Shown: positions 1 to 64,000 of the stretch, in pieces
How positions within the stretch are numbered: position 1 is the first letter of the stretch
Layout of the letters: every line of letters begins with the position of its first letter
Origin: Nitrospirota bacterium
GTDB taxonomy: Bacteria; Nitrospirota; Nitrospiria; Nitrospirales; Nitrospiraceae
Reading direction: 5' to 3'
DNA length: 64,000 bases
Assembly (NCBI GenBank): GCA_030684575.1
Contig: JAUXVD010000023.1
Span: forward strand, 1-64,000
Translations under genes and position numbers: made by a program
Notes under the pieces: model-generated
Databases searched by the model: none
What the model was told of the DNA's origin: nothing
Seen by the model: the letters and a program-made list of their open reading frames with translations, nothing else

Positions 1-484
1 TGTCTTGCACGGCATGCACCAGGTCGGTCTTACCATCCTGATTGAAATCGCCGGTGAGCCAGGTGCCGCGATTCATACCGTAGCCCTCCCAAGGACGGAA
101 GGTGGCTACGTCAAAGGTGCCGTCGCCTTTGGCGGTCCAGACGTGGACGTAGTCGGTGTCTTGCACGGCATGTACCAGGTCGGTCTTGCCATCCTGGTTA
201 AAATCTCCGGGGAGCCAGCGACCATCGGCTTCATAGCCAGGCCATGGCGAGAATGTTGAGACCGCAAAGTCCCCACTGTAGACGCGATTCTCGAGTACAT
301 AGGTCGTTAAACTGACGCACAGAATTAGTAGGACAGGCCAGGGCATGAAAGTGCGGTTCTGGACGAGTCCTCGCTTACCACCGACGCTCTCGCGTAGAGT
401 GATAGGTCTCTGAGTCGAATGGTTGCAGCTGGATTTCATGGGAGTCTGATCCACCATGCTAGGCATTTCCCCGTCACTCTTCAT
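1..484 (-). CDS. VCBS/FG-GAP repeat protein, N-terminal part (runs off window)
   Basis: The minus-strand frame is open from an ATG at 484 to the left edge, so only the first ~161 residues are present. A hydrophobic stretch (residues ~33-50, WPVLLILCVSLTTYVL) looks like a signal anchor or uncleaved signal. After it come two near-identical units of ~43 residues, each with GDFNQDGKTDLVHAVQDT. This is the calcium-loop signature of FG-GAP/VCBS beta-propeller repeats, usually found on exported or surface proteins. In-frame ATGs at 466, 457 and 439 are alternative starts, none with a strong ribosome binding site. The two repeats are almost identical at DNA level as well, which points to recent repeat expansion. 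The function beyond surface location cannot be inferred. Confidence 0.75.
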   Translation of the reverse strand, partial: MKSDGEMPSMVDQTPMKSSCNHSTQRPITLRESVGGKRGLVQNRTFMPWPVLLILCVSLTTYVLENRVYSGDFAVSTFSPWPGYEADGRWLPGDFNQDGKTDLVHAVQDTDYVHVWTAKGDGTFDVATFRPWEGYGMNRGTWLTGDFNQDGKTDLVHAVQD

Positions 485-717
485 CTCATCTACAGCCGTG
501 AGCGTGCGCTCAATCTTCCAATTGATGCCCTCTAGCTAGGCTTCCAATGATATTTTCTCAATACCTCGTTAGTTGCATACACGTAGATGCTGTGGGTTGA
601 AGTTTTCGCTCTACCGCCCGCTGTAACACTCATTCCGTCAGTAGGACATTTCTTCCTGGTTAAGCCAACCCGGCACCCTTCCGATAGACAGGTAGAGGTT
701 TTGATAGGAGGGAGCCG

Positions 718-1134
718 GTGGCGATTGATTTTCGTATTCTGTGCGCGCTCATCCTGTTTGTGTCCCTCACCTTCACAGGCTGTCTGAACGTCGGGGTACG
801 CGACCTGTCCCAGGGGGTATCGCTGCCTCTCGGATCTCCCGCTCTCTCTTCCGATCCTTATGTAATTCCGTTCGCTCATGATGTAGAGACCCTTACCTCT
901 TCCCGACTTCCAGCGACTGAAAGTGTTGTCGGTCTCTCCATGTTCCCATCGGGGAGAGATTTTGTACCTTCTCCGGTTCGGTTCTCCCGGAACAGTGATG
1001 GGTCTATCTCTCTCCATTCAGATGGTAGCCCTGTGTCCCTGCTGCATGGACTCGACCCAGCTCTGGTGGATCCAGCCTTGCTCCCGTTTCTGTTTCCTTC
1101 CTGCGACGTTCCCGTCCCGCCGCGTTCGCGCTAA
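718..1134 (+). CDS. Possible small lipoprotein of unknown function
   Basis: A GTG at 718 follows a good Shine-Dalgarno sequence (AGGAGGGAG, ending 4 bases upstream). The 138-residue product begins with a hydrophobic segment ending in LTFTGC, which resembles a lipobox although Phe sits where Leu is usual. The rest is rich in Ser, Pro and Asp with no recognisable domain. A 161-residue frame on the opposite strand (1017-532) has no upstream ribosome binding site and a composition typical of an antisense shadow. The call rests on the ribosome binding site and signal only. Confidence 0.4.
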   Translation: MAIDFRILCALILFVSLTFTGCLNVGVRDLSQGVSLPLGSPALSSDPYVIPFAHDVETLTSSRLPATESVVGLSMFPSGRDFVPSPVRFSRNSDGSISLHSDGSPVSLLHGLDPALVDPALLPFLFPSCDVPVPPRSR

Positions 1135-1781
1135 TGTCCCTGGTTCCTTCCTGACACAGGACCTCTCATGACGTGGGTGCATGTGCTTCCCAGGTCGAGC
1201 GCCTTCTCCCTCTTTTCTGATCGAGTGGACCCTCTGTGGCGGAGTGCAATTGCCTGGTCCGGTACCGCGCATTGCAACAATCTCGGCGTGAGGGAGAAAA
1301 ATCGACCGTGGCTCTGTGGCCGGATCCTTCTCTGGGTCCTATGCTCGTTCATTGCTTGACCTATCCTTTTCTCAATCAGGACCTGGGAGTAGGAGGAGGC
1401 GAAGACTCAGGTATTGCGGAAGCCGTCACTCACGCTCTGGTTGTCGCCCGACCTGCTCCTGACGAGGTGTATCGCAATGGATGTGCCAGTGGATTCTGTA
1501 GGCGGATTCGAGGAACATTTCGAGAATACTTTCATATTTAGTAGGTTTTCACGATGTTGAGCGGGAGCGTGGAGGGATGAAGCCCCTCAGTCGCAGCCAC
1601 TGCTGAATCTATTTTGATTAGTAATGGATCTATTCCGATTCAGGTGGCGTTGTTGCGGGTGAGGAGGGCGCGGCTTGGATGATCGAGGATTGGCGGAGGC
1701 TTGTGTATTGCTCGCAGGTGTCCGGAGCATTTTCAGGCCTAGGGAGCTACGGCTGTTGGGAACCAGGCCGGAAGCCAGGTT
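1135..1781. other. Gene-poor stretch, no convincing gene
   Basis: Several short frames exist on the plus strand (for example 1236-1541 and 1168-1359). None has a good ribosome binding site, a recognisable motif or a persuasive composition. The stretch may hold remnants of older coding sequence between the putative lipoprotein and the response regulator. I see no RNA gene or clear repeat. Confidence 0.4.
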
Positions 1782-2282
1782 TTACCGTCCGGTATTCCTG
1801 TCGTGATATTCCTGTAGCGTCTCGATATCGGAGGCGGAGACCGTTCTTGGTGTTGTGGATGGCATCGGTGGAGGCTCCTTGCCCGAGTCCTGCTGCTTCC
1901 TGATGGTGAAGAGATGGACGGAGGTTCGGACTTTTTGCAGCATGATGTCGCGTGACACGGGCTTGCGCATCCAGTCGCAGACACCGTCTTGAAGAATCCC
2001 CTGGAGAAAGACGGTGTCGTCGGTCCCGCTGTAGACGATGATGGGGATCGCCGGATGATCTTTCCGGAGATAATTGATGAGGTCCATTCCACTTCCGTTT
2101 GCCATGGCCAGGTCGCAGATCACGGTGCACACGGCGCTTGCCAGTTCCGGCTGATCTAACAGCTTCTTCGCGTTGTTGCCGTCCGGGGCGAGCCACACTT
2201 CATAGCCCTGTCGGCTCAACGTGATGAGCATGGTTTCTCGAAGGTCTTCATTGTCATCGACCACCAAAATTACTTCCTGCAT
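1782..2282 (-). CDS. Single-domain response regulator (receiver protein)
   Basis: The 166-residue product is a CheY-like receiver domain with a short C-terminal tail. The N-terminal acidic pair (VVDDNED), the phospho-acceptor Asp in VICDLAM, the conserved Ser/Thr after IIVYSG, and Lys in MRKPVS are all present. There is no output domain, so it probably acts by protein-protein contact or as a phosphorelay intermediate. The start at 2282 is preferred over an upstream one at 2330 because GGGAGGCGGAG lies just upstream of that ATG. No histidine kinase is adjacent, so the partner is unknown. Confidence 0.85.
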   Translation of the reverse strand: MQEVILVVDDNEDLRETMLITLSRQGYEVWLAPDGNNAKKLLDQPELASAVCTVICDLAMANGSGMDLINYLRKDHPAIPIIVYSGTDDTVFLQGILQDGVCDWMRKPVSRDIMLQKVRTSVHLFTIRKQQDSGKEPPPMPSTTPRTVSASDIETLQEYHDRNTGR

Positions 2283-2715
2283 CTCTCCGCCTCCCTGTTC
2301 GATCAGCGGTTCACTGGGGTTCTGGTCCATCTGGTTTATCTCGTGTTTTGGTTTAATGGGACTAATCGACTACACCAGTGAAACCAGGTGAATCACACAG
2401 AATCAAAGAAGGGCCGCGTCTTCATGGTTGGTGAACACGCGGCCCGCTGGGGAGACCTGTAGGCGGCCGTTGTACTCGGGGTGAGAGGCCTCAACACCTG
2501 AGGGGTCATCGGGCTGTTGTCGGTTGGCAGCCAGATGAAGGGTAGGCCGGATTCAGATCTCGCCATTGTTTTTGGTTGTGTCATGGCTGCTAGGACGTTC
2601 CTGTTTCATCTCTATGTTCAGTGTTTCGAGAGATTACGTCTTACTTCATGTTTCCTGTGACTGGAACCAGGTAGATTCTTGAGAGACTATTGTCTGCATC
2701 CTGTTCAGCATCCTC
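2283..2715. other. Putative 3' part of the small-peptide transcript
   Basis: This stretch lies between the membrane-peptide gene (ends 2716) and the response regulator. On the minus strand a 21-codon frame starts at 2711 and ends at 2646. Its ribosome binding site (GGGAGG) overlaps the end of the membrane-peptide gene, so the two could be translationally coupled. A 63-codon frame (2584-2393) runs through the terminator hairpin and is doubtful. No other gene is seen. Confidence 0.4.
2401..2445 (-). terminator. Rho-independent terminator of the small-peptide unit
   Basis: Arms 2411-2419 and 2437-2445 form a 9-bp GC-only-ended stem (GGGCCGCGT/ACGCGGCCC) with a 17-base loop. Read on the minus strand it is followed by TTCTTTGATT, a moderately T-rich tract. 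It would end a transcript that starts near 2849. Confidence 0.6.
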
Positions 2716-2802
2716 CTAATCCTCCCAGATCCAGGTCACAACCAAATAGATGACGGCAGCCATGAGGGTGTTGGAGACGATTAATGTTGCGGCAAAGTCC
2801 AT
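2716..2802 (-). CDS. 28-residue single-span membrane peptide
   Basis: A short frame starting MDFAATLIVSNTLMAA is preceded by AAGGAGGG at ideal spacing. It encodes one hydrophobic helix of about 20 residues ending in the aromatic/acidic tail TWIWED. No family is recognised. The size and layout resemble small accessory subunits of membrane complexes (for example CydX- or CcoQ-like peptides), but no oxidase genes are nearby, so this is only an analogy. A longer frame from 3003 would fuse it to a low-complexity leader without a ribosome binding site. An exact sigma54-type promoter lies 59 bases upstream and a terminator lies downstream, which strongly supports a dedicated transcript. Confidence 0.65.
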   Translation of the reverse strand: MDFAATLIVSNTLMAAVIYLVVTWIWED

Positions 2803-3175
2803 CTCGATTCCCTCCTTGTTCGGATGCCCTCTGAGTGCTCCGTTAATATCGATCCTAATGAGCAAGGGGTGTGCCAGTTTGCTGATGCATGGGAGCGTTG
2901 AAACTGTTCGTGCTAACCAGCTGTTTTTTTTGTGTGAAGTGAATGTGTGGGTGATGAAGGAAGCGCTCTGTCGATGAGAGGGTTGGTGAAGGATTGAATC
3001 CATTTTGATTGCGATGGAATCGGATTGGGTGCAGCAGCTAGCGGGAGGGGCAGGACTTGCGTGACGGGTGCGACGAGCAAGCTATGATTTTTCCGGTCTC
3101 GCTTGTCCGGCTAGTGTTGTTCAGTTACTCTTCGGGCAGCGTGTGATTGATTATTGACGTAGGAATGGAGTCACG
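2803..3175. other. Intergenic region with divergent signals
   Basis: It contains the leader and sigma54 promoter of the minus-strand peptide gene and, at its right end, the ribosome binding site of sixA (AGGAATGGAG upstream of 3176). A run of eight T lies near 2923. No further gene is supported. Confidence 0.5.
2861..2876 (-). promoter_or_regulatory. Sigma54 (RpoN) promoter, -24/-12 elements
   Basis: On the minus strand the sequence TGGCACACCCCTTGCT matches the RpoN consensus TGGCAC-N5-TTGC(A/T) exactly, with GG and GC at the required 10-base separation. The predicted start of transcription is near 2849, giving a leader of about 47 bases before the 28-residue peptide gene. Confidence 0.65.
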
Positions 3176-3691
3176 ATGGATTGTCTACTCGTTCGGCATG
3201 GGATCGCGGTTGAGCGAGAGGAATGGGACGGGCAGGATGTCGATCGCCCCCTGACGGAGGAGGGCGTGCGACGAGTTCGTCAAGTCGCTGCTGGGTTGCG
3301 CCGACTGGCGGTACGTCCGACGGTGATCTATGCGAGTGCTGCGAGACGTGCGCTCGACACGGCGCAGTTGCTGCGTGATCTCTTAGCGAAGTCCTCTCGC
3401 ATGGAACTCCGCGAGGAACTCTTGCCTGAGGCAACCCCGGAAGACCTGCTCCGCCTGCTCAAAAAATGTTCATCGGAATCTTGCGTCATCTGCGTGGGGC
3501 ATGAACCGCAGCTGGGCATGGCAGCGAGTGTCCTGCTGTCCGGGCGAGCCTCCGACTCGTTTCCCCTGAAGAAGGCCGGGGCCTGTCTGATCGAGCTGTC
3601 GATTCCGGTGAAGCCAGGACAGGGCCTGCTCCGTTGGTGGTTGACGCCTGGTCAATTGCGGGCGATGGGAAGGCTGAAGACCAAAGCCTGA
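3176..3691 (+). CDS. sixA: SixA-type phosphohistidine phosphatase
   Basis: The 171-residue protein belongs to the histidine phosphatase (phosphoglycerate mutase-like) superfamily. The catalytic RHG triplet is at residues 7-9 (LLVRHGIA), the second active-site Arg/His region is at SAARRALDTA, and the second catalytic His is in CVGHEPQL. The compact length without extra domains matches SixA, which removes phosphate from histidine phosphotransfer proteins, in E. coli now linked to the nitrogen PTS. A good ribosome binding site supports the start. It stands alone, convergent with the thymidylate-kinase-like gene. Its substrate here is not shown by the sequence. Confidence 0.85.
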   Translation: MDCLLVRHGIAVEREEWDGQDVDRPLTEEGVRRVRQVAAGLRRLAVRPTVIYASAARRALDTAQLLRDLLAKSSRMELREELLPEATPEDLLRLLKKCSSESCVICVGHEPQLGMAASVLLSGRASDSFPLKKAGACLIELSIPVKPGQGLLRWWLTPGQLRAMGRLKTKA

Positions 3692-3786
3692 TGGGGCATG
3701 GTCTGTCTGGCCCTCTCGTCTGTTTTGTGTATTCGGCTGTACCAGAGAGACCAGACGATCCAGACGAACCAGAGAGACTCGCCTGC

Positions 3787-4521
3787 TTATGCCGGATGGA
3801 TCAGGCGGTCGGACGGCAAGGCAGGGCTTCGCATGTTGGTGGCGAGCAGCGGCTGAATCTTGCTGCGCAGTTCGTCTTGAATTTCATCGGGCGATTTTCT
3901 GGCATCGATGACTTCAAAGTGGAACTCTTCCGCCATCTTGTCGAACTCCTCGATCAGGAGCGATTGATACTTCTTGAAGCTATCGTAGAGATCATTGCCC
4001 AGCCTGAGGTCCATTCCCGACTCCCAGAAGTTCATGCCTTTGGTTTCGATGACGCGCAGCACGAGTGTTTCGACGTCGATCCGCATATAACAGACGAGGT
4101 CGGGCACTAAGGCAAAGCCGAAGACGTCTCTGGCCCATTGGCGGTTCCCGCTGCGGACAAAGTCTCGCGCGAGGGCGGTGTAGATATACCGGTCGGCCAG
4201 GACGATGAAGCCTGAGCGAAGCGCGGGAATGATTTCGTGTTCTAAGCGGTCTGCGAAGTCGGTGGCGTAGAGGAGACTGAACGACCAGCGGTCGAGAATG
4301 TTGCCCTCTTTGGCCATTTCGATCGTTTTGGACATGAGATTGGAACGGGTCCAGCCGGTCGTGATCACGCCATAGCCCTGCACCTCCAGCCATTCCTGCA
4401 GCATCTCGATGTGCGTGGAGCGACCGACGCCGTCGGTGCCTTCGATGGCGATGAGTTTCCCCTTGAGGTCACTCGGATTTAGGTACGTCAAACCGTCGCC
4501 AAAATACTGTGCGTCGACCAT
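3787..4521 (-). CDS. Thymidylate kinase-like protein with altered P-loop (second copy)
   Basis: The 244-residue product aligns over its full length with the gene just upstream (4469-5218), so the two arose by tandem duplication. The Walker A loop at residues 28-36 reads GTDGVGRST: the invariant Lys is Arg. The DRY segment of the family (VLADRYIYTALARD) is retained. The start at 4521 lies inside the 3' end of the first copy, a 53-base overlap. Start choice is uncertain because a longer frame reaches 4611. It may be a weak or non-catalytic paralogue, or have another nucleotide-binding role. Whether it phosphorylates dTMP cannot be decided from sequence. Confidence 0.8.
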   Translation of the reverse strand: MVDAQYFGDGLTYLNPSDLKGKLIAIEGTDGVGRSTHIEMLQEWLEVQGYGVITTGWTRSNLMSKTIEMAKEGNILDRWSFSLLYATDFADRLEHEIIPALRSGFIVLADRYIYTALARDFVRSGNRQWARDVFGFALVPDLVCYMRIDVETLVLRVIETKGMNFWESGMDLRLGNDLYDSFKKYQSLLIEEFDKMAEEFHFEVIDARKSPDEIQDELRSKIQPLLATNMRSPALPSDRLIHPA

Positions 4522-5218
4522 GGGTGCCCCGTCTTGGTTTGTAGTCTGTGAGCGCCTCTCCGACGAGCCGGCGCATGTCGTTTTGCTGGGCCTCAATGTC
4601 TTTCGTCGCATCCAACGTGATGAGCTGATACTCGTCGACGATCTTCTCGTACTGCGACAGGATGTTCGATTGGAAGAGGCGGAAGCTTTCGGTGACGTCC
4701 TGGCTCAAGTTCATGTCCATCCCGGCTTCGTAGTACTTGAATTGTCCGCGTGTGCCTCCGAGGAGCCGCGAGATGGCCACCTCGATCGGCACCTTGAAAT
4801 AGAAGGCCATGTCCGGGGTGATCGCGAAGCTGTAGAGCTTGCGGACCCATTCTGGCGATACGCCACGGACCACGTCTCGCGCAAAGGCGGTGTACATATA
4901 GCGGTCGGCCAGGACGATCATGCCGGCTTTGAGCGGGGGCAAGATGTCGTGGTACAGACGGCTGGCAAAGTCGGTTGCGTGCAGCAAGCTGAAGGTGGTC
5001 GGCGTCAGGCTCTTGTTCTTTTTGCCCCGTTTGGTCGTGTCCTTGACGAGTTCCGAGGAGTTCCATTCCGTGAAGAAGACTTTGTGACCTTTCGACTCCA
5101 GCCACTTATGCAGTAGGAGGAGTTGCGTGCTCTTGCCGGATCCGTCGATGCCCTCGACGATGATGAGTTTGCCTGGGTAGGGATGGGGCGTCATCAGTGG
5201 AGGGGGTTGGTCGCTCAT
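4469..5218 (-). CDS. tmk: Thymidylate kinase family protein (first copy)
   Basis: The 249-residue P-loop kinase has an intact Walker A (EGIDGSGKST, residues ~23-32) and the family DR(Y/F/H) motif in VLADRYMYTAFARD. Thymidylate kinase converts dTMP to dTDP for DNA synthesis. The sequence between these motifs (FSLLHATDFASRL) and the ~30-residue tail are less typical, so this is a divergent family branch. Its ATG overlaps the stop of ppx by 4 bases (ATGA), showing translational coupling in a ppx-tmk-tmk2 operon. Pairing with an exopolyphosphatase/guanosine pentaphosphatase homologue suggests a shared link to nucleotide or polyphosphate balance, which is inference. Confidence 0.85.
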   Translation of the reverse strand: MSDQPPPLMTPHPYPGKLIIVEGIDGSGKSTQLLLLHKWLESKGHKVFFTEWNSSELVKDTTKRGKKNKSLTPTTFSLLHATDFASRLYHDILPPLKAGMIVLADRYMYTAFARDVVRGVSPEWVRKLYSFAITPDMAFYFKVPIEVAISRLLGGTRGQFKYYEAGMDMNLSQDVTESFRLFQSNILSQYEKIVDEYQLITLDATKDIEAQQNDMRRLVGEALTDYKPRRGTHGRRTVFWRRFDVPKSE

Positions 5219-6768
5219 TCGGCATCGTCCTGTGCCATGACGGAAAACTTCAGGCGTCGGCGGAACACCCGTTCAAATAGATCCGCCCGCCCTGCTGCCG
5301 CCCAGGTTTCTAGCTCGGCATCGCCCGTGACATGGAGGTGAATCGTCAGGGTGGCGGTGGTGTATTTGACATCCAGGGTGCGGACGACCGAAAAATGCGT
5401 TCGGTCTAGGCCATCGGCGATTCGAAGCAGCGCGGACAAAATTTGCACGATGCGTTTGTGTTTGGGAGAGAGGTTGCTGAAGCCCTCGTGTTTCAAAAGC
5501 GGGATGGCTCGCCGGTGGTAGCGTGCCACATTTGCCACCACCTGAATCTCCTCGCCGGACAATCCGCCGAGGTCGCTATTCGTGATCAGGTAGTAGGCAT
5601 GTTTATGGTGTTGGCGTTCGTTGATGAGGTAGCCGACGTCGTGCAGGATGGCGGCATATTCCAGCCAGTTTCGCTCAGTGGGTCCCAGGCGATGGAGGCG
5701 GATGGTCTGATCGAAGAGGCGGAGGACCAAGCTGGCGACGTGCAGGCTATGGGTTTCCGGAGCCTGGCAGCGACGAGCCAAGGCGATGACGTTGCGCCGC
5801 CGCAAGTCTGGGATTTCGGCTTCGGCTTTGAGTCGCTCACGGTGGCGATGGATGAAGTCGTAAATGATACCTTCACGGATCGCCTTGTCGCAGAGGATGA
5901 GTTCATCTCGCCCTGAGAGCTCCATGAGCCGGCGCAGGACGATCGTGGCAGGCAGGAGGGTGTCGACGCGTTTGGGGTCGAGCCCGGAGATTGCCAGTCT
6001 GGCTTTGATGGTCGATTGACGGAGTACCTGCTCGACTTCTTTGATGTCTTTGAGTGAAACCGTGGCGAGGTTGATTTGGAGAAGCGGGCGATTCGTTCGG
6101 CGTAGATGAATGACTTCCGCCAGGTTGCCTGCCATGCCGGAGGTGGCGATCAACGAGTCGAATCGCTTCGTCTTGAACGAATCGAGTGCGGCCTGTAACT
6201 GCGTCGTCACGCGGTCTTCGAGAGAGCGGAGCATCCCCTCTGGGGGTGGCGTGCGTTTGAGGAATTCATCCGCCAGTCGAATGGCACCAAGTTTAAGGCT
6301 TTTGGCATGGAGAAGCTGGTCCCTATTGCCGACCATGAGCTCGACCGATCCTCCCCCGATATCCACCGACAGCGTGGGCTGCTCGGTCATGGGGACGTTA
6401 TTTTTAACGCCCAGGAAGATCAGCCTGGCCTCTTCGGTGCCGCTGATGACGCGAACGGTCAGACCCGTTTGCTCGGCGACGAGATCGATAAAGTCTCCCC
6501 CGTTTTTGGCCTCACGCACGGCGCTGGTGGCCACGGCAATCATGCGATCGTAGCCCTTATTTTTAGCCAGGGTGACGAGATGGCGAATGACGTCGAGTCC
6601 GCGGGTGACGGCCACATCGGACAGGCGATGGGTCGAGAAGGCGCCATCGCCGAGTCTCGTCATGTCTTTGAAGCGATCGAGGATCTTGTAGCTTGCGTCC
6701 GGCTGGATCTCTGCCAGTACCATATGAATGGAGTTCGTTCCGATGTCGATGACGGCAATCTTAGCCAT
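5215..6768 (-). CDS. ppx: Ppx/GppA exopolyphosphatase with C-terminal HD domain
   Basis: The 517-residue protein has the two-lobed ASKHA phosphatase fold in residues ~1-300: phosphate-1 loop IDIGTNSIHMVL, catalytic-Glu region ISGTEEARLI and phosphate-2 loop SVDIGGGSVEL. Residues ~320-510 form an HD-type helical domain with HDVGYL. This is the long Ppx/GppA architecture that hydrolyses polyphosphate or pppGpp at the inner face of the membrane or in the cytosol. It heads the operon with the two thymidylate-kinase-like genes. Upstream DNA (6769-6830) is very AT-rich, fitting a promoter. Ppx and GppA activities cannot be told apart by sequence alone. Confidence 0.9.
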   Translation of the reverse strand: MAKIAVIDIGTNSIHMVLAEIQPDASYKILDRFKDMTRLGDGAFSTHRLSDVAVTRGLDVIRHLVTLAKNKGYDRMIAVATSAVREAKNGGDFIDLVAEQTGLTVRVISGTEEARLIFLGVKNNVPMTEQPTLSVDIGGGSVELMVGNRDQLLHAKSLKLGAIRLADEFLKRTPPPEGMLRSLEDRVTTQLQAALDSFKTKRFDSLIATSGMAGNLAEVIHLRRTNRPLLQINLATVSLKDIKEVEQVLRQSTIKARLAISGLDPKRVDTLLPATIVLRRLMELSGRDELILCDKAIREGIIYDFIHRHRERLKAEAEIPDLRRRNVIALARRCQAPETHSLHVASLVLRLFDQTIRLHRLGPTERNWLEYAAILHDVGYLINERQHHKHAYYLITNSDLGGLSGEEIQVVANVARYHRRAIPLLKHEGFSNLSPKHKRIVQILSALLRIADGLDRTHFSVVRTLDVKYTTATLTIHLHVTGDAELETWAAAGRADLFERVFRRRLKFSVMAQDDAE

Positions 6769-7241
6769 TATATATAATGTATATTAAACAAGTATCTATA
6801 TAGTTAATATGAACGTATTCACGAGATCTATCCCCTGGTATTCCTCCGCACATGTACCTGTATTCATTACACGGCTAGACGGCTATCTCTTCGCCAATGA
6901 AATGAGCGGGGTAGGGTCTGCAATGGCGTCATAAACCATAATGAAATGGCTGTGGCCTGTCAAGGTTGTGCGGTTTAATTCTTGATTACTTTCTGGTGCG
7001 CTGCTCTCTCGCGGGCCGTCATGATACTCTCGCCTGGCTGGTTGCTGAAAAAGTCTGCCAGCTTCGTTCTCGGTTCATCGAAATCCTCAACGTACCACAA
7101 GGGTACGCCCCCGGTTTCGATTTGCCTGCGGCCTTGCCGGACAGACTTTTTGAGCAACCTGCTTGAGCGCATTCCTTATTGTGCCAGATGTGTCGAGAGT
7201 CAAAGTTCTCACGTGCCCATAGAGTTTGTCCGGAGCGTACT
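6769..7241. other. Intergenic region with AT-rich promoter zone and a structured repeat
   Basis: The first ~60 bases are extremely AT-rich and lie directly upstream of ppx, so they probably carry its promoter. Bases 6830-7035 show no gene. Copy 1 of the palindromic element occupies 7040-7160. The remainder leads into the SDR gene. A 7179 start for the SDR would reach back to the repeat border and is not used. Confidence 0.5.
7040..7160 (+). repeat. Structured palindromic intergenic repeat, copy 1
   Basis: The outer arms (7040-7057 and 7142-7159) are near-perfect inverted repeats beginning GGTTGCTGAAAAAGTCTG. Inside are a second stem (ATCGAAA 7077-7083 with TTTCGAT 7115-7121) and a small hairpin (CGTACC 7091-7096 with GGTACG 7102-7107). 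It shares CCAGCTTCGTTCTCG, CCTCAACGTACC and TGCGGCCTTGC with the copies at 10170 and 45129. Confidence 0.85.
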
Positions 7242-8129
7242 ATGTCTGATCGTTCGTCGCCCATGACGGTGGTGGTGACCGGTGCTTCGACCGGTATTGG
7301 TGCGGCTTGTGCCCTCGATTGTGCCAGTCGTGGAATGACGGTATTTGCCGGGGTGCGCGATCCTCGGGCAGGGGAGGCGTTGAGTGCGAAGGCCGGCCCG
7401 TCTCTCATTCCGATCCTGCTCGATGTCACCGATGAATCATTGATTGCGCAATCTGTCGACGTGGTGCAGCGAGTCGTCGGGGAGGCTGGCCTCGGTGGAC
7501 TCGTCAATAATGCCGGGATCGTTGTCGGGAGTCCGCTCGAAGTGATTCCCCTCTCGCAACTCCGGACGCAACTTGAGGTCAACGTGATCGGACAGATCGC
7601 CGTGACACAGGCGTTCCTCCCGTTGCTCCGACTGGGCCACGGTCGAATCGTGAACATGGGGTCGATTGCCGGTCGCGGCACCATTCCATTGTTGGGGCCA
7701 TATTCGGCCTCGAAGTATGCGCTCGAGGCGCTGACGGACGCGTTACGCATGGAGTTGCAACCCTGGGGGATCCAGGTGTCGATTATCGAACCGGGGGCCA
7801 TTGCCACACCCATATGGGAGAAATCAGGCAAGGCAGCAGAGGAGCTCGAGGCCTTGGCGGGCGATGAGGCAAAGGCCCTGTATGGTGACGCGGTGAGTCG
7901 AGTTCGTGAGGCGGTTGCCCAGTCTGCTGAGCGGGCGATCTCACCGGATGCTGTGGTTCGAGCGGTGCATCATGCGTTGACGGCCGCTCGCCCGAAAACC
8001 CGTTACCTCGTGGGGAGCGATGCCAAGCTACGGGCCTGGATGGTGAAGTGGTTGCCCGATCGCATGCAAGATACCCTGCTAACCATGGCACTACATTATC
8101 CGCGTAAAGGTTCAGCCCGAAGAGGGTAG
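7242..8129 (+). CDS. Short-chain dehydrogenase/reductase
   Basis: The 295-residue NAD(P)-dependent oxidoreductase has the classical SDR signature: cofactor loop TGASTGIG, structural NNAG, catalytic Ser in MGSIAG and YSASK. The C-terminal ~60 residues form an extra helical segment (LRAWMVKWLPDRMQD), as in SDRs acting on lipids or retinol-like substrates. The ATG at 7242 is chosen because the cofactor-binding strand begins within ten residues and CCGGAG lies upstream. An earlier frame start at 7179 would add a leader without homology. It is monocistronic between a repeat and a convergent gene. The substrate is unknown. Confidence 0.85.
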   Translation: MSDRSSPMTVVVTGASTGIGAACALDCASRGMTVFAGVRDPRAGEALSAKAGPSLIPILLDVTDESLIAQSVDVVQRVVGEAGLGGLVNNAGIVVGSPLEVIPLSQLRTQLEVNVIGQIAVTQAFLPLLRLGHGRIVNMGSIAGRGTIPLLGPYSASKYALEALTDALRMELQPWGIQVSIIEPGAIATPIWEKSGKAAEELEALAGDEAKALYGDAVSRVREAVAQSAERAISPDAVVRAVHHALTAARPKTRYLVGSDAKLRAWMVKWLPDRMQDTLLTMALHYPRKGSARRG

Positions 8130-8172
8130 GAGAAAAGGTGAGGTGAGGCGAAAAGAGAACGGGGAGCTGTTG

Positions 8173-8616
8173 CTAGCCGACCAGATCGGGGTTGAGCCGA
8201 TTCATGGACTTGATCGAGAGCGCTTTGATTTCGTTGTAGATGATCGTGCGGCCTGCTTGGCGAAGGCGAGAGAAGACTCCTTCAACAATCACTTGGTCGC
8301 CTTCCCGTACTTCGATCTGTCCGAGGCTGATGACTTTCAGCGTGCCAGCTTGATCTTTTAACAGAAACCCATAGGCCGGTTGGCCTTGGCGATTCGTCGC
8401 GAGCTGGACGTTGGTGACCTGGCCGGTAACTACGACTTCCTGGCGGTCGTACTGTTCGGGATGGGTGAGGAGCTCAGCGATTTCCAGAAGACTGGAGGCT
8501 TGGGCCATCAACGGAAGCGCGATGAGGATGAGAGAGAATGCAATGGCTCGCAGAACCAGAGCGCATGAGGCGCTACGGCGTTGACAGGGTGGCTGAAGAC
8601 TCGTCAGTGTGACCAT
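8173..8616 (-). CDS. Exported OB-fold protein of unknown role
   Basis: The 147-residue protein starts with a signal sequence (hydrophobic core AIAFSLILIALPLMAQA, cleavage probably after AQA). The remaining ~105 residues form an OB-fold-like pattern: VVVTGQVTNV, then YGFLLKDQAGTLKVIS and GDQVIVEGVFS. Small periplasmic OB-fold proteins occur in several families and bind ligands or partner proteins. Nothing here names the partner. It is monocistronic, and a TATAAT lies 12 bases upstream of the start codon. Confidence 0.65.
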   Translation of the reverse strand: MVTLTSLQPPCQRRSASCALVLRAIAFSLILIALPLMAQASSLLEIAELLTHPEQYDRQEVVVTGQVTNVQLATNRQGQPAYGFLLKDQAGTLKVISLGQIEVREGDQVIVEGVFSRLRQAGRTIIYNEIKALSIKSMNRLNPDLVG

Positions 8617-8627
8617 GATGTGATTGT

Positions 8628-8655
8628 ATTATACCTCACCGGGGACAAAGCGCAA
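8628..8655 (-). promoter_or_regulatory. Putative sigma70 promoter of the OB-fold gene
   Basis: On the minus strand a perfect -10 TATAAT (8633-8628) is preceded by TTGCGC (8655-8650), a 4/6 match to the -35 consensus, at 16 bases spacing. The predicted start site falls just upstream of the ATG at 8616, so the leader would be very short. Confidence 0.4.
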
Positions 8656-8658
8656 TCG

Positions 8659-9852
8659 TTACCACTTATCGGAGGCTTTGCCGCTCGCGTCTTCCCCTCT
8701 CATGCTACTGAGGATTTGAGCCTGCATTTCGCTCAATTCCTTCACGGCAGGTTCGGAAGAATCTTCCAGTGCGCCTGCTTCAAGCTTCTGTCTTGGCGCG
8801 GTCCGTTTGAGTAATTCTTCGTCTACTGCTTCACGCGAGGTGTCCATATCGTTGAGGATAGCGGTGAGCCGCTGCAGTCCGAACAGGTTCCTGGTGATTT
8901 CAGAATGCATGGCGTTGGAGCTGGCTCCGAAGACGAGCGAGGTCCAGAATTTTACTTCACTTTCCTCGGCCAGGCTGCCCCAGACCATCAAGGTCAGTTT
9001 GTCGATGAGCGCAGATTCTGTTTTTTCCAATCCGTCGTAAGTCGAGAGCGAACGTTCAATGGGCTGCTCGGCCAGCACGGTGAAGGTTTCTTTCCACAAA
9101 TCCAAAGGCGATGTCGTTGCGGCCGCATCAGGCGCACTGGCCCGTAACGCCAGCTGGATTGCCTGCAGATATTGCGTGAGGTACTTCACTTTGCGGGCGG
9201 CAAGACTGCCAGCCGGGATGCCCCACACGTGGCCGATTTCGTGGTCCTGCAGCGGCGCATAGATGGCGGTCTGCCGCTCGCGTTCCGCCAGGTTGAGCCG
9301 CTTGTGATATTTCTCGGCCATGCGGAGTTGGGTTTGGTATTCGATACTCAGCCGTTGCCGCTGATACTCTTCAGCCGTGATCTCATCGGCGTCCCACCGT
9401 TGTTCAAGCTGGCGGATTGCCGGTCTGGGTAGCACGGTTCTAGCGGAGGCCTGTAAGGCGTCGAGCGTGTCGGCGGAGACGGCGAATTGCTCGGTCAGGA
9501 TGACGCGGGCGCGCGCGGCGAGGTCCTCACGGAGTCGCGCAAGTCTCCCGAGAGATTCGCATTGCAGCCAGGTCCGTTCTCGCTTGAGTCGTATCTGTCG
9601 GCGGTATTGGTCTCGTCGATCCGTCACAGCCTTAATGGCTTCTTTCGTCATGCCGTTCATGCGCTTGGTGCCGGAGACGTTGCGGGGATCCGGTTGGTCT
9701 GCCACCATGTAGAGGATTTCTTCGTCCGTCACGTCGAAGTACTGGAGCATGATCAGGCGGAGCATGATCCGGCCTTGCATCGGCATGGCATCGATGACGG
9801 ATCGAATGATGTCAACGGTCAGAAGAGAAGCTGGTGAAGCGGTGGTGGTCAT
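8659..9852 (-). CDS. Conserved-looking hypothetical protein, mostly helical
   Basis: The 397-residue protein has no signal peptide or membrane span. It is rich in charged residues and probably largely alpha-helical (for example the Arg/Glu/Gln-rich stretch ~95-200, consistent with coiled coil). I recognise no domain. An AGGGG ribosome binding site precedes the ATG at 9852. The upstream 70-residue gene ends 9 bases away, so they form a two-gene operon. The early segment DVTDEEILYMVADQPDP resembles a protein-interaction helix rather than a catalytic motif. Confidence 0.7.
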   Translation of the reverse strand: MTTTASPASLLTVDIIRSVIDAMPMQGRIMLRLIMLQYFDVTDEEILYMVADQPDPRNVSGTKRMNGMTKEAIKAVTDRRDQYRRQIRLKRERTWLQCESLGRLARLREDLAARARVILTEQFAVSADTLDALQASARTVLPRPAIRQLEQRWDADEITAEEYQRQRLSIEYQTQLRMAEKYHKRLNLAERERQTAIYAPLQDHEIGHVWGIPAGSLAARKVKYLTQYLQAIQLALRASAPDAAATTSPLDLWKETFTVLAEQPIERSLSTYDGLEKTESALIDKLTLMVWGSLAEESEVKFWTSLVFGASSNAMHSEITRNLFGLQRLTAILNDMDTSREAVDEELLKRTAPRQKLEAGALEDSSEPAVKELSEMQAQILSSMRGEDASGKASDKW

Positions 9853-9861
9853 TAGGAGCCC

Positions 9862-10074
9862 CTATGCGGTTCCGGAATGGCGCGATTCCAGATAGAGGGC
9901 GACGTACTCGCGAATCTCTTGAATGGTCCCGCTGACGAACATGTCTCGTGGGATTTCCACGCGCGTGAGGGTAGCCGGGTCTACCCCGCGCTCAATCGCG
10001 TAGTCTTCGTCGATGTACAAGCTCAACGATCCGTCGGGAAAGCGGATTGCGTACAGTGCGTTATTGTCAGCCAT
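9862..10074 (-). CDS. Small hypothetical protein
   Basis: The 70-residue acidic protein starts MADNNALYAIRFPDGSLSLY and ends in a helix (IQEIREYVALYLESR). It is coded directly upstream of the 397-residue unknown and is probably co-transcribed. It looks like a small soluble adaptor or regulatory protein, but no family is recognised. The composition is coding-like, and both strands give no better alternative. Confidence 0.6.
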   Translation of the reverse strand: MADNNALYAIRFPDGSLSLYIDEDYAIERGVDPATLTRVEIPRDMFVSGTIQEIREYVALYLESRHSGTA

Positions 10075-10169
10075 GGTTCTTGTCGAGGCGCGATTCCTCT
10101 AATGTCCGCCTCTCATTCGATACAGGTATCATATGGGGGATTCTGCTGTCAAAGCGGTGAATCCGCAGC

Positions 10170-10293
10170 AGAATGCTGAAACAGCCCGCCAGCTTCGTTC
10201 TCGCCTCGAACGCATCCTCAACGTACCCCTGAGGGCACGCCTCCGGTGCGTTCGTCGGATGCGGCCTTGCTGGAAGAACTGCTTGAGCATTCT
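10170..10293 (+). repeat. Structured palindromic intergenic repeat, copy 2
   Basis: Outer arms AGAATGCTGAAACAG (10170) and GCTTGAGCATTCT (10281-10293) are inverted. The inner stem is CGAACGCA (10207-10214) with TGCGTTCG (10247-10254), a perfect 8-bp pairing whose sequence differs from copy 1. The core CCAGCTTCGTTCTCG and TGCGGCCTTGC are shared. Confidence 0.85.
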
Positions 10294-10339
10294 GTCGGGA
10301 TGGGCCCCCCTCTTGTCTAAGAGCGGGGAAGCTCTCTCA

Positions 10340-10373
10340 ATAAACAAGGCCTTCGATCGTGAGACCGAAGGCC
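10340..10373 (-). terminator. Rho-independent terminator of the chlorite-dismutase-family gene
   Basis: Arms GGCCTTCG (10348-10355) and CGAAGGCC (10366-10373) form a perfect 8-bp stem with a 10-base loop. On the minus strand the stem is followed by TTGTTTATT. It lies 29 bases beyond the stop of the gene at 10402. Confidence 0.7.
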
Positions 10374-10401
10374 CTGTCCGATATTCTCTTTCGGCGTGGC
10401 G

Positions 10402-11133
10402 TTAGCCGCCGAGTGTGTCGAGCGTTTCCTTGAGGGTCTTGCGAATGCAGGTGAAGATCGGCGTATCGCGCAACGTGTAGCGTGAGCCTTCGGTTTCGCG
10501 AAGTGCCATCACGAGGTCCAGGAAGTCTTCGGGCTTATCGCTTTCAAACGCCACCACCCATTCCTGGTCGTCCAATCCGAACGAGTAGGTCGTGTTCAGC
10601 TTCACGGAGGGGAAGCGATGGCCGACTTCGATGTGCTCGTCCATCATGCCCTGCCGCGCGGCCTTCGTCAGCAGGAACCATTCGCGTGTCTTGAGGAACG
10701 GGTAGACGAAAATGTACTTGGCTTTACCTGGCACGACAGTGAGGCGCTTGCTCTCTTGGTTCTCGTGGGTATGGTGATCCACGTAGACCGAACGTTTGGT
10801 GATCGCGAGATAGGAATAGGGAGTGGTGAGGTACTGTCCCAAGCCCGAGGCCAGGATTTTCGTGGTCATTTCCTGGAAGAGTTCCAGTTCATAGCTGATC
10901 CGCCACAACATGATGTCGCAATCGCCCCTGATGCCGATCGAGGAGTAGGCCACTACGAGGACTCTGCCGGCGTATTCTTCGACTGCGCGCTGGAATTCTT
11001 CTTTCCCTTTCGTCCGTTCACTCGCGGGAAGGCGTCGCCAGGCTGGATCGATTTTATAAAAGGCAAAGTTTACATATTGACGCTTTGGTGCTGGGGGCGC
11101 GGTGGGCGCCGGGGTTTGTTCAGGGGTCGACAT
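10402..11133 (-). CDS. hemQ: Chlorite dismutase family heme protein, HemQ-like
   Basis: The 243-residue protein belongs to the Cld/HemQ superfamily. It carries the HemQ-type segment FVYPFLKTREWFLL with the Tyr used for coproheme decarboxylation, a conserved HIEVGHRFP with the candidate proximal heme His, and SFGLDDQEWVVAFE followed by YTLRDTPIFTC. The position of the distal Arg that true chlorite dismutases need (VKR in the Nitrospira enzyme) is Leu here (VKLN). The best call is therefore coproheme decarboxylase/HemQ-type, making heme b from coproheme III, not chlorite detoxification. The start is at 11133, after GGAGGAG. An earlier start at 11169 is less likely. There is a Pro/Ala-rich leader but no signal peptide. 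Confidence 0.85.
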   Translation of the reverse strand: MSTPEQTPAPTAPPAPKRQYVNFAFYKIDPAWRRLPASERTKGKEEFQRAVEEYAGRVLVVAYSSIGIRGDCDIMLWRISYELELFQEMTTKILASGLGQYLTTPYSYLAITKRSVYVDHHTHENQESKRLTVVPGKAKYIFVYPFLKTREWFLLTKAARQGMMDEHIEVGHRFPSVKLNTTYSFGLDDQEWVVAFESDKPEDFLDLVMALRETEGSRYTLRDTPIFTCIRKTLKETLDTLGG

Positions 11134-11209
11134 TGAAACTCCTCCGTATAACTTCTTGAAAAGGCACACTAAGTAGCGATCTGGTTGTTTATCACTTCAT
11201 CTTTGCAGT

Positions 11210-11248
11210 TGTCAACCGGCAGGCGCGCGCGCGGGCTGTTCGTTGACA
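11210..11248. promoter_or_regulatory. Inverted repeat in a divergent promoter region
   Basis: TGTCAAC (11210-11216) and GTTGACA (11242-11248) form a 7-bp dyad around a (CG)n tract. It sits between the divergent hemQ-like gene and the exported protein at 11273. It could be an operator or part of a -35 region (TTGACA at 11243-11248). Confidence 0.35.
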
Positions 11249-11272
11249 GGAGAAAAGTGATCTGGTACTGGC

Positions 11273-11893
11273 ATGTCCATGCGGGTTGTATCGCTCCATG
11301 AGATGAAGCGTCTGTTGCTGTGCGGGGGCCTTGCCGCAGTGAGTTGTGTCTTGCCTGTGACGGCCCATGCCATCGACGTGCATCCCACCGCGGCGCAGAT
11401 TCAGACCGCACTTGAACAGGGAAAAGAGGCGGCGCAGAAGCAGAGTCCTCCGGATACGTTTTATGTTCGGTTCGGCGCCACCGATGAGCTCCATCCAAGC
11501 GGGTTTTTGATCACGAAGCTCGGTGGTCTGTCGGTCATGGCGACACATATGGCTCTACGGGGGATTCTGCCGAGCGAGACCGATGTGACGCAGGTGCTGG
11601 AGGGCCAGACCATGCTGGTCAGTACCGTCATCTTCGGCAACGTCCCCAGCTTTGCGGTGGACAGTTATATGGTGTTCGATCAGGGCGGAAAAACCATCAA
11701 GCCTCTGACCATCCGCTTCGATGGGTTTGCCAACCGCAGTGCTGCCTGGCCGGAGAGCCCGCGATTCAAAGCCAAAGTCATCGCGTCATTTAACTATGCG
11801 GATTTCGACCCGAACGCCAAGACGACTATCACGGTCTTTCCGGCGAACGGCGGCGAGACGAGCTTCACCGTCGACTTTTCACTCTTCCCGTAG
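11273..11893 (+). CDS. Exported protein of unknown function
   Basis: The 206-residue product has a clear signal peptide (MKRLLLCGGLAAVSCVLP, cleavage after AHA, mature start IDVHP). The ATG at 11303 directly in front of that signal may be the true start; the one at 11273 gives a longer n-region. The mature part, about 170 residues, is rich in beta-type patterns (FYVRFGATDELHPSGF, TMLVSTVIFG, ITVFPANGGETSF). No domain is recognised. It is divergent from the hemQ-like gene and 33 bases upstream of cinA, so it might share transcription with the cinA block. Confidence 0.7.
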   Translation: MSMRVVSLHEMKRLLLCGGLAAVSCVLPVTAHAIDVHPTAAQIQTALEQGKEAAQKQSPPDTFYVRFGATDELHPSGFLITKLGGLSVMATHMALRGILPSETDVTQVLEGQTMLVSTVIFGNVPSFAVDSYMVFDQGGKTIKPLTIRFDGFANRSAAWPESPRFKAKVIASFNYADFDPNAKTTITVFPANGGETSFTVDFSLFP

Positions 11894-11926
11894 TTCATCC
11901 GGTTGGTCACGTTCCCATTGAGTCCT

Positions 11927-13228
11927 ATGCCTAAGGCCCGCACCCTCCCAGTATTAGATGCAGAAACCATCGCCATCGGCACCGAGCTGTTGATCGGGGG
12001 CCGATCCGACTCCAATTCTCTATTCCTTGCCGATGAGCTTGGACGTCTGGGTATTGCCGTTCGCTTCAAATCGGTCGTCGGCGATGAACGGCAGGATATT
12101 GTGTCGGCCATTCAGACAGCTGTGAAGCGAGCGCAGGTCATCATTATGACGGGTGGGATCGGCCCCACCGTGGATGATTGTACGAGAGAGGCGGTGGCCC
12201 AGGCGACCGGACATCGGCTCGGTCGTCGCAAGGAGGCGTTGGAAGGTCTGACGGCTCGACTCGCACAATGGGGTCGTGTCCCGAACAGCGGCCAGTTGCG
12301 CCAGGCTCTCATCCCATCCGGTGCGACCGTGCTGAAGAATCCACTTGGCTCTGCGCCGGGATTTTCTCTGATCTGGAAGAAGGCATCGATCATTTCTTTG
12401 CCTGGCGTGCCGCGGGAGATGGAAGAGATGATGCGGCAGGAAGTAGTGCCGTTGCTCCGCGCAGCAACGGCATCATCGGGCCAGCCTCCACGTCTGCCGA
12501 TTGTTCGTCAGGTATTTCATACGGTCGGCCTGGCAGAAGCTGACGTCGATGTTGCTCTCAAAGGGCTAATTCCGAAAGGGGCGCCTGTCGACCTGGGGAT
12601 GCTGGCATCGCCGATGGGAGTGTTGGTTTCCCTGACGACGAAAGGGACCCAATCTGTCCCGAAGAAACAGCATGATCTGCTCCAGCAGTTGGCGAACGAT
12701 GTCCGGGTACGACTCAGCAACTGGCTCTTCGCCGAAGGACGCGACACGATGGAAGAGGTCGTCGGGCGGGAACTCGCCAGACAGGGGCTCATGGTAGCGA
12801 TTGCGGAGTCTTGCACCGGTGGATTAATCGGCCATCGCCTGACACAAGTCGCCGGTTCATCTGCCTATCTGGATCGTGGAGCGGTCTGTTACAGCAATCG
12901 GGCAAAGACGGAGATGTTGGGCGTGCCGGCGGAGCTGATCGCGAAACATGGCGCGGTCAGTCAGGAAGTCGCCGCCTCCATGGCGAAGGGCATTCGCGAG
13001 CGTGCTAATGTGTCGGTGGGACTGAGCGTGACTGGTATCGCCGGGCCTGGCGGCGGGACCGAGACGAAGCCGGTTGGGCTCGTCTTTATTGGATTGGATG
13101 GTGGAGACGGCCAGCCGATCACACAAGAATGTCGATTCCACGGTGATCGGACGGTCATCAAGCAGCGATCCTCGCAAGCCGCATTGAATCTCCTTCGCCG
13201 CTGGTTGCTCGATCAAGGGGCGAAGTGA
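11927..13228 (+). CDS. cinA: CinA-like competence/damage-inducible protein
   Basis: The 433-residue protein has both CinA domains. The N-terminal MoCF/ADP-ribose pyrophosphatase part carries AIGTELLIG and the MTGGIGPTVDD loop, and the C-terminal nicotinamide-nucleotide amidase part carries AESCTGG and SVTGIAGPGGGT. The family hydrolyses ADP-ribose and deamidates NMN to recycle pyridine nucleotides, and it often sits next to recA. The ATG at 11927 is preferred to a TTG at 11903. Its stop overlaps the GTG of thpR by 4 bases. Confidence 0.93.
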   Translation: MPKARTLPVLDAETIAIGTELLIGGRSDSNSLFLADELGRLGIAVRFKSVVGDERQDIVSAIQTAVKRAQVIIMTGGIGPTVDDCTREAVAQATGHRLGRRKEALEGLTARLAQWGRVPNSGQLRQALIPSGATVLKNPLGSAPGFSLIWKKASIISLPGVPREMEEMMRQEVVPLLRAATASSGQPPRLPIVRQVFHTVGLAEADVDVALKGLIPKGAPVDLGMLASPMGVLVSLTTKGTQSVPKKQHDLLQQLANDVRVRLSNWLFAEGRDTMEEVVGRELARQGLMVAIAESCTGGLIGHRLTQVAGSSAYLDRGAVCYSNRAKTEMLGVPAELIAKHGAVSQEVAASMAKGIRERANVSVGLSVTGIAGPGGGTETKPVGLVFIGLDGGDGQPITQECRFHGDRTVIKQRSSQAALNLLRRWLLDQGAK

Positions 13229-13833
13229 TCCGGGCCTTCCTTGCCGTCGAACTATCTCAAGAGCTGCGTGCCGAGCTTGCCACCATCCAGCAGGAATTAA
13301 AGCGTAGCATTGAACCGGAGAGCAAGCGTGGTACGCGTATCTCCTGGTCATTGCCTGCCTCGATCCATCTCACGCTCAAGTTTCTTGGCGACATGGATGA
13401 GCAGGTCATTGATCCTTTGCGCGGCGCGATTGAAACATCGATCGAGCGGCAGGCGGCCGTGACTGTCCCGATTGAACGAATCGGTATGTTTCCTAATCCG
13501 CAGAGTCCGCGGTTGTTGTGGGTCGGACCGTCGGAGCATTGGGAGAGGGGCGAGGAGGCGAAGCGAGTTGTTGAGATTCGTGGCGCAATTGAACAGTCCT
13601 GTGAAGGCTTCGGGTTTCTTCGCGAGCCGAGACCGTTCCGCCCTCACCTGACCTTGGCACGAATCAAGATGGGGGAACGGCACATCGGAGTTGCGCTTGC
13701 TAAAAGCGGCGCGCTGGATCGCCCGCGTTCATTGGGCTCCCTGGCGATAGAGTCGGTTGTGCTGATGCAGAGTGAATTGAAGCCGACCGGTGCGGTCTAT
13801 ACGAAGCTGTGGGACGTGCAGTTGCGAGGTTAA
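13225..13833 (+). CDS. thpR: RNA 2',3'-cyclic phosphodiesterase (2H family)
   Basis: The 202-residue 2H phosphoesterase carries two HxTx motifs, HLTLKFLG (residues ~50) and HLTLARIK (~140). They form the symmetrical active site of ThpR/LigT, which opens 2',3'-cyclic phosphate ends of RNA. Translation starts at a GTG overlapping the cinA stop (GTGA), so the two are coupled. Its 3' end overlaps the convergent unknown gene by 4 bases. The cinA-thpR-recA order is common in bacteria, although here recA is separated by two minus-strand genes. Confidence 0.92.
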   Translation: MIRAFLAVELSQELRAELATIQQELKRSIEPESKRGTRISWSLPASIHLTLKFLGDMDEQVIDPLRGAIETSIERQAAVTVPIERIGMFPNPQSPRLLWVGPSEHWERGEEAKRVVEIRGAIEQSCEGFGFLREPRPFRPHLTLARIKMGERHIGVALAKSGALDRPRSLGSLAIESVVLMQSELKPTGAVYTKLWDVQLRG

Positions 13834-14537
13834 TCCTTCGCTGCGGTGCCTGGGGATGAGCGGATTTCATCGGATAGACCTCGAAGGGCCAGGGTCACAT
13901 TGCGAAAGGTGCGATCAAGGTTCGCCATCACCTCAGTTTCCTCTTCTCCCCAAGCCCAGAACGATAACATCAGTTGCTGACCTCGCTGCCGCTCCGGTGG
14001 CCCTGGCAGGGTCGTAAATCCAACCGACATGATTGTGGCGCCGATGGCGCCTTCTTCGAAGGCGGGATCGGTGTGATTCAAGGCATGTGCAGCGGCGTTG
14101 GTCAGCCAATGTATCTGCCCCGGCGATGTATTCAATGCCAGGTCTCGGTAGAGGATCATCAGGCGACCGGAACATTGCAGGCGTTTGGAGGACTGGGTCG
14201 TGGCAGTCGGGCCGCTAAAAGCACAGTCGTTGGACTCAAAGACCGACTCGGGGCCATTGAGCCATTCAAGGAGTAGATAGAAGGTCTCGATCGCTGGGTA
14301 CCTGCTCCATTCCTGCATATCCTCAATCGATGACCGGATAAGTTCCGGACTGCTTCTAAAATTATAATACCGATGTGCCGGATTGGATTCACTATCGACC
14401 CAAGGGTGTGCCCGAGGGCTCAGGGAGTCCGGGTCGCTGTGTTCGTAGACCTTCATCGTCCATTCAACGTCATAAGGAGTTGGCCAGGGTTGATACGTGT
14501 GGTGTGGGGGACAGCATAGCAGTAAGTCATCCAGCAT
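13830..14537 (-). CDS. Hypothetical protein
   Basis: The 235-residue soluble protein has no signal or membrane span and no motif I recognise. It has acidic and aromatic stretches (EWSRYPAIETFYLLLEWLNG) and a C-terminal alpha/beta segment (QQLMLSFWAWGEEETEVM). It is convergent with thpR, sharing 4 bases at their ends. The next minus-strand gene upstream, the HD-GYP regulator, ends 99 bases away, so co-transcription is possible. Confidence 0.6.
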   Translation of the reverse strand: MLDDLLLCCPPHHTYQPWPTPYDVEWTMKVYEHSDPDSLSPRAHPWVDSESNPAHRYYNFRSSPELIRSSIEDMQEWSRYPAIETFYLLLEWLNGPESVFESNDCAFSGPTATTQSSKRLQCSGRLMILYRDLALNTSPGQIHWLTNAAAHALNHTDPAFEEGAIGATIMSVGFTTLPGPPERQRGQQLMLSFWAWGEEETEVMANLDRTFRNVTLALRGLSDEIRSSPGTAAKD

Positions 14538-14636
14538 AGATGAATCCAGGCGGCATTCGTTAATAACTTGGAGGTACTCGCTAGTACTGGGAGGGCGTCA
14601 GGATGTGAGGCGCGTATCTCGCTGAGGGAGTCTCGT

Positions 14637-15725
14637 TCAATGTTGGGGGGGCTGTTCACGCATCGTCCGGCAGAAGAGTTCGGTGAGCGCAGGATCGAAG
14701 GCGGTGCCGGCTTGCTGTTCGATCTGTTCTAGGGCGTCATGGATAGGGAGCGAGGTTTGTCCTGTCTTTTCGGCGGTGAGATCGTCGAAGGCCTGGGCGA
14801 TGCCGACAATGCGAGCGAGCAGGGGCGTGCCTTCTTCGCGCAGGCCGAACGGGTATCCCGTTCCGTCCCATCGTTCGTGATGTAGGGCGATAATCTGGAC
14901 GGCATCCGGTGACAGCCCCATCGCGCGGCCCATCCTGGCGCCCAGGTCTGGTCGATGGATTTGCGGGTCGGATTCGATGCTCAGTACGTGACTGCCAGGG
15001 GCGCTGATCAAGTCGAGATCATGCACGAGTGCGCCGAGTGCGAGGGACTGCTGTTCAGCAATGGGAAGGCTGAGACGGTTGGCCACCAGCGTCGAGTAAA
15101 AACTCACGCGGCTTCCATGGTTCAGCAGGTGGCGGTCCTTAGCTTCTAAAAGGTCGGAGATCAGGGGGACCAAGGGCGAGGTCTCATCGCTATGCGACGA
15201 GGACAGCGACCCTGTGCGGTTCATGGCGGTGTAGTCATCGACGAGGGCCTGCCAGGCTTTGGTGCAGGCTGGTTCCGGGCCCCAGAGAGTGGTCGAGTTG
15301 GTGAGCGCCGGGCGCAATTGATCCAACCGTTGTTTCTTCTGGGCGGTCTGTAAGGAAATCGCCAATAACTCAGAGGCATTGAACGGTTTCAGGAGGAAGC
15401 CTGCCGCGCCATGGCGGATGCAGTCCATGGCCGACTGCAGACTGCCGTAGGCCGTCACCATGATGACTTCGATCTCGGCATGCTCGCGTTTGATGTCTGT
15501 CAAGAGGTCCGACCCTGAACGATCGGGCAATTTCAAGTCCAGCGTGACGAGGTCGACGCCGTGATCGTTTAACACGGCCAGGGCTGTCCGCGCATTGTCG
15601 GCGGTGAGAATGTGGAAGTCTTGTTTGAGTATCTGTGTGAGGGCTGCGCGGGGTGCGGCCTCATCGTCGACGATCAAGACCGTCGGTTTCTGATCAGTGG
15701 TATCGGGAACGAGAGTCGAAGGCAT
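14637..15725 (-). CDS. Response regulator with HD-GYP phosphodiesterase domain
   Basis: Residues ~12-130 form a receiver domain (LIVDDE, phospho-Asp in LVTLDLKLP, MVTAYGS, LLKPF). Residues ~180-355 form an HD-GYP domain with HD in LGALVHDLDLI and HHERWDGTGYP. HD-GYP proteins hydrolyse cyclic di-GMP, so this is probably a phosphorylation-controlled c-di-GMP phosphodiesterase. The GYP triad is intact. The start at 15725 (ATG) is preferred; a TTG at 15761 would add 12 residues. It is divergent from recA. A PilZ-type c-di-GMP receptor lies 7 kb away (22461), but no link is shown. Confidence 0.9.
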   Translation of the reverse strand: MPSTLVPDTTDQKPTVLIVDDEAAPRAALTQILKQDFHILTADNARTALAVLNDHGVDLVTLDLKLPDRSGSDLLTDIKREHAEIEVIMVTAYGSLQSAMDCIRHGAAGFLLKPFNASELLAISLQTAQKKQRLDQLRPALTNSTTLWGPEPACTKAWQALVDDYTAMNRTGSLSSSHSDETSPLVPLISDLLEAKDRHLLNHGSRVSFYSTLVANRLSLPIAEQQSLALGALVHDLDLISAPGSHVLSIESDPQIHRPDLGARMGRAMGLSPDAVQIIALHHERWDGTGYPFGLREEGTPLLARIVGIAQAFDDLTAEKTGQTSLPIHDALEQIEQQAGTAFDPALTELFCRTMREQPPQH

Positions 15726-15849
15726 AGGGTATCTTGTAGCGCCATCTCCATCGTCCGTCAATGAAATCGCACAAATTAGGTGTCGGCTCCCTGTCTGTAC
15801 GGCCTATTGTCCGGAGTTTCTCTGCTAGGTTTCCGTCTCTCAACTTGGG

Positions 15850-15855
15850 TATAAT
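15850..15855 (+). promoter_or_regulatory. Candidate -10 element of recA
   Basis: A perfect TATAAT lies 34 bases upstream of the recA start. No good -35 element is visible at the usual spacing, and I see no clear LexA box of the CTGT-N8-ACAG type. Confidence 0.35.
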
Positions 15856-15888
15856 GCCCCCGATCTCTCTATTACCAGAGGAGTACCC

Positions 15889-16980
15889 ATGGCAGAAAAA
15901 GACGACAAGAAGCGTGCGCTGGATCTCGCCCTGTCCCAAATTGAGAAGCAATATGGGAAGGGGGCGATCATGAAGCTGGGGGGCGCGGATGCGCCGGTGG
16001 ATATCCCCGCAATTTCGACCGGTTCCCTCGGACTCGATATTGCCCTGGGCGTCGGAGGGGTCCCTCGCGGCCGGGTGATCGAGATTTTTGGTCCCGAGTC
16101 CTCGGGCAAAACGACGCTTACGCTGCATGTGATTGCGGAAGCGCAGAAGGCAGGCGGGACAGCGGCCTTTATCGATGCGGAGCATGCGCTGGATTTGGGT
16201 TATGCCAAGAAGCTGGGTGTGCAGGTGGACGATCTCTTGGTGTCGCAGCCCGATACCGGCGAACAAGCGTTGGAAATTGCCGAGACGCTCGTCCGGAGCG
16301 GCGCGATCGATGTCATTGTGGTGGACTCTGTTGCGGCCCTCGTGCCGAGAGCCGAAATCGAAGGCGAAATGGGCGATGCGCATATGGGGCTGCAAGCGAG
16401 GCTCATGTCGCAGGCGCTGCGTAAGTTGACGGCGGCCATTTCCAAGTCGCAGACGACCTTGGTCTTTATCAATCAGATCAGGATGAAGATCGGCGTGATG
16501 TTCGGTAACCCGGAGACGACGACGGGCGGCAACGCGCTCAAGTTCTACTCGTCCGTGCGTCTGGATATCCGGCGCATCGAGTCGATTAAGGACGGGCAGG
16601 AAGTCACCGGCAGCCGCGTACGTGTGAAGGTGGTGAAGAACAAGATGGCGCCTCCGTTCAAACAGGCGGAATTCGACATCATGTTTGCGCAGGGCATTTC
16701 GAAAACCGGCGAGTTGGTCGATCTCGGAGTCGACAAGAAAGTCGTGGAGAAGTCCGGGGCCTGGTATTCCTATCAGGGCGAGCGGCTCGGGCAGGGACGC
16801 GATGCGGTCCGGGATTTTCTTTTGAGCAATCAGCCGTTGGCGCGTGAAATTGAAGGGAAGTTGCGTGACATCGCCGGTCTGCCAGGACGCACGTCTGAGA
16901 AGCCGGTCGTGCCCGTCAAGGACGAGAAAAAGACCGAGGAGAAACGTGAGGAGCGGCGACCGCACAAGGTTGGCGCCTAA
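15889..16980 (+). CDS. recA: Recombinase RecA
   Basis: The 363-residue RecA has Walker [10 protein letters not shown] (~residues 67-75), Walker [11 protein letters not shown], the L1/L2 DNA-binding region including [20 protein letters not shown], and the usual short C-terminal domain. It forms nucleoprotein filaments for homologous recombination and induces LexA cleavage. The tail is unusually rich in Lys and Glu, which is common as a regulatory tail. An AGAGGAG ribosome binding site precedes the ATG. recX follows after 15 bases, so they are co-transcribed. Confidence 0.98.
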
Positions 16981-16995
16981 CAGGCTGCCAATCGG

Positions 16996-17487
16996 ATGGT
17001 GGTGAGACGGCAAGGCATCAGCACGGCAGCATCGTCTCCCGATCAGTGGTTAGAACTTGCGGTGCGAGCATTGGCCCGTAGCGATCGGACGACGGCCCAG
17101 ATCGAACGACTGCTCGCGGCGAAGGGGGCATCTCCCTCGCAGGTTCGCGCCACGGTTCTACGGCTGATCTCGTTGAGATATCTCGACGATGTGGTCTTCG
17201 CAGAGCGGTGGGTGGACCGACGACTCGCCCGTATGCCGATGGGGCGCGCTCGCCTGCAAGAAGAGCTGCTCGCTACCGGTTGTCCCGAACATATCGTCCA
17301 GGCGAGGCTACGGGTTACCTACCGCAAGGTGAGTGAGCTGGATTTCGCGCAACAAGTGATTGAAAAGGCAGCGCGGGCGACATCGGGTCAGACGCCGGGT
17401 CGTCTCGCGAGACTGTTGAGCCAGCGTGGCTTTGACGAAGAAACGATTGAGACGGTGATGGGGCCTCTGATGCGAGAGGAACGTTAA
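16996..17487 (+). CDS. recX: Regulatory protein RecX
   Basis: The 163-residue helical protein is typical of RecX, with three tandem three-helix motifs (for example RSDRTTAQIERLLAAKG, YLDDVVFAERWVDRRL and FDEETIETVMGPL). RecX binds RecA filaments and limits their extension. Its position directly behind recA and in front of alaS is the classical arrangement. The sequence is rich in Arg and Ala, as usual in the family. Confidence 0.92.
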   Translation: MVVRRQGISTAASSPDQWLELAVRALARSDRTTAQIERLLAAKGASPSQVRATVLRLISLRYLDDVVFAERWVDRRLARMPMGRARLQEELLATGCPEHIVQARLRVTYRKVSELDFAQQVIEKAARATSGQTPGRLARLLSQRGFDEETIETVMGPLMREER

Positions 17488-17493
17488 GGGAAC

Positions 17494-20124
17494 ATGAAGA
17501 ACAGCACTCACGAATTGCGACAGGCCTTCATCCGATATTTCGAACAGCATGGCCATCAGGCCGTGCCGAGTTCTGCCTTGATTCCTCAGGCTGACCCCAC
17601 CTTGCTCTTTACCAATGCCGGGATGAACCAGTTTAAAGGGGTCTTTCTCGGCGAGGAAACGCGCGCCTATAAGCGGGCGGTCACCGTCCAGAAGTGTCTC
17701 CGTGCCGGAGGCAAGCACAACGATCTGGAAAATGTCGGCTACACGCGCCGCCACCATACGTTCTTTGAAATGTTGGGGAACTTTTCTTTCGGCGATTACT
17801 TCAAGGAAGAGGCCATCCTGTTCGGATGGGAGTTTCTGACCAAGACGGTCGGTCTCGAGAAGGACCGGATGTGGGTCACCGTTTTTCGCGACGACGACGA
17901 AGCCGATCTGCTCTGGAAGAAGATCGGCGTGTCGCCTTCCCGCATCGTGCGGTGCGGAGAGAAGGATAACTTCTGGCAGATGGGGGATACAGGCCCCTGT
18001 GGACCCTGCTCGGAACTCCATTTTGACCAGGGGCCGTCGGTGCCGGGCGACGATCGGCCGAATGGGGAAGGCGATCGCGTCATCGAGATTTGGAATCTCG
18101 TCTTCATGCAGTACAACCGGGATGCGGCGGGCACGCTCCATCCGCTTCCCAAACCGAGCATCGATACCGGGATGGGGCTCGAACGGCTGGCGGCTGTCGC
18201 TCAGGGTAAGTACAGCAACTATGACAGCGATGTGTTTACGCCCTTGCTCGACGCCGTGGCCGCCAGAGCCGGGGTTCAGTACGGGGGGCAGGAGACAACC
18301 GATCGGTCGATGCGTGTGGTGGCGGATCATCTTCGCGCGATCACGTTCTTGATGGCGGATGGTGTCTTGCCCTCGAATGAAGGACGCGGCTATGTGTTGC
18401 GCCGGATACTCCGCCGGGCTGCGCGCCATGGGCGGTTGCTGGGCATCGTCGAGCCCTTTCTCCACGAGTTGACGGCGGCGGTCGTGACCCAGATGGGCCC
18501 GGTCTATTCAGAAATCCGTGGTGCGGCCGCGACGATTGCTGAGGCGACCAGAGGCGAAGAGGAGCGGTTCATCGCGACGCTCGATCAAGGCTTGCCGATT
18601 CTGAATGAGTTGATTGCGAAAGCGCGTTCGGCCGGGAGCAAGATTCTCACGGGCTCCGACGTATTCAAGCTCTACGATACCTATGGGTTTCCGATGGACT
18701 TGATGGGGGAGGCCTGCCGCGAGCAGGAGATGACGCTCGATGAGGCGGGGTTCGATCGGGCCATTGAGGAGCAGAGGACTCGCGCGCGCAAAACAGGGGG
18801 CTTTGAACAGGAAACCACCCGTCCCGCAGTTGCGGAGCTGGCTGGTCGTCTGGGGGCCACGAAGTTTATCGGCTATGACCGGCTGGAGAGCGACAGCGTC
18901 GTCCTTGCGATTTTGAAGGGCGACCGGTTGGTCAAGGAAGCGGCAGAAGGGGATGAGGTTGAATTGGTCCTGGATGTGACCCCGTTCTATGCGGAGGGTG
19001 GTGGACAGGTCGGTGACCGTGGCCTGCTGAAGGGCCCTGATGGCCAGGTAGAGATTCAGGAAACGACGAGGCCAGTACCGACCGTGATCCTGCACAAGGG
19101 GACCGTCATGAAAGGGCGGATTCGCGAGGGCGAGGCGCTTCACACGACCGTTGATGCGACGACGCGGCAGGCCGCTCAGCGAAATCATACGGCCACCCAT
19201 TTGCTCCATGCCGCGTTGCGCGACATGCTCGGTCCTCACGTGAAACAGTATGGGTCGCTCGTTGGACCAAATCGCTTACGATTCGACTTTGCCCATTTCA
19301 GGCCGCTGACCTCTCGCGACATCGATGAGATCGAAATGGTCGTGAATCGCGAGGTGCGAAAGAACGAACGAGTCGCAACCGAGGTGATGAGTATTCAGGA
19401 CGCAGTGGCCAAGGGCGCGTTGGCTTTCTTTGGCGATAAATATGGGGAACAAGTAAGGGTGGTGACGGTTGAGTCGTTCAGCAAAGAGCTCTGCGGCGGC
19501 ACCCATTGTCGGCAGACGGGTGATATCGGTCTGTTCAGAATTGAATCGGAGACCGGCGTCGCGGCCGGTGTGCGCCGTATCGAAGCCCAGACCGGGAGCG
19601 GGGCGCTCGCGCACATGAAGCGACTGGAAACGGATATTCGGGAACTCGCGGACTTACTCAAGGTTGGCCAGTCCGAGTTGGTGGCCAAAACTCGTAAGGT
19701 CATCACGCAGTTGAAAGATAAAGAGCGCGAACTGGAAGAGCTGAAATTGAAAATGGCTAGTGGTTCAGCCGTCGAGTCTGCGGCGAAAACGATCGCTGGT
19801 GTCCAGGTGCACGTGCAGCGAACGGACGGCCTGGACGTGAACGGGATGCGGGCGTTGGCCGATCAGTTGCGAGACAAGTTGAAGAGCGGTGTCGTGGCGC
19901 TCGGGGCCGCGAACGATGGCAAGGTGTCGTTACTGGTCGTGGTCACGAAGGATTTGATCGCGCGATTGAAAGCGGGCGACCTCATCAAGGCGATGGCGGC
20001 GGAAGTCGGCGGGACCGGCGGCGGCAGGCCTGAGATGGCGCAGGCCGGCGGGAAAGATCCGGCCAAGCTGGATGCGGCGTTGGAAAATGTCTTTGGGCTG
20101 GTCGAACGGATGTTGGAGCGGTAG
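17494..20124 (+). CDS. alaS: Alanyl-tRNA synthetase
   Basis: The 876-residue class II synthetase is full length. The N-terminal catalytic domain starts near FIRYFEQHGHQAVPSS. The editing domain carries the Zn-binding HTATHLLHAAL and CGGTHCRQTGDIG motifs, and the C-terminal coiled-coil/DHHA1 part ends in GGTGGGRPEMAQAGG. It charges tRNA-Ala and clears mischarged Ser or Gly. It begins 6 bases after recX, within the recA-recX-alaS-ruvX-mltG run. Confidence 0.98.
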   Translation: MKNSTHELRQAFIRYFEQHGHQAVPSSALIPQADPTLLFTNAGMNQFKGVFLGEETRAYKRAVTVQKCLRAGGKHNDLENVGYTRRHHTFFEMLGNFSFGDYFKEEAILFGWEFLTKTVGLEKDRMWVTVFRDDDEADLLWKKIGVSPSRIVRCGEKDNFWQMGDTGPCGPCSELHFDQGPSVPGDDRPNGEGDRVIEIWNLVFMQYNRDAAGTLHPLPKPSIDTGMGLERLAAVAQGKYSNYDSDVFTPLLDAVAARAGVQYGGQETTDRSMRVVADHLRAITFLMADGVLPSNEGRGYVLRRILRRAARHGRLLGIVEPFLHELTAAVVTQMGPVYSEIRGAAATIAEATRGEEERFIATLDQGLPILNELIAKARSAGSKILTGSDVFKLYDTYGFPMDLMGEACREQEMTLDEAGFDRAIEEQRTRARKTGGFEQETTRPAVAELAGRLGATKFIGYDRLESDSVVLAILKGDRLVKEAAEGDEVELVLDVTPFYAEGGGQVGDRGLLKGPDGQVEIQETTRPVPTVILHKGTVMKGRIREGEALHTTVDATTRQAAQRNHTATHLLHAALRDMLGPHVKQYGSLVGPNRLRFDFAHFRPLTSRDIDEIEMVVNREVRKNERVATEVMSIQDAVAKGALAFFGDKYGEQVRVVTVESFSKELCGGTHCRQTGDIGLFRIESETGVAAGVRRIEAQTGSGALAHMKRLETDIRELADLLKVGQSELVAKTRKVITQLKDKERELEELKLKMASGSAVESAAKTIAGVQVHVQRTDGLDVNGMRALADQLRDKLKSGVVALGAANDGKVSLLVVVTKDLIARLKAGDLIKAMAAEVGGTGGGRPEMAQAGGKDPAKLDAALENVFGLVERMLER

Positions 20125-20128
20125 ACTG

Positions 20129-20704
20129 ATGGAAGATGGTAAACGGGTGCTCGCACTCGATTACGGGACGGTGCGGATCGGCGTGGCCCTCAGTGATGAG
20201 ATGGGCTGGACCGCTCAACCGCTGGAGACGCTTACGCGGCGCACGTTGGATCGGGACATTGCGCATATCGCCGCCCTCGTAGGGATGTATGAGGTCAGGC
20301 ACGTGTTGTTGGGTTTTCCCCTTCAGTTGGATGGCCGTGAAGGTCCGGCGATCCAAGCGATGCGTGAATTTCAGGCTCGGTTAGAAGCGGGCGTATCCGT
20401 TCCCGTTATTTTGTGGGACGAACGCTTGACGACGAAGTCGGCCGAAGACCTCTTGATCGCGGCCGATGTCAGCCGAAAGAAGCGGAAGGGTGTGGTGGAT
20501 CGCATCGCCGCATCGATCCTGCTCCAAAGTTACCTGGCGAGTCTTGAGCCGGAACCGACGAGGGAGCCGGAAGCATGGGCGGAGGGGTCGTCGGAACAAG
20601 AAACGGTAGAACCACCTCATGAATCTACGGATCGTGGTCGCATTTCTGCTGGTCGCAATGGTCGGACTTGGCGTCGCGGCCTATCAGACGATTCGTTGGG
20701 CTGA
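20129..20704 (+). CDS. ruvX: RuvX/YqgF Holliday junction resolvase-like RNase H-fold protein
   Basis: An RNase H-fold nuclease with the first acidic residue in LALDYGTVRIGVA, a second acidic motif in LWDERLTT and a third in VVDRIAASILL. The family acts in pre-16S rRNA 5' maturation and was first proposed as a Holliday-junction resolvase. The core (~150 residues) is followed by a ~45-residue Glu/Pro/Arg tail that is not part of the fold. That tail overlaps the mltG start by 86 bases, an unusually long overlap in a different frame. The ATG at 20129 sits 4 bases after the alaS stop. Confidence 0.9.
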   Translation: MEDGKRVLALDYGTVRIGVALSDEMGWTAQPLETLTRRTLDRDIAHIAALVGMYEVRHVLLGFPLQLDGREGPAIQAMREFQARLEAGVSVPVILWDERLTTKSAEDLLIAADVSRKKRKGVVDRIAASILLQSYLASLEPEPTREPEAWAEGSSEQETVEPPHESTDRGRISAGRNGRTWRRGLSDDSLG

Positions 20705-21650
20705 AGGCCCGGTCGTTCCTGAGCAGGAGCGCCCTTCTACGAAAATCATCGTCATTCCGGATGGCTCGACGTTCCAATTTGTGGCGTCGCTACTCGAGCG
20801 TGAACGATTGATCAAGAGCCGTTCCGCCTTTGTGCTCCTTGGGAAATCTCAAGCTGTCGACCGGAAAATCCATGCGGGCGAGTACGAGTTGAGCCCGGCC
20901 ATGACGCCGGCCGAGATCCTTGCGAAACTACTCAGCGGTCAGGTGGTGCTGCACCCGTTTACGATTCCCGAAGGGCTGACCCTCACCCAAATCGCTGACC
21001 TGCTCTCACAGCAGGGCGTGACGGATCGCGCAGAGTTTATCCGGCTTGCAAAAGATCGGTCATTCATGGCATCGCTGGGCATTCAGGCCGAAACCTTGGA
21101 AGGGTATCTCTACCCCAATACCTATAAGTTTCCTCGCACCGTGAAGGCGCGCGAGGTCTTAGTGGCGATGGTTGGGCAGCTACGGCAGGTGGTTGGACCG
21201 GACCTTCTTGCGCGAATGCAGGAACTCAAGATGACGATGCATGAAGTGTTGACGCTTGCGTCCGTCATTGAAAAGGAGACCGGGTCTGGCGGCGAGCGAC
21301 CCGAGATCTCGGCGGTGTTTCACAACCGTCTGAAGAAGCATATCCCGTTACAGAGCGATCCGACCGTCATTTATGGGTTGCCGGCATTCGACGGAAACTT
21401 GCACAAGAAAGACTTGTCGTATCCCAGTCCCTACAATACCTATCGGGTCCAAGGGCTGCCGCCTGGGCCGATCGCCAACCCAGGCATTCAGGCGATTCGC
21501 GCGACACTCTATCCGTCCGATTCACATTCCTTGTATTTTGTGTCGCGAAACGATGGAACCCACCAGTTTTCTGCGACGCTCATCGAGCACAATCAGGCCG
21601 TGGAGAAGTATCAAAAGCGGCCGTTTAGACGGTCTCTCCCGCACATGTAA
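20619..21650 (+). CDS. mltG: Endolytic murein transglycosylase MltG
   Basis: The 343-residue membrane-anchored enzyme has one N-terminal span (RIVVAFLLVAMVGLGVAAYQ), a LysM-like subdomain and the YceG domain with the catalytic Glu in LASVIEKETG, followed by HNRLKKHIPLQSDPTVIYG. MltG cleaves nascent glycan strands next to the membrane to set their length. It follows ruvX, a common neighbour. Start at 20619 lies inside the ruvX reading frame. The downstream gene deoC begins 67 bases later. Confidence 0.95.
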   Translation: MNLRIVVAFLLVAMVGLGVAAYQTIRWAEGPVVPEQERPSTKIIVIPDGSTFQFVASLLERERLIKSRSAFVLLGKSQAVDRKIHAGEYELSPAMTPAEILAKLLSGQVVLHPFTIPEGLTLTQIADLLSQQGVTDRAEFIRLAKDRSFMASLGIQAETLEGYLYPNTYKFPRTVKAREVLVAMVGQLRQVVGPDLLARMQELKMTMHEVLTLASVIEKETGSGGERPEISAVFHNRLKKHIPLQSDPTVIYGLPAFDGNLHKKDLSYPSPYNTYRVQGLPPGPIANPGIQAIRATLYPSDSHSLYFVSRNDGTHQFSATLIEHNQAVEKYQKRPFRRSLPHM

Positions 21651-21717
21651 CCACTCGTCCTGTTTTCCCCAGTCTTTCCCTCTTCATCTCCGACTGAAGA
21701 CTTGTTATAAGAATGGC

Positions 21718-22407
21718 ATGATGACAACACAGAATTGGAACCTGTCGGCGTTGATCGACCATACCGTATTGCGTCCGGACGCGACGAAGGCAGACGTGCT
21801 GCGGCTCTGTCAGGAGGCGAAGGCGTTCGGCTTCATCGTGATCTTTGTGCCGCCCTGTTATATCGATGAGGCGGTCGAGGCAGTGGCCGGCACGATGATT
21901 CGCGTCGGTATTCCTGTCGGGTTTCCGCTGGGTGGCCACACGACGGCGACGAAGGTTGCAGAAGCCCTTGAAGGGGTCGCACGGGGAGCCACGGTATTGG
22001 ATATGGTCATCAACGTCAGCCGGCTCAAGTCCGGTGACTACGATCTAGTCAGGGGAGACATGGCTGAGGTAGTGCAAGCGACCAAGGGTGTTGAGCATAA
22101 AGTCATTCTAGAAACCTGCTGCCTGACGCGAGAAGAAAAAATCACAGCCTGCCGTTTGGCTGTTGAAGCGGGGATGGACTATGTGAAGACCTCGACGGGG
22201 TTCGCCTCTGCCGGCGCGACCGTGGAAGATGTCAGGCTGATGAAAGACACGGTGGCTGGCCGCGCCAAGGTCAAAGCTTCCGGCGGAATTCGAGATTGGA
22301 AGACCACGTTGGCGATGCTGGAGGCCGGCGCAGATCGGATCGGGACCAGTGCAAGTCTCAAGATTCTTGAGGAGTGGAAGGTGTCTGCGGAGATGCGGCG
22401 CGAGTAG
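21718..22407 (+). CDS. deoC: Deoxyribose-phosphate aldolase
   Basis: The 229-residue class I aldolase has the Schiff-base Lys in DYVKTSTGFAS and the second active-site Lys in AKVKASGGIRDW. It splits 2-deoxyribose-5-phosphate to acetaldehyde and glyceraldehyde-3-phosphate. Two adjacent ATG codons (21718 and 21721) are possible starts. A TIM barrel pattern is clear, with VGFPLGGHTTATKV typical of the short bacterial form. Co-location with a DeoB-like gene suggests a deoxyribose branch, but that DeoB homologue is atypical (see finding). Confidence 0.95.
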   Translation: MMTTQNWNLSALIDHTVLRPDATKADVLRLCQEAKAFGFIVIFVPPCYIDEAVEAVAGTMIRVGIPVGFPLGGHTTATKVAEALEGVARGATVLDMVINVSRLKSGDYDLVRGDMAEVVQATKGVEHKVILETCCLTREEKITACRLAVEAGMDYVKTSTGFASAGATVEDVRLMKDTVAGRAKVKASGGIRDWKTTLAMLEAGADRIGTSASLKILEEWKVSAEMRRE

Positions 22408-22460
22408 AGGATCCGGTTTGTACTCAAGCCCGGGTCTAGGGCTTCCGATAGAGTACTGCT

Positions 22461-22811
22461 ATGGCAGTTCCTCGACCACCCAGAATTCCCTTCCGTTGTC
22501 CGGTGGAGTTTACCCACGAAGACGGCGTGACAGGATCCGGGGTTCTTTTTAATTTGTCCCTCGGGGGCTGCGCTGTCCAAAGCGATACTCCTGTGTCCGA
22601 TAATATGCTGGTGACACTTCGTCTCGCCCCCTCCGAAGGCAGCATTACCATCAGTATTGAAATGGGTCGTGTTCGATGGGCGACAACCCAAGAGTTTGGT
22701 GTGGAGTTTTTGATCGTACTTGAACCTGAACGTGAAAAGCTGGATGGCTTTCTCAAGACGGTTATCGCGAAGTCTGCTCCAACGAACCCGATGCCTTCCC
22801 AGGCTGCATGA
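22461..22811 (+). CDS. PilZ domain protein
   Basis: A 116-residue, single-domain PilZ protein. The RxxxR c-di-GMP-binding arm appears as RIPFRCPVEF and the second motif as NLSLGGCAVQ. Such stand-alone PilZ proteins act as c-di-GMP receptors, linked to motility, surface attachment or exopolysaccharide synthesis. It lies between deoC and the DeoB-like gene, with only ~50 bases on each side, so it could be co-transcribed. The target is unknown. Confidence 0.85.
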   Translation: MAVPRPPRIPFRCPVEFTHEDGVTGSGVLFNLSLGGCAVQSDTPVSDNMLVTLRLAPSEGSITISIEMGRVRWATTQEFGVEFLIVLEPEREKLDGFLKTVIAKSAPTNPMPSQAA

Positions 22812-22859
22812 ATCCACAACAGCCTGTTCGCTCTCCTGCTCATCTGCTATAGTGCGCCC

Positions 22860-24017
22860 ATGATTAATCGCGTCATTGTATTGGTGATTGATGGATTGGG
22901 CGTCGGGGCGTTGCCCGATGCGGCGGAGTATGGCGATGCCGGGTCCAATACGTTGGCTCACCTGGCCGATGCCGTGGGGGGACTGAATATCCCCGCGCTC
23001 GAAGCGCTCGGGCTTGGCCACATCACGGAGATCAAAGGTGTGCGGGTGATGGGGCAGCCTGAGGGATCGTTCGGTCGTCTCGGGTTTCTTTCCAAGGGCG
23101 TGGATTCCATGGTTGGCTATTGGGAAATGGCCGGCCATGTGACAGATGATGCCGGGCCGCTCTATCCCGACGGGTTTCCCCCTGACATGGTGTCGGTGAT
23201 CGAACAGGCCTTTGGCCGTAAGAGCATCGGCAATCGCCGCTCGTCTGGCGCAGCCATGCTGCGCGAATGTGAGGCCGAACATCTGTCGTCCGGCGCATTG
23301 ATCGTCTGGACAGATGGACGAAGGACCTGCCATGTGGCGGCGCATGAGAATGCGATGCGGCGGGATGATTTTTTTCAGCGCTGCCGGGATGCGAGGAAAG
23401 TGCTCAAGGATCCCTGGGGCGTGTGGCGTATATCAGCCCATCCCCTCGTGGGCGATGCCGGTGCGGTACAGTTCAGCCCTCAACCCCGTGAGTTCGTGAT
23501 TGAGCCACCAGGGACGACCATGTTCGATGTGCTCAACCGTGCGAGCCAGATCCTGGTTGGGGTCGGCAACGTCGGCGATCTGTTTAGTGGCCGGGGGCTG
23601 ACTCGTTCTGTTCCCGTTGGGCATTGGACGGCATTGCTTGACGATGTGACAGGGATGTTGAAAACCGTTCCCCGTGGATTGATTGTCGCCGGGCTTGATG
23701 TGCTGGAATCGGATGCGGCACGGTCGGCCTCGGCTCTCCATGACTTTGATCGACGGCTTTCTGAGTTATTGGAGCAACTTCGTCCAGGCGATCTGCTCGT
23801 GTTGACGGGCGATCATGGGCGGGATATCACAAGAGCGGATCAGATCCCGACGCGGGAATATGTTCCTCTGTTAGCGACTGGGCCGAAGTTGGCACAGGGT
23901 GTCAATCTTGGGATCAGATCGTCTGCTGCCGATTTAGGACATACGATTCTGGAGGCCTTGCAAGGGGATCAACTTCCTGTGGGTGAGAGTTTTCTCGATG
24001 CGCTCCGTGCTGGGTAG
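22860..24017 (+). CDS. Phosphopentomutase-like protein with altered active site
   Basis: The 385-residue protein belongs to the alkaline-phosphatase superfamily and aligns with DeoB from the start (LVIDGLGVGALPDAAEYGD). Key DeoB residues differ. The nucleophile region GKDTxTGHWE is GVDSMVGYWE (Ser83 where Thr is usual, Tyr87 for His). The GHRRD metal region is missing (DVLESDAARS), and the HTREY metal His is Pro330 in PTREY. Asp11, Asp318 and His319 remain (GDHG). It may still be a phosphomutase with a changed metal site or substrate, or have a new role. A -10-like TATAGT lies 7 bases upstream of the ATG. Confidence 0.8.
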   Translation: MINRVIVLVIDGLGVGALPDAAEYGDAGSNTLAHLADAVGGLNIPALEALGLGHITEIKGVRVMGQPEGSFGRLGFLSKGVDSMVGYWEMAGHVTDDAGPLYPDGFPPDMVSVIEQAFGRKSIGNRRSSGAAMLRECEAEHLSSGALIVWTDGRRTCHVAAHENAMRRDDFFQRCRDARKVLKDPWGVWRISAHPLVGDAGAVQFSPQPREFVIEPPGTTMFDVLNRASQILVGVGNVGDLFSGRGLTRSVPVGHWTALLDDVTGMLKTVPRGLIVAGLDVLESDAARSASALHDFDRRLSELLEQLRPGDLLVLTGDHGRDITRADQIPTREYVPLLATGPKLAQGVNLGIRSSAADLGHTILEALQGDQLPVGESFLDALRAG

Positions 24018-24062
24018 TGCGTGAGTCGTCATAAGTAACAGAACGCAAGCTGGGTACAGACG

Positions 24063-24521
24063 ATGTCATATGAACATAAACTGAAAGAATTGCATCTGGA
24101 GTTGCCGCTCCCACCGCAACCGTTGGCAACCTATGTCCCGGCGGTCCGGGCCGGTGATCTGTTGTTCTTATCCGGCGTCCTTCCCATGCGAGACGGGCAG
24201 TTGGCGTTCTCCGGTAAGCTCGGTCGCGATCTGACGGTTGAACAGGGGATGGAGGCTGCCAGGCTCGCGCTCCTGAATGCGCTGGCGATTGCCAAGCAGG
24301 AACTCGGGACGTTGGATCGAATTACGCGAGTGGTGAAGGTCGTCGGGCATGTGGCGTCGGCGGATGGATTCGTCCAGCAACCTCAAGTCCTCAACGGGGC
24401 ATCGGACCTAGCGGTCGCCATCTTTGGAGAGGCTGGTCGTCATGCGCGCGTAGCGGTGGGGGCGGCTGAGTTGCCTCGCGGGGCTTCCGTCGAAATCGAA
24501 GTGATTTTATCCGTCTCCTGA
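24063..24521 (+). CDS. RidA family (YjgF/YER057c/UK114) protein
   Basis: The 152-residue protein has the RidA fold with the conserved Arg in HARVAVGAAELPRGASVEIE and the strand LFLSGVLPM. Classical RidA hydrolyses reactive enamine/imine intermediates from PLP enzymes. This one belongs to the longer subgroup (~150 residues), whose enzymology is less clear. It stands 45 bases after the DeoB-like gene and may be co-transcribed with it. Confidence 0.85.
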   Translation: MSYEHKLKELHLELPLPPQPLATYVPAVRAGDLLFLSGVLPMRDGQLAFSGKLGRDLTVEQGMEAARLALLNALAIAKQELGTLDRITRVVKVVGHVASADGFVQQPQVLNGASDLAVAIFGEAGRHARVAVGAAELPRGASVEIEVILSVS

Positions 24522-24571
24522 TGGCGCATCAGCATGAGTCAAGAATCCCCAACAGGTGTGGGTTTGTCGGC

Positions 24572-24601
24572 TTGACTCTCCAAAAAACCGCTTGCTATAG
24601 T
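24572..24601 (+). promoter_or_regulatory. Sigma70-type promoter upstream of the TIG-repeat gene
   Basis: TTGACT (24572-24577) and TATAGT (24596-24601) are separated by 18 bases, giving 5/6 matches at each element. The predicted start of transcription is near 24608, about 115 bases upstream of the ATG at 24722. Confidence 0.6.
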
Positions 24602-24721
24602 TCGACCAGTTCTTCGTTTTTTGTGATCACCACGGTGTACCTCTTCTGAGCGTGGCGCAAGGGGTTCTCGTGCCACATGCAGGATGACCGTACCTTTTAC
24701 TTGCCTGACAGGAGTCTATCC

Positions 24722-26404
24722 ATGAATGCGTTCGTGACGGGCGTGAGTACGATAACCGTATGGGCGAGTCTCAGCGTTGCGGTGTTTGCGGCGGCTCCTG
24801 CTGCGATCGAACTCCATCCATCAACGGCGGTTCCTGGCGCCACTCTGTCGATCGGCGGGACGGGATTCGGTGCATTTCGATCGGTACAAGTGAATCGCGT
24901 AACTGTTGGAGGGGTCTCTGCGTTGATTCAGCGATGGGAATCCGATCTGATCGAAGTCAAAGTGCCCTTTCAGGCGCAATCCGGTCCCGTTGAAGTCATG
25001 ACTGGGAAGAAGAAATTGGCTGCTGGAACCTTGACCGTGATGCAGCCGACGATTTCCGCAGTGACGCCGGCAGAGATCGAACCAGGCCATACCGTGCAGA
25101 TCACCGGCGCGCACTTCGGTACCACGGCCGGTCCCCGCGATCCCAATACCATGTTCGGAGTCAATGATGTGATGATCGGGGGTGTCATCGTCAGGCCGCG
25201 CCGTTGGAAAGACAAGCTCATCGAAGTCGAGGTTCCCACGAATGCGGCGTCGGGCGATGTTGTGGTTCGATTGGCGTCATCCGATCCTTTGCCTGACGGG
25301 TCTTGTTGCGCTCCGGTCCAATATAAAGTGAGTAATGCGGTTCCGCTGAAACTGATTCCGAGTATTCGTGTCGATCCTCTGAGCGGGCCGGTCGGGACGA
25401 AGGTTGTCTTCTTCGGGCAAGGTTTCGGTGCAGCCAAGGTCGCCGGTGATAAGGTTACGTTCGGTGGGCACCTGGCCACCATTGCCCAATGGTCCGATAG
25501 CGCCATCGTCGTGCATCTTCCGATGGATGCCGAGACAGGGCCGGTAGTCTTGACGATGCAAGGGCGTGATCGAACGGTTGGGACCTTTACGGTTCACGTG
25601 CCGAAGGTGACGACGTTGGTTCCTCCGGCTGCTCCGATCGGTACGCTGCTCAGAATCAACGGCGAACATTTCGGATTCTATTCGGAGAGTGGAGCAACCC
25701 CCTATGCCTTTACCGATTTCAATACCGGGGAGAATCGAGTCGATATCGGGGGAGTTCGCGCCGTCATCTATCGCTGGCAAGACGATCGTATCGATGTGTG
25801 GGTGCCCTTCAGTGCGAAGAGCGGACCGGTTGTGATTCATCGAGGGGCGACGAAGCCCAATGCCGACGGCTCCTGTTGTGCCACCAAGGAAGTCCTCAAG
25901 ACTGAGGCGGGAGTCTTTACCCTCGTGACGCCGAAGATCGACTCATACAGTCCGAAATCAGGAGGTCTCGATGAACTGATCACCATTAAGGGGTCGGGGT
26001 TCGGTACCTTTTTGAAAACAGCTGAGCATGCGTATTTAGGCCTCAACCAGGGGGCCTACAAGCGGAAAGAAGATATTGATCTGGGTGACAATGTCTCACG
26101 GACGGAAGTGTTATTTAGCAGCATCGCGGCACAGATTATGTCCTGGACAGATACGGAGATCGTTGTGCGGGTCCCCCACCGGAACTTGTACGGTCTGGGG
26201 AAGCGCAACGAGTTTTTCAATGAACTGGCGACCGGTCCGCTGATCGTGCGGCGCGGATCCTGGGATGTGCAGCCGGACGGAGTCTGCTGTACCAGGAAGA
26301 AGTGGCTGACGTTGGAAGCGGGCTCCTTTACCATTGAAGCCAAAGGATTGCCGGATCAGGGCTACTTCAACAACAACCGCCCCGACGCCAACACCAACCA
26401 GTGA
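24722..26404 (+). CDS. Exported protein with five IPT/TIG immunoglobulin-like repeats
   Basis: The ~560-residue protein starts with a signal peptide (hydrophobic TVWASLSVAVFAAAPA). It then has five IPT/TIG repeats, recognisable by recurring phrases such as ATLSIGGTGFG, HTVQITGAHFG, TKVVFFGQGFG, TLLRINGEHFG and ELITIKGSGFG. Three DG(S/V)CC vicinal-Cys motifs follow repeats, each with a nearby Lys or Arg. TIG domains serve in surface or periplasmic binding and assembly. AGGAG precedes the chosen ATG. The next gene overlaps its stop by 4 bases, so the YCF48 protein is co-translated. Confidence 0.85.
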   Translation: MNAFVTGVSTITVWASLSVAVFAAAPAAIELHPSTAVPGATLSIGGTGFGAFRSVQVNRVTVGGVSALIQRWESDLIEVKVPFQAQSGPVEVMTGKKKLAAGTLTVMQPTISAVTPAEIEPGHTVQITGAHFGTTAGPRDPNTMFGVNDVMIGGVIVRPRRWKDKLIEVEVPTNAASGDVVVRLASSDPLPDGSCCAPVQYKVSNAVPLKLIPSIRVDPLSGPVGTKVVFFGQGFGAAKVAGDKVTFGGHLATIAQWSDSAIVVHLPMDAETGPVVLTMQGRDRTVGTFTVHVPKVTTLVPPAAPIGTLLRINGEHFGFYSESGATPYAFTDFNTGENRVDIGGVRAVIYRWQDDRIDVWVPFSAKSGPVVIHRGATKPNADGSCCATKEVLKTEAGVFTLVTPKIDSYSPKSGGLDELITIKGSGFGTFLKTAEHAYLGLNQGAYKRKEDIDLGDNVSRTEVLFSSIAAQIMSWTDTEIVVRVPHRNLYGLGKRNEFFNELATGPLIVRRGSWDVQPDGVCCTRKKWLTLEAGSFTIEAKGLPDQGYFNNNRPDANTNQ

Positions 26405-27405
26405 GATACAAATTGCCCAGATCATGGCTGCTGTTTTTTCCCTCCCGTGTGGGCTACCTCGCGGTTGTCATGGCGGTGGGAATATTGCTGTGCGCGTCCC
26501 TCTCATGGGCCACTGACCCTCCTCTGACAATCACCCCTCAAGTGAGTCACACCGAAGTCACCCTGATGGGGCTTCATTTTCATACGGTTCAGCTTGGCTG
26601 GGCGGTGGGGGCCGGCGGAACGATTCTGAAGACGGTCGATGGCGGGAAGACATGGAAGAAGATCGTCAGCGGCACCAGGTCGACCCTTTCGGGTGTTTTC
26701 TTTCAAAATGAGAAGCTGGGATGGGTCGTCGGTGCCAATGGAACGATTCGCCAGACACAAGACGGGGGCCATACTTGGCATGCGCAATTCGTGGACACAC
26801 AAGTATCGTTCTACGCTCTCTCGTTCGTGTCGCCCAACGAAGGGTGGGTGGTTGGTGGCAACGGCACCATTCTCCATACGAAGGACGGCGGAGCCCATTG
26901 GATCGATCAACCGAGCAAGACGAACGCTGCCCTGTACGCGGTTCAATTTCTCTCATCACGTCACGGAACAGCAGTCGGAGCGGTGGGGACTGTGTTGATG
27001 ACGGATGATGGGGGAGTCACCTGGACTGCACAAGACATGCAGGGGGCTGTCACTCTATTCGATGTGTATTTTTCTGATGCTTCGACCGGCTGGGTCGTCG
27101 GGAACGCCGGCGCCATCTTCCAAACGACTAATGGCGGCAATCAATGGATCGATCGCACGTTACCCTGCACCCGCACCTGTACGAAGCTGACCGACCTCTT
27201 GCGAGTACGCTTCACCGACCCGCAGACCGGATGGATTGTGGGCGAGCGAGGCATGGTCTACCGAACCACCGATAGCGGCTTTACCTGGATCGAGCAGGGT
27301 GCGATTACCAAGGCCTCGCTGTTCGGCCTCTCGTTCTCAGATGGCACGCAGGGCTGGGCCGGTGGAGAAAAAGGTACGATCGTTCATCTGCGCCTTGGCC
27401 GCTGA
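26401..27405 (+). CDS. Exported YCF48-type beta-propeller protein
   Basis: The 334-residue protein has an N-terminal signal (VVMAVGILLCASLSWA) and about seven propeller blades built on GWxVGxxGT(I/V)xxTxDGGxTW. YCF48/Hcf136 is a photosystem II assembly factor in phototrophs. Homologues in non-phototrophs are exported and of unknown role. The GTG start overlaps the stop of the TIG-repeat gene (GTGA), so the two are translationally coupled and probably act together at the cell surface or in the periplasm. It is convergent with rsmE, 9 bases apart. Confidence 0.88.
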   Translation: MRYKLPRSWLLFFPSRVGYLAVVMAVGILLCASLSWATDPPLTITPQVSHTEVTLMGLHFHTVQLGWAVGAGGTILKTVDGGKTWKKIVSGTRSTLSGVFFQNEKLGWVVGANGTIRQTQDGGHTWHAQFVDTQVSFYALSFVSPNEGWVVGGNGTILHTKDGGAHWIDQPSKTNAALYAVQFLSSRHGTAVGAVGTVLMTDDGGVTWTAQDMQGAVTLFDVYFSDASTGWVVGNAGAIFQTTNGGNQWIDRTLPCTRTCTKLTDLLRVRFTDPQTGWIVGERGMVYRTTDSGFTWIEQGAITKASLFGLSFSDGTQGWAGGEKGTIVHLRLGR

Positions 27406-27414
27406 CAGCCGTTT

Positions 27415-28155
27415 TTATCCCAGCTCATCGAGTCGTGATTGGAGAATGCTGAGCGCGGCAATTGCTGCGGTCTCGGCCCGCAAGATTCGTGGCCCAAGGG
27501 TGAGCGGGATGAAGCCCTGCTCTTGTGCAAGACGTTGCTCCTCTGGCGCCCATCCTCCCTCCGGTCCAATCAACAACACAATTGGGCGCAGATGGTCCTG
27601 TGGCAACGGGATGGTGGCGAGCGAAGGGCCGCTGGAACGTTCCGCGAGTAGGCCTTTCACAGATGCTGAGGCGTAGTGGCGGCAGATCTGTGTGAGGTCG
27701 AGAGGGTCTGCGACGGTAGGAATCGTCCACCGTTCCGACTGTTGTGCCGCGTCACGCGCAATGCGTTCCCATCTGGAACGTTGATGCTCAAATCGCTCCG
27801 GGTTGAGCTTGATGACACTGTGTGCGCTTTTGATGGGTACGATCGTATCGACTCCGAGCTCGGTCGCCTTCTGAATGACCCAGTCCATCTTGTCGCCTTT
27901 GATCAAGGCTTGTCCGAGCACGATCGGCGAGGTTTTGCGACCCGATTCGGTTTGTTGGTCGATGATGCGGCTGTCGATGGCCTGCGAGGAGACCTGAGTC
28001 ACTTCTACGCGATAGCGGGTTCCGCATCCGTCGTTTAGGGTGAGCATGGTGCCCGGGTGTAAACGGAGACTATCGCGTAGATGATGGAGGAGATCACCGG
28101 TCATGCGGATCGTGGGGGGAGTGACGGCATCAGGGGCGACGAAGAACGTGGACAT
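27415..28155 (-). CDS. rsmE: 16S rRNA m3U1498 methyltransferase RsmE
   Basis: The 246-residue SPOUT-class methyltransferase has a PUA-like N-terminal part and a deep-knot C-terminal domain, with VLLIGPEGGWAPEE and LGPRILRAETAA as the SAM-binding/knot motifs. It methylates N3 of U1498 in 16S rRNA. It is the last gene of the grpE-dnaK-dnaJ series, 31 bases after dnaJ, as in many bacteria. Confidence 0.95.
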   Translation of the reverse strand: MSTFFVAPDAVTPPTIRMTGDLLHHLRDSLRLHPGTMLTLNDGCGTRYRVEVTQVSSQAIDSRIIDQQTESGRKTSPIVLGQALIKGDKMDWVIQKATELGVDTIVPIKSAHSVIKLNPERFEHQRSRWERIARDAAQQSERWTIPTVADPLDLTQICRHYASASVKGLLAERSSGPSLATIPLPQDHLRPIVLLIGPEGGWAPEEQRLAQEQGFIPLTLGPRILRAETAAIAALSILQSRLDELG

Positions 28156-28186
28156 AGTGCAGGTGCCGTGGCGAAAGCCGCCAGCG

Positions 28187-29296
28187 CTATTCGAAGAAGG
28201 TTTTCATCTTGTCGAAGAAGCCGTCGCCGTCTTCTTCCATCGTCATGCCGCTCTCTTTGGCAAATTCCGTGAGTAATTCTTTCTGACGAGCGGTCAGCTT
28301 GGTGGGGATTTGGATCTTGATGACAAAAAGCTGGTCGCCGGTATTTTGGCTCTTGAGGCTGGGAATGCCCAGGCCCTTGAGGCGCAGAATTTTATCCTGC
28401 TGTGTGCCGGCTGGAATCTTGATGATGGTATTGCCTTTGAGCGTGGGGACTTCGATCTTTCCTCCGAGCATAGCGGTGACGACATGGATATGGACGTCGC
28501 AGAGGATGTCGTGCCCTTGGCGTTGAAAGACCGGGTGTGGCTTGACGGTGATGGCCACATAGAGGTCGCCGGGAGGCCCTGCGTTGACTCCATGTTCGCC
28601 TTCGTTCGAGAGACGTAGGCGCATGCCAGACTCGATGCCGGCCGGGATATGGACGGCGATGGTGCGTTCTCGATAGGTGCGTTGACGGCCTTGGCAGGCT
28701 GGACAGGGCTCTGTGATGATCCGCCCGGCTCCCTCGCATTGACCGCAGGGACGGCTGATGCTGAAGAAGCCTTGCTGGAACCGCATCTGGCCGGCCCCTT
28801 TACAGCTCGGGCAGGTCTTGACCGAGGCGGCACTTTTGGCCCCGCTTCCCTTACAGTCTGAGCAGACTTCCCAACGGGGGATTTTAAGTTTAGCCTCTTT
28901 CCCGTAGACGGCTTCTTCGAAGGTCAGCTCCAGATTGTACTGGAGGTCATTCCCGCGCTCCGCTCGATTGCCGCCTCGCTGGCCGCCGAAGAAATCTTCG
29001 AAGATATCGTTGAAGGCGTCGCCGAATCCGCTTCCGCCAAATCCTTCAGGACCGCCGCCCTGTTGTGCCCCGGCATGGCCGAACATGTCATAACGTTTGC
29101 GTTTTTCTTGGTCGCTCAGCGTCTCGTAGGCCTCGTTGACTTCTTTGAACTTCTCTTCTGAGGTTTTCTTCTGCGCGTCACCCGTCTGGAGATCGGGGTG
29201 ATGCTGACGGGCCATCTTGCGGTAGGCCTTCTTGAGTTCGTCTTCGGAAGCGGTTCGTTCGACGCCTAAGGTTTCGTAGTAGTCACGCTTGGACAC
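28187..29296 (-). CDS. dnaJ: Chaperone DnaJ
   Basis: The 369-residue type I J-protein has a J domain with HPD (RQHHPDL), a Gly/Phe-rich linker, four zinc-binding repeats (CSDCKGSG, CPSCKGAG, CGQCEGAG, CPACQGRQ) and two beta-barrel substrate domains. The last zinc repeat lacks the usual second Gly (CQGRQ). DnaJ recruits substrates to DnaK and stimulates its ATPase. It lies 82 bases downstream of dnaK, with a long hairpin between the genes. Confidence 0.97.
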   Translation of the reverse strand: MSKRDYYETLGVERTASEDELKKAYRKMARQHHPDLQTGDAQKKTSEEKFKEVNEAYETLSDQEKRKRYDMFGHAGAQQGGGPEGFGGSGFGDAFNDIFEDFFGGQRGGNRAERGNDLQYNLELTFEEAVYGKEAKLKIPRWEVCSDCKGSGAKSAASVKTCPSCKGAGQMRFQQGFFSISRPCGQCEGAGRIITEPCPACQGRQRTYRERTIAVHIPAGIESGMRLRLSNEGEHGVNAGPPGDLYVAITVKPHPVFQRQGHDILCDVHIHVVTAMLGGKIEVPTLKGNTIIKIPAGTQQDKILRLKGLGIPSLKSQNTGDQLFVIKIQIPTKLTARQKELLTEFAKESGMTMEEDGDGFFDKMKTFFE

Positions 29297-29326
29297 GGTC
29301 GAGGTCTCTCTGGGTGAACGTACAGC

Positions 29327-29361
29327 AAGACCGAGCCTCGTGTTCGACGAAGCTCGGTCTT
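29327..29361 (-). promoter_or_regulatory. Intercistronic hairpin between dnaK and dnaJ
   Basis: Arms AAGACCGAGC (29327-29336) and GCTCGGTCTT (29352-29361) pair perfectly over 10 bp. The stem continues inside with TCGT/ACGA after one mismatch. No T tract follows on the minus strand (GCTGTACG), so it is not a classical terminator. It may stabilise or attenuate the dnaK-dnaJ mRNA. Confidence 0.6.
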
Positions 29362-29378
29362 ACCAACGATAGTCTAAG

Positions 29379-31304
29379 TTACTTCTTTTCTTTGTCTACT
29401 TCTTCAAATTCTGCGTCGACGACTTTTTCATCCGTCTTGGTCTCGCCGGCTCCTGCGCCGCCTTCGGCGCTGGCGCCGTTTCCGGCTGCCGCTGATGCCG
29501 AGGCTGCTTTGTACATTTCCTCAGCCAACTTGTGGGATGCGGTCGTCAAGGCCTGGGTGGCTGACTCGATCGCCTCGGGATCCGTGCCTTCCATCGCTTT
29601 CTTCAGCGCGGCCACGGCTTCCTCGACTTTGGTCTTGTCCTCAGCGGCGATTTTGTCGCCATGTTCGCTCAGGTTTTTTTCCGTCTGGTAGATCAGCGTG
29701 TCGGCCTGGTTTTTGGCCTCCGCGGTCTTCCGCCGCTTCTTATCCTCATCCGTATGGGCCTGGGCATCCTTCACCAGTTTTTCGACTTCTTCCTTGCTCA
29801 AGCCGCTGGACGCCGTAATCTTGATGGACTGTTCCTTCTGTGTCGCCAAATCTTTGGCCGAGACATGGACGATGCCGTTCGCATCGATGTCGAAGGTCAC
29901 TTCAACTTGCGGCATCCCGCGGGGCGCAGGAGGCAGGCCGACCAAGTCGAATTGGCCCAGGAGTTTGTTGTCGTTCGCCATCTCGCGTTCGCCTTGGAAG
30001 ACTCGAATGGTCACCGCCGTTTGATTGTCGGCCGCCGTCGAGAAGACCTGGCTCTTTTTCGTCGGAACAGTCGTGTTCCGCTCGATTAACTTCGTGAAGA
30101 CCCCGCCGAGGGTTTCGATGCCCAGCGAGAGCGGCGTCACGTCGAGGAGCAGCACGTCCTTCACTTCGCCTTTGAGCACGCCGCCTTGAATGCCGGCGCC
30201 GATGGCGACCACTTCGTCAGGGTTCACACCCCGGTGTGGTTCTTTTCCGAAGAATTCTTTGACGGCCTGAATGACCTTGGGCATGCGGGTCATGCCGCCG
30301 ACGAGGACGACTTCGTTGATGTCGCGTGCCGAAACACCGGCGTCGGAGAGCGCCTTTTTACAAGGCTCGATGGACCGTTTAATCAGGTCGTCGACCAATT
30401 GCTCAAGCTTTGCACGGGTCAGCTTCATGACCAGGTGCTTGGGGCCGGTCGCGTCGGCCGTGATGAACGGGAGGTTGATCTCGGTGTCCTGCGACGAGGA
30501 CAATTCGATCTTGGCGCGTTCCGCGGCCTCTTTCAGCCGTTGAAGGGCCATCCGATCCTTCCGGAGATCGATGCCTTGATCCTTTTTGAACTCATCGACC
30601 AACCAGTCCATGACGCGCTGATCGAAATCGTCGCCGCCGAGGTAGGTGTCGCCGTTGGTGGACTTGACTTCGAAGACACCGTCGCCGATCTCAAGGATGG
30701 AGACGTCGAAGGTCCCGCCGCCCAAATCGTAGACGGCAACCCGCTCGTCTTTCTTCTTGTCCAGACCGTAGGCCAGGGCTGCGGCGGTCGGTTCGTTAAT
30801 GATGCGGAGGACGGTCAAGCCCGCGACCTGGCCTGCATCTTTGGTGGCCTGGCGTTGGCTGTCGTCGAAATAAGCCGGGACGGTGATGACCGCTTCGGTG
30901 ACCTTTTCACCGAGATAGTCTTCTGCGGTCTGCCGCATCTTTTGCAAAATCATGGCGGAGACTTCCGGCGGGCTGTAGCGCTTGCCCCGCAATTCGACGT
31001 AGGCATCGCCGTTGTCACCCTCGATCACTTTATAGGGCAAGCGTTTGGCGGCGTCCGCCACTTGCTTGCTGCTGAACTTGCGGCCCATCAGACGTTTCAC
31101 AGAGAAAATCGTGTTCTCCGGATTGGTAATAGCCTGGCGCTTCGCGATTTGTCCGACGAGACGTTCGCCCTTCTCGGTGATGGCGACGACGGACGGTGTC
31201 GTGCGGGCGCCTTCTGCGTTGGCGATCACAATCGGTTCGCCACCGCTCATGATAGAAACGCAGGAGTTTGTGGTTCCAAGGTCGATGCCGATCACTTTGC
31301 CCAT
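29379..31304 (-). CDS. dnaK: Chaperone DnaK (Hsp70)
   Basis: The 641-residue Hsp70 has the N-terminal ATPase domain starting [13 protein letters not shown], with [13 protein letters not shown] and [11 protein letters not shown], then the substrate-binding domain and an alpha-helical lid. The disordered tail ends in an EEVDK-like motif. It folds and refolds cytosolic proteins with DnaJ and GrpE. It lies between grpE (75 bases upstream) and dnaJ. No CIRCE element is evident in the gaps. Confidence 0.98.
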
Positions 31305-31379
31305 GTGCCTACTCCTCCCTAACTAAGTCTGTCTGTGATGATGTGGTTACGATGAACTAATGGTCTCGTCTGTTTCTGC

Positions 31380-31946
31380 TTAGCTGTCGGTTCGTCCCGT
31401 TGAGATACTCACCATGGCCGCTCGTAAAATACGGTCATGCAGGAGGTAGCCCCGCTGAAACTCGTCCACCACATGGTGCTCCGGAACTTTCTCGGACGCG
31501 ACGGAGGTCACGGACTGATGCGTGGCGGGATCGAACGGCTTGCCGATCGTCTCAATGGGCGAGACATGAAATCTCGTCAAGGCCCCCGTTAGCTGCTTGA
31601 GCGTGAGCTCCACGCCTTGGATGAGGACATCACTACTGCCCCCCTCTCGTGAGGCCTTGATGGCCCGTTCCAGATTATCGACAACCGGTAAGAGTTCCTT
31701 GAGCAAGGACTCATGGCCGAATCGGATCTGGTCCCGCTGGTCCCGCTGGGTCAACCGCTTATAGTTGTCGAACTCGGCTGCGAGCCGAAGATACTTGTCA
31801 TTCAATCCCTTCGCTTCTTCCGTCTTCGCCGTGAGCGCCTGCTGGAGCTCTGCGACTGAGATGGGTTTCTCCGCGGTGGAGGCGGTGCCCTCCGAGAAAG
31901 GATCGAAGTCGTCGATTGTATTCGTGTTCTGCTGTTCTTCAGCCAT
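31380..31946 (-). CDS. grpE: Nucleotide exchange factor GrpE
   Basis: The 188-residue protein has an acidic disordered N-terminus, a long coiled coil (YLRLAAEFDNYKRLTQRDQ) and the C-terminal beta domain with the DnaK-contacting segment FDPATHQSVTSV. It releases ADP from DnaK. The ATG at 31946 is preferred to one at 31988 because GGAGTCTTTC lies directly upstream. hrcA, often found in front of grpE, is absent here; the gene upstream is coaX. Confidence 0.95.
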   Translation of the reverse strand: MAEEQQNTNTIDDFDPFSEGTASTAEKPISVAELQQALTAKTEEAKGLNDKYLRLAAEFDNYKRLTQRDQRDQIRFGHESLLKELLPVVDNLERAIKASREGGSSDVLIQGVELTLKQLTGALTRFHVSPIETIGKPFDPATHQSVTSVASEKVPEHHVVDEFQRGYLLHDRILRAAMVSISTGRTDS

Positions 31947-32036
31947 GAAAGACTCCTCTGTCCGTCTGGAGATAGCCACAGGCCTCATAAAGTCAACGGG
32001 GCCCAGAAAAATTAATTACTTGTGGTTGGGATGCGG

Positions 32037-32828
32037 TTAGACCTGCAGAGAAGGCAAGGAAGCACCCTGGGCTCGTCGGTAGAGGAGCTCAAGCCCTTCT
32101 AATGTCAGGAGGGGTTCGATTCTTTGAATCGTCGTAGTTTCGGATGCCAGGATGGAACTGAGTCCTCCGGTGCCGATGACGTATGTCGAACGCCCAAGTT
32201 CCTGCTCCATCCGATGGACGACGGTATCGACCAATCCGGCATAGCCGAATAAGAGCCCGGATTGAATGCTGCTGGCGGTGTCGGTGCCGATCACGGTCTT
32301 GGGCCTGATCAATTCCACTTTAGCCAGTTTGGCGGCGCGTGTGAAGAGCGCTTCCGCCGAGATGCCAAGGCCGGGGGCGATGACGCCTCCGAGATAGTGG
32401 CCTTCTGCAGTGATGACGCAAAAGGTGGTGGCGGTTCCAAAGTCGACGATGATGAGGTCGCGGCGATATTTATGATAGGCGGCGGCGGCGTTGACCAGCC
32501 GGTCGCTGCCGATTTCTTTTGGATTATCGTAACGGAGGGTGAGGCCCGTGTCCGTATTCGAGGAGACCACCAAGGCGCGTTGATAAAAGTATTGTTCCAG
32601 CATCTGCTCGACAGTCTCGGTCAACGCCGGGACGACGCTGGAGACGATGGCGCCGGTAAGACGTTGCGTAGGAATTCCTGCTGCCGCGAGGAGATTGGCA
32701 AAGAGAATGCCGTATTCGTCGGACGTTTTTTTGACGTCCGTGGCGATTCGCCAATGCGCTGCCAGGGCGCGGTCTTCATAGACCCCCCAGACAATATTGG
32801 TGTTGCCGATATCGACGACAAGAAGCAT
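32037..32828 (-). CDS. coaX: Type III pantothenate kinase
   Basis: The 263-residue CoaX has the ASKHA phosphate loop LVVDIGNTNIVWG, a second phosphate motif IIVDFGTATTF, and GGVIAPG. It phosphorylates pantothenate, the first step of coenzyme A synthesis. The ATG at 32828 is chosen because it places the P-loop strand at residue 2; a TTG eight codons upstream is less likely. It follows birA at 125 bases, and the gap contains a decayed repeat copy. Confidence 0.94.
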   Translation of the reverse strand: MLLVVDIGNTNIVWGVYEDRALAAHWRIATDVKKTSDEYGILFANLLAAAGIPTQRLTGAIVSSVVPALTETVEQMLEQYFYQRALVVSSNTDTGLTLRYDNPKEIGSDRLVNAAAAYHKYRRDLIIVDFGTATTFCVITAEGHYLGGVIAPGLGISAEALFTRAAKLAKVELIRPKTVIGTDTASSIQSGLLFGYAGLVDTVVHRMEQELGRSTYVIGTGGLSSILASETTTIQRIEPLLTLEGLELLYRRAQGASLPSLQV

Positions 32829-32862
32829 GGGCCTATTGTACGGTTGGGGCAATGGATTTGGC

Positions 32863-32956
32863 TAGCAGGTTGCGAAAAAACAATGCCGGTTTTCCTGAAA
32901 TTCAATAAATTGTATGAATGAATGGATATGGAGACACGACTTTCAGTAGCCTGTTA
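32863..32956 (+). repeat. Shortened, decayed copy of the palindromic repeat
   Basis: TAGCAGGTTGCGAAAA (32863) and the inverse of TTTCAGTAGCCTGTTA (32941-32956) match at 11 of 16 positions. They resemble the outer arms of the full copies. The inner core (CCAGCTTCGTTCTCG) is missing. Confidence 0.4.
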
Positions 32957-33793
32957 GGTCCTCACGTGAATAATGTCAGCCACGCGCAGATGTAGGATTG
33001 CCGGTTTCTTTGGTCCTGGTCTGGTCTCGTCCGGTCGTAACATCAAGGCTCCGTCCTGGCCGATTCCTTCGGCGACTCCCACGCAGAGGTCTCCGTTGGC
33101 CAAGATGGCCTTGACTCGCTGTCCGATGGTCGAGCAGCGCTGGTGATAGGCCAATGAAAGCCGACTGGCTCCGTGGAGAGCCAACTCTTCAATACAATGT
33201 TCGAGTTCGAGGAGAAGTTGGGCGAGGAGCCGATTGCGGTCAACGACTCGTTGTTGCTCGCGCCAGATCGACGTGGCGGTTTCGCGAAGTTCTTCCGGCC
33301 AATCCTGTTGTTCGACATTGACGTTGAGCCCGATCCCGATCACCTGGAATGGCGTTGATCCTGTCCCGGCGCCGCTCTCACAGAGAATTCCGCCGACTTT
33401 CCTCTCCGAGATGAGGAGATCGTTGGGCCATTTCACAGAGACGTGGAGGGACGAGACGGCTTCAATCGCTTCGGCGGCGGCCAGAGCAGAGATGAGCGGG
33501 AGCCAGGAGAGCCATTCCGTGAGGCGCTCCGGTGGGCGTGTGGCTTTGAGGATGGCGGAGCAATAGAGATTAGAGCCGGGCGGAGAAAACCAGGTTCTGG
33601 CGAGCCTCCCGCGGCCAGCGGACTGGCTATCGGCGACGACGACCGTACCATGCTCCACGTTTGCCTGTGCGAGGCGAATCGCTTCTCGATTTGTTGAAGC
33701 GATGGAGTCGAACAGTTCGATGCGACGCCCCAGCCAGGTGGTCGACAGGGTACTGTAGATTGTATTGCGAGTGAGGGGCGGCGAAGGTTGCAC
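32954..33793 (-). CDS. birA: Biotin-[acetyl-CoA-carboxylase] ligase, short form
   Basis: The 279-residue ligase has the biotin-binding segment GRGRLARTWFSPPGSNLY and the catalytic KWPNDLLI, then the C-terminal SH3-like domain. It activates biotin to biotinyl-AMP and attaches it to the carboxyl carrier protein. The N-terminal DNA-binding helix-turn-helix of the E. coli BirA repressor is absent, so it is probably only a ligase. It lies in the valS-nadC-birA-coaX series. Confidence 0.93.
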   Translation of the reverse strand: MQPSPPLTRNTIYSTLSTTWLGRRIELFDSIASTNREAIRLAQANVEHGTVVVADSQSAGRGRLARTWFSPPGSNLYCSAILKATRPPERLTEWLSWLPLISALAAAEAIEAVSSLHVSVKWPNDLLISERKVGGILCESGAGTGSTPFQVIGIGLNVNVEQQDWPEELRETATSIWREQQRVVDRNRLLAQLLLELEHCIEELALHGASRLSLAYHQRCSTIGQRVKAILANGDLCVGVAEGIGQDGALMLRPDETRPGPKKPAILHLRVADIIHVRT

Positions 33794-33842
33794 TGGTTAC
33801 CTGGCAGGATGCTGATTCTTGTTGCTGTGCATGTGCGGCCCC

Positions 33843-34757
33843 TCAGCGCCTTCGTGAGGCAACATGGGTTTTTTCTGACCTGGTAGATTTGCGGAGCAGG
33901 CGAGATGGTTCGAGTTCCAGGCTGAGCGTTGCGGCGGGAGCCGAATGGGTGAGGGCGCCGATGGAGATGCGATCCGGGCCGGATTCCGCCATCGCCCGCA
34001 CATTGCTCAACGTGATTCCGCCTGATACTTCCACGAGTGCATGGCCTTTGATCAGATTGACGGCGCGACGCACCATGGCCGGGGTCATGTTATCCAGCAG
34101 GATGATATCGACTTGCTCTGCGAGGGCCTGTTTCACCTCCGCCAAGGATTCAACTTCCACAATAACGGTCATGCCGCTGGGGGCTTTGGCGTTGGCCTTG
34201 CGGCAGGCAGTTTTGATGGGCATGGTCGTGCGGCTTAGAAGCGCCAGATGATTGTCCTTGATGAGGATGCCGTCGCTCAGGGACGGGCGGTGATTCGTGC
34301 CTCCGCCGAGGAGGACTGCCCATTTCTGAAGCACACGTAACCCAGGGGTGGTCTTTCTCGTGTCTAAAATGGTGACGGGGTATCCGCGAACGGCATCGCA
34401 AAATTGGCTTGTCAGGGTGGCGATGCCTGAGAGGTGTTGGAGAAAGTTTAAGGCGACTCGTTCCGCCGTGAGGATGGATCGTCCATCGCCTTCGATCTGG
34501 AGGAGACAGTCTCCATCCTCTGCCCGTTCCCCATCCTGGCGATGGATGGAGAGGATGAGTGTCGGGTCGATGGAGCGAAAAACATGAATGGCTGCGGCGA
34601 GGCCTGCAACCACCAGTGATTGCTGCGCGACGATGCGTGCGCGCGCCGGGACCGGAGAAGGAAAGAGGACGGCAGTTGTGACGTCGCCCTGCGGGAGGTC
34701 TTCCTGGAGCGCCAGCCTGACGGCGCGGTGGATGTCGGCAACTGGAGCCTTGATCAT
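33843..34757 (-). CDS. nadC: Nicotinate-nucleotide diphosphorylase (carboxylating)
   Basis: The 304-residue quinolinate phosphoribosyltransferase has the signature segments QEDLPQGDVTT, TRKTTPGLRVLQKWAV (with quinolinate-binding Arg and Lys), GGGTNHR and IKDNHLAL, and ends with VEVSGGI. It converts quinolinate to nicotinate mononucleotide for NAD synthesis. It follows valS by 3 bases, so they are co-transcribed. A ~30-residue Arg/Ser-rich tail follows the family core. Confidence 0.95.
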   Translation of the reverse strand: MIKAPVADIHRAVRLALQEDLPQGDVTTAVLFPSPVPARARIVAQQSLVVAGLAAAIHVFRSIDPTLILSIHRQDGERAEDGDCLLQIEGDGRSILTAERVALNFLQHLSGIATLTSQFCDAVRGYPVTILDTRKTTPGLRVLQKWAVLLGGGTNHRPSLSDGILIKDNHLALLSRTTMPIKTACRKANAKAPSGMTVIVEVESLAEVKQALAEQVDIILLDNMTPAMVRRAVNLIKGHALVEVSGGITLSNVRAMAESGPDRISIGALTHSAPAATLSLELEPSRLLRKSTRSEKTHVASRRR

Positions 34758-34760
34758 CGT

Positions 34761-37529
34761 TTAGGTTCCCAGCATGGCACGCAACTGCTGCTCGCTGTTG
34801 GCGAGCATGGTTTGATCCCGGCGCAGGCTTGCCAGGCGATCCTGGTGATCGGTAATCACGTCCGGTGGAGCCTTGGCGGTAAATTCCTGATTGCGCAGTT
34901 TTCCTTCCAGGCGATCCATCTCCTTCGTCTGCTCTGATTGTTGCTTGAGCAGACGGTCCAGCGCTTTGTTGAGATCCACGTCGCCTGCCACCACGATGCC
35001 GACGGATAAGCCCTCGGTGATGAGCCGGAGCAGATTGTCGGTCGGCCAGGTCGTGGTCGGTGTCAGATCGACCGTGCCGCGGCCGAGATGGGCGAGGTAG
35101 CTCCGGAGTTGATCCAGCTGTCCCTGACGCGTCGGTTCGTCGTGCGCGACATAGAACGTAATCTGTTGTCCCGGTGGATAGTTCAAGAGCATGCGGGACG
35201 AGCGGACCAGACCGATGGTCTGTTCGAGCAACGTAAACCGGCGATCCATTTCCGGCGCAATCCAGGTCGCTTCCGAGGTGGGGTACTGCTGAACGACGAT
35301 GCTCTCACCCTGGTGTGGAAGCGTCTGCCAAATCTCTTCCGTCAGAAAGGGCATGAACGGGTGCAGGAGCCTCATCGTGGTTTCGAGCGTGTCGACGAGT
35401 GTTTGTCTGGTCCCTGGGGCGTCTGGGCTCGCCGGGTTTTGCAATGTCGGTTTGATCAGTTCGAGGTACCAGTCGCAGTACTCGTGCCAGATGAATTGGT
35501 ACAGCGCATTGGCCGCGCGATCGAACCGATAGGCTTCTAACTCTGATGTCACAAGCTGGATCGTCTGATTGAGGCGACTCAAAATCCAGCGGTCGGGGAA
35601 GGTACGTTCTGTCGGTGAGTTAGCCGTTCGTGGTCCATCCAGATTCATGAGGCTGAAACGAGCGGCATTCCAGATCTTGTTGGCAAAGTTGCGATAGCCT
35701 TCAATGCGTTCTTCTGCCAGCTTGATGTCGCGACCAGGCGAGGCCATTGCGGCCAGAGTGAAGCGGAGCGCGTCGGTGCCGAATTGCTCCATCACATGGA
35801 GTGGATCGATCACATTGCCTTTCGACTTGCTCATCTTCTGCCCTTCGGCATCTCGCACGAGCGCATGGATATAGACATCCCGGAAGGGCACATCGCCCAT
35901 GAATTTCAGACCCATCATGATCATGCGGGCGACCCAGAAGAAGAGTATGTCGAGTCCGGTTACGAGCGTTGAGGTCGGGTAGTAGGTTTTGAGCTCCACC
36001 GTTTGTTCGGGCCATCCCAGGGTCGAGAAGGGCCAGAGGGCCGATGAGAACCAGGTGTCGAGGACGTCGGGGTCGCGGATGAACTCAAGGCCTCCACATG
36101 TCGGGCAGGCCGAGGGAGCAGATTTTCCGACAATCGGTGTGGCGCCTTGAAGGATCGTCAGTCGTGGGGCAAGCGTGGCTGAAGTTGTCGCAGCAGCTCC
36201 TTCAACGATTAAGTCCTTGTTGCATGCCCGACAATACCAGGCGGGGATCTGGTGTCCCCACCAGATCTGGCGAGAGATGCACCAGTCTTTGATCTCCCTC
36301 ATCCAGCCGAGGTAGTTGTTCGTCCAGCCTTCCGGGAGGAGGCGAATGCGGCCGTCCACCACGGCCTGGATGGCCGGCTCGGCGAGCGGTTTGACCTTTA
36401 CGAACCATTGCGGCGACAGGTACGGCTCGACCACCGTCTTGCAGCGGTAACATTTTCCAATGGCCATCTTGTGGTCGTCGACTTTCGTGAGAAGTTCACG
36501 GTCTTTCAGCAGTTGCTCAGTCTTGGCCCGGGCTTTAATGGCGGGAAGAGTTGCGATGGCGTCGATGACGCTCGGTTCGACTCCGGCAGCGATCAGCCCT
36601 TGTCGATCGAGCAAGGCCTGATAGTCGAAGATGGGAAGTCTCGGCAATGCATGCCGTTCGCCCGCTTCAAAGTCGTTGAAGTCGTGTGCCGGCGTAATCT
36701 TTACTGCCCCGGTGCCGAACTCGCGGTCGACGAGGATCGCATCGCCGACGATGGGAATCGTGCGATTGGTGAGGGGGAGCCTGACTCGTTGCCCGATCAG
36801 GCGATTGTACCGGGGATCTTCAGGATGCACGGCCACGGCAGTGTCGCCAAACAGGGTTTCAGGTCTGGTCGTGGCGACGGTGAGACGAATCGTCGGATCC
36901 TGGTCCAGTTGGTATTCAATCGAGTACAGTTTGCCTTTGATATCTTCGTGCTCGACTTCGATGTCGGAGAGGGCGGTCAGGCAGCGAGGGCACCAGTTGA
37001 TCAGCCGTTCTCCCCGATAGATCAGTCCCTCCTGATGCAACCGGACGAATACTTCGAGCACGGCCTTCGAGAGTCCTTCGTCCATCGTAAAACGAAGGCG
37101 CTCCCAGTCGCAGGACTCACCCAGCCGTTTTTGTTGACGGATAATGGTATCTCCGGAGGTGGCTTTCCATTGCCAGACGCGCTCGATGAAACGTTCCCGT
37201 CCCAGAGATTCCCGCGAAGCGCCTTCGGTCATGAGTTGCTTTTCCACGACGTTTTGCGTGGCAATGCCGGCATGGTCGGTGCCGGGTAGCCAGAGCACAT
37301 TACGGCCCTGCATCCGTCGCCAGCGTACCAGGATGTCTTGGATGGAGTGATTCAGGGCATGGCCGACGTGGAGTGAGCCGGTGACATTGGGTGGTGGAAT
37401 GACGATGGAGTACGGCTGTCCTGGATGGGTCGGCGAGGCGTGGAAATAGCCTTGTTTGGTCCAGACCTCATACCAGCGCGCTTCGACCGCCTTGGGATCA
37501 TAAATTTTGTCGAGTTGGGGGGTGCTCAT
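34761..37529 (-). CDS. valS: Valyl-tRNA synthetase
   Basis: The 922-residue class I synthetase carries the HIGH-type motif in PPPNVTGSLHVGHAL, the KMSKS loop (KMSKSKGNV), a CP1 editing domain, and the anticodon-binding domain with a C-terminal coiled coil (RLEGKLRNQEFTAKAP). A zinc-type pair (CYRCK) and CPTC/CRAC clusters occur in the catalytic half. It is the first gene of the valS-nadC-birA-coaX series. Confidence 0.97.
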   Translation of the reverse strand: MSTPQLDKIYDPKAVEARWYEVWTKQGYFHASPTHPGQPYSIVIPPPNVTGSLHVGHALNHSIQDILVRWRRMQGRNVLWLPGTDHAGIATQNVVEKQLMTEGASRESLGRERFIERVWQWKATSGDTIIRQQKRLGESCDWERLRFTMDEGLSKAVLEVFVRLHQEGLIYRGERLINWCPRCLTALSDIEVEHEDIKGKLYSIEYQLDQDPTIRLTVATTRPETLFGDTAVAVHPEDPRYNRLIGQRVRLPLTNRTIPIVGDAILVDREFGTGAVKITPAHDFNDFEAGERHALPRLPIFDYQALLDRQGLIAAGVEPSVIDAIATLPAIKARAKTEQLLKDRELLTKVDDHKMAIGKCYRCKTVVEPYLSPQWFVKVKPLAEPAIQAVVDGRIRLLPEGWTNNYLGWMREIKDWCISRQIWWGHQIPAWYCRACNKDLIVEGAAATTSATLAPRLTILQGATPIVGKSAPSACPTCGGLEFIRDPDVLDTWFSSALWPFSTLGWPEQTVELKTYYPTSTLVTGLDILFFWVARMIMMGLKFMGDVPFRDVYIHALVRDAEGQKMSKSKGNVIDPLHVMEQFGTDALRFTLAAMASPGRDIKLAEERIEGYRNFANKIWNAARFSLMNLDGPRTANSPTERTFPDRWILSRLNQTIQLVTSELEAYRFDRAANALYQFIWHEYCDWYLELIKPTLQNPASPDAPGTRQTLVDTLETTMRLLHPFMPFLTEEIWQTLPHQGESIVVQQYPTSEATWIAPEMDRRFTLLEQTIGLVRSSRMLLNYPPGQQITFYVAHDEPTRQGQLDQLRSYLAHLGRGTVDLTPTTTWPTDNLLRLITEGLSVGIVVAGDVDLNKALDRLLKQQSEQTKEMDRLEGKLRNQEFTAKAPPDVITDHQDRLASLRRDQTMLANSEQQLRAMLGT

Positions 37530-37544
37530 TCAGTCACGATGTCC

Positions 37545-37621
37545 TACTAGGCTGTGGATGAACTCAATTGGCACAATCGCCGCACGAGAGGGGCGGGACT
37601 GGCGGACTTTTCAGCATTTTT
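37545..37621 (-). repeat. Decayed fragment of the palindromic repeat
   Basis: On the minus strand the segment starting near 37621 reads AATGCTGAAAAGTCCGCCAG, matching the left arm of the full copies (GTTGCTGAAAAAGTCTGCCAG). The far end (AGCCTAGTAGG) resembles the arms of copies near 45129. The internal stem is lost. Confidence 0.4.
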
Positions 37622-37780
37622 CGTAAAATGAGGCGCATCTTAACATGCGAACGGTGCCCTCTCAAGGAATGATGGGTGCACTGATAGCTTGAGGGGTGCC
37701 GAGCCGTATGTTATACAGACTCGCACAAGGCGAGGGCGAAGGATTCGTTCCGCTTCCACTTTTGACGATTTGGAGAGACT

Positions 37781-37894
37781 ATGGCCACAGGCCGTGAAAA
37801 AGACCGCAAGACCAGAAAAAAACATCTGAAGAGCATGGCGCGTGTGAAGGCTCTGGCGACAGCCAAACGAGGCAAGAAGGTCAAGAAGGGATAA
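37781..37894 (+). CDS. Small, highly basic 37-residue protein
   Basis: The frame MATGREKDRKTRKKHLKSMA... has 16 Lys/Arg in 37 residues and ends KRGKKVKKG. GGAGAG lies 5 bases upstream of the ATG, an acceptable ribosome binding site, and the reading frame is free of shadow alternatives. The charge pattern suggests RNA, ribosome or DNA binding, similar in style to tiny ribosome-associated proteins, but I cannot place it in a family. It stands between valS and a receiver protein gene, divergent from valS. Confidence 0.55.
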   Translation: MATGREKDRKTRKKHLKSMARVKALATAKRGKKVKKG

Positions 37895-37915
37895 GTCGGA
37901 CCGGGGGCGAAGGGC

Positions 37916-39049
37916 CTATGCGGCTTGTGTGAGGCGTTCGATCTCTGTTTTGATCTGCACTTCAGCCAGGCCGGGGACCAGACGCTGAACAGCCTCTTCC
38001 ACCTGTTCGTGAGCCGTTGTCAGAACAAGTGCTTCGACCATTCCGGCAGTCTGCTTGGCGGCAGCCTGTTGGATTTCCTTCTTCAGGAGTTCCTCGATCG
38101 ACCCGATTTGTTCTCGAACCATATCGGGCAAGAGGGTACGCACGGTGTTGGTTTGTTCCAGGACGAGTTGATCGATGCGGTCCTTGATCAGGGGGCTCGC
38201 GATATCGAAAATGCTTTGTCGAATGGTAGGTTCGAGCAGGGCCATTTCCCGTGAGAGGATCTTCGGGAGTGCCGTGACGAGCATCGGCTCAAGCACTTCT
38301 GTCAACCGCTCTTCCGTGAGCGCCGCACCTATGTTGCGTTGTACCTCTGTCTCCACGGCCTTGGCCACGAGAGTGGCCAGATCTTTTCCCACCATCTGGG
38401 GAAGCAGGTCGGCAATGTTTTTTTCCGTGCGTTCTGACATAGACTGAAGAAGTTGACCGAAGAGGCCCTTCATCGCCTCTTCAGGTTCGGGTATCGAAGC
38501 CTGCGCGGCAGTGGTTGTGGTCACAGGGGGTTCTTTCGGTTGAGGGTGGGGTGCGATCACCTGTTCTTCTTCTTCGGTTGCGCTGTCATCGTTGAATTCG
38601 TCCTCATCATCCGAGTCTGTCGCGCTTGAAACCGGCGGCCAGGAACGCGATTTCTTCTTTGTTCCATTCGTCCTGGATGCCTGTTGTGTTTCCAGATCTT
38701 TGATCACCTCGATGAGGTCTTCTGACTGAAAGGGTTTCTTGAGGAACAGCTTCACACCCAATGAACGTAAGTGGGTTTCATCGATGCGGTCTGATTGGCT
38801 GATCAGGGAGACAATAGAGGTTTCTGCCAAGTTATCCAGCTTGTAGATTTCCTTGCAGAACCCAGAAAATGTCATGTTCTCTAAATGATAGTCGGCAATG
38901 ATGAGGTGGGGGCTCATTCGGCGTGCCGCTTCTAAGGCGGTGGGGGCATCCTGGAATCCCACGACATCACAGCCTTCCGGCGTGGAAATCTGCTCGACCA
39001 ACCGACGGACAGCGGGGCTACTGTCGACGATAAAGATGGTAGAAGCCAC
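37916..39049 (-). CDS. Receiver-domain protein with long helical C-terminal region
   Basis: The 377-residue protein has a receiver domain (residues ~1-125: FIVDSSPAVRR, phospho-Asp in LIIADYHLEN, and LKKPFQSED). An acidic linker (SDDEDEFNDDSATEEEEQ) follows, then about 190 residues of repeated amphipathic helices (ADLLPQMVGKDLATLVAKAV). The first acidic position of the receiver is DS where DD is usual. No enzymatic or DNA-binding output is visible. The helical tail looks like an apolipoprotein or scaffold-like oligomerisation module. The partner kinase is not adjacent. Confidence 0.8.
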   Translation of the reverse strand: MASTIFIVDSSPAVRRLVEQISTPEGCDVVGFQDAPTALEAARRMSPHLIIADYHLENMTFSGFCKEIYKLDNLAETSIVSLISQSDRIDETHLRSLGVKLFLKKPFQSEDLIEVIKDLETQQASRTNGTKKKSRSWPPVSSATDSDDEDEFNDDSATEEEEQVIAPHPQPKEPPVTTTTAAQASIPEPEEAMKGLFGQLLQSMSERTEKNIADLLPQMVGKDLATLVAKAVETEVQRNIGAALTEERLTEVLEPMLVTALPKILSREMALLEPTIRQSIFDIASPLIKDRIDQLVLEQTNTVRTLLPDMVREQIGSIEELLKKEIQQAAAKQTAGMVEALVLTTAHEQVEEAVQRLVPGLAEVQIKTEIERLTQAA

Positions 39050-39189
39050 CTAACCCTCCAATGTTATTGAACTATCTCGAAGCTAGCAGTGAGGGTATTC
39101 TTTGTCAAGAAATCGCATGATCGGTACCTGTTGCGACTTCGAAGGCTTGGACTAATTTTAATTCGATACGAAGAGGACCGGTATCCCCC

Positions 39190-39930
39190 ATGAAGACCCC
39201 CATCCACGTCATTTTTTTTGATGCAGCCGAGACACTCTTTCATATTAACGGCTCGGTGGCGGACATTTACTTGCAGCATGCGCTTCAGTATGGGTTTCGA
39301 CAGAAACCCGACTCCCTGATATCGATCGGACAGGCCTTTCAGCGCGCCTTCCATGATGCAGCACCGCCTATTTTTGCGGTCACGGACCCCCTCAAGTTAA
39401 AACAATGCGAGCGGCTCTGGTGGTTCGACATCGTCCACAACGTGTTTTATCGCGTGGGGATGTTCGAGCGATTCGATGAATTTTTCGAGCAGGTCTTTCA
39501 GGCGTTTGAGGATCCTCGGTCTTGGATCTTGTTTCCTGAAACGCATGCGGTACTGACCAAACTGCGTGAAGAGGGGTTTGAGCTGGGGATCATATCCAAT
39601 TTCGACTCTCGCCTCTTTCCCGTAATACGGGGGCTCGGCATCGACCGTCTCTTCGACACCGTGACGATATCTAGCCTAGCGCGGGCTGCGAAGCCGGCGT
39701 CAAAGATCTTTGAGCTTGCCTTGGACAAACATGCCGCTGATCCAGATGAAGCGATTCATATAGGAGATAGTGTGAGGGATGATGTGGAGGGGGCCATCAA
39801 AGCGGGGTTGACGGGGATCCTCCTCGATCGCGAGTCGCGGGCGTCGAATGTGCTGCCTGCCGGTGCGTTACGTATTGCTACGTTGTCGGAGTTGCCCCTT
39901 CTGCTGCAAGGGGGTGCGTCGGCAGAATAA
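39190..39930 (+). CDS. HAD-superfamily hydrolase, HDHD3-like
   Basis: The 246-residue protein has a HAD core with motif I as IFFDAAETLFH, motif II SNFD, motif III Lys in AKPASKIFELAL, and motif IV IHIGDSVRDDVEGA. In motif I the second Asp of DxD is Ala, as in some HDHD3-type members. A helical cap lies at ~20-110. These enzymes are mostly phosphatases, but the change in motif I makes substrate and even catalysis uncertain. It is monocistronic and convergent with the acetyltransferase gene. Confidence 0.82.
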   Translation: MKTPIHVIFFDAAETLFHINGSVADIYLQHALQYGFRQKPDSLISIGQAFQRAFHDAAPPIFAVTDPLKLKQCERLWWFDIVHNVFYRVGMFERFDEFFEQVFQAFEDPRSWILFPETHAVLTKLREEGFELGIISNFDSRLFPVIRGLGIDRLFDTVTISSLARAAKPASKIFELALDKHAADPDEAIHIGDSVRDDVEGAIKAGLTGILLDRESRASNVLPAGALRIATLSELPLLLQGGASAE

Positions 39931-39982
39931 TCGATTCGAGACTGTACGGTATCGATCAGTCGGTTTTCGTAGGGGCGGAAAG

Positions 39983-40681
39983 CTAGAGAGGCATGAGCGG
40001 GTCGAATTTCGGATCGCGATCTCCATAATCTAACGGGGTCGCAATCTGTTTGTTGATCCATTCGATGACCGCGCCATACCCGAGGCTTTCCGGATCGCCT
40101 GGAAGATAGTCCGCGACTACGGCTAAGACACGAAATCCCTGCTTCAGTTGAAAGGCCAACGTCATGCCTTCCAGTTCCCCTCGGATGACCTTGACCGCAT
40201 AGTCTTCAGCGCTCATCCGGTCGGCATAGCGGTAATAGCCTCGTAACCGAGCGCCAGCGCGAATGCGTGGCAGCTTCAGGTCTTCGATGAGGCGGCGTCT
40301 GGCGGCGTAGAGAGCAGAGCCGATTCCTCCCCGCTGAACGTCAGGCGAGACCATGACCTCTGCTCCGTAGAGTGTTCGTCCCCGCCCTGGGTCATGGTTG
40401 GTGAGCATGCCTCTGGCTGTGAAATCCTTCCATGATCCGCAAAAATTATAGTCATCCCATCGGATGATCAAGCTGGCCGCCATCCCTACAAGTTTTTTCG
40501 AGGACGAATCGATCGCGACAAACTGGCCTTCAGGGAAGACCTCAAGGTGGGAAGCCAGGAGGGTTTCGTTCCAGTGGGGAGGGAAGGAGTACACGGCCTT
40601 CGAGAGCTCGATAATCGCCGGGAAATCTTCAGGCTGCGTATTGCGGACGAGAATGTTGGATCTGGGGGGCGTCATAGTCAT
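39983..40681 (-). CDS. GNAT family acetyltransferase
   Basis: The 232-residue protein has the GNAT acetyl-CoA loop in VQRGGIGSALYAARR, with the preceding strand LYGAEVMVSP. Residues 10-60 form the N-terminal GNAT helices. Its start overlaps the stop of the nitrilase-type gene by 4 bases (ATGA), so the two are coupled. Fused GNAT + carbon-nitrogen hydrolase proteins are known in other bacteria (YhcX type). Here the two parts are separate genes. They probably act together on an amine or amide substrate that cannot be identified here. Confidence 0.85.
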   Translation of the reverse strand: MTMTPPRSNILVRNTQPEDFPAIIELSKAVYSFPPHWNETLLASHLEVFPEGQFVAIDSSSKKLVGMAASLIIRWDDYNFCGSWKDFTARGMLTNHDPGRGRTLYGAEVMVSPDVQRGGIGSALYAARRRLIEDLKLPRIRAGARLRGYYRYADRMSAEDYAVKVIRGELEGMTLAFQLKQGFRVLAVVADYLPGDPESLGYGAVIEWINKQIATPLDYGDRDPKFDPLMPL

Positions 40682-41568
40682 ACGAGGGGAACGACTTCGG
40701 TCTGCCGGACGATCTCACTGGTTTGATGGCTGTCGAGTAAGGGCAGGACGGTGCCGTGAGACCGAGCTTGGAGAATGGTGGTCAGATTGATATCGCCAAT
40801 CACCATACTTTCCTGGTTGGGAATCCCTTCTGCCAGGATGCCGTCCCGCGAGAAGGCGAAGTCGCTCGGAGTCAAAATTGATGCTTGGCCATAATTGAGG
40901 CTCACGGCCGGCACCATGGGGAGCGATCCGACGGTTGAGGACTGCACCACGTACATCTGGTTTTCGATGGCTCTGGCTTGTGCGCAATAGCGCACTCGGA
41001 GAAACCCTTGGCGGTCGTCGGTGCAACTGGGAACGACGAGAATATGGGCTCCTTCCCGTCCCGCTGCTCTGGCAATTTCAGGAAACTCGACGTCGTAGCA
41101 GATAGTGATCGCGACCCGTCCGAAGTCGGTTTCAAAAATGCGAAACTTCGAGCGGGGCGACACCTTCCATTCGTCTTTCTCGAAACGGGTCATGTGGAGT
41201 TTCCCCTGGACCCCGCGCGCGCCGGTGGGAGAAAAGAAGAAGCTTTCGTTGTACACCAGGTCTGAATCCTCTTCCATTACGGGAATCGTGCCGGCCACGA
41301 TGTATAAGCCATGCTGTTTGGCCAGCTCTGCCATGAGTGTGCTGAAGCGGTCGGCTTGATGGGCCAGATCTCTGACCTGCTCACGAATGGGGCGCTTCAC
41401 ATTGCCTAACGTGAGGAGTTGGACGGTGAAGTACTCGGGAAAGACCAGGAGCTGGGCTTTATAATCGGCCGCCGTTTCCACGAGGGCCTGCACCTGGTCG
41501 CGAAATTGATCGAAGGTTTGGACGGGTCTGATGAAGTATTGGAGCGATGCGATGCGAAGACGTTCCAT
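40678..41568 (-). CDS. Carbon-nitrogen hydrolase (nitrilase superfamily)
   Basis: The 296-residue enzyme has the Glu-Lys-Cys triad of the superfamily: Glu in LLVFPEYFTV, Lys in GKLHMTRFE and Cys in TICYDVEFPE. It hydrolyses a C-N bond, probably an amide. It belongs to the subgroup found fused to GNAT domains. It is the first gene of a two-gene operon with the acetyltransferase, and 89 bases separate it from the convergent-facing sirtuin gene upstream. The substrate is unknown. Confidence 0.9.
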   Translation of the reverse strand: MERLRIASLQYFIRPVQTFDQFRDQVQALVETAADYKAQLLVFPEYFTVQLLTLGNVKRPIREQVRDLAHQADRFSTLMAELAKQHGLYIVAGTIPVMEEDSDLVYNESFFFSPTGARGVQGKLHMTRFEKDEWKVSPRSKFRIFETDFGRVAITICYDVEFPEIARAAGREGAHILVVPSCTDDRQGFLRVRYCAQARAIENQMYVVQSSTVGSLPMVPAVSLNYGQASILTPSDFAFSRDGILAEGIPNQESMVIGDINLTTILQARSHGTVLPLLDSHQTSEIVRQTEVVPLV

Positions 41569-41657
41569 ATTGGGTGTGCCGCGAAGGTGAAAGTTTCCTC
41601 ACCTATAGCAGGGGGGGCTGCCGGCGCACAAGGGGCGCGCAGGTTCTGAACTCCCTG

Positions 41658-42371
41658 CTACAGGAGTAAGGGAACGATATCTTTCGCCCTTCCTTGGAGT
41701 GAGAGGCTCACAACAGATGAATGGGGAGTGGGGTCAAGGTTGATCTCGATCACGAACGCATGATTGGCCTTGGCTGCCGGCGTCAGCATGGCAGCCGGGT
41801 AGACGAGTCCTGATGTTCCTACAATGATCATCACGTCGCAGGATTCCACGGTCTGGAAACTATTGGCCAGGACCTGCTCATCGAGTGCTTCTCCGAACCA
41901 GACGATGTGTGGCCGGAGCAACCCGCCACAGGTGTGGCAGTGGGGAAGGAGCGCGAGGGGGACCTCTCGATTGTCGGTGACTACTCGGCAGGAGGTGCAG
42001 CGGACCTTCCAGATGTCGCCGTGTAGTTCTGATAAATTTCGTGAGCCTGCCAGCCGATGGAGCCCGTCGACGTTTTGCGTAATGAGGTGGAAATTATTTG
42101 CACGTTCTTCCAGACGCACCAGGGCATGGTGCGCCTCATTCGGTCGCTTCGTGGCGAGGATCTCCCGCCGCCAGTTGTACCATTCCCAGACCAGTCGCGA
42201 ATCTCGCTCAAAGGCCTCGGGCGTCGCCAGGTCTTCTGCGCGAAAGTTGTGCCATAGGCCGTCGGCCCCGCGAAACGTCGGCACGCCGCTGTCGGCTGAA
42301 ATACCCGCGCCGGTCAGGATCGTGATGGCTCGCGCGGAGGCAATGCGTGAACGTGCTTCTACAAGGCTCAT
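41658..42371 (-). CDS. cobB: Sir2-family NAD-dependent deacylase, class III
   Basis: The 237-residue sirtuin has GAGISADSGVPTFRG, the catalytic His in LSELHGDIWKV, NVDGLHRLAG and a four-Cys zinc site (CTSC and CHTC). Tyr65 and Arg68 in WEWYNWRRE are the pair that recognises succinyl or malonyl lysine in class III sirtuins (SIRT5/CobB type), so it is probably a desuccinylase/deacetylase. It is divergent from the ketopantoate reductase fusion gene, with the two starts 66 bases apart. Confidence 0.93.
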   Translation of the reverse strand: MSLVEARSRIASARAITILTGAGISADSGVPTFRGADGLWHNFRAEDLATPEAFERDSRLVWEWYNWRREILATKRPNEAHHALVRLEERANNFHLITQNVDGLHRLAGSRNLSELHGDIWKVRCTSCRVVTDNREVPLALLPHCHTCGGLLRPHIVWFGEALDEQVLANSFQTVESCDVMIIVGTSGLVYPAAMLTPAAKANHAFVIEINLDPTPHSSVVSLSLQGRAKDIVPLLL

Positions 42372-42404
42372 GGTGGACTATGTTACCCTAGTTTGGTGCC
42401 CTGC

Positions 42405-42410
42405 TATAGT
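42405..42410 (+). promoter_or_regulatory. Candidate -10 element of the ketopantoate reductase fusion gene
   Basis: TATAGT lies 27 bases upstream of the ATG at 42437, in front of a strong ribosome binding site (GGAGGAG, 42422-42428). No clear -35 is visible at the usual distance. Confidence 0.35.
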
Positions 42411-42436
42411 AGGCGACTTGTTGGAGGAGTATTGTT

Positions 42437-43780
42437 ATGAAAAATATCCTGATGGTCGGTGCCGGGTCGGTGGGCGGGTTTTTCGGGGCGCATCTGGCGA
42501 AAAATAATCCTAATGTGTCCTTCCTGCTGCGGCCCAAGACGCTCGCAGCCGTGAAGCAGAATGGCCTCACGATCCGGAGTGCCAAGGGCACCTTTACCGT
42601 GCATCCTCCAGCCGCTTCAGATCTGCGAGAGCTGCCGAAGCCAGACCTGATCATCCTCTCCGTCAAATCCTACGATCTGGACGAGGTGCTGACACAAATC
42701 GAACCGGTCCTGACCAATCAGACCGTCATCCTGACCCTCCAGAACGGAGTCGACACGGAAGATCGCATCGTGGCGCGCCTTCAACGGGATTGCGTCATTG
42801 GTGGCGTGGCCTTCATCTATTCCAAGATCGCGTCACCCGGCGTCATCGATCATTATAAGAAGGGGGCTGTGGCCATCGGCGAGATGATGGGACATCAGAG
42901 TCCTCGTCTGTTGGCTATCGCGGATTTGTTTAAGCAGGCGGGGATTCCCTGTCAACTCACAGAGGACGTGCGGAAGAGCAAGTGGGAGAAGATGTGCTGG
43001 AACTGTGTCTTCAATCCGCTCACGGTCATTGTCGATGATAAAGTGGCGAAGACCCTGGAGCATCCGGAGATGCTTCGCGTCATTCATCAGATTGTCGAGG
43101 AAGTCTCAGCCGTTGCCGCCTCGGTCAAGGTGCCGCTGTCGCCGGATATGGCCGAGAAAGTCGTGCGTTGGACGCAGGAGATTCGCGACATCCATACCTC
43201 CATGTATGACGATTGGAAGGCCGGACGTCCGACCGAAATCGATTACTTGAACGGGTACATTGTGCAAAAGGGACGTGAGTTCGGCATCCCGACACCGGTC
43301 AATGAAGCGCTGACGGCGATGATCAAGACGATTACGGAAAAGGAAAAGACCGGTCCAGGTATCGTGCGGATCGACGGGGCGGTGGTGCAGCCTGTCTCGC
43401 TGGATCGTGCGGCGATCGCGGCCTTGCCGGCGGAACAGCAGCTCGATATTTCGACGGTGATGCCCAACATGAAAGGCAAGGGGATTCGCCTGAAAGCCTT
43501 GCTGGATGTGCCGGCCTTGGCGATCAAGGCCGATCACGTCACGGTGTATTCGGCAGACGGAAAATATTCAGCCTGTCTCACGCTCGCGCAAGCCTTGGAA
43601 TGGGGGATTCTGCTGTACGAAGTAGATGGAGAGGCACTGTCGGAATCGAAAGGCGGGCCCTATCGCTTGGTGACTCCCGGGCTGGGAGATCTGTGTGCCA
43701 ATGTGAAGGGGGTCGCGCGGATCGAAGTCACGATCGGAACCGGCACAGATACGCGGCCATCAGTCCGGACGAATTGCTGA
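42437..43780 (+). CDS. panE: Ketopantoate reductase fused to a molybdopterin-fold (sulfite-oxidase-like) domain
   Basis: Residues ~1-310 are a complete ketopantoate reductase: NADPH loop MVGAGSVGGFFGAHL, active-site Lys region KSKWEKMCWN, FNPLTVI and the TEIDYLNG Glu. This enzyme makes pantoate for coenzyme A. Residues ~315-440 form a second domain with the sulfite-oxidase molybdopterin-fold pattern: IVRIDGAVVQPVSLD, VYSADGKYSACLTLAQAL, VDGEALSESKGGPYRLVTPG, GVARIEVT. The Cys that ligates molybdenum in this fold is missing (ISTVMPNMKGKG). Family members are usually ~300 residues, so the 447-residue length reflects a real fusion. A strong GGAGGAG supports the start. Confidence 0.88.
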   Translation: MKNILMVGAGSVGGFFGAHLAKNNPNVSFLLRPKTLAAVKQNGLTIRSAKGTFTVHPPAASDLRELPKPDLIILSVKSYDLDEVLTQIEPVLTNQTVILTLQNGVDTEDRIVARLQRDCVIGGVAFIYSKIASPGVIDHYKKGAVAIGEMMGHQSPRLLAIADLFKQAGIPCQLTEDVRKSKWEKMCWNCVFNPLTVIVDDKVAKTLEHPEMLRVIHQIVEEVSAVAASVKVPLSPDMAEKVVRWTQEIRDIHTSMYDDWKAGRPTEIDYLNGYIVQKGREFGIPTPVNEALTAMIKTITEKEKTGPGIVRIDGAVVQPVSLDRAAIAALPAEQQLDISTVMPNMKGKGIRLKALLDVPALAIKADHVTVYSADGKYSACLTLAQALEWGILLYEVDGEALSESKGGPYRLVTPGLGDLCANVKGVARIEVTIGTGTDTRPSVRTNC

Positions 43781-43788
43781 TGATATTT

Positions 43789-45114
43789 TCATCGAAAGAC
43801 CCGAATCGCCTTCCATCGTTCCGATCTGTAGCGCCAGAGTAGTAGCCCCATTCTGACCGTCCAATCTGCAATCATCGCGCTCCAGACATAGAGTACATCC
43901 AGCGCGAGCCAGGGGCCTGCGATGACTGCCAGTGGTACGCGGATTCCCCACATGCCGATCGTGGTTGCCCACATGATGAACCTGGTATCGCCCGCTCCAC
44001 GTAGCGACCCTGCCAGGACCATGGTGAGGGCGAGCGGCACTTGGAGGATGGCGACGATGCGGAGGAAAACAGTTCCGAGTTCGACCACCGCTTCGTCATT
44101 CGTAAATGCGCGGAGTAGCACGTAGGGAAAGAAGAAGAATAAGACGCCCATCGAAGCCATCGCGATGGTGGCTAACCGGTTCGCCTCCCAGTTTTCAAGT
44201 TTGGCCCGGACATATTTTCCTGCGCCGATACTCTGTCCCACCATCGTGGCCGCGGCGATCGCGAAACCGTATCCAGGCAGGAACGAGAGGGACTCGATCG
44301 ACAGGCCCACTTGATGGGCTGCGTAGGTTACGGTTCCGTAGAGCAGCACGATCTTGGTATAGAGGATAATCCCTGCCTGTTGAAACATCCGTTCGCCGGA
44401 AACCGGTGCGCCGATCTGCCAGGTGGAGCGCAGGAGATCATATCGTGGCTTGAGCGACTTCCTGAAGACTGTTCGATTGGCCCAAAGGAGATAGAGCACG
44501 CCGGTTCCTTCTGCAAGACCGGTGGCCAGGGCTGCTCCGGTGAGGCCCCAGGCAGGGAAGCCCCAGAGTCCATAGATCAGCGGATAGGCAATCGACAAAT
44601 AGAGAAGATTCACGGCGATCAAAGCATACATCGGAGTCTTGGTATTCCCGGTACCTTGCATGATCGAGGAGAGGACTTGCAGGAAGATCGTACAGGGAAT
44701 GACCAGGAAGATCAGATTCGAGTAGGGAAGGGCCAATGCGATTACATGGTGCTCTGCGCCCAAGAGTTCCATGGTGAGACGATTCAAGGACAATCCGAGT
44801 ACCACGAGGGCGCAAGAGACGATGGCGGCCAGTCCGAGGAGGTGGGTGGCAGCTTCCCCGACGTCTTTGGTGCGGCGAGCCCCCGATAGTTGCGCGATAA
44901 GGACGTTGGCGCCTACCGATAGTCCTGAGACGAGCGTGGTGGACATGAAGGCCAGTAGTTGGCCAAGCCCAACTGCGGCAATGGATGTGGCACCGAGTCC
45001 GCCTACGAGGAAGACGGCGGCGATGCCCTCGGTCCGTTGGAGCAGGCTGCTGACCGTGACCGGTAATGCAAGGGTCAGGACGGACTTTCTGATTTGTGCG
45101 ATGCGGGATGCCAT
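43789..45114 (-). CDS. MATE-family multidrug/sodium exporter
   Basis: The 441-residue membrane protein has twelve predicted spans in two six-helix halves, typical of MATE (NorM/DinF-like) transporters. The N-terminal half shows AVGLGQLLAFMSTTLVSGLS and the second half starts near GAPVSGERMFQQAG. These antiporters export cationic compounds using Na+ or H+. The ATG at 45114 is preferred. An open frame extends to 45291, but that part is translated repeat DNA (copy 3), not real protein. The substrate is unknown. Confidence 0.9.
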   Translation of the reverse strand: MASRIAQIRKSVLTLALPVTVSSLLQRTEGIAAVFLVGGLGATSIAAVGLGQLLAFMSTTLVSGLSVGANVLIAQLSGARRTKDVGEAATHLLGLAAIVSCALVVLGLSLNRLTMELLGAEHHVIALALPYSNLIFLVIPCTIFLQVLSSIMQGTGNTKTPMYALIAVNLLYLSIAYPLIYGLWGFPAWGLTGAALATGLAEGTGVLYLLWANRTVFRKSLKPRYDLLRSTWQIGAPVSGERMFQQAGIILYTKIVLLYGTVTYAAHQVGLSIESLSFLPGYGFAIAAATMVGQSIGAGKYVRAKLENWEANRLATIAMASMGVLFFFFPYVLLRAFTNDEAVVELGTVFLRIVAILQVPLALTMVLAGSLRGAGDTRFIMWATTIGMWGIRVPLAVIAGPWLALDVLYVWSAMIADWTVRMGLLLWRYRSERWKAIRVFR

Positions 45115-45128
45115 GTGTGGCCATCCTA

Positions 45129-45255
45129 GCAGGCTGTTGAGAAAGGCCGCCAGCTTCGTTCTCGCCTCGAACGCATCCTCAACGTACCCCGAGGGTAGAC
45201 CTCCGGTGCATTCACCGACTGCGGCCTTGCTGCTCGGCCGTTCTGAACAGCCTGC
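45129..45255 (+). repeat. Structured palindromic intergenic repeat, copy 3
   Basis: The outer arms (45129-45149 and 45235-45255) match at 18 of 21 positions (GCAGGCTGTTGAGAAAGGCC). The inner stem CGAACGCA (45168-45175) faces TGCATTCA (45207-45214), six of eight paired. The core CCAGCTTCGTTCTCG is identical to copy 2. It lies just upstream of the MATE gene. Confidence 0.85.
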
Positions 45256-45322
45256 GACTGATGCTGGTTGAATATTCTGCCTGCTGGACAAATGCGTGCC
45301 CGTCCGATTAGGGTCACATACG

Positions 45323-46849
45323 ATGAATGAACTGAACGATCCCGTACCAGCTTCTTCTTCGAAGGCTCCGCGCCTGTCGAAGTCGAAATTTCTGTCCGGC
45401 CTTCAATGTCATAAGCGGCTGTATCTCGAAATTCACCAGCCTTATCTGGCGACGAAGCCGGATGCGGCGACTCAGGCGATGTTTGAGATGGGCACAGAAG
45501 TCGGAGAGTTGGCCAGGAGCCGCTTCCCAGGCGGTGTGTTGGTCACAGCTGGCTATCGCCAGAGCGAGGCTGCGCTGGCGCAGACGGCGGCCCTGATTCA
45601 GGATCCCGCGGTGCCGGCCATTTTCGAAGCGGCATTTTTGCATGCCGGGGTCTTAATTCGTGCAGATGTGCTGGAGCGTATTCCAGCCGAAGAGGGACAG
45701 CCCTGTGGTTGGCGTCTGATCGAGGTCAAGTCTTCCACCAGGGTCAAAGATATCCATCTCGAAGATCTCGCGGTGCAAAGCGAAGTAATCGTCGGTGCAG
45801 GGCTGATGCTCGCCTCTGTCGGTCTCATGCATATCAATACAGGTTATCTCTATCGTGAGGGGGCTATCGATCTGACAGCGCTGTTTGCGATTGAGGATCT
45901 ATCCGAGGCGGTCGCGCAACGCAGGGCTGAGGTGCCGGGTCGGTTGGCTGAAATGACTCGTATGTTGCTCCAGCCTCACGCCCCTGCGATTGAGCCGGAT
46001 CGGCATTGTCATACACCCTACGATTGCCCCTTCTGGGACCATTGCACCAAAGACAAGCCGGATCGGTGGATTCATTACTTGCCGGGATCGAAGCAGGTGG
46101 TCGGTCAGTTGACGCAACAGGGCGTGACGACGATCGATGAGATTCCTGCCGGTACGAAATTGTCGCCGGTTCAGCGCCGCGTGAAAGAGAATGTCGAGTG
46201 GGTATCTGCGAAACTCGGCACCATGCTACAGGCGGTGAAGTATCCCGTGCATCACCTCGATTTCGAGACGGTCATGATGGCGGTGCCCCGGTTTACTGAA
46301 ACGAGACCCTATCAAGCTCTTCCGGTTCAGTGGTCGAATCACATTGAACAGAAAACCGGTGAGTTACGCCACGAGGAGTTTCTCCACAAGGATGTCAGCG
46401 ATCCTCGGAAGGTACTGGTCGAATCCTTGCTGGAGTCTCTGGGGGAGAAGGGAAGTATCTGCGTGTATTCACCCTACGAACGGTCCATCCTGGAACAACT
46501 CTCTGTGGCTATTCCGTCTCTCAAACCTGCCTTGTCTCGCATCATTGCCAGGCTCTGGGACCTCTTCCCGATCATACGAGATCATTACTACCATCCATCG
46601 TTCGGCGGGTCGTACTCCATCAAGTCGGTGCTGCCGGCGATGGTACCTGCACTTGCCTATGACGATTTGGCGATCAAAGAGGGAGGGCATGCCGCCAGTC
46701 AGTACTACCGCATGGTCTTTGTCGAAACCGATTGGATCGAGCGGGCGACGATTGAGGAAAGTCTGCTGCGGTATTGCGAGCGAGATACCTTGGCGATGGT
46801 CGAACTGAGACGAGCGTTGCAGGAAAAGGCACAGGGAAAAGCTGATTGA
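45323..46849 (+). CDS. DUF2779 domain protein (putative nuclease)
   Basis: The 508-residue protein begins with a Cas4/RecB-like segment (LSKSKFLSGLQCHKRLYL, then RADVLERI and IEVKSSTRVK, the latter matching the D-ExK pattern of PD-(D/E)XK nucleases). A Cys cluster (HCHTPYDCPFWDHC) could hold an iron-sulfur centre. The C-terminal half starts with HHLDFETVMMAVPR and ends in RYCERDTLAMVELR, an RNase H/DEDD-like arrangement. This is the DUF2779 architecture. Its role is unknown, with a possible DNA repair or defence function. The start at 45323 (ATG) is preferred to a GTG at 45296. Confidence 0.82.
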   Translation: MNELNDPVPASSSKAPRLSKSKFLSGLQCHKRLYLEIHQPYLATKPDAATQAMFEMGTEVGELARSRFPGGVLVTAGYRQSEAALAQTAALIQDPAVPAIFEAAFLHAGVLIRADVLERIPAEEGQPCGWRLIEVKSSTRVKDIHLEDLAVQSEVIVGAGLMLASVGLMHINTGYLYREGAIDLTALFAIEDLSEAVAQRRAEVPGRLAEMTRMLLQPHAPAIEPDRHCHTPYDCPFWDHCTKDKPDRWIHYLPGSKQVVGQLTQQGVTTIDEIPAGTKLSPVQRRVKENVEWVSAKLGTMLQAVKYPVHHLDFETVMMAVPRFTETRPYQALPVQWSNHIEQKTGELRHEEFLHKDVSDPRKVLVESLLESLGEKGSICVYSPYERSILEQLSVAIPSLKPALSRIIARLWDLFPIIRDHYYHPSFGGSYSIKSVLPAMVPALAYDDLAIKEGGHAASQYYRMVFVETDWIERATIEESLLRYCERDTLAMVELRRALQEKAQGKAD

Positions 46850-46858
46850 GGTCCTGAT

Positions 46859-46887
46859 CCGCCGGCCTTAGACGATAAGGCCGGCGG
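46859..46887. terminator. Bidirectional hairpin terminator candidate
   Basis: A perfect 12-bp inverted repeat, CCGCCGGCCTTA (46859-46870) and TAAGGCCGGCGG (46876-46887), has a 5-base loop. It lies between the end of the DUF2779 gene (46849) and the 3' end of the minus-strand tRNA-Ser gene (46905). No long T run follows on either strand, so termination strength is uncertain. Confidence 0.6.
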
Positions 46888-46904
46888 TCTGCACCCGTGT
46901 GTTT

Positions 46905-46994
46905 TGGCGGAGAGGGTGGGGATCGAACCCACGGTCCCGTTGCCAGGACAGCAGTTTTCGAGACTGCCCGATTCGGCCACTCTCGCACCTCTCC
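46905..46994 (-). tRNA. tRNA-Ser (anticodon CGA)
   Basis: The 90-base minus-strand gene folds as a class II tRNA: acceptor GGAGAGG/CCTCTCC, discriminator G, encoded CCA, and a long variable arm (GTCCTGGCAACGGGAC). The anticodon stem-loop is GCAGT-CTCGAAA-ACTGC, so the anticodon is CGA, reading UCG serine codons. The T arm contains GGGTTCGATCCC. Confidence 0.95.
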
Positions 46995-47571
46995 GCTTCG
47001 TAAAACTCGCCTGATGTCGGGGTAGGGTTTGGCGTATGTATCGTCGTTGCGATGGGCTGGGGGAAGCTTACTCTGGGGAGGGTGATATTTCAATCGGTTT
47101 TCTTGATTTTTATCGTGTTCTCTCTATCCAAGGGGAGGCTTGGGTTTACAATCCAGAATAGGTCACCTTGGATTCCAATGGATGGCCGACAAGACCATGC
47201 CACTCAATTCCGTCTATGGTAGTTGCGGTCACGACTCCGCTACTTTCAGCAATCTGAATCTTTTAAAACTGTTCAATATTGACCAGCCGTGAGCGATGTT
47301 GCAGGCGTAAATTGGCTCGCAGTATAGGTATTCAGTTGTCTCGGTTGTAACCCTGTGTCCATGAAATTTCAGATTATTTACGAGAAAATTGTTGCCGGAT
47401 AAAAGCAAAACATTCTTTCGAGTTTCCACCGGAAGTACTATCCTGTCTACGGATAGAATCTGAAATCTCTTCTTCTGAGTTCCGATGATGTTTGCTAGGG
47501 GGTACTCTGCACAGCACGTCGTTAATACTTTGGGTGCTGGCCTTTTTCCTGCGGTAGGGGTTTAATTGGTG
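46995..47571. other. Long, AT-richer region upstream of the lipopeptide synthetase
   Basis: About 580 bases separate the tRNA gene from the NRPS start. The part from 47080 to 47560 is AT-richer than its surroundings. A 66-codon minus-strand frame (47429-47229) has no ribosome binding site and no motif. No clear promoter could be assigned, but a regulatory region for the NRPS operon is expected here. Confidence 0.4.
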
Positions 47572-50500
47572 ATGCCAACGCCTGTCCCTCCAACTCTACG
47601 CTACCTTTCTGACCTCTTCACATTTCGTTGCCAGGGAAAGAGTCAGGAACTCGCCTACGCCTTTGTTCGCGACAGCCTCGACATTGAGAGTCAGCTGACC
47701 TACGGAGAACTCGACCGCAGGGTGCGCTCACTGACCGGCCATCTTGCACGTAGAGTTCGACCGGGAGCGAGAGTCCTGCTCCTCTTCCCACCGGGGCTCG
47801 ATGTCGTCTCTGCGTTCTGGGCCTGTATCTGTGCCGGACTCGTGCCAGTTCCTGCCCCCGCGCTGGATCCCGTGAGGCGGAAGCATAGTGTGCCGAGGCT
47901 CCGCGCCATCGTCGAGGATGCTCAGGTATCTTTGGTCCTGACCACTTCTGCTATTGCGCCTTTCTCCTCGGAACTTTCGATCGTCAAAGACGGGAGTCAG
48001 GTCGAATGGGTGGCGACGGATCAATTGTACGATCAAACTCATGAGATTGATCTGCCGGTTCTAGGTGAACCCTCCCTTGCCTACTTGCAATATACGTCCG
48101 GGTCGACCGCCACTCCTCGTGGCGTGATGATCAGCCACCAGAATGTTTTGGCGCAGTGCGAGGCCCTTCATCTGGTTGCAGGGGTCGATCTCAACAGCCG
48201 GTCCCTCTGCTGGCTGCCATACTTTCACGATTACGGGCTTGTGCATGGCATCATCGCACCGTTTTATGCAGGTATTCCGGCATATCTCATGTCCCCCGTG
48301 ACGTTCCTGAGAAGACCTCTCCGGTGGCTGGAGGCGATGGATCGCTGGAGCATTACGCACAGTGGAGCCCCGAACTTCGCCTATGAATCCTGTACCAAGG
48401 CGCTCCGGCAACAGAAGGGCTGGATAGGCCATCTTCAGCATTGGGTTGTGGCGAGTTGTGGTGCAGAGCCGATTCATGTGGAGACGATCGAGGAGTTTGC
48501 AGAGGCGTTCCATGCCCATGGCTTTACACGCCAGGCCTTCACGCCGGCCTATGGGTTAGCGGAATCCACGTTGGTGGTGACCTCAAAACGACGGGCTGAG
48601 GAGCCGCTCCTCCTGCATGTGGCTGGTGAGGCCCTTGCTGCGCACCAAGTGACTCGAGTTTCGCCTGATGCCCTGGGAGCACGGACGTTGGTCGGGTGCG
48701 GGCCACCGCTCTCCGGCACCACTGTTCGCATCGTGGATCCTGTCACCCTCGCAGGCTGTGAAGCCGACCGCATCGGGGAAGTGTGGGTTGCCAGTCCCAG
48801 TGTCGCGCAGGGTTATTGGAATCGTGAAACAGCTGAGGATGTGACCTTTCGAGCGTCGCTCGAAGGGGATAGGCAGCGGGCATTCATGCGGACCGGCGAC
48901 CTGGGATTTCTGCATGACGGGCAACTGTTTGTTACCGGACGCCTCAAAGATTTAATCATTGTCCATGGACGGAATCTCTATCCCGGTGACATTGAACGGA
49001 CGGTTGAGCGGAGCCATTCAGGATTACGGCTTCATGGAGGAGCTGCCTTTTCTATCCAGGAAAATCGTGAGGAGTCGGTGGTGGTCCTGCAGGAAGTCGA
49101 ACGGGCACAGTCGGTTGACGTGGACGCGATTGCCATGGCCATTCGCCAGGCGGTGATGGATGAACATGAAGTGCCGGTTTCTTCCGTGGTCTTGGTCCGC
49201 AGCGGCGGGTTGCCCAAGACCTCCAGTGGCAAGATTCAGCGGGGGGCCTCCAAGGAGGCATTCATAACCGGTACCTTGCCGATCGTGGGGATCAGTCGCT
49301 ACGGGATCCAGGTCAGCGACACTCTGGCAGCAGAGGGCGACCTGATCGTCGACAAGGGGGGCGCGTCGGGCGCGGACCTGACGTCGCTAGAGGTGTACCT
49401 ACAGCTGATGGTCGCCGGGCACCTCTCTGTCGACCCGAGTTGTATTACGCTCACGCAGCCGATTGGAACGGTCGGCATCGACTCGCTCAAGGCAGGGATT
49501 ATGAAAAACCGCCTGGAGGAAGAGTTCGGAACCGAGCTGTCATTTCAGCATTTACTGATCGACTGGAGTATTCGCGATCTGGCAGAGCATCTCCTCACCC
49601 ATCAACACCAGGTCTTACCGAGCGCGGGGGCGAGGGCTGTCGATATGCCGGCCCTTCTTCCTGTGACAGTTACGTCTCCCACATTTCCGTTGTCTTCGTC
49701 ACAGCGGCGCATGTGGTTTGCTGAACGACTGAGTCCTGATTCGCCGCTCAATAATATCCCGGTAGCTGTCCGGTTGCGTGGCCCGCTCAATGTTCCGGCG
49801 TTGGAAGCGAGTGTTCACGCGATGGTTCATCGTCACGACCTGTTACGGGTAACCATCGAAGAGCAGTCAGGGGTGCCGTTTCACAGGCTGTCTGGCGACC
49901 AGGCTATCGCATTCAGGATCTACGATTATCGAGGGACGGGTGCAGAGAGACGTGGGGCAGATCTGCAGCGCCTGCTCAAACAAGAGGCAGCCAGTCGTTT
50001 CGATCTTCGTCATGGTCCGCTGATGAGGACTTCGTTACTGCGTGTGGACGAGCACGAGCATGTGTTGATTGCCACGTTTCATCATTTAATTATGGACGGA
50101 TGGTCCATCAGATTGTTGTGTCAGGAGCTGAGCGTCGTCTATGAGGCAGCCTGCTCCGGAGAGCCGGTTGTATGGACGAACCCCGCGGTGTCGTACCGCG
50201 ACTATGTCGCGTGGGAGCAGACAAGTCTCGACCGGGGACGACATGACAGGCAACGGCGCTATTGGCAGAAGCAGCTGAAGAATCTCCCGGCGCCGTGTGA
50301 ATTGCCCAGGGATTTCCCTCGGTCGGGAGAGGTACGGCAAGGCAGTCGGACCGTGACACTCGCGTTCTCGACCGCCGAATCCGATGCGTTCGACCGCTTC
50401 TGCCTGCAGACGGGGATGACGCCCTTCATGGCCACCGTGGCTGGATTGGCGACATTGCTCTATCGATATACGGGTCAGACGGATCTTGTCGTTGGAGCGC

Positions 50501-53500
50501 CGGTGAGCAATCGAGTGGCAACACAATTCGAACAGGTTCTCGGCTGCATGGTGAATACGGTTGCGCTTCGAGTCGACTGCTCCAAGAATCCGACGGCCCG
50601 TGCGCTGCTCGCGCAGGTCAGACGAGTGGTGGTCGATGCGACTAATCATCAGGATCTTCCCTTCGATGAAGTCGTTCGGGCGGTCTCTCCAGGCTACGAT
50701 GAAGCACGCGCTCCGCTCTTCCGGCTGATGGTGGCTTGGGAAGAAGATGCGGTGGCAGCACTTCGCTTAGCCGGTGTGAGCGCTGAGCGAGTTCAGATCG
50801 AACGGCTCGCCACTCCTTTTGATGCGACGGTATTCTCTCGTCGGCAGCAGGACCATATTCAGTTGGCGATCGAGTACAACACCTTTCTGTTCGAAGAGGC
50901 GACCATCACGCAGATGCTGGACCACTTGCGGTCATTGCTCGCCGAGATGGCCGCATCTCTCGATCTGCCGTTGTCCGAGCTCCCCCTGCTCACGGATCGG
51001 GAACGGCAGAAAGTCCTTGTGGAGTGGAATCGCACTCGTGCGGACGATCCGAGCGGTTCTAGCATCCATGCCCTCATCGATGCACAGGCGGCCCATGCGC
51101 CTGATGCATTGGCTGTGGTCTCGGAGAGCGGTACGCTCACGTATCGGCAGCTTTCGGAGCGATCGAATCATGTCGCGCAGGACCTTCGGCGGCAGGGGGT
51201 TCAGCCTGGAAGCCTTGTCGGGTTGCTCCTTGAGCGGTCGCTCGAAATGGTGGTGGGCATGCTCGGAATTCTCAAGGCCGGCGCAGCCTATGTGCCCCTC
51301 GATCCAGACTATACGGAGGAGCGTCTGGCGTTCATGGTGCGCGACAGCCAACTCACGGTGGTGGTAACCAATAGCCGGCTACGCAGTCGGTTACGAGCCG
51401 AGCAGCCGACGATGGTCTGTCTGGATGCCGATCAGTCGATGGTCGAGTTGAGTGCAGAGGACGGTGCGCCAGTTCAGGTTGCGGCAGATGCGCTGGCCTA
51501 TGTGATCTATACCTCGGGGTCCACAGGCCGTCCGAAGGGTGCCATGATTTCCCACCGCTCGTTGGTAAACTTCGCCCTCGCCTTTGCGGTTGAGTGCCGG
51601 ATGTCCTCACACGATTGTGTGTTGCACATGGCCACGATCAGTTTTGACGCAGCTGTCCTCGAGATTTTTCCGTGCTTGGTAACGGGCTCCACGTTGGTGC
51701 TTCGTGAGAACTTGCCCCCCGGAACTCCTGCCGAATTCATGCAGAGTTGCGCGCAGGGCTCCGTCACAATGGCATTCCTACCTACCGCGTACTGGCATCA
51801 TCTTGTGCAGGAGTGGGCTGGCGATCGTGTGAGCATTCCGGCCTCGCTCAGGAGGATCATCATCGGGGGCGAGAAGGCGTCAGAGCCTGTCTGCGTGCGT
51901 TGGTTTGCGCTAGCAGGAATGCGTGTGCAGTTACTGAATGCCTACGGACCGACGGAAGCGACGGTTGCGGCGACGATGGTGAATCTTTCCGCCCTCTGGG
52001 AAGACCATTCGCTTGGTTCGGAGGTTCCGATCGGCCGTCCTCTGCGAAACATGCGGGTCTATGTGTTGGATCGTCATCGGAATCCCGTTCCCGTCGGAGC
52101 AGTCGGCGAACTCTATATTGCCGGTCTTGGAGTCGGGCTGGGGTATCTCCACGATCCTGGCCTGACAGCAGACTCGTTCATGGCCGATCCCTTTGTTCCG
52201 GGAGATCGAATGTACAAGACCGGCGATCTTGGGAGGTTCCGCCGAGACGGGCAGCTCCTCTGTCTCGGACGAGTCGATCAGCAGATCAAGCTGAGAGGCT
52301 TCCGGATCGAACCAGGCGAGATCGAGGCGGCGCTCATGGCTGTTCCCGGTGTTCGAGAGGCGACGGTGGTACTGCGCGAGATTCCTCCCCGCGGCCCGTT
52401 GATCGCGGCCTACGTGACCACCGATGCGCATGCAGGTTTGTCTGGCCGAGAAATCTTGAGCGGACTGAGACGGGTTTTGCCGCATTACATGGTGCCGGCC
52501 GCCTGTGTCCTGCTTGAATCATTGCCCTATGGACCAAGTGGGAAAGTCGATCGGCGGGCGTTGCCTATGCCGGCTCTGGGCTCGATCGATCAGGCGGTTG
52601 CCCGTGTGGCTCCGCGAGATCACATTGAGCAGAGCCTCATGGACATGTGGGTGGATGTGCTCGGTGTGCCCGTTTCCAGCGTCCATGACAGCTTCTTCGA
52701 TGTGAGCGGACATTCGCTGCTTGCCACACAGGTCCTCTCGCGAATCCAGGAACTTTTTTCGCTCAACCTCCCACTCAGGACCATTTTTGATACGCCGACC
52801 ATTGCGCAGCTGGCCGAACATATCCGAGCCGAACAGCGACGGGGGGGTGGACGTGCCGCGCTGCCTCCCATCGTTGCCGTGTCCCGCACCGAGCCGCTCC
52901 CACTGTCGTATTCTCAACAACGTATGTGGGTCATGTACCAACTTGCCCCCAAGGGGACTGCGTATAACATGCCGTTTGCCTCGCGGCAGACCGGCCCATT
53001 GAATAAACGATGGTTGCGTCAGACGATTCAGGCCGTCACACGTCGGCATGACTCGTTTCGTACGACGTTTCGGATGACCGAAAGCGGGCCGGTTCAGGTT
53101 GTCGCGGATTGGCAGCCTCCGCATTGGGTTGAAATTGATCTGCAAAATCTGCCGCGCCATGAACGACTGGCAGAGGCTATTCGGCTTGTCGAAGAAGAGG
53201 CTCGCACGCCGTTTGATCTTGAACGGGGACCTGTTGCCCGGTTCTTTTTGATTACGCTCGATACGGAAGACCATATTCTTGTATTGAGCATGCATCACAT
53301 TATTGGGGATCAGTGGTCGTTCGGAGTGATCGGTCAGGAATTTGCCGCGTACTATAACGCGCTCAGTCAAGGCCATTCAGTTCCGGATGTTTCGTTCCCG
53401 ATCCAATACGTTGACTTCGCGATGTGGCAGCGGCGGTGCCTTACCGATGATACCCTTCGCCCTCAATTGGAGTATTGGCGCGATACACTGGCGAATCTCC

Positions 53501-56500
53501 CGGTCTTATCGCTGCCGACCGACCTTCCGCGACCTCCCATGAACACGTATACGGGATCCTATTGTGCGTGGGATCTGCCGAGTTCCCTCATTGAGCGGCT
53601 GAAAATGTTCAGCGCGCATCGCCGCGTCTCATCGTTCATGACCCTCCTGGCCTGTTTCCAGGTTTTGTTAAGTCGTTGGTCGGGTCAGACGGATTTTGCC
53701 GTGGGCGCTCCGATCGCAAACCGCACCCAGGTCATGACGGAGTCGTTGGTCGGGACGTTCGTGAATACCTTGGTGCTGAGGGCGGATCTGTCGGAGGATC
53801 CGACGTTTGATGAGCTCCTGAGGCGGGTTCGTGACACGGCCCTGGGGGCCTATGAGAATCAAGACTTTCCCTTCGAAAAACTGGTCGACGTGCTCCACGT
53901 GAATCGCGATTCGAGCCACTCGCCACTGATTCAGGTACTGTTCAACGTCGCCAATGCCCCGATCGGTGAGGTGGACCTTCACGGGCTGTCGTGGGTTCCG
54001 CTGCACGTCGATGCCGGCTCTGCACAGTTCGACATGAGTCTCACGGTCGAAACGGAAATCGCGAAAAAAGTGTACCTGTCATACAGTACAGATCTCTTTA
54101 CCCGTCAGACGGCTGAACGAATGCTCGACCATTTTGGTGCGCTGCTTCAGCAGGCACTCGCGCATCCAGGGCTTCGCGTGTCCGAGTTATCCATGCTGAG
54201 TTCTGTAGAAGAACAGCGGCTGCTCATTGAATGGAATAGAACCACGTCAGACTACCCGCATAGCCAATGTTTCCCGGATCTCTTCGAGGCGCAAGTCGAG
54301 CGGGGACCAGATGCCATTGCCGTGTCTATGGAAGGTCGGGCCTTAAGCTATCGAGTATTGAATGCGCAGGCAAATCAAATGGCTCGTGCGCTCTCCGCTC
54401 TGGGCGTCACGCGGGACGTGACCGTCGGGATTTGTCTCGACCGATCGATCGAGAAGCTCGTCACACTCTTGGCCGTCTGGAAAGCCGGAGGTTGTTATCT
54501 CCCGCTCGACCCGGACTACCCGCGAGATCGGGTTCGCTTCATGCTCGACGATGCGAGGGCCACTCTGGTGGTGACGACGACTGCTCTGTCCGATCGATTC
54601 GGATTTCAAGCGTCCCGAGTGCTGTGCCTTGATCGGATGAGGGACTCTTTCACGCAGGAGGCGGACCACAATATGCCGCCGATCGCCGGCGTTTCCGATC
54701 TTGCCTACATTCTGTATACCTCCGGGTCGACCGGACAACCCAAAGGCGTTGAGATTACACACCGTTCCCTGGTGAATTTTTTGTGGTCTATGAAGGATGA
54801 GCCTGGCTGTTCGGCGCAGGATATCTTCATGTCGGTGACGACATTGTCGTTCGACATTGCGGCATTGGAGTTGTATCTGCCGTTGCTGACCGGCGCGCGA
54901 GTCGAGCTTGTACGTCGGGCTGTCGCGATGGAGGGGCATCAATTACGTGAACTATTTGAGGCAGTTCAGCCGACGATCATGCAAGCCACGCCGGCGACGT
55001 GGCATCTGCTGCTGGATGCCGGCTGGACCGGTAGCCAATCGTTGACCGCGCTCTGTGGGGGAGAAGCCCTGTCGGCTGATCTTGCGGAGAAACTACGCGA
55101 GCGCTCGAAAGCCGTGTGGAATATGTATGGGCCTACGGAAACGACCATTTGGTCTACGATCTCGAACATCGCGCGAGAGAAACGGGACATCACCATCGGG
55201 CGCCCGATTGCCAATACGGAAATCTATATCTTGGATCGTCATATGCGACCGGTTCCCGTCGGCGTGCCGGGGGAGCTATATATTGGTGGGCATGGTCTGG
55301 CCAGAGGATATCATCGTCGTCCAGATTTAACCGCTGAACGGTTTATTGCCCACCCGTTCTCTTCGGATCCTCACGCGAGGCTCTATCGTACGGGAGACCT
55401 CGCGCGGTATCGCTCAGATGGGCGTATCCTGCATCTCGGTCGGCTGGATCATCAGGTGAAGATCCGTGGATTCAGAATAGAGTTGGGTGAGATCGAGGCA
55501 GTGCTGAGCCGCCATCCCGCCGTCCGTCAGGTCGTGGTGACTGCGCGGGACGACCAACAAGGTCTCAAGCAACTGGTGGCCTATCTGGTCTCTCACGAAG
55601 GGCAAGCACCCAGCTCGACAGACCTTCGCGCATTTGTGCATAGGACGCTTCCCGATTATATGATGCCGTCATTTTTTGTCTTTTTAGAGGCGTTGCCTCT
55701 GACAGCGAATAATAAAGTCAACGTGAATGCGTTGCCACCTCCTGCCGTAGAAGCCGCGTCAAGTGAGAAGATCTATGTCGGTCCACGTAATGGGATGGAA
55801 GTGCAGCTGGCCGCTCTATGGCAGCAGGTACTGGGACTGTCAAAGATCGGGATCCATGACAACTTTTTCGATCTCGGTGGTCATTCGCTCAAAGCGGCTC
55901 AGCTCTTTTTCCTTCTCGAACAGGTGTATGGAAGGCACCTTCCGCTCGCCACGCTGTTTCAAGCGCCGACCATTGCCGCTCTCGCGTCGGTTCTTTCACA
56001 CGAACAGTGGGTGCCGCCGTGGCAATCTTTGGTTGCGATCCAGCCGAGCGGGTCGGCCATCCCGATGTTCATGGTGCCGGGGGTGGGCGGCAACGTGTTG
56101 GTATTTGCGCAATTGGCAAGGCTGTTGGGTGCTGACCAGCCGGTCTATGGGCTCCAGACGAGAGGGTTGGATGGGAATGCGATTCCGTTTACCTCGGTGC
56201 CGGACATGGCATGCCATTACATCGCTGAGATCCGCACCTGTCGCCCGCAAGGGCCCTACGTCATTCTTGGTTCTTGTACCGGTGGGTTGATCGCCTATGA
56301 GATGGCGCAGCAATTACTCGCGCAGGGGGAATCCGTCACCTTGGTCGTGATGGATACCTGGCACCCTTCTTCGTATCGCCCTCATCGTCATAAGTGGCCG
56401 ATGCGAATGTGGTTGCCGCTCTTTATTCTCTGGAGGACCCTGCGGAATTTCGACGTGCTCCTCCGCATGCCGATGAAAGACTGGAGGCCGTTCGTACGGC

Positions 56501-56880
56501 GCAAATATGAGACGCTCTTCTCATTTGTAGCAAGAAGATCCACGGAGGATAAACTGTTTATTGAGTTTCAGGTCGAACGAATGAAGCAATCGACATTTCA
56601 CGCGGTGGCCCGTTATGTATTGCGTAACTATCCCGGGCGTATTCTCAATATTGTGGCTTCAACCCATCACGTGGCCGAGACGGTACAAGATACCAGGTAT
56701 GTCTGGGACCAGCTTGCCGGTGGAGGGTGCCAGACTGTGCATGTCGCCGCCGCTCACGCAGGGTTCCTCCTCGCTTCGCCACATGTCGAAGAATTGTCCG
56801 CTCATGTTCAGGCCTTCCTTGCCGTTGATGCTCAGGATACGATGGCGTGCGACCGCCGCACTCGCGATGTGATGGCGTAA
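47572..56880 (+). CDS. Hybrid FAAL-NRPS lipopeptide synthetase
   Basis: One 3102-residue protein. Domains in order: fatty acyl-AMP ligase (~5-580; YTSGSTATPRGVMISH, GRLKDLIIVHGRNLYP); ACP with phosphopantetheine Ser638 in VGIDSLK; C1 (~665-1130; HHLIMDG, His837); A1 (~1150-1650; YTSGSTGRPKG); PCP1 (Ser1715 in SGHSL); C2 (~1760-2220; HHIIGDQW, with Gln where Gly is usual); A2 (~2230-2720; YTSGSTGQPKG); PCP2 (Ser2772 in GGHSL); thioesterase (~2800-3060; nucleophile Cys2902 in GSCTGG). It should activate a fatty acid, join it to amino acid 1, then amino acid 2, and release it. The A2 pocket residues read tentatively DILQLGMIW, close to glycine-type codes. A1 reads tentatively DALAIGAVA, not assigned. 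GTG or TTG just upstream (47569, 47566) are alternative starts with AGGGG nearby. Confidence 0.93.
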   Translation: MPTPVPPTLRYLSDLFTFRCQGKSQELAYAFVRDSLDIESQLTYGELDRRVRSLTGHLARRVRPGARVLLLFPPGLDVVSAFWACICAGLVPVPAPALDPVRRKHSVPRLRAIVEDAQVSLVLTTSAIAPFSSELSIVKDGSQVEWVATDQLYDQTHEIDLPVLGEPSLAYLQYTSGSTATPRGVMISHQNVLAQCEALHLVAGVDLNSRSLCWLPYFHDYGLVHGIIAPFYAGIPAYLMSPVTFLRRPLRWLEAMDRWSITHSGAPNFAYESCTKALRQQKGWIGHLQHWVVASCGAEPIHVETIEEFAEAFHAHGFTRQAFTPAYGLAESTLVVTSKRRAEEPLLLHVAGEALAAHQVTRVSPDALGARTLVGCGPPLSGTTVRIVDPVTLAGCEADRIGEVWVASPSVAQGYWNRETAEDVTFRASLEGDRQRAFMRTGDLGFLHDGQLFVTGRLKDLIIVHGRNLYPGDIERTVERSHSGLRLHGGAAFSIQENREESVVVLQEVERAQSVDVDAIAMAIRQAVMDEHEVPVSSVVLVRSGGLPKTSSGKIQRGASKEAFITGTLPIVGISRYGIQVSDTLAAEGDLIVDKGGASGADLTSLEVYLQLMVAGHLSVDPSCITLTQPIGTVGIDSLKAGIMKNRLEEEFGTELSFQHLLIDWSIRDLAEHLLTHQHQVLPSAGARAVDMPALLPVTVTSPTFPLSSSQRRMWFAERLSPDSPLNNIPVAVRLRGPLNVPALEASVHAMVHRHDLLRVTIEEQSGVPFHRLSGDQAIAFRIYDYRGTGAERRGADLQRLLKQEAASRFDLRHGPLMRTSLLRVDEHEHVLIATFHHLIMDGWSIRLLCQELSVVYEAACSGEPVVWTNPAVSYRDYVAWEQTSLDRGRHDRQRRYWQKQLKNLPAPCELPRDFPRSGEVRQGSRTVTLAFSTAESDAFDRFCLQTGMTPFMATVAGLATLLYRYTGQTDLVVGAPVSNRVATQFEQVLGCMVNTVALRVDCSKNPTARALLAQVRRVVVDATNHQDLPFDEVVRAVSPGYDEARAPLFRLMVAWEEDAVAALRLAGVSAERVQIERLATPFDATVFSRRQQDHIQLAIEYNTFLFEEATITQMLDHLRSLLAEMAASLDLPLSELPLLTDRERQKVLVEWNRTRADDPSGSSIHALIDAQAAHAPDALAVVSESGTLTYRQLSERSNHVAQDLRRQGVQPGSLVGLLLERSLEMVVGMLGILKAGAAYVPLDPDYTEERLAFMVRDSQLTVVVTNSRLRSRLRAEQPTMVCLDADQSMVELSAEDGAPVQVAADALAYVIYTSGSTGRPKGAMISHRSLVNFALAFAVECRMSSHDCVLHMATISFDAAVLEIFPCLVTGSTLVLRENLPPGTPAEFMQSCAQGSVTMAFLPTAYWHHLVQEWAGDRVSIPASLRRIIIGGEKASEPVCVRWFALAGMRVQLLNAYGPTEATVAATMVNLSALWEDHSLGSEVPIGRPLRNMRVYVLDRHRNPVPVGAVGELYIAGLGVGLGYLHDPGLTADSFMADPFVPGDRMYKTGDLGRFRRDGQLLCLGRVDQQIKLRGFRIEPGEIEAALMAVPGVREATVVLREIPPRGPLIAAYVTTDAHAGLSGREILSGLRRVLPHYMVPAACVLLESLPYGPSGKVDRRALPMPALGSIDQAVARVAPRDHIEQSLMDMWVDVLGVPVSSVHDSFFDVSGHSLLATQVLSRIQELFSLNLPLRTIFDTPTIAQLAEHIRAEQRRGGGRAALPPIVAVSRTEPLPLSYSQQRMWVMYQLAPKGTAYNMPFASRQTGPLNKRWLRQTIQAVTRRHDSFRTTFRMTESGPVQVVADWQPPHWVEIDLQNLPRHERLAEAIRLVEEEARTPFDLERGPVARFFLITLDTEDHILVLSMHHIIGDQWSFGVIGQEFAAYYNALSQGHSVPDVSFPIQYVDFAMWQRRCLTDDTLRPQLEYWRDTLANLPVLSLPTDLPRPPMNTYTGSYCAWDLPSSLIERLKMFSAHRRVSSFMTLLACFQVLLSRWSGQTDFAVGAPIANRTQVMTESLVGTFVNTLVLRADLSEDPTFDELLRRVRDTALGAYENQDFPFEKLVDVLHVNRDSSHSPLIQVLFNVANAPIGEVDLHGLSWVPLHVDAGSAQFDMSLTVETEIAKKVYLSYSTDLFTRQTAERMLDHFGALLQQALAHPGLRVSELSMLSSVEEQRLLIEWNRTTSDYPHSQCFPDLFEAQVERGPDAIAVSMEGRALSYRVLNAQANQMARALSALGVTRDVTVGICLDRSIEKLVTLLAVWKAGGCYLPLDPDYPRDRVRFMLDDARATLVVTTTALSDRFGFQASRVLCLDRMRDSFTQEADHNMPPIAGVSDLAYILYTSGSTGQPKGVEITHRSLVNFLWSMKDEPGCSAQDIFMSVTTLSFDIAALELYLPLLTGARVELVRRAVAMEGHQLRELFEAVQPTIMQATPATWHLLLDAGWTGSQSLTALCGGEALSADLAEKLRERSKAVWNMYGPTETTIWSTISNIAREKRDITIGRPIANTEIYILDRHMRPVPVGVPGELYIGGHGLARGYHRRPDLTAERFIAHPFSSDPHARLYRTGDLARYRSDGRILHLGRLDHQVKIRGFRIELGEIEAVLSRHPAVRQVVVTARDDQQGLKQLVAYLVSHEGQAPSSTDLRAFVHRTLPDYMMPSFFVFLEALPLTANNKVNVNALPPPAVEAASSEKIYVGPRNGMEVQLAALWQQVLGLSKIGIHDNFFDLGGHSLKAAQLFFLLEQVYGRHLPLATLFQAPTIAALASVLSHEQWVPPWQSLVAIQPSGSAIPMFMVPGVGGNVLVFAQLARLLGADQPVYGLQTRGLDGNAIPFTSVPDMACHYIAEIRTCRPQGPYVILGSCTGGLIAYEMAQQLLAQGESVTLVVMDTWHPSSYRPHRHKWPMRMWLPLFILWRTLRNFDVLLRMPMKDWRPFVRRKYETLFSFVARRSTEDKLFIEFQVERMKQSTFHAVARYVLRNYPGRILNIVASTHHVAETVQDTRYVWDQLAGGGCQTVHVAAAHAGFLLASPHVEELSAHVQAFLAVDAQDTMACDRRTRDVMA

Positions 56881-56926
56881 TTTCTATTTCCTGCTGTTGT
56901 TGTTGCGAGCATGAGGCTGGTCGACG

Positions 56927-58585
56927 ATGCCACTTAAACGATTTCTCAGATTTATTGTGCAGCGTTCGAGAGCCATGGCCTGGCTCATGGTCAGTGTCGG
57001 CGTCCTGTCCGGTCTTTTGAGCGCCGGGGTGTTGGCTCTCATTAATCATGTGCTCCATCATCCCTCAGATCCTTCCCGCATCGTGATGCTGGGGTTTATC
57101 GTCCTCGTCGCCGGAAAGCTCCTGTCAAGCCTGTGGTCTCAGCGTCTGCTCGTCCGATTCTCACAAGACACGGTTTTAGATCTCTCCTTATCGCTCTGTG
57201 CGAAGATCGTCCGGGCTTCGTTGCGTCGTTCCGAGCAGCGAGGCGCCGCCAATATTCTCGTCGCCCTGACAGATGACGTCAGTTGTGTCACGTGGGCGAT
57301 TCAAAGTTTTCCCCAGTTGATCATGAATATGGCCGTGGTGCTGGGCTGCGGGCTCTACCTCGCGTGGCTATCGTGGGGTATGTTTCTGGGAGTGGTTGGA
57401 GCCACCCTGCTTGGCGCCTTGGGGTATCAATGGCTATACAGCAGCACGTTCAGCGTCGTCTCTGCAGCTCGTGCGGCCAGGGTTGAGTTGTTTCGGCACT
57501 TTCGTTCTCTCACGGATGGACTGAAAGAGTTGTTGATGCATCGGGCACGCCGAATGGAGTTTGTGAATGAGGAATTGCGAAGAGCTGCTGAATGGCACCG
57601 GCAGACGAACTTGGAAGCCACGCGGAGGCAAGATCTGGCAGGAGCCTGGATGCAAGTCTCGTTTTACTCCCTCATCGGTGTCATCGTTTTTCTGTTTCCC
57701 TCTATGGTCACGGTGTCCCCCGAAGCCTTGACCGGGTACGTGGTGGCCGTCCTCTATATGATGGGTCCCATCTGGGGCATTATCGGCGCGATCCCGACTA
57801 TCGAGCGAGGTCAGGTGGCATTAGAGAATATCGAGCGATTAGGCATAACCCTGGACGTGAAGGATGAGGATGATGCCCTGACGGTAGAATCGACAGACCG
57901 TGAAATGGAGATCCTGCCCATTGTGCGGTGGAAGGATGTCGTGTTTTCGTACGGTGAGGTGAATGGGCAGGAAGCGCCCTTCACGCTGGGTCCCATCAGT
58001 CTAGACCTGCACCCTGGCGAACTGGTGTTCCTTGTCGGAGGGAATGGAAGCGGGAAGTCTACTTTCGTGAAGGTGCTTTCGGGGTTGTATCAGCCACAAC
58101 AAGGACAGGTGACGTTGGCAGGTACGGCGATCATCGATGCCAATCGAGAATGGTACCGTGAACATTTCTCGGTTGTATTTTCAGACTTTCACGTTTTCGC
58201 TAAGCTCTTGGGTTTGTCGGATTCTCAGACCGAGAGGTTGGTGCCGGAATACTTACGGTTGCTGCACATGGATCAGAAAGTGACGGTGCGTGAACGCACG
58301 TTCTCGACTCTCGATCTCTCACAGGGGGAGCGAAAACGATTGGCCCTTGTCACGGCCTATTTGGAGGATCGCCCGATTTATGTGTTCGATGAATGGGCGG
58401 CGGATCAAGATCCGCAGTATAAGGAGATATTTTACAAGACGTTGCTTCCGGACCTGCGTGCGCGGGGGAAACTGGTGGTCGTCATCACGCACGATGACCG
58501 GTACTTTCATCTCGGCAATCAGGTCATTAAATTAGAAGACGGCAAGGTAGTGGAATGTTTGAAGTCCGGGGCAGTCGGCCGTTGA
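56927..58585 (+). CDS. Peptide-export ABC transporter (PvdE/SyrD type)
   Basis: The 552-residue fused transporter has an N-terminal six-span membrane domain (residues ~1-310, starting RFLRFIVQRSRAMAWLM) and a C-terminal ATPase: Walker A GGNGSGKST, signature LSQGERKRLAL, and Walker B PIYVFDEWAADQDP. The DEWAADQDP segment is typical of the cyclic-peptide/siderophore exporters PvdE and SyrD, which move peptide natural products across the inner membrane. It starts 46 bases after the NRPS stop and is followed by the phosphopantetheinyl transferase after 16 bases. It is the natural candidate to export the lipodipeptide. Confidence 0.92.
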   Translation: MPLKRFLRFIVQRSRAMAWLMVSVGVLSGLLSAGVLALINHVLHHPSDPSRIVMLGFIVLVAGKLLSSLWSQRLLVRFSQDTVLDLSLSLCAKIVRASLRRSEQRGAANILVALTDDVSCVTWAIQSFPQLIMNMAVVLGCGLYLAWLSWGMFLGVVGATLLGALGYQWLYSSTFSVVSAARAARVELFRHFRSLTDGLKELLMHRARRMEFVNEELRRAAEWHRQTNLEATRRQDLAGAWMQVSFYSLIGVIVFLFPSMVTVSPEALTGYVVAVLYMMGPIWGIIGAIPTIERGQVALENIERLGITLDVKDEDDALTVESTDREMEILPIVRWKDVVFSYGEVNGQEAPFTLGPISLDLHPGELVFLVGGNGSGKSTFVKVLSGLYQPQQGQVTLAGTAIIDANREWYREHFSVVFSDFHVFAKLLGLSDSQTERLVPEYLRLLHMDQKVTVRERTFSTLDLSQGERKRLALVTAYLEDRPIYVFDEWAADQDPQYKEIFYKTLLPDLRARGKLVVVITHDDRYFHLGNQVIKLEDGKVVECLKSGAVGR

Positions 58586-58601
58586 CCCTGCCGATGGCTC
58601 T

Positions 58602-59396
58602 ATGATGGTGAAGGTCTGTATCCAGGATGGCGATGTGGTGATTGCCTTTCAGTCGATTGAATATCTTACGGGTCCTGAGTGGCCAGACCACAGTGGCCTG
58701 GCGCCGAATGCCGTGCATGTCTGGGGGATTGAGCTCGACGGGTCGCCACGCTGTCTGGAGCGATGCGCGCAGTGGTTGGACGAAGAGGAACAGCAACGAG
58801 CCGCGCGCTTGATTCGAGAAGAGGACCGGCGGAGTTACGTATTTGCGCACGGAGGTCTTAGAGCCGTGCTCAGCCGGTATCTTGGGATTGGCCCCGATGT
58901 GGTCGCGATGTATCGTCGTGAGGCAGGTAAGCCCTCCTTGGTCGGAGCCGTAGGAGGTCGACATGCGATCACATTCAATATGTCCCATGCGCATGGCCGT
59001 GCGCTGATTGCGGTTTCAAAGGGACAAGAGGTCGGAGTGGATCTCGAACGAGTACGCGCTGACGTAGATGTCGTGAAACTGTCCGAGCGTTACTTTGCTC
59101 CTTCCGAACATGCCACGATTATGCAGGCGATTCAGGAGCAACGTGCCGCGAGATTCTTCCGCTACTGGGTTTCAAAAGAAGCGGTGGTCAAGGCACAAGG
59201 TGTCGGGCTCCAGGCCTTGAGCCAATGTGAGGTCCTTTTGGGAGCGGACGGAGTCGGCGCAGAGATTCGGGTCCCGGTCGATTCTCCGCTCCAAGCGAAC
59301 TGGAGGGTCCGGCTCCTTTCTTGCGGAGAGGGATGGGAAGCCGCGGTGGCCGCGCAGGGAAAGGATTGGGTCGTGCAGAGCGGGTTCGTGGGATAA
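58602..59396 (+). CDS. Sfp-type 4'-phosphopantetheinyl transferase
   Basis: The 264-residue enzyme has both Sfp-family motifs: VGVDLERV (Mg/CoA-binding Asp and Glu) and FFRYWVSKEAVVKAQG (the W-x-x-K-E-A element). It transfers phosphopantetheine from coenzyme A to the carrier-protein Ser residues of NRPS enzymes. It is the third gene of the NRPS-ABC-PPTase operon and should activate the three carrier domains (Ser638, Ser1715, Ser2772). Two ATGs in tandem (58602, 58605) are possible starts. It is convergent with tadA, 14 bases apart. Confidence 0.93.
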   Translation: MMVKVCIQDGDVVIAFQSIEYLTGPEWPDHSGLAPNAVHVWGIELDGSPRCLERCAQWLDEEEQQRAARLIREEDRRSYVFAHGGLRAVLSRYLGIGPDVVAMYRREAGKPSLVGAVGGRHAITFNMSHAHGRALIAVSKGQEVGVDLERVRADVDVVKLSERYFAPSEHATIMQAIQEQRAARFFRYWVSKEAVVKAQGVGLQALSQCEVLLGADGVGAEIRVPVDSPLQANWRVRLLSCGEGWEAAVAAQGKDWVVQSGFVG

Positions 59397-59410
59397 AAGC
59401 CGTCCCGCTG

Positions 59411-59965
59411 CTATTGAGTGGAATGCGGCTTTGTGGCCGATGATGCCTCTCGGAGTTCCTTGAAAAACTTCTGAATGAGGGCCTGACACTCCTGTTCGAG
59501 GACCCCGCCGGTGACGGTGACCCGGTGATTTAGCTTCGGCTCAGACGACAGGTCGAATACCGATCCGCAGGCGCCGGCTTTCGGATCTGTTGCTCCAAAG
59601 ACGACTCGCGGAATTCTCGCCAGGATAATCGCACCGAGACACATGGTACAGGGCTCGACGGTCACGTAGAGCGTGGTCTCGGTTAATCGCCATGTGCCGA
59701 GGGCCGTCGCTGCGGCGCGGATGGCAATGACTTCCGCATGGGCCGTGGGGTCTTGCCAGAGCTCGCGGTAATTGTGAGCCTGGGACAGGATTTTCCCCTC
59801 ACGCACTACCACTGCGGCAATCGGCACCTCGCCGATCGCCGGCGCGCGGGCGGCTTCCTCCAGTGCGACTCGCATGAAGCTTTCATTCAGTTCATCTGTC
59901 GGCACAGTGGCTGTTCTCCCGGATAACTGCGCTGTAGGACCTTGTTCAGGCCGATATCGTAGCAT
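59411..59965 (-). CDS. tadA: tRNA-adenosine deaminase TadA
   Basis: The 184-residue zinc deaminase has the active-site motifs HAEV (in DPTAHAEVIAIR) and PCTMCLGAIILA, with VFGATDPKAGACGS at the C-terminal side. It converts the wobble A34 of tRNA-Arg(ACG) to inosine. The catalytic core starts near FMRVALEEAARAP. The ATG at 59965 is preferred because a longer frame from 60127 would overlap the next gene by more than 100 bases. A ~35-residue leader before the core is not typical. Confidence 0.92.
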   Translation of the reverse strand: MLRYRPEQGPTAQLSGRTATVPTDELNESFMRVALEEAARAPAIGEVPIAAVVVREGKILSQAHNYRELWQDPTAHAEVIAIRAAATALGTWRLTETTLYVTVEPCTMCLGAIILARIPRVVFGATDPKAGACGSVFDLSSEPKLNHRVTVTGGVLEQECQALIQKFFKELREASSATKPHSTQ

Positions 59966-59999
59966 GGTCCCTGCAGCAGGAGACAGGGCAGAAAGGGGC

Positions 60000-60899
60000 C
60001 TAGCGGTGGAGCGAGAGTTGTTTGCCCGCAGGACTTGACGATTTGGTCCATTCGAACTCGTACCGCAACTGCAAGGCGACGTACCGTTGCACGAGCCCTC
60101 CTCGATCCAAAGGCAGGTCTCGCTCATGGATCAGGGCAATCTCCATCTCGTGGTAACGGACGGCAAGCCCCATGACCAAGTCGAATTCACTGGGCCGCAT
60201 GACATTGGACGCGCTCCGGTCCGTAAAGAGGTTGCCGTCGACGAAGAGGACGACACGATTGCGATAGAGGTCGAGGTCGGCATGTGCCACATATCGGAAC
60301 AACGCGCGTCCGCTGTTGTCTGGTCTGGCAAAGTAGGATTGGTTGTGAAAGAACCATCCGCCGCCGGCATAGACTGTCAGATTCTGCTCGGGAAACGCCG
60401 AGCGCCACCAGCTGAGGCTGCGGGCATCGGCCGGCCGATAGGTGACGAGTGTATCGGCATAGGCCTGTATGATGCCGCTTCGATCCAAGGGAGCATCTCG
60501 TTCATATTGCAGGCGCCATCCCCAGTTCTGGACGGTGCCGGTGAAGGCATAGACGGAGTCCCATTCCGAGAGACTCACCCAGCCGGCTTGCCGGTCTGAA
60601 AAGAAGTTCTGGTCGGTGTAGAACTGGAGATATTCTTTATAGAGATCCGTTTCCAAATGGATCATATGGCGAAGACCGACCAAGCCGCTGTTGTCCGGTC
60701 TCGCGGCAAAGCTGGGGTTGCTCATGAAGGCGCCGGAGAGGAGGTAGCCTCGAACCCAATGCTCTTCGCTGTTGTCATGGGCCCCTTCCATTTCCGGCAG
60801 AGGACGTCCATATTTTTCCAGCGCCCAGAGTTCAGGCGGGGACATCAGGCAGAATCCCCAGAACAGGGCTGCGATGGTCAGAGCATGTAGGGCTCGCAT
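60000..60899 (-). CDS. Exported protein with internal duplication
   Basis: The 299-residue protein has a signal peptide (ALTIAALFWGFCLMSPPELWA). Residues 61-155 and 186-281 are two copies of one ~95-residue module. Shared motifs are (F/Y)xARPDNSG, (D/E)LYxxxxxF, (N/D)xNxF(S/T)DR, S(E/P)xxxV and ER(D)xPLDR(S/G)G(I/L)(I/V)Q. The alternating hydrophobic pattern suggests beta strands, perhaps an outer-membrane or periplasmic barrel. No known family is recognised. It is monocistronic and lies between tadA and the anti-sigma factor gene. Confidence 0.75.
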   Translation of the reverse strand: MRALHALTIAALFWGFCLMSPPELWALEKYGRPLPEMEGAHDNSEEHWVRGYLLSGAFMSNPSFAARPDNSGLVGLRHMIHLETDLYKEYLQFYTDQNFFSDRQAGWVSLSEWDSVYAFTGTVQNWGWRLQYERDAPLDRSGIIQAYADTLVTYRPADARSLSWWRSAFPEQNLTVYAGGGWFFHNQSYFARPDNSGRALFRYVAHADLDLYRNRVVLFVDGNLFTDRSASNVMRPSEFDLVMGLAVRYHEMEIALIHERDLPLDRGGLVQRYVALQLRYEFEWTKSSSPAGKQLSLHR

Positions 60900-61015
60900 G
60901 ATTCCTCTCTGCCGGCTTGATGCGTACGTCGAGTGAGATGGGCACTCGAGACGTGGTTGATACGGAGGTTGTAGCGGGCCAGCAGAGAGAGGTCAAGCGT
61001 TGAGTGTCGAGTCCG

Positions 61016-62032
61016 TTAGGATCGGCTTAAGAGGTAGATGGGGCCGGTCGGTTGGGGGCGGCCGCCTGACGGTTCGAGGCTCAGAGCAAATGTTTTCGCA
61101 TCGGTGAAGTTCGACACCTTTTTCACCAAGAGGTTGGTGGTATCTCCGCGATCCATATGAAAGGTCCCGAGGCTCACGGGTTTGGCCTGAATGGCCCAGA
61201 GTTGATAGGTTGTGCCGGTGGGACATTCCGGAAGGTTCACGGAATAGAGCCAGACCTTTTGGGTTCGCGCGTCGTAGAGGAGGAATCCCGCAGCCTGTTT
61301 CGCCACGTCCGATCCGGCAAGAGAGACGGCTTTGATGTTGGGGATTCGCAGGAGTGTGGCTAATTCGTCTTGCGGAGTCCCGCCGGCGCGCACGCCGCTT
61401 CGCTGGCTGAGTTGCACGCGAGTCTCTTCAAGGTCAGCCTCGCGTTTGGCCAGTTGTTCCTTCGCTTCTGTGGCTTCGTTCGTTCGTTGCTGTATTTGGT
61501 TGCGTAATTCGGCGAGGATGTTCGCCTGTTCGCCGATCTCACGCTGCAGTTTGGTAAGCGTCGTCGATTTGTCCTGGAGCGAGGATTCGAGCTGTTGAAT
61601 GTTCGAGGTATCCTCGGAACGTTTGGTGACCACGTTCCAGGAGAGAGAACCGACGACCGCTACGATGACGAACGTGGCCAATCCAACCGCCCAGGGAAGC
61701 GACCATGAGCGGGCAGGGGCGATGGGCGGAAAGAGGTGATTCATCCATTCGCCAGGCTCCAGACTCGGTCTGGCCGGCTCTTGCTGGGCTGCTACTTCTG
61801 GTATCGGGGCAGGATTTCGTCCGGCCATGATGATGGCTTTGAGGGCTCGTGGAGGACTGGTCTGACTGAGCCCGAGTGGAAGAAGCGCAGCAACGGATTG
61901 ATAGTCTTTGAGCCCAGCGTGGCACGAGGCGCAACCGGAGAGGAGATGGGCTTCCAGCGCCTGTCGTTCGGTTCGGTCCAACGCCCCTGCTGCGTACAAC
62001 GGAACCGATTCTTCAAGTTCTTCATGCGTCAT
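61016..62032 (-). CDS. Anti-sigma factor with zinc-finger N-terminus and RskA-like C-terminus
   Basis: The 338-residue protein begins with a short zinc-type segment (LEAHLLSGCASC, His-x-x-x-Cys-x-x-Cys), has one membrane span (~110-132, AVGLATFVIVAVVGSLSW), a coiled-coil linker (LQREIGEQANILAELRNQ) and a C-terminal RskA-like domain (GFLLYDARTQKVWLYSVNLP, then YQLWAIQAKPVSLGTF). RskA holds its sigma factor at the membrane until it is cut. It overlaps the sigma gene by 4 bases, so the two are coupled and form a classical ECF sigma/anti-sigma pair. The signal it senses is not shown. Confidence 0.88.
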   Translation of the reverse strand: MTHEELEESVPLYAAGALDRTERQALEAHLLSGCASCHAGLKDYQSVAALLPLGLSQTSPPRALKAIIMAGRNPAPIPEVAAQQEPARPSLEPGEWMNHLFPPIAPARSWSLPWAVGLATFVIVAVVGSLSWNVVTKRSEDTSNIQQLESSLQDKSTTLTKLQREIGEQANILAELRNQIQQRTNEATEAKEQLAKREADLEETRVQLSQRSGVRAGGTPQDELATLLRIPNIKAVSLAGSDVAKQAAGFLLYDARTQKVWLYSVNLPECPTGTTYQLWAIQAKPVSLGTFHMDRGDTTNLLVKKVSNFTDAKTFALSLEPSGGRPQPTGPIYLLSRS

Positions 62033-62631
62033 TGGAGCTCACCATGGTTCCACCACTGTTGCAGCCCATCACGGAGTTTGGACATGCCAAGTTTAATCCT
62101 AGTCTTGACGGTCCCGAGCGGCTGGTTGAGCCGCGCGGCGATCTCGGCGTGGGAGAGTCCTTCGTAATAGGCGAGTTCGATCGCTTGTCGCTGCGCTTGG
62201 GGCAAGCCCGCCACCGCCGTACCGATGCTGAGACGGAGTTCTTGATCGGCCTGTGTATCAAAGGGATTAAGGCCCAGATCGGCCACCTGATCGGCGGCTC
62301 CGGTTTCCAGCGACTGAGTGGCTCGATAGCCCCTTGTTGCCCTGGCCCGTAGCCGGTCGATGGCCCGACTTCTGGTGAGGGTGACCAGCCATGCCACCGG
62401 AGTTCCGCGCCCGACATCATAGCGGGAGACTTTTCGCCAGACTTCCAAATAGACATCCTGCAAGAGCTCCGCCGCCTCCTCGTGATTGCCCAGGATCCTG
62501 ACCGCCAACGTGAACAAGAGCGCGCTCGAATGGTCATAGAGCTGGCTGAAGGCCTGCTGATCGCCTTTAACCACGCGGGCCATTAGACTTGGATCGATTG
62601 TCGAGGTGGCCTGTCGAGAGGGTGTATCCAT
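62029..62631 (-). CDS. ECF RNA polymerase sigma factor (SigK-like)
   Basis: The 200-residue sigma factor has region 2 (AFSQLYDHSSALLFTLAVRI and WRKVSRYDVGRGTP) and region 4 with a helix-turn-helix (LPQAQRQAIELAYYEGLSHAEIA). The ATG at 62631 is preferred. An open frame reaches 62838, but that extension is translated repeat sequence (copy 4). It is co-transcribed with its anti-sigma factor. Targets are unknown; SigK-like factors control envelope or oxidative-stress genes in other bacteria. Confidence 0.9.
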   Translation of the reverse strand: MDTPSRQATSTIDPSLMARVVKGDQQAFSQLYDHSSALLFTLAVRILGNHEEAAELLQDVYLEVWRKVSRYDVGRGTPVAWLVTLTRSRAIDRLRARATRGYRATQSLETGAADQVADLGLNPFDTQADQELRLSIGTAVAGLPQAQRQAIELAYYEGLSHAEIAARLNQPLGTVKTRIKLGMSKLRDGLQQWWNHGELQ

Positions 62632-63037
62632 AAAACGAACGCGTGATTGGAGGGAAATCCGGACCCCCTCATGTCCGCCTCGACTATACCATTCTACGGT
62701 GGGAACGGGCAAAAGGATGTGTATTCTCGCAGGATGCTGAAAAGAGGCGGGGTGGCTGGGACGATCCCAACTGCTCGCGCAACGCGCGGCCTCAGAAGGC
62801 CCTCGTTGGACGCGCGCAGTTGGGATCATCCCAGCCACCCCTTAAAAGGATAGTTCGCTACGGCCTTGCTGGATGGTCTGTTTCAGCATCCTGCGGAGAC
62901 GTTTTGTATTTGAGCAAGGCGAGCGGCCATCGAAGCTCTCTCGTTCCAACATGGTTTCCCTGCAGCCTGCTAGGTTTGGGAAAAACAGGGCTATCGGCTT
63001 CTTTGGAATGGCGAGACATTGCGGAGGCTGAACAGCG
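62632..63037. other. Intergenic region dominated by repeat copy 4
   Basis: The first ~100 bases should contain the promoter of the sigma-factor operon. Copy 4 of the palindromic element lies at 62731-62892. The rest (62893-63037) contains no recognised gene. Short frames on both strands pass through the repeat and are not credible. Confidence 0.5.
62731..62892 (+). repeat. Structured palindromic intergenic repeat, copy 4 (long variant)
   Basis: Outer arms AGGATGCTGAAA (62731-62742) and TTTCAGCATCCT (62881-62892) are perfectly inverted. Between them lies a large hairpin with arms 62749-62773 and 62817-62841, matching at 24 of 25 positions, around a GC-rich loop. The segment ACGGCCTTGCTGGA is shared with copies 2 and 3. 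The inner hairpin differs from that of copies 1-3, so it is a distinct subtype. Confidence 0.8.
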
Positions 63038-63847
63038 CTATAGGGGGTTAGTGCCGTATTCTCGGTCTATTTGTAGGGGGCTGATGCATCGACGAACGAA
63101 AGGCTCTAGACCGGCGTCTTGGAGCGATTGTCGGAGCAGCAGCGATTCCGTAGCCGGCTCATATTGCGCCAATCGCCAGGGCCCTAGGCGTAAAACGTAA
63201 TGAGTCGGTTGTGGTTCCTTCCTCGAGGCATTGAAATCTGGGAACGCTTGGAGTCTGAACGAGCCGATCCTGACATGGGAGGGGAGGGAGCGGAGTGGTG
63301 CAGGAGCGAACGCATCCACCATGGCTGTTTTCCTGAGGAGACGAAGCAACATATTCTGAATGAGTGGGTATGTTGCACCGATACAAGTAATCCGGATCGC
63401 TGACCGGACGACCGCTGCTCGAACGCGATTTCTGGAGCTGGGCGATTCGGTTGAAGTGAAGGACTTGTCCGGGCATTCACCCACGGCGATGTATCGACCC
63501 TTCCGCATCACGCCCCTGACGACTCCGATCACCGACGCTGACGGAACGGCTTCGCCCGGGCCATTAGCCGCATCGCCTTTTGTGGTCAGGATCCCCTGCG
63601 CGTCCATGGCGGCGATGCGATGGCAGATAAACATGTTCTCAGTCCGAAAGACGACGATCGCGCCGACGGTGAGGGGGGACGGAGGGCTGAGTTCAAGCCT
63701 GTCGTCCGCTTGAATGGTCGGAGTCATGCTCGATGACATGATGCGAGGCACAACCAGGCTATTCAGGAGAGGCCAATGCAGTGCATCCGGCACGTCCTGC
63801 AAGGAGAAACGGCCATCGACGGTGTGCGTGGGCAGGAGGTGGATCAT
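63038..63847 (-). CDS. S26-family signal peptidase, Ser/His type
   Basis: The 269-residue protein has the signal-peptidase box SSSMTPTIQADDRLEL (catalytic Ser40) and FICHRIAAM (His76), followed by GILTTKGDAANGPGEAV. His in place of the usual Lys marks the SipW/ER-type branch (Ser/His dyad). The 150-residue peptidase core is followed by a ~120-residue tail without recognised domain. GGGAAGGTATC precedes the ATG. Its start overlaps the stop of the preceding gene by 4 bases. The coupled upstream gene is cut by the window edge, so the pathway is open. Confidence 0.82.
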   Translation of the reverse strand: MIHLLPTHTVDGRFSLQDVPDALHWPLLNSLVVPRIMSSSMTPTIQADDRLELSPPSPLTVGAIVVFRTENMFICHRIAAMDAQGILTTKGDAANGPGEAVPSASVIGVVRGVMRKGRYIAVGECPDKSFTSTESPSSRNRVRAAVVRSAIRITCIGATYPLIQNMLLRLLRKTAMVDAFAPAPLRSLPSHVRIGSFRLQAFPDFNASRKEPQPTHYVLRLGPWRLAQYEPATESLLLRQSLQDAGLEPFVRRCISPLQIDREYGTNPL

Positions 63848-64000
63848 GATACCTTCCCGGGCGTTTCTCTTCCGATCACGAGCCGGATCAGCATGCGGGA
63901 GATCAAGAGCCCTCCAGCATTGACCAGTTGCCACCAGCGAGTGATTCTGGTGTGCCAGGGTCGTGTTGCACTCTCATTCCCATACCGATAGGCCAGGAAG
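63844..64000 (-). CDS. 3' end of an unidentified gene (runs off window)
   Basis: The minus-strand frame is open from the right edge to a TGA at 63846-63844, which overlaps the signal-peptidase start (ATGA). The visible 51 residues are rich in Arg and Trp (YRYGNESATRPW, ITRWWQLVNAGGLLISRM) and end IGRETPGKVS. No family can be assigned from this fragment. Coupling to the signal peptidase suggests a joint role in an exported-product pathway. Confidence 0.6.
   Translation of the reverse strand, partial: FLAYRYGNESATRPWHTRITRWWQLVNAGGLLISRMLIRLVIGRETPGKVS

Follow-up and report, generated by a model that had tools for sequence, protein, structure and literature searches.

Ketopantoate reductases (KPR or PanE; TIGR00745) of solved structure as well as the E. 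coli enzyme are proteins of ~290–335 aa. The enzyme from Thermococcus kodakarensis is inhibited by CoA (PMC6650551), and thus CoA synthesis can be controlled at the KPR step, in this case without an extra domain. The SUOX fold is found in the Moco domain (PF00174) of sulfite oxidase, SoxC, SorA and MsrP (YedY); sulfite oxidases possess a Mo-ligand Cys with its loop and a second (dimerisation) domain. PruR, in turn, is a Cys-less SUOX-fold pterin sensor, which binds reduced pterins and acts through binding of a partner protein (PMC13259868). Its residues Tyr104 and Trp160 touch the pterin and Asn102 (Asp in some groups) is located close by, whereby the numbering of Trp160, described as ‘mostly conserved’, refers to PruR of A. 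tumefaciens (PMC13259868). In the PruR-DcpA/DTB systems, PruR is exported, and its gene shares an operon with that of a DcpA- or kinase-type regulator. Here, we describe a gene in which a PanE-type KPR continues into a SUOX-fold domain. It is located at positions 42437..43780 (+ strand) of the window, that is the whole 64,000-nucleotide stretch of Nitrospirota DNA that was analysed. The open frame runs from ATG to stop without internal stop codons and encodes 447 aa, and the same fusion is present in relatives.

A ketopantoate reductase with a SUOX-fold tail

The N-terminal part of the protein, hereafter the head (residues 1–302; 42437..43342, + strand), resembles PanE throughout, in its catalytic residues as well as in its fold, and the solved KPRs and the E. 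coli enzyme end where the Nitrospira tail begins. Pfam searches returned ApbA (1.6e-38) and ApbA_C (6.1e-37), and the score against TIGR00745 was 284.6 bits as compared to a cut-off of 141.35. Alignment with E. coli PanE matched K72, N98, K176, N180, N184, S244 and E256. The catalytic pair K176 and E256 corresponds to Lys185 and Glu267 of the head, while N98, N180, N184 and S244 correspond to N103, N189, N193 and S255, respectively. However, E. coli N194 and N241 are replaced by V203 and I252. The original prediction of a complete PanE active site is therefore correct for seven residues, but two active-site positions are changed. A predicted model of the full-length protein (pTM 0.76) matched enzymes of the KPR family with solved structures at Z scores as high as 39; the list of matches is filled by KPRs and covers the head only, and D-mandelate dehydrogenase is also structurally close. 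By sequence and structure criteria the head is a PanE, which is predicted to reduce ketopantoate with NADPH. It is the sole PanE found by a search of the source genome, which also encodes panB, panC and CoaX.

The tail (~residues 309–436; 43361..43744, + strand) scored above the PF00174 cut-off, both within the whole protein (9e-13) and alone (6.2e-14; 52 bits, cut-off 24). The predicted model of the tail alone is of high quality (pLDDT 90.3, pTM 0.85) and matches SUOX-family Moco enzymes with Z scores of up to 18.4, in agreement with the SUOX fold that had been proposed from the sequence. It also matches the PruR structures (PDB 7kos, 7kom, 7kp2, 7rkb; Z 12.5–14.7), including the neopterin complex 7rkb (Z 14.5). 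With the Moco domains, the tail shares the fold as well as the GGPxR...NVK residues of the cofactor loop. The source genome encodes three further PF00174 proteins, all of which contain the Mo-ligand Cys. Alignment of the tail with these paralogues and with PruR revealed that not only this Cys, whose absence had been predicted, but the entire loop carrying it is missing at residues 338–340 (43448..43456, + strand), which is exactly the position of the gap in PruR. Likewise, the second domain of sulfite oxidases is absent and, differing from SUOX-family Moco enzymes in this respect too, the tail is not exported. Since the Mo-ligand Cys loop is absent, the tail cannot hold Mo the way sulfite oxidases do, and a usual Moco enzyme was rejected as an explanation. 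Thus, the assignment as a PF00174 tail on a PanE head is upheld by profiles, predicted structure and alignment.

Distribution, genomic context and history

The PanE-tail fusion is present in well over 100 genomes of Nitrospirales. It occurs in almost every genome of the family to which the window belongs and also in three further families of its order, and it is in frame in the complete chromosome of N. moscoviensis. An assembly or frame error was rejected on the basis of these in-frame occurrences in many assemblies and one complete chromosome. The fusion is wholly missing in some members, e.g. in one genus (g8) of family f3 and in two genomes (G026, G027) of the window's own genus. Six genomes (G218, G231, G199, G099, G128, G097) were left out of the counts of tail-only or partial forms, because in these cases the gene runs into a contig end. 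A scan of genome contigs with the tail, using one strict pattern, detected relatives only in Nitrospirota records, one of them labelled Nitrospinota, and a phylum-wide profile search returned no close tail relatives outside this class. The fusion is widespread, within one order. No study characterising it was found in a literature search, which yielded no paper linking Nitrospira with ketopantoate reductase and none on a KPR-molybdopterin-domain fusion, so that the earlier statement that no standard role is known for it stands.

Plasmids were searched as well; PanEs and SUOX-type proteins were encoded separately on them, and no fusion was found. On a Sulfitobacter plasmid (L123:2384-4296), the gene of a PruR homologue is next to that of a sensor histidine kinase and folE2 is nearby, i.e. 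a pair of the PruR-kinase type near a pterin-synthesis gene. Haloarchaeal plasmids (L122:2944-3444, L125:3001-3420) encode short PF00174-like proteins (139–166 aa) keeping a Cys at the Mo-ligand column.

In the window, the fused gene has as neighbours a divergent gene for a Sir2 NAD-dependent deacylase (41658..42371, − strand), which is found nearby in several genera (cluster c1), and a gene for a REG-2-like HAD hydrolase (39190..39930, + strand), which lies near PanE in both the fused and the separate arrangements (cluster c5). The type III pantothenate kinase gene coaX (32037..32852, − strand; PF03309, 7.1e-77) is found on this contig as well, at a distance of ~10 kb. Neither a pterin gene among the neighbours in the window nor a gene for a DcpA- or kinase-type regulator beside the fused gene was seen. 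Elsewhere in the window, an ORF of 3104 aa (47566-56880, + strand) starts like an acyl-ligase and ends like a thioesterase; judged by eye, it resembles a multi-module nonribosomal peptide synthetase.

Candidatus Manganitrophaceae and further families of this class encode the tail as a protein on its own, which has 172–199 aa, a His-rich C-terminus and no evident export signal. In three of the genomes with a separate tail, its gene is located 2–4 kb from a separate panE. Long stretches of the type HGHSHDHGHDH... terminate seven of the separate homologues (L073:8785-9372, L074:8114-8701, L075:8668-9255, L076:8206-8766, L077:3554-4084, L078:8103-8702 and L079:8094-8612), which suggests metal binding by these sequences. 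Originally, in the ancestor of the class, the tail was a protein of its own, encoded close to panE in some lineages, and the fusion was formed by the time of the Nitrospirales ancestor.

The history of the fused gene includes losses of its head. In three genomes (G050, G044, G214), the tail stands alone at the position where synteny places the fused gene; no trace of PanE was found at the locus or elsewhere in these genomes, while panB and panC remain. In the tail tree, many deeper branches of which are weakly supported, G050 groups with a fused form (G060; support 96), and G044 and G214 are placed together inside the fused clade. This implies at least two losses of PanE in which the tail was retained. 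As two lineages have kept the tail in place after loss of PanE, it must have a job of its own, and control of KPR cannot be its only role.

PanE is dispensable in this class: it is absent from nine of 20 genomes in which panB and panC are present. The genomes encoding panB, panC and CoaX but no PanE above the family cut-off are G026, G027, G041, G044, G047, G050, G054, G063 and G214. In these nine genomes another reductase must make pantoate; presumably, an enzyme such as IlvC substitutes for the absent PanE.

Relative to nine relatives of the same genus (83–97% identity; distant pairs are near synonymous saturation), dN/dS ratios ranged from 0.02 to 0.17 for the tail and from 0.03 to 0.10 for the head. 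Purifying selection on the tail is as strong as on the head and, considering also its conservation, a decaying tail was rejected. Divergence of head and tail is unequal in some pairs. The heads are 91% identical to that of G036 and the tails 68%, and synonymous divergence of the tail is at most half that of the head in L005–L007. Comparison of 42437-43780 with L005, L006, L007 and L011 hints at recombination inside the fused gene.

The pocket of the tail and its possible functions

The highest conservation in the tail is found in the old cofactor loop, GGPFRL..PGLGDLCANVK, in which GGPxRL and CxNVK are invariant in fused and separate forms alike. Arg410 of the GGPxRL motif (43664..43666, + strand) is a residue of the Moco-enzyme type, whereas PruR has Phe or Trp in this loop. 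Cys420-A-N-V-Lys424 (43694..43708, + strand) represents the invariant C-(A/S/C)-N-V-K motif. Lys424 is common to the tail and the Moco enzymes, while the corresponding column contains the pterin-stacking Trp in PruR. Cys420 (GDLCANVK), which had escaped notice at first reading, is invariant across the tail family, and none of the PruR or Cys-bearing SUOX sequences compared has a Cys in this column; among these, it is peculiar to the tail family. Asp374 and Tyr377 (43556..43567, + strand) occupy the columns of PruR Asn102 and Tyr104, although Moco enzymes have similar residues of the D-x-Y type there. The tail therefore resembles PruR in being a short SUOX-fold domain with the Cys-loop gap at the same place and in similar Asn/Asp and Tyr/Phe positions. 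It differs from PruR in the stacking residue, in the GP loop, in its additional Cys and in being cytosolic and C-terminal to an enzyme. A PruR orthologue was rejected, as the Trp, the export signal and a partner gene are all missing. The tail plausibly works in the manner of PruR.

Our preferred explanation, which we put forward tentatively and at somewhat less than an even chance, is a working KPR joined to a non-catalytic, cytosolic tail with a small metabolite as its ligand. This would most likely be a pterin or a pterin-like compound carrying phosphate, and its binding would tune the reductase, dock a partner or both. The old cofactor loop would still bind a small ligand, in a putative pocket formed by R410, K424, D374, Y377 and C420, and the tail would act as a non-redox module that may tune pantoate synthesis. 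This is consistent with the fold match, the Cys-loop gap at the same place as in PruR, the invariant motifs, the low dN/dS and the retention of the tail after PanE loss. In sulfite oxidase structures, the Arg/Lys pair equivalent to R410 and K424 contacts the molybdopterin; its retention in the tail suggests that the ligand is pterin-like and anionic, for instance through phosphorylation. The idea of pterin sensing, raised in the original prediction, has a precedent in PruR (PMC13259868; PDB 7kos, 7rkb), but the pocket matches that of PruR only in part. Counted against this explanation are the replacement of PruR Trp160 by Lys424, the absence of the PruR export signal and partner genes, the lack of a pterin gene among the neighbours in the window and also the His-rich termini of the separate homologues, which point to metal rather than pterin in that lineage.

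Alternatively, the tail could be a scaffold that binds no small molecule but determines the oligomeric state or serves as a docking site for another protein. In its favour, the cofactor loop with the metal ligand is missing, the retention of the tail without PanE in two lineages would fit protein docking, and PruR itself relies on partner-protein binding (PMC13259868). The most conserved part of the tail is the GGPFRL..PGLGDLCANVK stretch of the old cofactor loop, which is easier explained by a ligand, however, and we consider a scaffold rather unlikely. A little less probable still is that the tail handles a metal or metal-pterin, either through Cys420, aided by the His-rich ends in the separate forms, or as molybdopterin without the usual Cys ligand. 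The invariance of Cys420, the Moco-type residues Arg410 and Lys424, the His-rich C-termini of seven separate homologues and the presence in most fused forms of a Cys as the C-terminal residue or close to it speak in its favour. However, neither the usual Mo-ligand Cys nor its loop is present, there are exceptions to the C-terminal Cys (L020, L022, L025 and L028), and the fused forms have no His-rich end. The tail-only forms of Nitrospirales lack such an end, too, and both kinds mostly terminate with ...DTRP..C.

It appears improbable that the head is another 2-oxoacid reductase of the same family with the tail serving that pathway: D-mandelate dehydrogenase is a close structural match in addition to the KPRs, the residues N194 and N241 of E. 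coli are replaced, and PanE is lacking in nine of 20 genomes of the class with panB and panC, but the TIGR00745 score is far above the cut-off, the catalytic Lys and Glu and further pantoate-site residues are kept, and the genome, which encodes panB, panC and CoaX, has no second PanE. A decaying remnant or an artefact of assembly as the source of the tail deserves hardly any credence and is refuted by the results; the absence of the catalytic Cys might be read this way, but the same frame recurs in many assemblies and one complete chromosome, dN/dS is far below 1 and the tail was retained where PanE was lost.

Possible implications for CoA synthesis in Nitrospira

Taken together, our data show that the fusion is real, old and kept by selection, and we found no study of it. 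Type III pantothenate kinases escape CoA feedback, and control at KPR would therefore be useful, which is an argument rather than evidence. More speculatively, and with doubt, a cytosolic PruR-fold pterin sensor with its own Arg/Lys/Cys pocket may control the pantoate step of Nitrospirales and also work alone via another partner, thereby tying pterin pools to CoA supply. Because PanE was lost twice while the tail persisted, a role of the tail on its own can be tested directly. The annotation as molybdopterin-dependent oxidoreductase, which short PF00174 proteins often receive, would mislead in the case of the Nitrospira tail, as it does in others. To our knowledge, no other enzyme has a built-in PruR-like domain, and this would be the first such case if the tail senses a metabolite. 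PruR-like sensing would then extend to the cytosol and beyond Proteobacteria, and would provide a control point for CoA synthesis in nitrite-oxidising Nitrospira.
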